Below, one piece after another: positions 1-39,030 of a stretch of 39,030 nucleotides of DNA. The first letter of the stretch is position 1. Each line of letters starts with the position of its first letter. The notes beneath the pieces are model-generated. The model did not search any database. It was given only the letters and a program-made list of their open reading frames with translations, and was not told the origin of the DNA. The position numbers and the translations under genes were made by a program. Origin of the DNA: an uncultured Alphaproteobacteria bacterium (lineage in GTDB: Bacteria; Pseudomonadota; Alphaproteobacteria; Micropepsales; Micropepsaceae); assembly GCA_903902075.1 (NCBI GenBank), contig CAIUTH010000079.1, positions 1-39,030 on the forward strand. The letters are read 5' to 3'.

Positions 1-1
1 G

Positions 2-67
2 AACCGCAACGCCAAGATCCGTGGCGATGAGGGCGACGGCGCCTTTGTGAGCCTTCCCGACCTTTAG
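2..67 (+). CDS. 3' end of an unidentified CDS (partial, ...NRNAKIRGDEGDGAFVSLPDL*)
   Basis: Open frame from the window edge to TAG at 65-67; too short to identify. Confidence 0.35.
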   Translation, partial: NRNAKIRGDEGDGAFVSLPDL

Positions 68-103
68 GCCCCCAAGGGCCTGATAACGGAATCGCGCCAA
101 AGG

Positions 104-132
104 CTTGGCAAGAGCCGAGCCCCTCCCTATAT
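104..132 (+). promoter_or_regulatory. Candidate heat-shock (RpoH-type) promoter for dnaK
   Basis: CTTGGC (104-109), 16-nt spacer, CCTATAT (126-132) upstream of dnaK; resembles the alphaproteobacterial sigma-32 pattern CTTG...CYTATNT. Confidence 0.45.
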
Positions 133-250
133 ACCCCCTTGTGTAAGCATGGGTTTCGCCCGTGGCTTATTTTGACAAAGAATTCAATGGGATGGACCGG
201 AGGACGCCCTTGGGGGTCAGGACTCCATGCCCAATGAGAGGAACGTGAGA

Positions 251-2167
<1,917 letters not shown>

Positions 2168-2176
2168 AGAGTATCA

Positions 2177-2209
2177 AGCCCTCGCGTGAAAACGCGGGGG
2201 CTTTTGTTT
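2177..2209 (+). terminator. Rho-independent terminator after dnaK
   Basis: AGCCCTCGCGT-GAAA-ACGCGGGGGCT followed by TTTTGTTT. Confidence 0.8.
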
Positions 2210-2234
2210 CATATCCGGGGGCGGATTTGACGTC

Positions 2235-3374
2235 ATGAAGCGCTGTTATTACGAGACCCTGGAATGCCAGAAGGGCGCCACCGGCGACATTTTGAAATCT
2301 TCGTATCGCAAGTTGGCGATGCGGTTTCACCCCGACAAGAATCCCGGCGACCACACCGCCGAAATCAAGTTTAAGGAAATCAACGAAGCCTATGACGTCC
2401 TGAAGGACGATCAGAAGCGTGCCGCCTATGACCGTTTCGGCCACGCCGCCTTCGAAGGTGGCATGGGCGCGGCAGCCGGCGCGCGCGGCGGCAATCCGTT
2501 CGGCGACTTTGGCAGCTTCGGCGATGTGTTCGAGGATATCTTCGGCCAGATGATGGGCGGGGCGTCGCGCGCCAAGCGCCAGAATCGCGGCCAGGACCTG
2601 CGCTACAATCTGGAAATCAGCCTGGAAGAAGCGGCGCGGGGCCGCAGTGCCGAGATCAAGGTGCCCACCATGGTGGCCTGCGATGTCTGCGCCGGCAGCG
2701 GCGCCGAGACCGGGCACCAGCCGGAGACCTGTCCCACCTGCCAGGGCCACGGCAAGGTGCGCGCCACCCAGGGCTTCTTCACCATCGAGCGCAGCTGCTC
2801 GGCATGCCGCGGCAGCGGCAAGATCATCCGCAACCCGTGCAAAGCCTGCCGCGGCGCCGGCGTGGCGCAGAAGGAACGCACCCTCAATGTCGACGTGCCG
2901 CCCGGTGTCGAGGAAGGTACCCGCATCCGCCTGTCCGGCGAAGGCGCGGTTGGCGCCAATGGCGGCCCGTCAGGCGATCTCTATATTTTCCTGTCGGTCG
3001 CCGAACATCCCATCTTCCAGCGCGACGGCCATGACTTGCACTGCCGCGCGCCGGTCAGCTTCGTCACCGCCGCCATGGGCGGCAGCATCGAAGTGCCGAC
3101 ATTGGACGGCGGCCGGGCCAAGGTAGTTATCCCCGAAGGTACCCAGCCGGGGCGGCAATTCCGCCTGAAGGCCAAGGGCATGCCGGTGCTGCGCAGCGCC
3201 CAGAAGGGTGACCTGTATGTCGAGGTCGCGGTGGAGACGCCGGTCAGGCTGACCAAGCGCCAGAAGGAATTGCTGCGCGAGTTCGAAATTGAAAGCGGCG
3301 CCGGCACCCATCCGGAGGCCGAAGGCTTCCTGGCGCGGTTGAAAGAGTTTTGGAACGGCTGCGATAAAGCCTGA
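2235..3374 (+). CDS. dnaJ: Chaperone protein DnaJ
   Basis: J-domain with HPD, four CxxCxGxG zinc repeats, C-terminal substrate domain; follows dnaK. Confidence 0.97.
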
Positions 3375-3501
3375 TCCGATCGGGCTCCGGCTTTAATTAT
3401 TTGATGTCGCGCAATTTTCCGTTTCCACGCCAAAGATGGCGCTTCGCCGGATTGCGCTTTGGCCTTAAGCTACCGGCATAAAAACAGGGCAAGGCTAACC
3501 C

Positions 3502-4059
3502 GTGACAACGACCCTTGCCGACAATCTGCGCTTCCTGCGCGCCCTGATCACCAATCCCAAAAGCATCGGCGCGATCTTTCCGTCCGGCCCTGCCCTGGCC
3601 CAGGCCATTGCCCGCCAGATCGATCCTGGGGCTGGCCCGGTGCTGGAAATCGGTCCGGGGACCGGCGTGGTCAGCCAGGCGATCCTGACGCGAGGCGTGG
3701 CGCCGCAAGATCTCACCCTGCTGGAATATGACGAGGAATTCGCCAGGCACCTGGCCGCCCGTTTTGCGGGGGTGCATGTGGTGCAGGGCGACGCCTTTGA
3801 GCTGGACCGCACCCTGGGCGCTCGCCCACCCTTTGGCGCCATCGTCTCCTGCCTGCCGCTGCTGAACTTTCCGGCGGCCCAGCGCGTGGCCTTCATGGAC
3901 GGACTGGCTGCCCGCCTGCTGCCGGGGGCGCCGCTGATCCAGTTTTCCTATGGCCTGCATGCCCCGGTGGTGCCGCCGGACGGCTTTTCCGTCACCTGCA
4001 CGGCCTTCGTCGTGGCCAACATCCCCCCCGCCAAGGTCTGGGTTTACCGCAAGATTTGA
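3502..4059 (+). CDS. SAM-dependent methyltransferase, PmtA-like (phospholipid N-methyltransferase family)
   Basis: Motif I VLEIGPGTGVVSQAIL; N-terminus NLRFLRALITNPKSIGAIFPSGPALA typical of PmtA/KsgA-like enzymes; GTG start. Confidence 0.75.
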   Translation: MTTTLADNLRFLRALITNPKSIGAIFPSGPALAQAIARQIDPGAGPVLEIGPGTGVVSQAILTRGVAPQDLTLLEYDEEFARHLAARFAGVHVVQGDAFELDRTLGARPPFGAIVSCLPLLNFPAAQRVAFMDGLAARLLPGAPLIQFSYGLHAPVVPPDGFSVTCTAFVVANIPPAKVWVYRKI

Positions 4060-4107
4060 CTTGATTTTGGTCGCTCGGGCTCTCGCCGACACTCCGTTTG
4101 CTGCGGG

Positions 4108-4135
4108 TTATGCTGCAGCAAAAGGTGCAGCATAA
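4108..4135. repeat. Perfect 10-bp inverted repeat TTATGCTGCA-N8-TGCAGCATAA, with a related copy TTATGTTGCA at 4140-4149
   Basis: Read directly in the convergent intergenic region between the methyltransferase and pckA. Confidence 0.85.
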
Positions 4136-4183
4136 TGAATTATGTTGCACCCCATGCTGCGCGGTAAGTAATTGATTTAAATG

Positions 4184-5785
4184 TTATTCCGCCGCTTCCG
4201 CCAACTCCGGTGCGGCTTGCAGCACGTCCGGGCCGACATGGGCCTCGAACTTCTTGAAGTTGGCCTGGAACATGGAAACCAGCTTGCGGGCCTGGGCGTC
4301 GTAGGCCGCCTTGTCGGTCCAGGTGTCGCGCGGGTTCAGGATGGCGGCATCCACCCCCGGGACCGACACCGGCACCCGGAACTTGAAGTGCGGATCGACC
4401 CGCATCTCCACGGAGGCCAGGCTGCCGTCCAGGGCGGCGTTCAGCAGGGCGCGGGTGGCCTTGATGGGCATGCGGCTGCCGGTGCCGAAGGCCCCGCCGG
4501 TCCAGCCCGTGTTCACCAGCCAGCAATCGGCCTGATGCTCGGCGATCAGGGCCCGCAGCAGGTTGCCGTATTCGGAAGGATGACGCGGCATGAAGGGGGC
4601 GCCGAAGCAGGTGGAGAACGTCGGCTGCGGCTCCTTGCCCAGGCCCTTTTCCGTACCGGCCACCTTGGCGGTGAAGCCGGACAGGAAGTGATACATGGCC
4701 TGGCTGGGGGTCAGCCGGGCGATGGGCGGCAGCACGCCAAAGGCATCGGCCGTCAGCATGATGACATTCTTGGGGTGTCCCGCCCGGCCGGTGGCCGAGG
4801 CGTTGGGGATGTAATCGATCGGATAGGCGGCGCGGGTATTTTCCGCGTAGGTCGCGTCGTTCAGGTCCAGCGTGCGGGTGGCAGGGTCCATCACCACATT
4901 TTCCAGCACCGTGCCGAAGCGTTCGGTGGTCGAGAAAATCTCCGGCTCCGCCTCGCGGCTCAGCTTGATGACCTTGGCATAGCAGCCGCCTTCGATGTTG
5001 AAGATGCCGTTTTCGCTCCAGCCATGCTCGTCATCGCCGATCAGCGTGCGCGACGCATCGGCCGACAGCGTGGTCTTGCCGGTACCGGAAAGCCCGAAAA
5101 AGATCGCCGATTGGCCGTTCGCGCCGACATTGGCGGAGCAGTGCATGCTCATCACCCGTTTGGCCGGCAGCAGGTAGTTCATGATGGTGAAGACCGACTT
5201 CTTCATCTCGCCAGCATAGGAGGTGCCGCCGATCAGGATCACTTTCTTGTCGAAGTTTACCGCGATCACGGTCTGGCTGGCGCAGCCATGACGCGCCGGA
5301 TCGGCATTGAAGCTGGGCAGGTCGATGATGGTGAATTCCGGATCGAAGCTCTTCAGCTCTTCGGCGGTGGGCCGGATCAGAAGCTGGTGCACGAACAGCG
5401 AGTGCCAGGCGAATTCGGTGATCACTCGTACCGAAATGCGATGCGTGAGATCGGCACCGCCGAACAGATCCTTGGCGAACAGCTCGCGCCCTTCGGCATG
5501 GGCCATCATGTCGGCATGGAGCGCATCGAAATGCGCGGGGCTCATCGGCTTGTTGTTGTCCCACCAGACCTGGGATTCGGTGGTGGCGTCGCGCACCACA
5601 AACTTGTCCGATGCCGAGCGTCCGGTATGCACGCCCGTGCGCACCACCAGCGGACCATTCTTGGCAACCATGCCTTCGCCGCGGCGCACCGCTTCTTCGT
5701 ACAAGGCCGGCGCGCTGAGATTGAAGTTCACGCCCTTGAGGTTGCGAAAGCCGTGGCGGGAAAGGCCAAAAGCGGTGTCGGTCAT
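4184..5785 (-). CDS. pckA: Phosphoenolpyruvate carboxykinase (ATP)
   Basis: [14 protein letters not shown]-loop, [25 protein letters not shown]; about 533 aa. Confidence 0.97.
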
Positions 5786-5962
5786 GCTGGCGCTCCGAAA
5801 AGAAAACTGCGCCCGCTATAGCGTCTGGCCCGCGCGCCCTCAAATGTATTCAAACGTTTCAGCACAGAATTTCTATGCCCCTATAAAGTGTTATAAGTAT
5901 TATTTGTAATAACGTCCTGCTATCGCGTTGCTCCTTTGGGCTTTTTGGCCGTAAGAACTTTC

Positions 5963-6736
5963 ATGCTTTCGGACGAGGAATTGGACCGCTATGCCCGCCA
6001 CCTGGTGCTGCGGGAAGTGGGTGGAACAGGCCAGGCCCGCATCCGCGCCGCCAAGGTGCTGATGGTGGGCGCAGGCGGCCTGGGCAGTCCCGTGGCGCTG
6101 TACCTGGCAGCAGCCGGTATCGGGCGGCTGGGCCTGGTGGATGACGATGCCGTCAGCCTGTCGAACCTGCAGCGCCAGATTTTGTTCCGCACCGCCGATG
6201 TCGGGCGCGCCAAGGTCGAAGCCGGGGCTGAGGCGCTGAATGCCCTGAACCCGGGCGTCCGGATCGATTGCCATCACATGCGCGTCACGTCCGCAAATGT
6301 GATGGAATTGATTGCGCCATACGACATCGTCGCCGACGGCTCGGACAATTTCGCCACCCGCTTCCTACTCAATGACGCCTGCTTCCTTGCCGGCAAGCCG
6401 CTGGTGTCGGCGGCCGTGACCGAGTTCGAAGGCCAGCTGGCCACCTACAAGGGCTATGACCCGGCTCTGCCCTGCTATCGCTGCCTGTTCCCGGAGCCGC
6501 CGCCGCCCGGCACGGCGCCCAATTGCTCGGAAACCGGCGTCCTGGGCGCAGCGGCCGGGGTGATGGGATCGCTGCAGGCGCTGGAAGTGTTGAAGGAAGC
6601 CGCCGGGCTGGGCACCGGACTGTTTGGAAAAATCCTGATCTACAAGGCGCTTAGCACAGAATTCCACACCGCCAGGCTGGCCAAGGACCCCGGCTGTGCT
6701 TTGTGCGGCAACAGGCGAACAATTACCGCCCTTTGA
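5963..6736 (+). CDS. MoeB/ThiF/HesA family E1-like adenylyltransferase
   Basis: RYARHLVLREVGGTGQARIRAAKVLMVGAGGLGSPVALYLAAAGIG..., NLQRQ, DNFATR, CYRC and CALC cysteine pairs. Confidence 0.9.
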   Translation: MLSDEELDRYARHLVLREVGGTGQARIRAAKVLMVGAGGLGSPVALYLAAAGIGRLGLVDDDAVSLSNLQRQILFRTADVGRAKVEAGAEALNALNPGVRIDCHHMRVTSANVMELIAPYDIVADGSDNFATRFLLNDACFLAGKPLVSAAVTEFEGQLATYKGYDPALPCYRCLFPEPPPPGTAPNCSETGVLGAAAGVMGSLQALEVLKEAAGLGTGLFGKILIYKALSTEFHTARLAKDPGCALCGNRRTITAL

Positions 6737-6744
6737 TGTCACGG

Positions 6745-6759
6745 TTAACCGCCGTTTAA
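6745..6759 (+). promoter_or_regulatory. CtrA-type binding site TTAA-N7-TTAA
   Basis: TTAACCGCCGTTTAA in the 47-bp gap before the 574-aa ORF; exact match to the CtrA full-site consensus. Confidence 0.6.
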
Positions 6760-6783
6760 AGCGGACTGCGGCAACATCAGGGA

Positions 6784-8508
6784 ATGGGCCGAGAAATCCA
6801 CTACGAGATCTTCAAACGCGTCGGAGCCAAGGGCGGCTGGACGATGCATGACGTGCGCAATGACCGCGATAGCGCGATCACCATCGCGCAGGAATTGATG
6901 GCAGCCGAGAAGGCCACCGGCGTGAAAGTCGTCAAGGAAACCTACAACGACGACACGGGCGATTTCCTCACCCTCAAGATTTTCGAGGATGGCCACAACC
7001 AGATGAAGGTCGCGCCGGCGCAGGAAGATGCGCCGCACGCCATTCCCTGCTTCAAGCCCGAAGACCTCTATTCCTATCACGCCCGCCAGACCATGGGTCG
7101 GCTGCTGACCGACTTCCTGTCGCGCGGCAAGGTCACCATCACCGAGCTGATCCACCGCGCCGACATGCTGGAAAAGCTGGAAGCCACCGGCACTGTCTAT
7201 CAGCATGCCATTCAGAAAGTTGCGGTGGCGCAGGCCGCCAACACCACCACCCCGGTTCAGCAGATCGTCAAGAGCCTGAACGAACTCACCACCCAGGCCT
7301 TCAACCGCGTCTATCGCGATCAGCGCAAGGGACTGTTCCCCGATCCGGCGCCGGAGCAATTTGCCGAACTGGCGGCCAAGCTGGCCGGCCAGGGCGATGC
7401 CGCCTACATCTTCAACGGCGCGCTGGCGCGGCATCTGAAGGATGCCAAGGGCTGGGACCACAAGGTCCTGATGCTGATCACCGTCATGGAAAAGCCGCCC
7501 GCCGAGGAGGCGCCGCGCAAGCTGCTGCTATCCTCGATCGACGCCATCCTGGCGGAAATTCTCAACGGCTCGGCGGCCCTGCAGGACCTGATGGGTCCGG
7601 CGGAAAATCTGGGCCAGGCGCCGAACCAGCTGGTGAACCTGTTCCTGGGCAAACTGCCCGAAGGCAGCAAGGCGGGCCTGGCCGCCCTGACACACCATTT
7701 CGCCGCTGATGATCTGCCCGAAGCGCGCACAGCGGTGGCCAACCGCATCGTGGCGGAGTTCAAGAGCAACAAGCGGCTGTGCCCCGAATTCATGGTCGAG
7801 GAACTGAAGACCTTGCGTTCCATGGCCAACCGCATCGTGATGGGCGTGGGCAAGTATCTGTCCCACGAAGACCTGATCGCCGCCTTCACACTGCGCTCCA
7901 AGCGCCTGGTGGCGAATGAAGCGATGGGCCAGCATATCGCCGAGGCCCCGATCGAGGAAAAGATCGAGCGCATCCTGTTCGTCGAGGACAATATCATCGG
8001 CGCCGAAAACAAGCGCCAGTTGTCCACCTACATCATGCCGGTGCTGAACTCCGCGGCGTTCGAGAATTATTTCCAGAACCCCAAACTGCCGCTGGTGCAG
8101 CGGTTGCAGCGCCTGGCCCAATTGCAGGCGCGCGTGCGCCGCTCGGGCTTCATCGAAGTCACCCGCGAGGAAATCGCGGTCAAGATGGACGCGCTGGCGG
8201 TGCAGATGGAAGCACGCGGCAGGCTGTTCGAATCCATCGAGGCGCGCAGCACCAATCCGGTGGAAAAGGCCCAGACCCTGCTGAAGCTGGCGACGGGCGG
8301 CCTGCTGACCGAAGGCCAGCTGTCCAACAGGGCGCGCGAATTGATCCTGGGCTATATGTCCAAGCCCGGCTTCCTGACCGGCTATATGGCGGCCCAGAGC
8401 AAGCACGGCGCCGCCCCCGACAGCGAAAAGCTGATGGCCGAGCTGATGGAAACCCTGGGCAAGGCGGGCATCACGGCTGAGACAGGCCTTAAGAGTATCG
8501 CCGCCTAA
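6784..8508 (+). CDS. Uncharacterised conserved-looking cytoplasmic protein (574 aa)
   Basis: Long ORF with good coding character, largely helical composition, no motif recognised. Confidence 0.85.
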   Translation: MGREIHYEIFKRVGAKGGWTMHDVRNDRDSAITIAQELMAAEKATGVKVVKETYNDDTGDFLTLKIFEDGHNQMKVAPAQEDAPHAIPCFKPEDLYSYHARQTMGRLLTDFLSRGKVTITELIHRADMLEKLEATGTVYQHAIQKVAVAQAANTTTPVQQIVKSLNELTTQAFNRVYRDQRKGLFPDPAPEQFAELAAKLAGQGDAAYIFNGALARHLKDAKGWDHKVLMLITVMEKPPAEEAPRKLLLSSIDAILAEILNGSAALQDLMGPAENLGQAPNQLVNLFLGKLPEGSKAGLAALTHHFAADDLPEARTAVANRIVAEFKSNKRLCPEFMVEELKTLRSMANRIVMGVGKYLSHEDLIAAFTLRSKRLVANEAMGQHIAEAPIEEKIERILFVEDNIIGAENKRQLSTYIMPVLNSAAFENYFQNPKLPLVQRLQRLAQLQARVRRSGFIEVTREEIAVKMDALAVQMEARGRLFESIEARSTNPVEKAQTLLKLATGGLLTEGQLSNRARELILGYMSKPGFLTGYMAAQSKHGAAPDSEKLMAELMETLGKAGITAETGLKSIAA

Positions 8509-8515
8509 CACTCAC

Positions 8516-8597
8516 CATGGGCGGGCTTGACCCGCCCATCCAGAGCGACGGACACCAGCGCTTGTGACTCTGGATGGCCGGCTCAAGGCCGGCCATG
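8516..8597. repeat. Dispersed double-hairpin palindromic repeat, copy 1
   Basis: CATGGGCGGGCTTGACCCGCCCATCCAGAG...CTCTGGATGGCCGGCTCAAGGCCGGCCATG; related element at 26853-26937. Confidence 0.85.
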
Positions 8598-8606
8598 GAG
8601 AAATGG

Positions 8607-11477
8607 CTAATGCGCCGCATCCCAGTTATCCGCCGCGCGGGCTTCGACAACCAGCGGCACGGAAATCTCCGCCGCGGGCAGCGCCGCCTTTTCCATCACC
8701 GACTTGATCAGCTTGGCGGCCTTGTCCACTTCCTTGTCCGGCGCTTCGAAGATCAGTTCGTCATGCACCTGCAGCAGCATGGTGGCCTTGACCTTGGCGT
8801 CCACCAGCGCGCCGGGCAGCTGGACCATGGCGCGGCGGATGACGTCGGCGGCCGTGCCCTGGATGGGGGCATTGATGGCGGCGCGTTCGGCCCCGCCGCG
8901 GAAGCCCGGCACCTTGGAATTGATCTCGCGGATATGGATGCGCCGGCCGAACAGGGTTTCGACGTAACCCGTTTCGCGCGCAAACTGCTTGGTCTGTTCC
9001 ATGTAGTCGCGGATGCCGGGGAAGCGGGCGAAGTATTTCTTGATGTAGTCTGACGCTTCGCTTTGCGGGATACCCAGCTGGTTGGCCAGGCCGAAGCCGG
9101 AAATGCCGTAAACGATGCCGAAATTAATCGCCTTGGCGCGGCGGCGGATTTCGGCCGGCATGTCCTTGACCGGCACGCCAAAAATTTCCGACGCCGTCAT
9201 GGCGTGAATATCCAGGTTTTCGGCGAAAGCCTTTTTCAATTCGGGAATGTCGGCGATATGGGCAAGGAGCCGCAGCTCGATCTGGCTGTAGTCGGCGCTG
9301 ATCAGCTTGTGGCCCTTGGCGGCGATGAAGGCCTGGCGGATGCGGCGGCCTTCCTCGGTGCGCACCGGAATGTTCTGCAAATTGGGATCGGTGGAGGCCA
9401 GCCGCCCGGTGGAGGTGGACGCCATGGCGTATGAGGTGTGCACCCGCCCCGTCCTGGCGTTGATATAGCCCGGCAAGGCGTCGGTGTAAGTGCCGCGCAG
9501 CTTGGCCAGGCCGCGCCATTCCAGCACTTTCTTGGCGATGGGATGGCCCTGCGCTGCCACATCTTCCAGCACATCGCTGTCGGTGGACCAGGCGCCGGTC
9601 TTGGTCTTGCGGCCGCCTTCGATCTTCATGCGGTCGAACAGGATTTCGCCCAGCTGCTTGGGCGAGCCGATGTTGAACTCCCCATCCGCCAGCTTGTGGA
9701 TTTCGCCTTCCAGCTTGACCTGGGTCTTCGCGAAATCGTTGGACAGCTTGCGCAGCATGTCCGGATCGATGGTGATGCCCGCCCGCTCCATGTCGGCCAG
9801 CACCATCACCAGTGGCCGCTCCAGCGTTTCATAGACACAGCGCTTGGATTTTTCGCGCAGCTGAGGCCGCAGCAGCATGTGCAGGCGCAGGGTGACATCG
9901 GCATCCTCGGCGGCATATTTGGTCGCTTCGGCCACCGGTACACAGTCGAAGGTGATCTTGTCCTTGCCCTTGCCGGTCACTTCACTGAACGTGATGGGCG
10001 TGTGCGACAGATGCAGCTGGGAAAGCTCGTCCATGCCATGGCCGTGCAGCCCGCCTTCCAGGACATACGAGATCAGCATCGTGTCATCGATGGGATCGAG
10101 ACGAATGCCGCGCTGCAGGAACATCAGCGCGTCATATTTCAGGTTCTGCCCCACCTTCAGCACGCTGTCGTCTTCCAGCAGGGGCCTCAGGATTTTCAGC
10201 ACATCGGCTTCGGCCATCTGGGTGATGGCATCGCCGCCATCCTGTGCCTGGGACAGGTCCAGCGACAGCCCGTTACCCTTGCGATGGCCGCAGGGAACGT
10301 AGCAAGCCTCGCCCGGCGCAACCGCAAGACTCACGCCGCACAGATTGGCGGTCATGGCGTCGAGCGAGGTGGTTTCGGTATCGACGCAGACAATTCCGGT
10401 GGCATGGGCGCGGGCCACCCACTGTTCCAGATCCTTCGCGCTCGTCACCGTGACGTAGGCATCGTGATTGATCGGGGCGTGCAGCGCAGCGTCCACCGCC
10501 GGCGTGGCGGGCGCAGACAAATCGGGGTGGTGCGGGATGACATTGGCGACCGTGGCCGCCGGTGCGATGCCGTCCAGGTCTTCCACCTGGTAATGCGCCG
10601 CCACCCGCTTGGTGATGGAGGTGAATTCCATAGCTTTCAGAAAAGACAGCAGCTCCTTGCAGTCCGGCTCATGCACGGCGAATGCATCGGGCTGTTCCGT
10701 CAGCGGAACGTTCTGATCCAGGGTCACCAGCTTCAGCGAAATGCGCGCATTCTCGGCATTTTCGATCAATGTCTCGCGGCGCTTGTTCTGCTTGATTTCG
10801 CTTGTCTTGCTGAGCAGCGTTTCAATATCGCCATAGATGTTGATCAGCTCGGCGGCGGTCTTGATGCCGATGCCGCGCACACCGGGGACATTGTCGGTGG
10901 AATCGCCGGCCAGCGCCTGGACCTGCACCACCTTGTCCGGGGTGACGCCGAACTTCTCCAGCACCTCGGCGCTCGCCAGCCGCCGGTTCTTCATGGTGTC
11001 CAGAAGTTCGATCTTGCCGTCCACCACCAGCTGCATCAGGTCCTTGTCGGAGGAGATGATGGTGCAGCGGGCGCCGGCCTCGTGCGCCAGGCGCGCATAG
11101 GTGGCGATCAGATCGTCGGCCTCAAAGCCCTTCATCTCCACGCAACTGACGCCGAAAGCGCGGGTGGCATCGCGCACCAGCGGGAATTGCGGGATCAGGT
11201 CTTCGGGCGGCGGCGGACGGTGCGCCTTGTATTCCTTGTAGAGATCGTTGCGGAAGGTCTTCTCGCTGGCATCGAACACCACCGCCAGATGGGTGGGCTG
11301 TTCGGGGCCCTTCATGTCCTCCAGCAGCTTCCACAGCATGTTGCAGTAGCCGGACACCGCGCCCACCGGCAGGCCATCGGACTTGCGGGTCAGCGGGGGA
11401 AGCGCGTGATAGGCGCGGAACAGATAGCCCGAACCGTCCACCAGGTAGAGGTGATCACCCTTTTTCAGGGCGCTCAA
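8607..11477 (-). CDS. polA: DNA polymerase I, three-domain form
   Basis: 5'-3' exonuclease domain, 3'-5' exonuclease DTET motif, polymerase motifs (SADYSQIELRLLAH, RRAKAINFGIVYGISGFGLA, LLQVHDELIFE); TTG start. Confidence 0.97.
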   Translation of the reverse strand: MSALKKGDHLYLVDGSGYLFRAYHALPPLTRKSDGLPVGAVSGYCNMLWKLLEDMKGPEQPTHLAVVFDASEKTFRNDLYKEYKAHRPPPPEDLIPQFPLVRDATRAFGVSCVEMKGFEADDLIATYARLAHEAGARCTIISSDKDLMQLVVDGKIELLDTMKNRRLASAEVLEKFGVTPDKVVQVQALAGDSTDNVPGVRGIGIKTAAELINIYGDIETLLSKTSEIKQNKRRETLIENAENARISLKLVTLDQNVPLTEQPDAFAVHEPDCKELLSFLKAMEFTSITKRVAAHYQVEDLDGIAPAATVANVIPHHPDLSAPATPAVDAALHAPINHDAYVTVTSAKDLEQWVARAHATGIVCVDTETTSLDAMTANLCGVSLAVAPGEACYVPCGHRKGNGLSLDLSQAQDGGDAITQMAEADVLKILRPLLEDDSVLKVGQNLKYDALMFLQRGIRLDPIDDTMLISYVLEGGLHGHGMDELSQLHLSHTPITFSEVTGKGKDKITFDCVPVAEATKYAAEDADVTLRLHMLLRPQLREKSKRCVYETLERPLVMVLADMERAGITIDPDMLRKLSNDFAKTQVKLEGEIHKLADGEFNIGSPKQLGEILFDRMKIEGGRKTKTGAWSTDSDVLEDVAAQGHPIAKKVLEWRGLAKLRGTYTDALPGYINARTGRVHTSYAMASTSTGRLASTDPNLQNIPVRTEEGRRIRQAFIAAKGHKLISADYSQIELRLLAHIADIPELKKAFAENLDIHAMTASEIFGVPVKDMPAEIRRRAKAINFGIVYGISGFGLANQLGIPQSEASDYIKKYFARFPGIRDYMEQTKQFARETGYVETLFGRRIHIREINSKVPGFRGGAERAAINAPIQGTAADVIRRAMVQLPGALVDAKVKATMLLQVHDELIFEAPDKEVDKAAKLIKSVMEKAALPAAEISVPLVVEARAADNWDAAH

Positions 11478-11650
11478 TGATGGGTCGCCCCAGCCTTAAG
11501 GACAAAGCGCTTGTCGCAATAGGGGCATTCCACCGCATTCTCGTCGCCCATTTCCAGGAACACCTTGGGATGGCCGAGCGCGCCGCCGCCGCCATCGCAG
11601 GCGACGCGGGTATTGTCGGTTTCGACGATTTCGGGAGCCTGGACGGGCAT
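11474..11650 (-). CDS. Small zinc-finger domain protein (zf-CHCC type)
   Basis: MPVQAPEIVETDNTRVACDGGGGALGHPKVFLEMGDENAVECPYCDKRFVLKAGATHH; C...H...CxxC pattern. Confidence 0.85.
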   Translation of the reverse strand: MPVQAPEIVETDNTRVACDGGGGALGHPKVFLEMGDENAVECPYCDKRFVLKAGATHH

Positions 11651-11725
11651 GGGAACTGACCTAAAAAGCGGGACGGGCGGGATCATAGCCGTTAAGATTA
11701 GAGGGGCAAGGCTCGGGTTCGGGAC

Positions 11726-12289
11726 ATGGTGACGCTCAACAAAATCTATACAAAAACAGGCGATTCCGGGCAAACCGGGCTGGGTGACGGCAGCCGGATT
11801 TCCAAGGCCTCGCTGCGCATCGCCGCCATCGGCGCGGTGGATGAAGCCAATAGCGCCGTCGGCATCGCCCGGCTGGATGCCGAAGGCGATATGGACGCGA
11901 TGCTGGCGCGCATCCAGAACGACCTGTTCGACCTGGGCGCAGACCTCGCCGCGCCGGAAGATGGCCGGAAGGCGGAGGGGCGGCTGCGCATTGTGGGCGC
12001 GCAGGTGGATCGGCTGGAACACGAGATTGATGCGATGAATGAAAAGCTGACGCCCCTGACCTCTTTTGTGCTGCCGGGCGGTACGGCGCTGGCGGCGCAC
12101 CTGCATTTGGCCCGCGCTATCGCGCGGCGGGCGGAAGCCGCCATGGTCACGCTGGCGCAGGACGAAAAGATCAACGAAGCGGCCCTGCACTACATCAACC
12201 GGCTGTCGGATCACCTGTTCGTGATGGCGCGCACCGCCAATGACGGCGGCATGGGCGACGTGCTGTGGGTGCCGGGAAAGAACCGCTGA
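11726..12289 (+). CDS. ATP:cob(I)alamin adenosyltransferase (PduO type)
   Basis: MVTLNKIYTKTGDSGQTGLGDGSRISK..., FVLPGGTALAAHLHLARAIARRAE, NRLSDHLFVMAR. Confidence 0.93.
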   Translation: MVTLNKIYTKTGDSGQTGLGDGSRISKASLRIAAIGAVDEANSAVGIARLDAEGDMDAMLARIQNDLFDLGADLAAPEDGRKAEGRLRIVGAQVDRLEHEIDAMNEKLTPLTSFVLPGGTALAAHLHLARAIARRAEAAMVTLAQDEKINEAALHYINRLSDHLFVMARTANDGGMGDVLWVPGKNR

Positions 12290-12622
12290 TTATTCCGGAC
12301 CGAGACGACGTCCGAACACAAACGCCAGAATAACACCCAGCACGCCCGTCGCGGCCCAGCCCGGCAGTGCCAGGAAGGAATAGACGCCCTGCGCCAGGGA
12401 CGGCGTGTGGTTCTGTACCCAGCTCTTGAAAGCATCCAGGCTGTGCTGGTTCAGGATGCCCCAGACCGTGCCCAGGCTGCGCACCACCAGCTCGCCGCCG
12501 CGCTCCAGCGACGACACCGCGTCCGCGCCCAGCAGCATCAGGGCGATAACGATTAAAATCAGGCTTATCAGGCGCATCAGCACGGCCATGGCCGAGAGAT
12601 AGCGCGAGCAAGCCCTTGCCAC
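12290..12622 (-). CDS. Small membrane protein of unknown function
   Basis: Two hydrophobic segments (LISLILIVIALMLLGADAV and GWAATGVLGVILAFVFGRRLG); convergent with the adenosyltransferase gene. Confidence 0.65.
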   Translation of the reverse strand: MARACSRYLSAMAVLMRLISLILIVIALMLLGADAVSSLERGGELVVRSLGTVWGILNQHSLDAFKSWVQNHTPSLAQGVYSFLALPGWAATGVLGVILAFVFGRRLGPE

Positions 12623-12654
12623 AAGGACGGGCAGCCCGCGCGGTTAACCGGCCA

Positions 12655-12690
12655 AAGAAAAAGCCGCCCGCAGCTGCGGACGGCTTTCTC
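12655..12690 (-). terminator. Rho-independent terminator after pnp
   Basis: On the minus strand GAAAGCCGTCCGCAGCTGCGGGCGGCTTTTTCTTTGG. Confidence 0.8.
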
Positions 12691-12707
12691 ATTCGTAACG
12701 AAAAGGC

Positions 12708-14843
12708 TTAGGCCTGCGGCGCGTCGCCGACCGGCTTCTTGCCGATGTCCTCGCCGGTGGTCTGGTCCACCTGCTTCATGGACAGGCGTACCTTGCCGCG
12801 ATCGTCAAAGCCCAAAAGCTTGACCTTCACGGCCTGACCTTCCTTGACCACGTCCTTGGGATTGGCGACGCGGCTGGCGGCCAGTTCCGAGACATGCACC
12901 AAACCGTCCTTGGGGCCGAAGAAATTCACGAAGGCGCCGAAGTCCATCACCTTGACGATCTTGCCGTCATAGATCTGGCCGATTTCCGGTTCCGCCGTCA
13001 GGCCGCGGATCCACTTGATCGCCGCCTTGATCGCTTCATGGTCGCTGGAGGCGACCTTCACGGTGCCGTCATCTTCCACGTTGATCTTGGCGCCGGTCTT
13101 TTCCACGATCTCGCGGATCACCTTGCCGCCGGTGCCGATCACGTCGCGGATCTTGTCGGTGGGGATCTTGATCTGCTCGATGCGCGGCGCATGTTCGCCC
13201 AGCTCGGCGCGGGCGCCGGTCAGGGCCTTGTTCATCTCGCCCAGGATGTGGAGACGGCCGCCCTTGGCCTGTTCCAGCGCGGTCTTCATGATCTCCTCAT
13301 TGATGCCCGAGATCTTGATGTCCATCTGCAGGCTGGTGATGCCTTCTTCGGTGCCAGCCACCTTGAAGTCCATGTCGCCCAGGTGATCTTCGTCACCCAG
13401 GATGTCCGACAGGACGACATAACGGTCGCCTTCCAGGATCAGGCCCATGGCAATGCCCGCCGTGGGACGCTTCAGCGGAACACCCGCATCCATCAGCGCC
13501 AGCGAGGTGCCGCACACCGAGGCCATCGAGGACGAACCGTTGGATTCGGTGATCTCGGAAACCACGCGAATGGTGTAGGGGAACTCGTCCTTCTTGGGCA
13601 GCATCGGATGGATGGCGCGCCAGGCCAGCTTGCCATGGCCAATTTCGCGGCGGCCCGGAGCACCCATGCGGCCGGTCTCACCGACCGAGTAGGGAGGGAA
13701 GTTGTAGTGCAGCATGAAGGTCTGCTTGCCGGTGCCTTCCAGGCTGTCGACGAACTGCTCGTCCTCGGCGGTGCCAAGCGTGCAAACCACCAGCGCCTGG
13801 GTTTCGCCGCGGGTGAACAGCGCCGAACCATGGGTGCGCGGCAGGATGCCGACTTCCGCCACGATGGGGCGAACCGTCGTCAGGTCGCGGCCGTCGACGC
13901 GCTTCTTGGTGTCCAGCACCGCGTTGCGCATCACATCGGCTTCCACGTCATGCAAGAGGCCGCCATAGACACTGGCCGGCACCTTGCCGTCGCCTTCGCC
14001 CACGAACTGCTCAGCAAATTTCTTCTTCACCGCGCTGAGCGCATCGCGGCGCTCGAACTTGATGGGAAGCTGAAACGCCTTGGCCAGCTCGGCCGACGCG
14101 GCCGACTTCAGCTTGGCACGGGTCGGGGCATGGATGTCCTCGGCCACGGCGCGCGGCTCCTTGGCCGCCTTTTCCGCCAGGCGGATAATGGCGTTGATGG
14201 CCGTCTGCATCTGCTGGTGGCCGAACATCACGGCGCCCAGCATCACGTCTTCGCTGAGTTCCTGGGCTTCGGATTCCACCATCATCACGGCGTCATGCGT
14301 GCCAGCAACGACCAGTTCCAGCTTGGAATTGGGCATCTCGTCCAGCGGCGGGTTCAGCTTGTATTCGCCGTCGATGTAACCGACGCGCGCCGCGCCGATC
14401 GGGCCCTGGAAAGGCAGACCGGACAGGGTCAGCGCCGCCGACACCGCGATCATCGCCAGGATATCGGGATCGTTTTCCAGGTCGTGGCTCAGCACCTGCG
14501 CCACAACCAGCGTCTCGTTGCGATAGCCGTCGGCGAACAGGGGGCGGATGGGACGGTCGATCAGGCGCGAGATCAGGGTCTCGCGTTCCGTCGCGCCGCG
14601 CTCGCGCTTGAAATAGCCGCCCGGGATCTTGCCGGCGGCGTAATAGCGTTCCTGGTAATTCACGGTCAGCGGAAAGAAATCCACGCCTTCCTTCGGGTTG
14701 GCGGCACCGACCACGGTGGCCAGCACGACCGTTTCCCCGTAGGTGGCCAGCACCGAACCATCGGCCTGGCGGGCAATCTTGCCGGTTTCGAGGGTCAGCT
14801 CGCGGCCGCCCCATTCAAACGTTTCTTTGTGGATGGTGAACAT
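12708..14843 (-). CDS. pnp: Polyribonucleotide nucleotidyltransferase
   Basis: Two RNase PH domains, KH ([22 protein letters not shown]) and S1 ([20 protein letters not shown]) domains. Confidence 0.98.
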
Positions 14844-14936
14844 CGTTTCTTCTTCTCTTCATTTGCCCGCCGCCATATTGCGGTCGGACCTCATACGACT
14901 CCCCTATGGAGCCCGCTTCCCCGGGAGCTCATCCCC

Positions 14937-14982
14937 CGCAAAAGCAAAAGCACGGCCCTACGCTTTTGCGTAAGGCCGTGCC
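14937..14982 (-). terminator. Terminator or attenuator between rpsO and pnp
   Basis: On the minus strand GCACGGCCTTACGC-AAAA-GCGTAGGGCCGTGC followed by TTTTGCTTTTGC. Confidence 0.75.
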
Positions 14983-15004
14983 CATTCGGTGTTGCCGTGA
15001 AAAA

Positions 15005-15271
15005 TCAGCGGCGCAGACCCAGCTTGGCGATGATGCCTTCGTAGCGCTTCACATCCTTGGACTTCACATAGTCCAGCAGGTTGCGGCGCAGGGAGACCAT
15101 CTTGATCATGCCGCGGCGCGAGTGATTGTCCTTGGCGTGGGTCTTGAAGTGTTCGGTGAGATTGGTGATGCGCTCCGACAGGATCGCGATCTGTACTTCC
15201 GGCGAGCCGGTGTCGTTCTTGCCGGTGGCGTTTTCGGCAACGACTTCTTTTTTCCGTTCAGGGGTAATCAT
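15005..15271 (-). CDS. rpsO: 30S ribosomal protein S15
   Basis: [70 protein letters not shown]... Confidence 0.98.
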
Positions 15272-15287
15272 TGTTTTCTTTCGGACA

Positions 15288-16235
15288 TCAGGGATTTGAA
15301 AAATTGAAGACGCGAAACGGACGAAGCTCACCTTCGGCGATTTCGGCCAATGCTACGGGCTGACCCTCCTCATCCTTGAGAAAGACGGTAAGACCGGAGA
15401 GTTCGCCGTCACCAAAACCGTCCTTCATGCGGGCGAAGATATTCGCGCGAATGAGGATGGGGTTGCCGGATCGGATGCGAACCGTATCGGGACCACTGAC
15501 GGCCAGGGCCGGGATGCCGTCCAGCGCGGTCGAAAGGGGCCTCAAATACCCAAAAGCGGCGGGACTATGCATAAAAGGGGTCAGGGTTTCTAGGCTGACC
15601 GCGGATTTTTCGTCCCACCCCCCAAGCCGGGTCCGGCGCAGGGCCGTGACATGCCCCAAAGTTCCCAGGGCCTGGGCGATATCCCGCACCCAGGATCGGA
15701 CGTAAGTGCCTTTGCCACAACGGATTTCGAACTCGGCGCTGTCCTGTTCCACCCCTAGGAGCTTGGCCTCGAACACCTCCACCGGGCGGGCCTGGAGCAC
15801 CACCTCCTCCCCGTCCCGGGCCAGGTCATAGGCCCGTTCCCCGTCCACCTTGATGGCCGAATAGACCGGGGGGGTCTGGGACAGGGTGCCGGTGAAGCGG
15901 GGCAGCATGGCTTCGATGGCCTCCCAAGTGGGGCGCACATCCGACGTGCCGGTGACTTTTCCTTCCGCATCGTCGCTGTCGCGGCTTTCCCCCCAGGTGG
16001 CGGTAAAGCGGTAGGTCTTGTCGGCGTCCATGGCATAGGGGACCGTCTTGGTCGCTTCCCCCAGCGCAATCGCCAGGATGCCGGTGGCCATGGGATCGAG
16101 AGTGCCGGCATGGCCGGCCTTCTGGGCGTCGAAGATGCGGCGCACCGCGCCCACCCCTTGCGTCGAGGTCATGCCCAGCGGCTTGTCCAGGATGACCCAT
16201 CCATGGACCGGATTGCCCTTCTTGCGGCGTCCCAT
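15288..16235 (-). CDS. truB: tRNA pseudouridine(55) synthase
   Basis: [52 protein letters not shown]. Confidence 0.97.
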
Positions 16236-16705
16236 CAGTCTTCTTCTTCGCTCTCGTCACCGTCATGCGCGGTCAGATCGCGCTGGACTTCGGGCGAGCG
16301 CAGGATGGTCTCGATCTTCAGGGCTTCGGCAAAGGACTCGTCTTCGACAAAGCGCAGGTCGGGAGTGAATTTCATGGTCAGGCGATGGCCCATCTCGCCG
16401 CGCAGGAATCCCTTGTGACGATTGAGGGCGGCGATGATCTCCTTGGCATTCTGCCCGCCCAGCGGTTCGCAATAGACGGTGGCATAGCGCATGTCGGGCG
16501 ACGGCTTGACCTGGGTGATGGTCACCGACACGCCGTCCAGATGGGGATCGCGGATCTCGTTGCGGCCCAGCACTTCGGCCAGCGCGTGACGCAAGGCTTC
16601 GCCCACCCGCAGCTGGCGCTGGGATGGACCGCCCTTGTCATTGCCGCCGCCGCGATGAGGACGGCGCGAGGAACCGCGGCCGGACGAATTGGTGGGACGG
16701 GGCAT
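16235..16705 (-). CDS. rbfA: Ribosome-binding factor A
   Basis: RQLRVGEALRHALAEVLGRNEIRDPHLDGVSVTITQVKPSPDMRYATVYCEPLGG...; ATG at 16705 preferred over the ORF-track start. Confidence 0.93.
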   Translation of the reverse strand: MPRPTNSSGRGSSRRPHRGGGNDKGGPSQRQLRVGEALRHALAEVLGRNEIRDPHLDGVSVTITQVKPSPDMRYATVYCEPLGGQNAKEIIAALNRHKGFLRGEMGHRLTMKFTPDLRFVEDESFAEALKIETILRSPEVQRDLTAHDGDESEEED

Positions 16706-16706
16706 C

Positions 16707-18335
16707 TTAATTCTCCGGATAGCCGAACCGGGCCACGAATGGCGCCAGCAGGGGAAAAACAGGTTCAAGCTGCGGGCCATAGCGCCGCCATTGCGCCACG
16801 CCGGCATCCGACAGGCCGCGCGCGACCTGCGCACTGGAAGGCGTGTCGATGTTCTGGCGGCGGGCGCGGCCCGCAAAGGCGCGCATCGCGTCATCGAATT
16901 CCAGGCCCAGGAAAGCGCACAGCCGCGACGCTTCGGCTTCGAAATCCGCCACCAGGCTTTCATGCCGCGCTTCGGCCAGGTCCAGCGTCAGCTTGCTGCG
17001 ATAGAGATCTACCAGCGTCATCACGGCATCGTAATAGACGGCCGTGTTCTCCAGCTCGGTGAATTCGAACATGCCGGCATTCATTGCGAAGCGGCGGCGA
17101 AAGCAGGACAGCACCACATCGCGCGGATCGCGCAGCGCCAGCAAAATCTTCGCTTTGGGAAACAGCCGCGCGATCAGGGGCAGGAACACGGCATTCAGCG
17201 GCAACTTGTCCAGGAAGACCGGCTTGGTCAGCACCGTTTCGGTTTGCGCCACCCGCTTCCAATAAAGATCGCGCCAAGGCTGCAACTGGGCATCGGACGA
17301 TGCCGCCAGGCGGTCCAGGTCGGCATCGGCGCCGAAAAAAGCCTTGGCAGAATCGATCAGGCAGGTGCGCTCTTCCATCGCGGCGACGAGCGGATGACTG
17401 GCCAGCACCTGTTCCAGCAAGGTGGTGCCGGATCGCGGGAAGCCGACCAGGAAGACGTGTGTGCGCGGGCCATCCTGCGGCGGCTGAGCGCTGGGCCAAT
17501 GATCGATCCGCCGGAAATAGTGTGTCAGGCGCGTTTCGCGCGCCAGCACGCGCTCCACCCCTTCGATGGAGGGCAGGAAGGCATCGCGCTGGATCGCCTT
17601 GGAGGCCGCATAGGCGGTAAAGGCTTCAGCAGTGCGGTCCTGCGCGTCCAGAATATCGCCGGCCAGGCTGAAGGCGAAGGTGCGGTTCACCGGGCCCAGG
17701 GTGCGATCCTGCACCAGCGCCGAGACCGCCATCTCGGCGGTGGCAATGTCTTTCTGTTCCAGCGCCGCGCCGGCCAGCGCGATACGCGCGGCGGCATCCT
17801 TGGGATCAATCGCCAAGGCGCGCTCGGCCAGGCTGCGCGCTTCCTGGGCATCGCCGCGCTGGACCGCCAGCAGCGCCAGACGCGACAGGGCTTCTGATTG
17901 GGCGGGGTTCAGCGCCAGCGCCTGTTCGAAGCCGGCGCGGGCGCCGTCCAGTTCGCTCAGATCTTCCAGCGCCATGGCGCGGGCAAAATGCAGCCGCGCT
18001 TCCGGCGCGATGGCAATGGCGGTGTCGAAGGGATCCAGCGCCTCGCGCGGACGGCCCAGCCGGGTCAGGCATTCACCCAGTGCATAGAGCAAGTCCACAT
18101 GCTTCGGCGCCTGCTGGCGCGCGCGCTGCAACAGCGGCAGGGCATTGTGATTGTCGCCGGCCTGCATGCGCGCCAGGCCCGCGAGCCCCAAAAAAGTCGG
18201 ATGGTTTGCGCCGACCCGGACCGCATCCTCGCTGAGCTGCATCGCCTTAGACAGGTCGGACGCCCACAGCGCCGCTTCCACCGCCGTCAGAGCGGCGGCG
18301 ACATCAAGCCCGATTGGGGTACCGGTGGCAGCCAT
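16707..18335 (-). CDS. TPR-repeat sulfotransferase family protein
   Basis: N-terminal TPR-like repeats; 5'-PSB motif FLVGFPRSGTTLLEQVLASHP; 3'-PSB-like ILLALRDPRDVVLSCFRRRF. Confidence 0.9.
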   Translation of the reverse strand: MAATGTPIGLDVAAALTAVEAALWASDLSKAMQLSEDAVRVGANHPTFLGLAGLARMQAGDNHNALPLLQRARQQAPKHVDLLYALGECLTRLGRPREALDPFDTAIAIAPEARLHFARAMALEDLSELDGARAGFEQALALNPAQSEALSRLALLAVQRGDAQEARSLAERALAIDPKDAAARIALAGAALEQKDIATAEMAVSALVQDRTLGPVNRTFAFSLAGDILDAQDRTAEAFTAYAASKAIQRDAFLPSIEGVERVLARETRLTHYFRRIDHWPSAQPPQDGPRTHVFLVGFPRSGTTLLEQVLASHPLVAAMEERTCLIDSAKAFFGADADLDRLAASSDAQLQPWRDLYWKRVAQTETVLTKPVFLDKLPLNAVFLPLIARLFPKAKILLALRDPRDVVLSCFRRRFAMNAGMFEFTELENTAVYYDAVMTLVDLYRSKLTLDLAEARHESLVADFEAEASRLCAFLGLEFDDAMRAFAGRARRQNIDTPSSAQVARGLSDAGVAQWRRYGPQLEPVFPLLAPFVARFGYPEN

Positions 18336-18356
18336 GGCTTACCCGGAACGGAAGAA

Positions 18357-20900
18357 TTAAAGCGCGCGCTGAATAGTTTCGACTTCGAAACATTCAATGA
18401 CGTCGCCCTTCTGCATGTCCTGATAGTTGGTGAAGGCCATGCCGCATTCCTGGCCGCTCTGCACCTCTTTCACTTCATCCTTGAAGCGCTTGAGGGTGGA
18501 CAGATCGCCTTCGTGGATCACGACATTGTCGCGGATCAGGCGAACCTTGCCGCCGCGGCGCATGATGCCTTCGGTGACCTTGCAACCGGCGACCTTGCCG
18601 ACCTTGGAAATGTTGAACACTTCCAGGATTTCGGCATTGCCCAGGAACTTTTCGCGCGTTTCGGGCGTCAGCATGCCCGACAGCGCCGCCTTCACGTCAT
18701 CCACCAGGTTGTAGATGATGTTGTAGTAGCGGATTTCCACGCCGTCGCGCTTGGCGCGGTCGCGGGCTTGGTTGTTGGCGCGCACGTTAAAGCCGATCAC
18801 CGCGGCGCCGCTGGCATGGGCCAGGATGACATCGCTTTCGGTAATGCCGCCCACGCCGGACTGCAGGATCTGCGCCCCGACTTCGGAGGTGGCCAGCTTG
18901 GCCAGCGAACCCTGAATGGCTTCGCTGGAACCCTGCACGTCGGTCTTGAGCACCAGCGGCAACAGGCGCTTCTCGCCGGATTCGCGGGTCTGCAAAAGCT
19001 GATCAAGCGTCTGGCGCGAGGACGAAGCCTGGCGCTGTTCGCGGCGCTTGCGGCCACGATATTCAGCCACTTCGCGGGCGCGCGCTTCGTTTTCGACCAC
19101 GACCATTTCGTCGCCGGCTTCCGGCGCCGCCGAAAGACCCAGCACTTCGATGGGGGTGGAGGGACCGGCGGTCTTGACCGACTCGCCGCGTTCATTGGCG
19201 AGCAGGCGCACCCGGCCCCATTCGGCGCCGGCGACCACGATGTCGCCCACCTTCAGGGTACCGCGCTGCACCAGCACGGTGGCAACGGGACCGCGGCCCT
19301 TGTCCAGCTTGGCTTCGACCACCGCGCCTTCGGCGGGACGGTCGGGATTGGCCTTGAGGTCCAGGATTTCGGCCTGCAGCAGGATGGCTTCTTCCAGCTT
19401 GTCGAGGCCCAGCAGCTTGGTGGCGGAGACTTCCACCACCTGCACTTCGCCGCCCATGTCTTCGACCTGGACTTCGTGCTGCAACAGTTCGGTCTTCACG
19501 CGGGTGGGATTGGCGTCACCCTTGTCGATCTTGTTGACCGCCACGATCATCGGCACGCCGGCCGCCTTGGCGTGGGCGATGGCTTCCACCGTCTGGGGCA
19601 TCACGCCGTCATCGGCAGCGACCACCAGGATCACCAGGTCCGTGACCTTGGCGCCGCGCGCGCGCATCTGGGTGAAGGCGGCATGGCCGGGGGTGTCGAG
19701 GAACGTAATCTTCTGGCCCGACTTCAGGTTCACCTGATAAGCGCCGATATGCTGGGTGATGCCGCCGGCTTCGCCCGAGACAACGTCGGTCTTGCGCAGC
19801 GCATCCAGCAGCGAGGTCTTGCCGTGGTCGACATGGCCCATGATGGTCACGACCGGGGGGCGCGGTATCATGCTGGCATCATCGTCGCTCTCGCCGGCCA
19901 GACCTTCCAGCACGTCGCTTTCGGCCACGCGCTTGACCACATGGCCATATTCGGCGGCGACCAGTTCGGCGGTGTCGGCATCGATGATGTCGTTGGGAGT
20001 CGCCATCATGCCGTTCTTCATCAGCACCTTGATGACGTCCACGGTGCGGCGGGCCATGCGGTTGGCCAGGTCGGACACCGTGATGGTTTCGGGCACGATG
20101 ATGTCGCGCGGACCGGCCGGACCGGCGGGCTGCTGCTGATGGCCTTTATTCACGCGCTGCAGGTGGCGCTTGTAGGAGGCGACCGAGCGCACGCGCTCAT
20201 CATCGTCGGACAAGGCGCGGGTGACGGTCAGCTTGCCGCGGCGGCGTTCGCCTTCGGCAACTTTCTTGGGCGCGGGCGCCTTGGCGGGAACCAGCTTGCC
20301 GCCGATCTTCTTGGCGCCGCCTTCTTCTTCTTCTTCGTTCTCAAGCCGGCGGCGCGGCGCATCGGCCGGGGCCACTTCGCCGGTCTTGGGCGCGGCGTCC
20401 AGGCGGCGGGCGGCTTCCTGCTCGGCGCGCTTCTTGGCGGCCTCGTCGGCGATCTTGCGGGCTTCTTCCTCGACCTTGCGGCGCTCGGCGGCGGCGCGCT
20501 CGATCTTGAGCTGCTCTTCATCCTGGGCGCGGCGGCGGGCTTCGGCTTCGGCGATCTTGCGGGCTTCACTGTCGGAAACGCGGGCATCGGCCAGAGCGGC
20601 GGCGCGGCGCTGCTTTTCCTCGTCCGAAAGCTGGCGCAGCACCACGCCGCGGGGCGCGGCGACGGGCGCGGCAGGCGCCCTGGCGACCACTTCGGGCGCG
20701 GCGGGCGGGGCAACGGGCTTTTCGGCGGCGGCCTTTGCAGGCGCCTTGGCGGCCGCAGCAGGCGGCGCGGCGGAGCGCTTCTTCTCCACCACCACGGCCT
20801 TGGTGCGGCCATGGCTGAAGCTTTGCTTGACGGTGGAGGTTTCCGTCTTCTTCAGCGACAGCGTTTTGGCCGGGCGCTTGGTTTCGTCAGTATCGCTCAT
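18357..20900 (-). CDS. infB: Translation initiation factor IF-2
   Basis: [44 protein letters not shown]; Ala/charged N-terminal linker. Confidence 0.98.
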
Positions 20901-21553
20901 GACTTGCTTTCAATTTTGCTCGCGTTCGCTCGCGGGCTTTCATTCCGGGGACGGAAGCCTGAAAGGCGTTCCGCATCAAAGGTCAAACGTTCGGCAAGAC
21001 CGCCCGGCTGGACGGCGGCATGTATCACATTCTCGCGACCCAGCGCCAAGCCCAATTCGGCACTGGTCAGGCATTCGATCACCGCGCAATCCAGTTCCAG
21101 CCGGTGCGCGGCGGCGTACAGTTTGCGCTTGCCGTCGGCGGCACCGTCGTACGCCTCGATCAGCGCCTTCGGCGGCTTGGGGCCCAGCAGTTCACGCAAC
21201 ACATTGTCGAAGCCCAGGAACAGCGCGCCGGAACGGCGGGCCAGTCCCAGGTCGCCGATCATGCGCGCCAGCAGCGCCTTTTCGGCACGGGCCGACAGGT
21301 CGGCGGTAGCGGTGACCTGCGCCTTGGCGGCGCGGGAGAAGAGTTTCTTCTCCACCGCCTTGTCGATGGCAGCCTTCGACGCCTCCACCCACAGGCCACG
21401 GCCCGGCAGCTTGGCCGCCGCATCGGGAACCACGTTGCCGTCCGGATCCGCCACAAACCGGATAAGGCGATTTTCGGGCAGCACTTCGCCCGATACGATG
21501 TCGCGGCGCTCGCGCATCGAGTCGTCCTCTTCCAGTTTGATGGCAGCGGTCAT
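20897..21553 (-). CDS. YlxR/DUF448-family RNA-binding protein with L7Ae-like C-terminal region
   Basis: [44 protein letters not shown]; between nusA and infB. Confidence 0.92.
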
Positions 21554-23166
21554 CAGGCTTCGCTGTTCTCCGCTTCGCCTTCGGCGGCTTCTTCTTCCAC
21601 CACTTCGGGCTCTTCCTCGACCCAGCCGATCTTGACGCGCGCCTTCATCACGATGGCGTTGGCGTCGTCGCTGGTGAGGTTGAAGCCGTCCAGGGCGCCG
21701 GGAATGCGAACGCGTTCCTTGTCCTTGTTGACTTCGTAATAGCCGATCAGGTCGTCGCTGGCGCAGCCGGCGAGATCTTCCAGCGTCTTGACGTCATGTT
21801 CGCCCAGCGCAACGGCCATGGCGGGGGTGATGCCGTCCACGTCCAGCACGTCATCGGTGACGCCCAGCGCCAGGCGCTTGTCGTCCAGCTCCTTGTTGCG
21901 GGCTTCGATGTGTTCGATGGCGCGGTTCTGCAGTTCCTGGGCGGTCTCTTCGTCGAACGCCTCGATCTGCGCCAGTTCGCCCAGATCGACATAGGCCACG
22001 TCTTCGATGGTGGCGAAGCCTTCCGAAGCCAGCAACTGGGCGACGGTTTCGTCCACGTCCAGCGATTCCATGAACAGTGCGGTGCGGGTGGTGAACTCCT
22101 TCTGGCGGCGTTCCGATTCCTCGGCTTCCGTCAGGATGTCGATCTGCCAACCGGTGAGCTGCGAGGCCAGGCGCACATTCTGGCCGCGGCGGCCGATGCC
22201 CAGGCTGAGCTGTTCGTCCGGCACCACCACCTCGACGCGGTGAGTGTCTTCGTCCAGCACCACCTTGGTGACTTCGGCGGGGGCCAATGCATTGACGATG
22301 AAGGTCGCCGCTTCGCCGTTCCACGGGATGATGTCGATGCGTTCGCCCTGCAGTTCCTGCACCACCGCCTGCACGCGCACGCCGCGCATGCCGACGCAGG
22401 CGCCGACCGGATCAATGGAGCTGTCCTTGCTGATCACGGCGATCTTGGCGCGGCTGCCCGGATCGCGCGCCACAGCGCGGATTTCGATCACGCCGTCATA
22501 GATTTCCGGCACTTCCTGGGCGAACAGGCGCACCATGAACTGTGGATGCGAACGCGACAGGAAAATCTGCGGCCCGCGGGTTTCGCGGCGCACGTCATAG
22601 ATATAGGCGCGGATGCGGTCGCCGGCGCGGAAGGATTCGCGCGGGATCATCTCGTCACGGCGGACAACGCCTTCGGCCTTGCCCAGGTCCACGACGACCG
22701 AGCCGAACTCCGAACGCTTGACCACGCCATGCACCACTTCGCCGATGCGGTCCTTGTATTCGTCATACTGGCGCTCACGCTCGGCGTCGCGCACCTTCTG
22801 CACGATCACCTGCTTGGCGTTCTGGGCATTGATGCGGTTGAAATCCACCGGCGGCAGGGTTTCGGCGATGATGTCGCTGATCTGCGCATCCGGGTTGCGC
22901 TTGCGCGCGTCGACCAGGGAAATCTCGGTCTTGTCGTTCTCGACCATCTCCACGACGTGCAGATAGCGCGAGACATGGGTCTCGCCCGTCTTGGGATCGA
23001 TATCGACCTTGATGTCGTTCTCGGTGCCGTAATGGGCCTTGGCGGCGCGCTGCATCGCCTCTTCCATCGCGGTCAGGACCACCTGCTTGTCGATGGACTT
23101 GTCGCGCGCGACGGCGTCGGCAATCTGCAAAAGTTCCAGCCGGTTGGCGGCCACAATACCTGCCAT
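21553..23166 (-). CDS. nusA: Transcription termination/antitermination factor NusA
   Basis: S1 and KH domains ([31 protein letters not shown]) and C-terminal helix-hairpin repeats. Confidence 0.97.
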
Positions 23167-23167
23167 T

Positions 23168-23731
23168 TTACTTCTCCTGTTGCGCTATGGTGCGCGTCTT
23201 TGAATGTTCGTTGATAAGCTTGTCGGTGAGCACGAGCTTCGCGTTGGCGATGGCGCGAAACGGAAAACGGATTTCATCATTGCCGATGGAAGTGTCACGG
23301 ATGCGAACATCCTGGCCATCCAGCCCCAAAAGCGTGGCGCGAAAGCGCTTGCGGCCGTCCACGGGCGCGGCAAGCTCGATCTTGGCTTCGTGGCCGCTCC
23401 AGCGCGAAAAATCCATCGGACGGGTCAGCGGCCGGTCGATGCCGGGCGAGGAGACTTCGATCTCATATTCGCCTTCGATCGGATCTTCGGCCTCGATGAA
23501 ATCCAGCAGCGCATGGCTGAGCGCGGCACAGCCTTCGACATCCATGCTGCCATCGGGGCGCTCGGCCATGACCTGCAGGGTCTTGGCGGCGGCGCCCATC
23601 ATGCGCAGGCGCACAAGCTTGAAGCCCGCTTTTTCAATCACGGGTTCAAACACAGGTTCAAGATGCGATGCCGCAACGACTGTCAAAAACAAAAGCCTTT
23701 CGCCCGCGGCGGCCCTTTCGGACTGCCACAC
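23168..23731 (-). CDS. rimP: Ribosome maturation factor RimP
   Basis: EGCAALSHALLDFIEAEDPIEGEYEIEVSSPGIDRPLTRPMDFSRWSG; exact start uncertain. Confidence 0.93.
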   Translation of the reverse strand: MWQSERAAAGERLLFLTVVAASHLEPVFEPVIEKAGFKLVRLRMMGAAAKTLQVMAERPDGSMDVEGCAALSHALLDFIEAEDPIEGEYEIEVSSPGIDRPLTRPMDFSRWSGHEAKIELAAPVDGRKRFRATLLGLDGQDVRIRDTSIGNDEIRFPFRAIANAKLVLTDKLINEHSKTRTIAQQEK

Positions 23732-23800
23732 AACACGTCTTGTTGTTTGGGATTGGCGGCTATTTACGCCCCAAGCAGGCTTTATTCAAGCCGGGCAGCG

Positions 23801-24055
23801 TTATTTCCGCGCCGCCGGGGCAATGCCGACGCTGACTTCTCCCCCCGGAATCGGGGCTGCCAGGGCCTTTTCGCGGGTTTCTAGGGCTGCCTTGGCCTTG
23901 GCTTTTTCATATTTGGCGAAGGGCGAGGGCAGGACCATCATCAGGATAAGAGCCAGAGTGCAGCAGGCCGCCACCGCGACGATGGCGTATTCGCCAAAGC
24001 TGGTGCGGTAGATGGGGCGAACATAGTCGTCGTCATCGGGGCCGGGTTTTTTCAT
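23801..24055 (-). CDS. Small single-TM protein of unknown function
   Basis: 84 aa, hydrophobic segment YAIVAVAACCTLALILMMVLP; 4-bp ATGA-type overlap with trmB. Confidence 0.6.
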   Translation of the reverse strand: MKKPGPDDDDYVRPIYRTSFGEYAIVAVAACCTLALILMMVLPSPFAKYEKAKAKAALETREKALAAPIPGGEVSVGIAPAARK

Positions 24056-24750
24056 GCCGCGATTTTAGCCCTTCGCGCGAAGCGGAGGAAGGTCGGCAGC
24101 CCCCGGATCGCCTTTGTTTCATAACGGGTTGGCGGCCAGTCGGCGGGCCGGCTTTTCCAGTCGGCGGGGCCTTGGGCCAGCCATTCAAAGCCGGGATGGG
24201 CCATCAACCGCTCCAGGGCATAGGGCAGATAGCTTTTGTCGTCAGTGGCAAAGCGGAGTTCCGCCCCCGGCTTGAGCACCCGGGCGAGGCTGTCCAGCAT
24301 CTCCATCTGCAGGAAACGCCGTTTGTGATGCCGGGTCTTGGGCCAAGGATCGGGGAACAGCAAAAAGAACCGCCCCAGGCTGGCATCCGGTAAGGCCTGG
24401 ATGATTTCCGACCCATCCCCTTCATAAAGCCGAACATTGTTCAGTTGTATTTCTTCCAGCTTGGTCAATAACTTGGCCATGCCCATCTGGTAGGGTTCTG
24501 CGCCGATCAGGCCGACCTGCGGATGCTGGGCCGCCTGCCAGACCAGATGCTCGCCAGCGCCAAAACCGACCTCCAGCCACACCTCCTGAACGCTGTTCGG
24601 AAACTGGCTTAGGGGGTCGGGACCCGGGGTATAGGCCAGCTCGCCTAACAGTGTTTGGCGCAAGCCCGCCTGCCGCGCCGACAGCTTGGGGCCCTTGCGC
24701 CGGCCATACAGCTTGCGCCGGTGGCTATCAGGATGATCCGGAGTGTCCAT
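24052..24750 (-). CDS. trmB: tRNA (guanine-N7-)-methyltransferase
   Basis: VWLEVGFGAGEHLVWQAAQHPQVGLIGAEPYQMGMAKLL..., FLLFPDPWPKTRHHKRRFLQ; start at MDTPDHPDSHRRKLYGRRKG. Confidence 0.95.
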   Translation of the reverse strand: MDTPDHPDSHRRKLYGRRKGPKLSARQAGLRQTLLGELAYTPGPDPLSQFPNSVQEVWLEVGFGAGEHLVWQAAQHPQVGLIGAEPYQMGMAKLLTKLEEIQLNNVRLYEGDGSEIIQALPDASLGRFFLLFPDPWPKTRHHKRRFLQMEMLDSLARVLKPGAELRFATDDKSYLPYALERLMAHPGFEWLAQGPADWKSRPADWPPTRYETKAIRGLPTFLRFARRAKIAA

Positions 24751-24754
24751 CAGG

Positions 24755-24799
24755 CCCTTTAAAGCACAACCGCCGCCCTGCGGATGCAGGACGGCGGTT
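24755..24799 (-). terminator. Terminator after metK
   Basis: On the minus strand AACCGCCGTCCTGC-ATCC-GCAGGGCGGCGGTT then GTGCTTTAAAG; long stem, weak U-tract. Confidence 0.6.
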
Positions 24800-24818
24800 G
24801 GGTATGCAAACAGACCTC

Positions 24819-26012
24819 TTACGAAAGCGCCGCCTTGATCTGGGCGGCCAGGTCGGTCTTTTCCCAGGAAAAGCCGCCATCCGCATCGGGCTCGCGACCG
24901 AAATGGCCATAAGCCGAGGTGCGGGCGAAGATGGGCTTGTTCAGGTCCAGATGCTCGCGGATGCCGCGGGGCTTCAGGTTCATCACCTGGGGCAGGATTT
25001 TTTCCAGCTTGGCTTCTTCCACATTGCCGGTGCCGTGCAGGTCGACATAGACCGACAGCGGCTCGGCCACGCCGATGGCGTAGGCGAGCTGGATGGTGCA
25101 GCGGTCGGCAAGGCCGGCGGCCACCACATTCTTGGCCAGATAGCGCGCGGCATAGGCCGCCGAGCGATCCACCTTGGTGGAGTCCTTGCCCGAGAACGCG
25201 CCGCCGCCATGCGGGGCCGCCCCGCCATAGGTGTCGACGATGATCTTGCGGCCGGTGAGGCCGCAGTCGCCGTCCGGACCGCCGATCACGAACGAGCCGG
25301 TGGGATTGATGTGCCACACGGTCTTGTCGTTGATCCATTCCTTGGGCAGCGTTTCGCGGATGTAAGGCTCCACGATGGCGCGGATGTCGGCGCTGGTCTG
25401 GCTTTCATGCGCATGCTGGGTGGACAGCACGATCTGGGTGGCTTCGACCGGCTTGCCGTTCGCATAGCGCAAGGTGACCTGCGATTTCGCGTCGGGGAGG
25501 AGAGTGGCTTCCTTGCCCGACTTGCGCACTTTGGCCAGCAATTCCAGGATTTTATGACTGTAGAACAACGGCGCCGGCATCAGCGCCGGGGTTTCGCGGC
25601 AGGCATAGCCGAACATGATGCCCTGGTCGCCCGCGCCTTCGTCCTTGTTGCCGGACGCGTCCACGCCCTGGGCGATATGCGCCGACTGGGCATGCAGCAA
25701 CACTTCGACATTGGCGTTGCGCCAATGGAAGCCTTCCTGTTCGTAACCGATATCCTTGATGGCCTTGCGCGCGACGTCTTCCACGTCACCGGCCTGCACC
25801 TTCTTGGGGCCGCGGGTTTCGCCCGCGATGATCACGCGGTTGGTGGTGCAAAGAGTTTCGCAGGCGGCGCGAATGTCCCAGGGGCTCATGCCTTCCTTGG
25901 GGCCTTCGCGGAAGAACAGATCCACCACCTCGTCGGAGATGCGGTCAGCGACCTTGTCGGGATGACCTTCCGAAACACTTTCGGAGGTGAACAGATAGTC
26001 GGAGCGCGCCAT
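24819..26012 (-). CDS. metK: S-adenosylmethionine synthase
   Basis: [49 protein letters not shown]. Confidence 0.98.
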
Positions 26013-26071
26013 TTGGGACCCTTAACTTTTGCGGAGGGGCTTTCTTACAGGCTTTGACCGGGGGGTCAACC

Positions 26072-26095
26072 GCATATGTCAATTATGACATATGC
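26072..26095. promoter_or_regulatory. Perfect 10-bp palindrome GCATATGTCA-ATTA-TGACATATGC upstream of metK; second palindrome TTGACC-GGGG-GGTCAA at 26054-26069
   Basis: Read directly in the metK/hisB divergent intergenic region. Confidence 0.6.
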
Positions 26096-26256
26096 TTTGG
26101 CATCATATGGGATTCACGCTGGGGGAACCCCCTGCTATACAGCCTTTATTGACCCCCTCCGCCCTTCGCGCCTAACGGTGCTACGGGCACCTCCCCCGCC
26201 TGGGCGCTACCGCGCGCGCAGGGGGGGCGGGCCTGAGTTTGTTGAAAGAAGATCGC

Positions 26257-26844
26257 ATGCGCACCGCCACCGTCGAACGCAAGACCCGCGAGACCGAGAT
26301 CGCCGTCTCCCTGGACCTGGACGGGACCGGGGACAGCGACATTGATACCGGCATCGGCTTTCTGGACCATATGCTGGAGAGCTTCAGCCGCCACTCCATG
26401 ATCGACCTGAAGGTGCGCGCCACCGGCGACCTGCATGTCGATTACCACCACACCACCGAGGACACCGCGATTGTCATTGGCCAGGCGGTCAAACAGGCGC
26501 TGGGCGATTTTGCCGGCATCACCCGTTTCGGCTCGGCCCTGATCCCGATGGACGAGGCGCTGACCCGCGTGGCGCTGGACCTGTCCAACCGGCCTTACCT
26601 GATCTGGAAGGTGACCATCCCCAAGCCCAAGCTGGGGGAAATGGACACGGAGCTGTTCAAGGAATGGTTCCAGGCCTTCGCCCAGAATGCCGGGGCGTGC
26701 CTGCACATCGAAAACCTGTACGCCGACAACAGCCATCACATCGTCGAGACCTGCTTCAAGGGTCTGGCGCGGGCGCTGCGCCAGGCGATCACGGTGGATG
26801 ACAGGCTGGACGGCGCATCGCCTTCGAGCAAGGGATCGCTCTAA
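26257..26844 (+). CDS. hisB: Imidazoleglycerol-phosphate dehydratase
   Basis: [40 protein letters not shown]..., [23 protein letters not shown]. Confidence 0.97.
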
Positions 26845-26852
26845 CCACTCTT

Positions 26853-26937
26853 CATGGCCGGGCTTGACCCGGCCATCCAGAGTCCCAAACTAAGATCGAG
26901 ACTTTGACTCTGGATGGGCGGCTCAAGGCCGCCCATG
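26853..26937. repeat. Dispersed double-hairpin palindromic repeat, copy 2
   Basis: CATGGCCGGGCTTGACCCGGCCATCCAGAG...CTCTGGATGGGCGGCTCAAGGCCGCCCATG; related to 8516-8597. Confidence 0.85.
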
Positions 26938-26949
26938 GTGATTTTTGAA

Positions 26950-27417
26950 ATGATCTCTTCTTCCACCGCCGCAGAAGTCGCGCGCGGGGTGAGCCGCCTT
27001 CTGCTCGAAGAAGGCTACTCGCCCATCCTGGAATTCACCTTGCCCAATGGACGGCGGCTGGATGTCGCCGCCATCGGCCCAGGCGGCGAGATGCTGGGGG
27101 TGGAGATCAAGGTGGCGCTGGCCGATCTGCGCGGTGACGGCAAATGGCCGGAATACCTCGATTACTGCGACCTGTTCTATTTCGCCATTCCGCCGGATTT
27201 TCCGCCCGAGCATGTGCCGCACCAGACGGGCCTGATTGTTGCCGACCGCTATGGCGGCTCGATCATCAAGGAAGCCGAGGTGCAGTCGCTGCACGCTAGC
27301 CGGCGCAAGGCCGTCACCATCAGTTTCGCGCGTTGCGCGGCGGAGCGGCTGTCGCGCAATCTGGACGCGATAGCGCTGTCACAGACGCCCGGATTGGTCA
27401 TTCCCGATGTTGAGTAA
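26950..27417 (+). CDS. mmcB: MmcB-family DNA repair protein
   Basis: STAAEVARGVSRLLLEEGYSPILEFTLPNGRRLDVAAIGPGGEMLGVEIKVALADLRGDGKWPEYLDYCDLFYFA; start could instead be ATG 26935 inside the repeat. Confidence 0.8.
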   Translation: MISSSTAAEVARGVSRLLLEEGYSPILEFTLPNGRRLDVAAIGPGGEMLGVEIKVALADLRGDGKWPEYLDYCDLFYFAIPPDFPPEHVPHQTGLIVADRYGGSIIKEAEVQSLHASRRKAVTISFARCAAERLSRNLDAIALSQTPGLVIPDVE

Positions 27418-27775
27418 AGCAGAAGCCCGCAAGATCATGTTGTCGATTCCCGGCACGGACGAGCGGCTGTGGTTCAACCAGCCTTCGGTCTTTATCCATG
27501 ACCGTTTCCTGGCCAAGACCCATCACAAGGAAGACGCCGTTACGCTGCAGGTCGGGTCGATGGAAATGCGCGACATGATGCTGGAGGCCGAACCCGGGCT
27601 TTTCTACATCACCGATCACTATCGCAAGTTCCCCTTTGTGCTGATCCGCCTGTCGGCGCTGACCAAGGCGGTGCTGAAGGACATGCTAATGGGCCGCGCC
27701 GCGCAGCTGGCCGCCATGCCGCCCATCAAGCGGCGCCCCAAGAAGGCGGCAAAGAAAAAGACGGTTAAGCGCTGA
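27407..27775 (+). CDS. MmcQ/YjbR family DNA-binding-like protein
   Basis: PGTDERLWFNQPSVFIHDRFLAKTHHKEDAVTLQVGSMEMRDMMLEAEPGLFYITDHYRKFPFVLIRL; basic C-terminal tail. Confidence 0.7.
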   Translation: MLSKAEARKIMLSIPGTDERLWFNQPSVFIHDRFLAKTHHKEDAVTLQVGSMEMRDMMLEAEPGLFYITDHYRKFPFVLIRLSALTKAVLKDMLMGRAAQLAAMPPIKRRPKKAAKKKTVKR

Positions 27776-27812
27776 GCCCAGCGGCTGGTGAAGGCTTTGC
27801 AATGTCCCGCTC

Positions 27813-28739
27813 ATGGGACGGGAAAAACGCCTTTTCACAAGCGATTTTGTGCCAGAATGGTGCGCTCTTGGCGTGCTGGCGCTGTTGGATGCCGCCTGGG
27901 CGGCCCATATCCATCTCGATTTCATCGCCGCGCCGCGAGACTTTCTGATCCTGGGATTGGCATTAAGCATCACCTTCGCGTTGCGCGCCTTCGCGGTGCG
28001 GCGCGGCGGGTTGATGGCCGAATATTTCGCGCTGACCTTGGCGGCCTCCACCGCCATCTGCGCCCTGTCCTATCTGTGCCTGGCGTCCGCCGGTCCGTTG
28101 GTGGATGCGCGACTGATGGCGATGGACCGGGCGCTGGGATTTGACTGGCTGGCCGGATACCAGTTCGTCCATGCCCATCCGGCGCTGGCGGCCCTGTTGG
28201 GCATTGCCTATGGCAGTCTTGTCTATCAGGGCCTGTATTTTGGACTGCTGCTGGGACTGATGGATGCCAAGCAGCAGTTGCGCGACATGTTCTGGCTGTT
28301 CCTGCTGACAGGCTTGCTGGCCTGCGCGGGCGCGGTGCTGTTTCCTGCGCTGGGACCATCCAAGTTCTACAATATCCAGACCGACAATGGCTTCGTGCCG
28401 GTGATGCAGCATCTGCTGTCGGGACGCGATTTGCATTTCGCACTATCCGGCATGACGGGGGTGGTGAGTTTCCCCTCCTTCCACACCGCGATGGCGCTGG
28501 CCTATTGCTGGGCCTTCCGCAAAACTGGGATCATCAGCGCCGCGATCACGAGTTTGAACATCATCATGCTGTGCGCCGTGCCATTCTTTGGCGGGCATTA
28601 CCTGGTGGACATGGTGGCGGGGGCGGCAACGATGCTGTTGGCGCTGGCGCTGCTGAAAACCGCGCCGCTGTTCGGAAGGAAGCCTATCGCGGCGAGCGCT
28701 TCGCCAGAATCCGCTGCAGCGTCCGGCGGTGCATATTGA
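27813..28739 (+). CDS. PAP2-superfamily membrane phosphatase/inositolphosphotransferase-like protein
   Basis: Multiple TM segments, VVSFPSFHTAMALAYCWAFRKT and VPFFGGHYLVDMVAGAA. Confidence 0.88.
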   Translation: MGREKRLFTSDFVPEWCALGVLALLDAAWAAHIHLDFIAAPRDFLILGLALSITFALRAFAVRRGGLMAEYFALTLAASTAICALSYLCLASAGPLVDARLMAMDRALGFDWLAGYQFVHAHPALAALLGIAYGSLVYQGLYFGLLLGLMDAKQQLRDMFWLFLLTGLLACAGAVLFPALGPSKFYNIQTDNGFVPVMQHLLSGRDLHFALSGMTGVVSFPSFHTAMALAYCWAFRKTGIISAAITSLNIIMLCAVPFFGGHYLVDMVAGAATMLLALALLKTAPLFGRKPIAASASPESAAASGGAY

Positions 28740-29214
28740 GGCGGCGCGCCGTCTCGGAAACATTGTGGCCGCACAGTTCATAGACGCGCTGGATATGTTC
28801 CCAGCGCACCCGGTCGGCCGACATGGGATTTTCCGGCGGCTTGGGCTTGGAGCCCGGCGTCGCCATCAGCGCCGCCAGGATGTCGTCGGCATCGGCGGGC
28901 TTGGGAAGGTAATCGATCGCGCCGTATTTCACGGCCGCCACGGCGGTGGCGATATTGCCGAAGCCGGTCAGCACCACCACCCGGCTTTCGGGGCGGATGG
29001 TGTGCAGGGTCTCGACCACATCGAGTCCATTGCCGTCATCCAGCTTCAGGTCGACCACGGCGTAGGCGGGCGGGGCCTCCTTGGCGCGGGCTTTGCCTTC
29101 CGCCACCGACTCCGCCTGGGTGACGGTAAAGCCGCGGGCTTCCATGGCCCGGGCCAGGCGTTCGCGCAGGGGACGGTCGTCCTCGACCAGCAGGAGAGTC
29201 TTCTCGTCACTCAT
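28684..29214 (-). CDS. regA: Redox response regulator, RegA/PrrA/ActR family
   Basis: Receiver domain plus C-terminal HTH EHIQRVYELCGHNVSETARRLNMHRRTLQRILAKRSPR. Confidence 0.92.
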   Translation of the reverse strand: MSDEKTLLLVEDDRPLRERLARAMEARGFTVTQAESVAEGKARAKEAPPAYAVVDLKLDDGNGLDVVETLHTIRPESRVVVLTGFGNIATAVAAVKYGAIDYLPKPADADDILAALMATPGSKPKPPENPMSADRVRWEHIQRVYELCGHNVSETARRLNMHRRTLQRILAKRSPR

Positions 29215-29257
29215 TATGGGGGCGCTTTAGGTCACTTTTGACAAGCGGTCAAACACT

Positions 29258-30616
29258 TCAGGTCAGTTCGGCCTGGTTCGGCGGCTGGGGCCCGTCAATG
29301 ACCCCGCGCGCCCAGCGCATGGAAACCTGCGCCCCGCCTGCTTGCGGGTTCTCGGCCTTAACCACCCCGCCGGTCTGTTCCAGCAGGACCTTGGCGATAA
29401 AAAAGCCAAGCCCCATGCCTTCATGCTCATCCAGGGAACCCTGGGGGCCCATTTCATTCTCGCCCAGGGCGTTACGGCCCGGCCGCGAGGTGATGTAGGG
29501 CTCCCCCAAGGTGACGAAGATTTCGGGCGCAAAGCCCGGCCCATCATCGGCCACGGAAATATGCAGGAACTGATCGTCCCAGCGGGCATCCACCGCCACC
29601 AGAGAATGGGCGAAGTCGGCGGCATTCTCGATGAGGTTGCTGAGGCCATGCAGCAGCTCGGGCGCCCGCCACACCTGGGGCACCGCACTGTCGGCCGATG
29701 GCGGGGTGATGGTGACGCGGATCTCGATGTCCTCGCCGCGATGGGCGGAGACCACGTCATCCAGAAAGGGGCCCAATGGCAGACGGGCGGTGGCGCCCAG
29801 CATGGCCTCTTCGGGATTGGCCAGTCGCGCGATGATGGTGCGGCAACGCTCGGCCTGCTCGCGCAGCAGCTTGACGTCTTCAACATCGGTTGAGCCGGGC
29901 GGCAAGGAGCGTTCCAGTTCCCGCGCCACCACTGCGATGGTGCCCAGCGGCGTGCCCAGTTCATGCGCCGCCGCCGTGGCCAGTGCGCCCAGCGCCGCAA
30001 GACGATGTTCGCGCGACAGAGCAAGCTGGGTGGCGGCCAGGCCCGCCGACATGCGCGAAGACTCCGACGCGATGCGCCACGCGTAGACGGAGGTAAAGCC
30101 GATGCCGATCACCAGCGCCGTCCAGATGCCCGCCTGGTAAAGCTGGGGCAGCAGCAGCGCCTCGCCTTCGGGCCAGGGCAGCGGCTTGTGCACCACCGCG
30201 ATCAGCGACACCGAGGCAAAGGCAATGAAGGCCAGAATCAGGACATTGCCCAGGTTGAGGGTGGCCGCCGCGATCACCACCGGGGCCACGAACATCAGGG
30301 CGAAGGGATTGGCGATGCCGCCGGTCAGATACAGCAGCGCCGCCAGCTGCAACACGTCGAAGGCGAGATAGAAGGTGGCTTCGCGGTTGGTCAAGCGGTG
30401 CGACGGCGCATAGCGCAAGGCCAGCGCGATATTCAGCGCGGCGCTGACCGCGATGGCGATGGTGCAATACAGAATAGGCAGGCTGTAGCCCAGCGCGAAA
30501 TAGACCAGGAACAGGGCCGCCGACTGGCCGGCAATGGCCAGCCAGCGCAGGTTCGACAGGGTGCGCAGCCGCACCCGGCCGCCGGCGCCCACGCTCTGGG
30601 CGAAACCCCGTGCCAT
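29258..30616 (-). CDS. regB: Redox sensor histidine kinase, RegB/PrrB/ActS family
   Basis: GGIANPF quinone-site motif, H-box AAAHELGTPLGTIAVVARELER, Cys in EQAERCRTIIARL; start uncertain (30616, or further upstream to 30688). Confidence 0.9.
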   Translation of the reverse strand: MARGFAQSVGAGGRVRLRTLSNLRWLAIAGQSAALFLVYFALGYSLPILYCTIAIAVSAALNIALALRYAPSHRLTNREATFYLAFDVLQLAALLYLTGGIANPFALMFVAPVVIAAATLNLGNVLILAFIAFASVSLIAVVHKPLPWPEGEALLLPQLYQAGIWTALVIGIGFTSVYAWRIASESSRMSAGLAATQLALSREHRLAALGALATAAAHELGTPLGTIAVVARELERSLPPGSTDVEDVKLLREQAERCRTIIARLANPEEAMLGATARLPLGPFLDDVVSAHRGEDIEIRVTITPPSADSAVPQVWRAPELLHGLSNLIENAADFAHSLVAVDARWDDQFLHISVADDGPGFAPEIFVTLGEPYITSRPGRNALGENEMGPQGSLDEHEGMGLGFFIAKVLLEQTGGVVKAENPQAGGAQVSMRWARGVIDGPQPPNQAELT

Positions 30617-30674
30617 GTCGTTGCGCGCCAAAAGTGACTTCCCTGTTTTGCGTAACGGGATTAGAGCATTGCCC

Positions 30675-31274
30675 ATGTTGCGCAACAAGCAAGCCCTGCT
30701 CCCCTATCTGCTGCTGGTCGCGGCGCTGGCCGGCGGCCTTTTGTGGCATGAGAGCGAGAATGTGCCCGGGCTGGGCAAGAGTGTGGTGACCGGCCAGGCC
30801 GATGTCGGCGGACCGTTCAAGCTGATCGACCAGACCGGCAAGACCGTGACCGATGCCGACTATCGGGGGCGCTACATGCTGATCTATTTCGGCTACAGCT
30901 TCTGTCCCGATGTCTGCCCCACCACCCTGGCGGTGATGGCCCAGGCGCTGGACAAGCTGGGCGGCGATGCGCGGCGCGTAACGCCGGTCTTCATCACCAT
31001 CGATCCTGAGCGAGACACGTCCCAGGTGCTGGCCGATTACATGAAAGCCTTCGGCCCCAGCTTTGTCGGCCTGACCGGCAGCGTCGATGCCATCAAAGAT
31101 GTCGAGAAGAAGTACCGCGTCTATGCCGTGAAGAAGCCTTTGGAAAAGGGCGCCTACGGCATGGATCATTCATCGGTGCTGTACCTGATGGGCCCGAACG
31201 GCAAGTTGATCAGCTTCTATGATGAAGCGATCTCGCCGGATCAGCTGGCGAAAGAGTTGCGCCAAAAAATCTAA
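30675..31274 (+). CDS. SCO1/SenC family copper chaperone
   Basis: [56 protein letters not shown]. Confidence 0.95.
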
Positions 31275-32158
31275 AGTGCGGTCGGCAGCGGCAGATTGTT
31301 CTGCGAGCAGGCGGCGATCAGCGTGTTGTGCATCAGGCAGACAATCGTCATGGCGCCGACGCCGCCGGGCACCGGGGTGATGGCGCCCGCGATTTCTTTC
31401 GCCGCTTCGTAATCCACGTCACCAACCAGTTTGGTTTTGCCGTCGCCCGCATCGACGCGATTGATGCCGACATCGATCACAACCGCCCCGGGCTTGACCC
31501 AGTCGGCCTTGACGAATTCCGGCTTACCGATTGCGGCGACCAATATATCGGCGCGGCGCGCCAGCCCCGGCAGATCCTTGGACCGCGAATGGGCCATGGT
31601 GACAGTGGCGTTGGCGGCCAGCAACAATTGCGCCGCGGGCTTCCCAAACAACAGCGAGCGGCCAATCACCAGCGCCTCTTTGCCCGTGATGTCGCCCATA
31701 TATTCCTTCAGCAGCAGCATCACGCCCGATGGCGTGCAGCTGACCAGATGGGCGCGGCACGACAACAGCAGGCCGGCATTCTTGGGCGTCAGTGCATCCA
31801 CGTCCTTGGCGGGGTCCAGCACATCCAGCACCGCGTTTTCGTCCAGATGCTTTGGCAGCGGCAACTGCACCAGGATGCCGTGCACCGAAGGATCGGCGGA
31901 CAGCGCCTTCACCCGGGCGATCAGTTCGTCCTGGCTGACATCGGCGGGCAGTTCGACATGCACCGACTTGAAGCCGATCGCCTCGGCGGTCTTGCGCTTG
32001 TTCTTGACGTAAACTTCCGACGCCGGATCGCTGCCCACCAGCACGGTGGCAAGCCCTGGTTGCAAGCCATGTTTGGCTTTCAGTTCGGCGGTATAGGCGG
32101 CGATCTTTTCGCGCAGCTTTGCGGCGCTGGCCTTGCCGTCAATGACCGTGCCCACCAT
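31271..32158 (-). CDS. folD: Bifunctional methylenetetrahydrofolate dehydrogenase/cyclohydrolase
   Basis: [72 protein letters not shown]. Confidence 0.97.
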
Positions 32159-32161
32159 CGC

Positions 32162-32461
32162 TTATAATCCGTAGCGGAACGACGCCCAGGTGATCGAGTA
32201 TTGCAGGAACCAGATGATCACAAAGACGATGATGGGCGACAGGTCCAAGCCGCCGATTGCCGGCACCACCTTGCGGATGGGACGGAATACCGGCTCGGTC
32301 AGGGCGATCAGGATGCGCAACAGGGTGCGGACAAACTGGTTGTACTGGTTGATGACATTGAAGGCCGTCAGCCAGGACACGATCACCGCGGCGATCACGA
32401 TCCACTTGTAGATTTCCAGCACTTCGATCAGCAGGGCGGCGATGGGGTTCAGCATAGGCAA
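32162..32461 (-). CDS. YggT family membrane protein
   Basis: YKWIVIAAVIVSWLTAFNVINQYNQFVRTLLRILIALTEPVFRPIRKVVPAIGGLDLSPIIVF. Confidence 0.92.
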   Translation of the reverse strand: MPMLNPIAALLIEVLEIYKWIVIAAVIVSWLTAFNVINQYNQFVRTLLRILIALTEPVFRPIRKVVPAIGGLDLSPIIVFVIIWFLQYSITWASFRYGL

Positions 32462-32574
32462 CCTTGTACCGGGGGGAACCGTGCCGGAAAAGCCCGAAAA
32501 TCAGGGCCGCTTGACAGGGGAAAGGCCTGATCCCTACAAACCCGCCTCCCCGGCGCAGCTGGGGCGACCGGTTC

Positions 32575-32650
32575 GGGGCTGTAGCTCAGTTGGGAGAGCG
32601 CCTCGTTCGCAATGAGGAGGTCAGCGGTTCGATTCCGCTCAGCTCCACCA
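32575..32650 (+). tRNA. tRNA-Ala (anticodon CGC), CCA encoded
   Basis: Complete cloverleaf GGGGCTG-TA-GCTC...CCTCG-TTCGCAA-TGAGG...AGCGG-TTCGATT-CCGCT-CAGCTCC-ACCA. Confidence 0.95.
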
Positions 32651-32665
32651 TCCCTTCGGGGATGG
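32648..32665. terminator. Hairpin CCATCCC-TTCG-GGGATGG overlapping the tRNA CCA end
   Basis: 7-bp stem with UUCG loop, starting within the encoded CCA. Confidence 0.5.
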
Positions 32666-32682
32666 GTGTTCCGAACCGAAAC

Positions 32683-33945
32683 CTACTTTCCCGTATACGT
32701 CACCCGCCACACCACATTCGCCACGTCATCGGCGATGAGCAGGCTGCCGTCCTTGGCCACCGCCAGGCCGACCGGGCGGCCCCAGACCTTGGCAGGCTGA
32801 CCGCTGTCGCCCAGGCCGTTCCAGAAGCCGGTGGCGAAGTTCTCATAGCCGTTCACCGGCTTGCCGTTTGCAAAATGCACCCGCACCACCTTGTAGCCGG
32901 TGGGATTACCTGCATTCCACGAGCCGTGCAGTGAGACAAAGGCGTCGCCCTTGTAGTCGGCGGGGAAATTGGACCCGGTATAGAAAGCCAGGCCCGTCGG
33001 CGCGCTATGGGCATGGAACAACACGTCTGGGGTGATGGTGGAGGCAACCTTGCCGGCCGGCGCCTTGGCGCCCCAGACCGGGTCCGGATTCTTGCCGATA
33101 TAGGCATAAGGGTATCCGTAGAACCCGCCCGGTTTGACGCTGGTCAGATAGTCCGGCGGCAGCTCGTCGCCCAGCCCGTCGCGTTCGTTGGTGACTACAT
33201 ACAGATCGCTGGTGCCCGGTGCGAAGGCGATGCCGACGGGATTGCGGATGCCGCTGGCGAACTCGCCCATGCTGCCATCGGCGTTGATCTTGAAGACCTG
33301 CGCACCGGGCTTGTAGTCCGAGATGTTGTCGCGGGAGCCCAGCGCCAGGTAGAGCGAACCATCCGGCGCAAAGGCGATGTTGCGGGTGATGTGCCCGTTC
33401 TTGGGCTGCAGGTCCGCGACCTTGGACGTGACTTTCTCGGGCTTTCCGGCGCTGGTCTGGCCGTCCGTATAGGGGAAGCGCCAGATGCCCCGGACATCGC
33501 CGACATAGAGATAGCCGGCATGGAAGGCCAGGCCGTGCGGATAGACAAACCCTGCCGAGCCCGGAAGGAACGTAAAGCGCTGGTCGGCCTTGCCGTCGCC
33601 ATTGGTGTCGCGCAGCACGGTGATCTTGCCGCCGGAGCGGGCTTTGTAGTCGCCGCCCGGCTCAGCCAGGAAGATGTCGCCATTGGGCGCCACCGCCATC
33701 CAGCGGGGCGAGCTGAGATTGTCGGCGAGCACGGATACCGCAAAGCCCTTGGGAACTTCCGGCATGGTGCCGGCCGGGCGCGGGATGGTGGCAGGCTCAT
33801 TGCCGGCTGCGGGGGTGGCATAGGGCTTGGCCAGGGACGTGGGGGAAATCTGGAATTTCTGGCCCGGATGGTCGGCGGCCAAAACGGCCCCGGCGGCCAG
33901 GAAACTCGCGGAAAAGATGGAAATCATCAAACCCTGTTTGGTCAT
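32683..33945 (-). CDS. Sorbosone dehydrogenase family / PQQ-type sugar dehydrogenase-like beta-propeller, with signal peptide
   Basis: VPKGFAVSVLADNLSSPRWMAVAPNGDIFLAEPGG..., GHITRNIAFAPDGSLYLALGSRDN..., signal-like N-terminus. Confidence 0.87.
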   Translation of the reverse strand: MTKQGLMISIFSASFLAAGAVLAADHPGQKFQISPTSLAKPYATPAAGNEPATIPRPAGTMPEVPKGFAVSVLADNLSSPRWMAVAPNGDIFLAEPGGDYKARSGGKITVLRDTNGDGKADQRFTFLPGSAGFVYPHGLAFHAGYLYVGDVRGIWRFPYTDGQTSAGKPEKVTSKVADLQPKNGHITRNIAFAPDGSLYLALGSRDNISDYKPGAQVFKINADGSMGEFASGIRNPVGIAFAPGTSDLYVVTNERDGLGDELPPDYLTSVKPGGFYGYPYAYIGKNPDPVWGAKAPAGKVASTITPDVLFHAHSAPTGLAFYTGSNFPADYKGDAFVSLHGSWNAGNPTGYKVVRVHFANGKPVNGYENFATGFWNGLGDSGQPAKVWGRPVGLAVAKDGSLLIADDVANVVWRVTYTGK

Positions 33946-33995
33946 TTCGCGCTCCCGTTAAAATTCGATTTACCAATCCGGCGCTTACTGACGCC

Positions 33996-34430
33996 ATGCT
34001 GCGCCCTACGCTCTTGGCTGTTATTGCTATTGCCCTGGCGGCCCTGCCCGGACATGCCGCGGAGCATGGCGAGAAAGCCCAAAAAGCGCCAGAGCACAAA
34101 ACCACCCAGTCCAAGAGCTACATCATGGTGGATCCGATCTACACCACCATCGTGGCCGACAACCGGCCCGCCGGGATGCTGATGGTGGGCGTGGGCCTGG
34201 ATATTCCCAACGAGGAATTGCACAAGGAAGTCAGCCGCTCCATGCCGGTGCTGCGTGACGCCTATATCCGCAACCTGATGACCTTCACCGCCAATGTGGT
34301 GCGCACCGATGCGCAGCCCGATGTCGGCGTGATCGCCGCCCGGCTGCAGGCGGTGACCGACCGCGCCCTGAAGAAAAAGGGCGCCCAAGTCCTGCTGGCC
34401 CAGATCGCGATCCGCGTCACCACCAAGTGA
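33996..34430 (+). CDS. Secreted/anchored FliL-domain-like protein
   Basis: Signal-like MLRPTLLAVIAIALAALPGHA; LMVGVGLDIPNEELHKEVSRSMPVLRDAYIRNLMTFTANVVRTDAQPDVGVIAARLQAVTDRAL resembles the FliL domain. Confidence 0.55.
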   Translation: MLRPTLLAVIAIALAALPGHAAEHGEKAQKAPEHKTTQSKSYIMVDPIYTTIVADNRPAGMLMVGVGLDIPNEELHKEVSRSMPVLRDAYIRNLMTFTANVVRTDAQPDVGVIAARLQAVTDRALKKKGAQVLLAQIAIRVTTK

Positions 34431-34485
34431 CCCCCTCCGTCTGCGGCTAGCTCCGTGGCATTAACGCTAATAGTGTCGCCCGGGC

Positions 34486-36657
34486 ATGGATTCTTCCAAA
34501 CCCCCGGCGACCTGGACCCGCCCGCTTTCCGTCTGGCTGGCGCCCGCGCTGATCCTGGCGCTGGGCGTTGCCGTCATCCTGTTCGATGGATTGGGGATCG
34601 AAGGCACGGCCAGCAACCTTTTGTTCGACGCCTTCCAGCGCCATGCCGCCCGCCCTTTTGTTGATGGGCGCCTGGCCGTCCGCGCGCTGGAACTTTCCTC
34701 GCTGGACGAAGACACGCTGGTGAAGGTGACGCGCACCCTGGCCGCCCAGGGCGCCAAGGCCATCGTGTTGACCGCGCCGATGGAAGGGGCGGCATCGCCG
34801 CAAAGCATGGCGGCGCGCCTGCCGCCCGGCAGTGACGCGGCGCGCGCCGCCCTGACCCGGCTGCCGGAACCGGGACACGACCTGGCGGCGGAAATCGTCC
34901 AGGCCAGGGTGATCGTGCCGGTGGTACTGGGCACGGCGGGGCGCCCGCCCCACATCAAGGCGCGCTTTGTCTATCGCGGCACGGCCAATCCCTTTGGTCA
35001 TCTGCCGCGCTTTGGCGCCGCGGCGGGAGCGCAGAGCGTGCTGGAAAACAACGCCGCCGGATCAGCCGCCATCAACCTGATCCCGGACAGCGACGGCGTG
35101 CTGCGCCGTATCCCACTGGTGTTCCAGCTGGGGGGCACGCTTGTGCCCGGCATGGCGGCCGAAGTTCTGCGGGTGACCTCGGCCGCGCCCGACATCACCG
35201 TCACCAGCAACGAGCGCGATCCCCTCACCTTTCTCACCGGCACCGGCATCGCGGGCTTGGAAACATCGGCCGGAACCGCGCCTACCGACGGCAGCGGGCG
35301 CATGCGGCTGCATTACGCCGCCAATGTCTCCGAGCGCATGCTCAATCCCAATGCGCTGGCGGCGGTGCCGGTCAAAGGTGCGGTAGTGGTGATCGGCGCC
35401 GAAGGCCAGGTGATCAGGACGCCGCTGGGGCCCGCCAGTGTCGCCAGCGTGATCAGCGAAAGCATCGAGAACCTGGCGGGCCATGGCATGCTGGTGCGTC
35501 CCGCCTGGGCGCGAATCCTGGAAGCCTTGGCTCTGATGGTGCTGGGCGCGGCAATGATCGCACTGCTGCGCTTTGGGCTGGGCTGGCCGGCGGCGCTGGT
35601 GATGGCAGTGTCGGCAGCAGGGGCAGCAGGGTCCTGGTATCTCTATGCCGCGCATGGCCTGCTGGCGGACGCAGCGACCCCGATCCTGTTCCTGGTGCTG
35701 GCCTTCGGCGCGGGCGCCGCGGTTTGGATCCAGGACATGCGGCTGGCCTATGCCGGGCTGCGCATGGCCTTTTCCGATTCCCTGCCGCGCGCAACAATCG
35801 AGAAAATCGCCCGCCGCCCCAGCCTGCTGAAACTGGAAGGGGAAACCCGCACCATCTCCTATCTGGTGTGCGGCGTGCGCGGGCTGGCAGGCGTGGCCGC
35901 GGCCTACAAGGACGATGCGGCAGGCTTCACAAGCCTGATGCAAAAAGCGCTGTCACCGCTTATCGACCAGGCGCTGGCGCATGGCGGCACCATCGACCGG
36001 CTGACCGCCGATGGCTTTGCCGCCTTCTGGAACGCGCCGCTGGATGATGCCGATCATGCGCTGCATGCCTGCGAGGCGGCCAATGGCATGACGATCATGT
36101 CGGCCCGCGTCACCGAGGAGCTGGCGCAGCAGCACCGGGATGGCGAGCTGCCGCCGCAGGTGGAAATCGGTGTCGGCGTGGCCACCGGCCCGGTGATCGC
36201 CGGCGGTTATGGCGGCTATGGGCGCATGGTCTACAGCGTCAATGGCGATGCGGTGAACCTGGCGCAGCGTATCCAGGCGCTGTCGCATCAATATGGCCCG
36301 GCGCTGATCGTGGCCGATGAAACGCGGCGGCAGGCCGAGCGCGGCTTTGCTTTTTTGGAAGTGGACACCATCGCGGCCGGCGCCAGCGATCCGCCCGTAA
36401 CCTTGTATGCCATCATGGGCAATCCGGTGGCGCGCGCCTCACCCAAGTTCCGCGCTTTGACCGTGTTCCACGATCACATCTTCCAGGCCATCCGCAAGCA
36501 GCATTGGCAGATGGCGCGCGACCTGATCGCGCAATGCCGCCGCCTGTCGGGTGCCAGCCAGAAGATGTACGACCTGCACCTGGCGCGCATCACCTATTAC
36601 GAAAAGCACCCGCCGGGCGAGAATTGGGACGGGGCTTTTCGACCGATACTGGAGTAG
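34486..36657 (+). CDS. CHASE2-domain adenylate/guanylate cyclase-like protein
   Basis: CHASE2-like extracytoplasmic region, TM segments, class III cyclase homology (DRLTADGFAAFWNAP, NGDAVNLAQRIQAL). Confidence 0.87.
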   Translation: MDSSKPPATWTRPLSVWLAPALILALGVAVILFDGLGIEGTASNLLFDAFQRHAARPFVDGRLAVRALELSSLDEDTLVKVTRTLAAQGAKAIVLTAPMEGAASPQSMAARLPPGSDAARAALTRLPEPGHDLAAEIVQARVIVPVVLGTAGRPPHIKARFVYRGTANPFGHLPRFGAAAGAQSVLENNAAGSAAINLIPDSDGVLRRIPLVFQLGGTLVPGMAAEVLRVTSAAPDITVTSNERDPLTFLTGTGIAGLETSAGTAPTDGSGRMRLHYAANVSERMLNPNALAAVPVKGAVVVIGAEGQVIRTPLGPASVASVISESIENLAGHGMLVRPAWARILEALALMVLGAAMIALLRFGLGWPAALVMAVSAAGAAGSWYLYAAHGLLADAATPILFLVLAFGAGAAVWIQDMRLAYAGLRMAFSDSLPRATIEKIARRPSLLKLEGETRTISYLVCGVRGLAGVAAAYKDDAAGFTSLMQKALSPLIDQALAHGGTIDRLTADGFAAFWNAPLDDADHALHACEAANGMTIMSARVTEELAQQHRDGELPPQVEIGVGVATGPVIAGGYGGYGRMVYSVNGDAVNLAQRIQALSHQYGPALIVADETRRQAERGFAFLEVDTIAAGASDPPVTLYAIMGNPVARASPKFRALTVFHDHIFQAIRKQHWQMARDLIAQCRRLSGASQKMYDLHLARITYYEKHPPGENWDGAFRPILE

Positions 36658-36699
36658 TTGCCCGGCCGCTCGCCCAAGCTCGCGGCGTTCGTCGTTTTC

Positions 36700-36718
36700 G
36701 CAGGTCCACAGGACCTGC
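36700..36718. repeat. Inverted repeat GCAGGTCC-ACA-GGACCTGC
   Basis: Perfect 8-bp arms in the convergent gap between the cyclase and dipeptidase genes. Confidence 0.75.
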
Positions 36719-36743
36719 TCACGCGCATACCGCGCGCCACTCC

Positions 36744-37529
36744 TCACTTTGGAATAGAAGCCAGCCCGTAATGCGCAGCAGGCGCAGCCGTCAGGGCCGC
36801 CCACATCTGGTCGCCCCAAGAAAAGTGCCACCATTCGTCGGGATGGCCGGCAAAGCCTTCTTCGCTCATCAGCCAGTGCAACAGCCGGCGGTTGGCGCGC
36901 GCTTCCTGGTCGGAGAAGGAAAAGTTCTGCGCATCGAGATCCTCGAAGCGGTCGCGATTGGCCAGCGCCGTGACGTCGTCGAACAGCGATCCCATCCACA
37001 GCGCCTCGCCATCCTTCCAGCGTAACGTCAGGTCCACCGCCGCCGCGGTCGCATGCGGCGCAGGCGAGTCCGGGCTGTCCGACGGCGCGGCCCAGTAGCG
37101 TTCCACTTCCTCGGTCAGCGCGGCACCGTTCAGAGACGGATCGCGGCGCTGCAATTCGCGCGGCATCCACACGTCATGGAAATAGGCCTGCACCTCGTGC
37201 GGCCGCCAGGCGTCGAACACAAACAGCTCCAGCCCCGCCGATGCGATGCGCCCATTCACCCGCGCCAGTTTTTCCACCACGCTTTCGCGCAGCCACAATT
37301 TGTCGGTGGCGCCTTCCACCCGGTGCCAGTAGGGCGGGTTGCGGGCGCTGGCATAGAAATTCTCGCCGGCAAGCCCCGCATCCCGCGCCTCGATCACGGC
37401 CTCGCCGAACAATTCATTGTCGCGCGTAATGGGGATGCGCTGGCGAAAGCCCTTGCGCGCCGCCCGCAGGGGCGCCTGGTCGCCGATAGGCCGGTTGCGC
37501 AATTCTTCCAGGACGCCGAATAGGGACAT
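36744..37529 (-). CDS. M15 family D-alanyl-D-alanine dipeptidase (VanX/DdpX-like)
   Basis: FVFDAWRPHEVQAYF, PHATAAAVDLTLRW, HPDEWWHFSWGDQ. Confidence 0.87.
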   Translation of the reverse strand: MSLFGVLEELRNRPIGDQAPLRAARKGFRQRIPITRDNELFGEAVIEARDAGLAGENFYASARNPPYWHRVEGATDKLWLRESVVEKLARVNGRIASAGLELFVFDAWRPHEVQAYFHDVWMPRELQRRDPSLNGAALTEEVERYWAAPSDSPDSPAPHATAAAVDLTLRWKDGEALWMGSLFDDVTALANRDRFEDLDAQNFSFSDQEARANRRLLHWLMSEEGFAGHPDEWWHFSWGDQMWAALTAAPAAHYGLASIPK

Positions 37530-37543
37530 TTGCGCTACACTAG

Positions 37544-38066
37544 GATGATGCACGAGCGTTCCGAAAGCCCATACCGCCACGCCCGCCGCGCCTTCATCGC
37601 GGCCTGCGAGCATGCGCATTTGGATACGGTGGCGCGGCTGCATCCGGCCAAAAGCCCGGACGGCAAGCCGCTGTTCATGGATTGCGCCGCAACTGGCCCC
37701 CGCGATGCCGCCAAGGCGGTGCTGGTGGTGGCGCGCGGGTCCTCGGGATCGGCCATCCTGGTCGCGCTGCTGGAAGCGGGGCTCTCGCCCCCGCCGGAGG
37801 CGCGGCTGGTGCTGGTGCATGCCCTGGACCCCGCCGCCTTTGCCGGGGTGGCGGGCGATCCGAACTGGCCGGCCGCCATGCTGAAGGCCGAGATCACCGA
37901 GGATCTGCGAAAAGTCTGCGCCCTGGCAGTGCTGGCGCTGGAAGAGGGCCCCGACCTGAAACCGGTGCTGGCCGCCCAACTGCCGGATGCCGGGATCACC
38001 ACCCTGCCCAGCGCTGCCGACGCCGCTTCCGCGCGGGGCGCAATCGCGGCCTTCTTCGCGCAATAA
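37544..38066 (+). CDS. Shortened DUF2817-like (M14-type fold) protein
   Basis: SPYRHARRAFIAACE...HPAKSPDGKPLFMDCAATGPRDAAKAVLVVARGSSGSAILVALLEAG...LVLVHALDPAAFAG resembles the DUF2817 N-terminal half; ATG 37544 or 37547. Confidence 0.6.
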
Positions 38067-38141
38067 ATTTCGGTAACAGCCTTGCGGCCCCCCGGGGCCG
38101 GGCAGATGATTGACGCCTGTTCAACCAGCAAGGGGGTCTTC

Positions 38142-38516
38142 ATGCGTTTGCTTCTCGCCGCCGCGGTCATCGTTGCCGCCATCTCGCCCGTCCAAGCTGC
38201 CGACACGCCGCAGCAGGCCAGCATGAAGAGCTGCGCCGCCACCTGGAAAACCATGCCGGCCGCCGACAAGGGCAAGACCAAGTACACCGATTACATGGGC
38301 ACCTGCATGAAGAAGGCGCCCGCTGCTGCCACCGCCGCCCCCGCGCCGGCCGCGAGCATGGCCATGACCGCCAAGCCCAAGGCCGCCGCCGCCGATTCCA
38401 TGAAGATGGCGGCGCCCACCGGCGGCTCGGCCAAGTGCAAGGACGGCACCACCGTCACCTACAAGAACCGCCAGGGCACCTGCTCGGGTCACGGCGGCGT
38501 CGCAACCTGGCTGTAG
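38142..38516 (+). CDS. Secreted small protein with C-terminal DUF3761-like domain
   Basis: Signal peptide MRLLLAAAVIVAAISPVQAA; C-terminus SAKCKDGTTVTYKNRQGTCSGHGGVATWL. Confidence 0.75.
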   Translation: MRLLLAAAVIVAAISPVQAADTPQQASMKSCAATWKTMPAADKGKTKYTDYMGTCMKKAPAAATAAPAPAASMAMTAKPKAAAADSMKMAAPTGGSAKCKDGTTVTYKNRQGTCSGHGGVATWL

Positions 38517-38546
38517 TTTTGGCGGCATCGCCAAACAGGAGACGTC

Positions 38547-38882
38547 ATGGGTCTGTTCGATGAAGTTGCCGGCGCCGTCAAAGGCGCGATCCTGCAAGGC
38601 ACCGAAGGTGGCGCGCAGGGCATTCTGAATAACGTGCTGGGCAACTCTTCTCTGGGCGGCCTGTCCGGCGTGCTGGGCCAGCTTCAATCCTCGGGCCTGG
38701 GCAACCTGGTGTCGTCCTGGACCGGCGGCGGCCAAGGCCAGCCGATCAGCATCGACCAGTTGAAGTCGGCCCTGACGCCGGAGCATATCCAGGAAATCGC
38801 ATCATCCCTGGGCATGTCGCCGGACAGCGCCCTGGGCCATCTGGCTGAGCACCTGCCCATGCTGGCGGGCAACAAGACCTGA
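38547..38882 (+). CDS. YidB/DUF937 family protein
   Basis: MGLFDEVAGAVKGAI...GLGNLVSSWTGGGQGQPISIDQLKSALTPEHIQEIASSLGMSPDSALGHLAEHLP. Confidence 0.88.
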   Translation: MGLFDEVAGAVKGAILQGTEGGAQGILNNVLGNSSLGGLSGVLGQLQSSGLGNLVSSWTGGGQGQPISIDQLKSALTPEHIQEIASSLGMSPDSALGHLAEHLPMLAGNKT

Positions 38883-38906
38883 TCCTGAAGGCCTGATTTT
38901 CACGAA

Positions 38907-38943
38907 AAAACGGGCTCGCTTTGCAAGGCGGGCCCGTTTTCTT
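38907..38943 (+). terminator. Rho-independent terminator after the YidB-like gene
   Basis: AAAACGGGCTCGC-TTTGCAA-GGCGGGCCCGTTTTCTT. Confidence 0.8.
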
Positions 38944-38971
38944 TATAGCCTGCCGCACGGCCCAGCCGTCC

Positions 38972-39030
<59 letters not shown>

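Follow-up and report, generated by a model that had tools for sequence, protein, structure and literature searches.

CtrA-activated promoters have been described in Caulobacter, where P2 of ctrA carries a full site at -39 (PMC4287350), and in R. sphaeroides, where 5' RACE of the fla2 promoters placed the start 23-24 nt after the box end with an invariant A at -11 (PMC6180460). The genes known as CtrA targets elsewhere include chpT, flagellar operons and genes for DUF2336 proteins, EAL proteins and histidine kinases (PMC4287350, PMC6180460). The predicted promoter described here was identified in a window of 39,030 nucleotides from an uncultured member of the Micropepsaceae (Alphaproteobacteria). 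It shares with Caulobacter ctrA P2 and the R. sphaeroides fla2 promoters the full TTAA-N7-TTAA at about -39, the A at -11 and a distance of 23-24 nt between the end of the box and the start, here a predicted one, and it differs from them in being predicted from sequence and as leaderless.

For the protein under this promoter two comparisons are available. One DUF2336 protein of the same genome, likewise of unknown function, is encoded behind an exact CtrA box, but the window protein has no sequence match to PF10098. The fliL-fliM-DUF6468-motE-cheZ operon of one alphaproteobacterial family includes distant homologs with the same two domains, whereas the window protein adjoins polA and is only distantly related to them. 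Nothing was found in the literature on the family of the window protein, nor any paper on DUF6468. The predicted regulation by CtrA is of a known kind, and the protein family was not found described.

The CtrA box and the predicted promoter

The gene (6784..8508, + strand) encodes a 574-aa protein of an alphaproteobacterial family, as delimited by its ORF and by ortholog searches, and is separated by 47 bp from a preceding ThiF/MoeB-family ORF (5936-6736). This gap holds TTAACCGCCGTTTAA (6745-6759, + strand; TTAACC-GCCGT-TTAA), an exact match to TTAA-N7-TTAA which ends 24 bp before the ATG at 6784 and is the predicted activator site, from -39 to -25. The original prediction had reported the box, its gap and its distance to the ATG, and was correct in all of these details. 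The pattern is unique to this position across the 39-kb window, where shuffled sequences lead to an expectation of 0.01. Counted over the 2.68-Mb draft genome, exact sites number 12 and those of a reversed-pattern control 11; there is no enrichment, and the case for a CtrA box therefore rests on conservation and position.

Conservation upstream of orthologs, which had been named as a check on the original prediction, was found in the own family and, in degenerate form, in other families. Family orthologs were identified in 38 of 60 genomes, together with 14 GTDB contigs; 26 of the 37 non-redundant ones present the exact box within the last 200 bp upstream and most of the remaining upstream regions have it with one mismatch. 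The exact box is absent from the 206 kb of remaining flanking and coding sequence of the same ortholog loci. Across the family the N7 spacer is variable, whereas both TTAA halves are kept, as is the CC that follows the first of them. In other families, the homologs in L092, L094-L097, L099 and L100 have TT[TC]AC or TCAACC as left half, with the right half intact, at -39 to -85, and most members of one further family have GAAACC-N5-CTTAA, TAAACCGGCTCTTAA or the exact site. Of the homolog genes, 16/37 are preceded by a box with at most one mismatch and 4/37 by an exact one; among control genes from the neighbourhood the figures are 29/493 and 3/493. In L092 and L094 the box is kept although the upstream gene is pckA and not thiF, which means that it is not explained by constraint on a coding sequence.

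The -10 element was found by aligning 35 upstream regions of the family on the box. A conserved block lies 3' of the box, with A at +28 (0.78), A at +30 (0.59) and T at +32 (0.67) counted from the box start, and its conserved A/T positions correspond to A-11 and T-7 of a -10 element. In the window this is the predicted sigma-70 element CAACAT (6772..6777, + strand; +27..+32 from the box start, A at -11 and T at -7). From the conserved -10 and its spacing the start is predicted 39 nt after the box start and 24 nt after the box end, at 6784 (+ strand), which is the A of the ATG. The mRNA of the window gene is thus predicted to be leaderless, with its start on or next to the ATG, and orthologs with the box 51-77 bp away would have a short leader. 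The -10 spacing of the window gene is not common to all the other exact boxes of the same genome.

The regulator and its other sites in the genome

The same genome encodes ctrA (G000:C160:2694-3374), as the original prediction needed it to. The product is 80% identical over 225 aa to Caulobacter CtrA and nearly identical to it in the DNA-binding half. Further exact boxes precede chpT, a fliP-holding operon (two sites) and genes for DUF2336, EAL and histidine-kinase proteins, all of them of the gene kinds listed above. ChpT is the CtrA phosphotransferase. Its box (L018 1501-1515; G000:C114:2054-2068) is located between chpT and a divergent CysQ-like gene, which suggests that in this lineage CtrA feeds back on its own phosphorelay. 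The two exact boxes upstream of fliP (L020/L021; G000:C163:7341-7407) are 52 bp apart and probably precede the start of fliO (MEFIDLL).

The conservation of the box, the presence of ctrA and the conserved -10 at the spacing of CtrA promoters support the claim that the 574-aa gene is CtrA-regulated, and a CtrA-activated promoter is, on these grounds, predicted with near certainty. Phosphorylated CtrA would bind TTAA-N7-TTAA over the -35 region and recruit RNA polymerase to the -10 element, the two forming the gene's own sigma-70 promoter, and transcription would begin at the ATG or beside it. Because of this promoter of its own, the gene would be made together with the CtrA regulon, by analogy with Caulobacter in late-predivisional or swarmer-type cells.

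The protein and its family

Two domains were delimited in the 574-aa protein. The N-terminal domain (residues 1-70; 6784..6993, + strand) has a beta-beta-alpha-beta-beta order and the motif H-Y/F-E-V/I ... W ... A ... A ... V-K/R-V, and the second domain (residues 88-574; 7045..8505, + strand) is all-helical and opens with a conserved PCFKPxDLYSYHAR. The AlphaFold2 model built from 34 orthologs (pLDDT 85; 87 for the N domain modelled alone) places strands at residues 3-12 and 19-25, a helix at 28-40 and strands at 46-55 and 61-69, followed by some 30 helices that span residues 92 to 573, the helical part comprising about 480 residues. It agrees with the small N-terminal alpha/beta part and long helical part that had been read from the sequence alone. 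No match was identified in Pfam, NCBIfam or PHROG, in line with the earlier remark that the protein has no recognisable motif, and the distant homologs that were scanned have no Pfam or NCBIfam match either. Foldseek against the PDB gave nothing significant for the whole model (best E 2e-3, TM below 0.2) or for the N domain (best E 2e-2); weak matches resembling the RuBisCO small subunit and HEAT/TPR proteins were set aside as non-significant, and those of a sequence search of the PDB were chance only. The product is proposed to be soluble, its small alpha/beta domain serving for docking and being joined to a long scaffold that resembles an alpha-solenoid.

Homologs were identified in 66 of 240 Alphaproteobacteria genomes and, in a phylum-wide sample, in 17 of 349 genomes, all of them Alphaproteobacteria. 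The plasmid collection contains two, unannotated or named 'hypothetical', in Niveispirillum and Azospirillum. The helical domain also occurs without the N-terminal one. The N domain alone forms proteins of 138-149 aa with a C-terminal transmembrane helix (tail-anchored) and without Pfam model, sometimes in two nearby copies (L145 8013-8453, L146 8277-8723, L147 7943-8392, and L148 7850-8275 and 8908-9324). One contig (L135, from G151) holds two near-tandem distant paralogs (4406-5815 and 7447-8859) with one ORF between them; each is preceded by a separate CtrA box, at -64 in one case and -66 in the other, and fliP is located on the same contig.

Genomic neighbours, flagella and function

Orthologs of the window type adjoin polA, and often pckA, across several families, thiF being another neighbour, and in the window polA is convergent to the 574-aa gene. 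The window gene and these polA-linked orthologs lie outside flagellar and chemotaxis clusters. Other members of the family are located within such clusters. In three genomes (G244, G297 and G301) a full-length homolog is found between motE and cheZ in the order fliL-fliM-DUF6468-motE-[homolog]-cheZ, with motB as the next gene in G244 and G301, and in two more genera (G306 and G308) the homolog adjoins fliM or motE. Elsewhere it lies beside flgH-flgA-flgG (G093), beside flgD and flgI (G232, Niveispirillum cyanobacteriorum) and beside cheA-cheW-cheR-cheB (G235). In a tree of 58 members the homologs in flagellar context do not form a single branch and lie outside the polA-linked clade, and the flagellar-operon members, on a separate branch, are only distantly related to the window protein.

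Across the class, the presence of a homolog also tends to go with that of fliP. Among Alphaproteobacteria fliP is present in 62 of the 66 homolog-bearing genomes versus 89 of the 174 others (p = 7e-11, uncorrected for phylogeny and with weak N-domain-only matches counted), and among genomes of at least 2.4 Mb in 60/64 versus 36/63 (p = 1e-6, also phylogeny-uncorrected). In the class sample, strong full-length homologs occur in 19 genomes that reach 2.4 Mb or more, and each of these has fliP. Within the genus of the window organism there are exceptions in both directions: both fliP and flgI are missing from G023 and G043, although these two retain the gene with its box, and three flagellated genomes (G027, G038 and G044) have no copy of the gene. 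In this genus, therefore, the protein is no essential component of the flagellum. In G023 the ATG of the ortholog is disrupted and the rest of the frame is open (L038), which possibly reflects early decay or an assembly error. The motility link of the original prediction is supported by the distant homologs in flagellar operons and by the co-occurrence with fliP, and it does not hold as a strict rule.

Of the possible functions, these comparisons best support an accessory role in flagella or chemotaxis, which is likely. The reading preferred here, to which a probability of roughly 0.6 is given, joins the CtrA-activated promoter with a protein that would most likely act in the cytoplasm as an accessory to the flagellar motor or the chemotaxis machinery, at the switch, the stator or the pole. 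Both the binding and activation by CtrA and the flagellar role of the window protein itself are what we infer from the data above, and the partner of the protein and its biochemical act are guesses. A narrower version, in which the protein would be an Alphaproteobacteria-specific motor component or regulator (switch or stator) composed of docking domain and helical scaffold and timed by CtrA through its leaderless promoter, is put forward only tentatively.

The gene could also be a true member of the CtrA regulon whose product works in a different process timed by CtrA, such as one of the cell pole, division, the envelope or signalling, the flagellar-operon members being specialised paralogs. 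The linkage of window-type orthologs to polA and not to flagellar genes, their well-supported branch of their own and the exceptions within the genus (two members keeping gene and box without fliP and flgI, three flagellated ones missing the gene) all speak for it. It is nevertheless considered somewhat unlikely, given that in the class sample strong full-length homologs in genomes of at least 2.4 Mb are always accompanied by fliP, that the non-flagellated G023 has lost the start codon, as decay would predict, and that flagellar or chemotaxis neighbours are found on several branches. A role in DNA replication or repair is suggested by polA, a long-standing neighbour that adjoins the gene in the window as well as in several other families; however, polA is convergent in the window, the 574-aa gene is preceded by a conserved promoter of its own, the neighbours differ for homologs in other families and no nucleic-acid domain was found by profile and Foldseek searches, which makes such a role very improbable. 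Still less credible is that the box arose by chance or serves a different regulator. The lack of genome-wide enrichment would fit this explanation, but many diverged orthologs keep the box, with the -10 at a fixed distance from it, and the CtrA of the genome has a nearly identical DNA-binding half.

Under the preferred reading, an accessory factor of flagella or chemotaxis under CtrA control, the CtrA network of this largely uncultured lineage of Alphaproteobacteria would gain a conserved gene, whose promoter footprint is sharp enough for the start site to be predicted. The family, which has no domain model and adjoins fliM, motE and cheZ in some lineages, could then be a part so far missing from the picture of the alphaproteobacterial flagellum or its control.

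Two further features were observed around polA. Between the end of the convergent 574-aa gene and polA (8517-8605) the window contains two G+C-rich inverted repeats, ATGGGCGGG...CCCGCCCAT and ATGGCCGG...CCGGCCAT, which appear terminator- or REP-like as seen by eye only. In other families (L093, L094 and L098) a ChvI/ChvG-like two-component pair is located in the same neighbourhood, accompanied in some of them by HprK-like and PTS-like genes with pckA, all named by eye from their N-termini; this neighbourhood is possibly a conserved carbon-regulation cluster next to polA.
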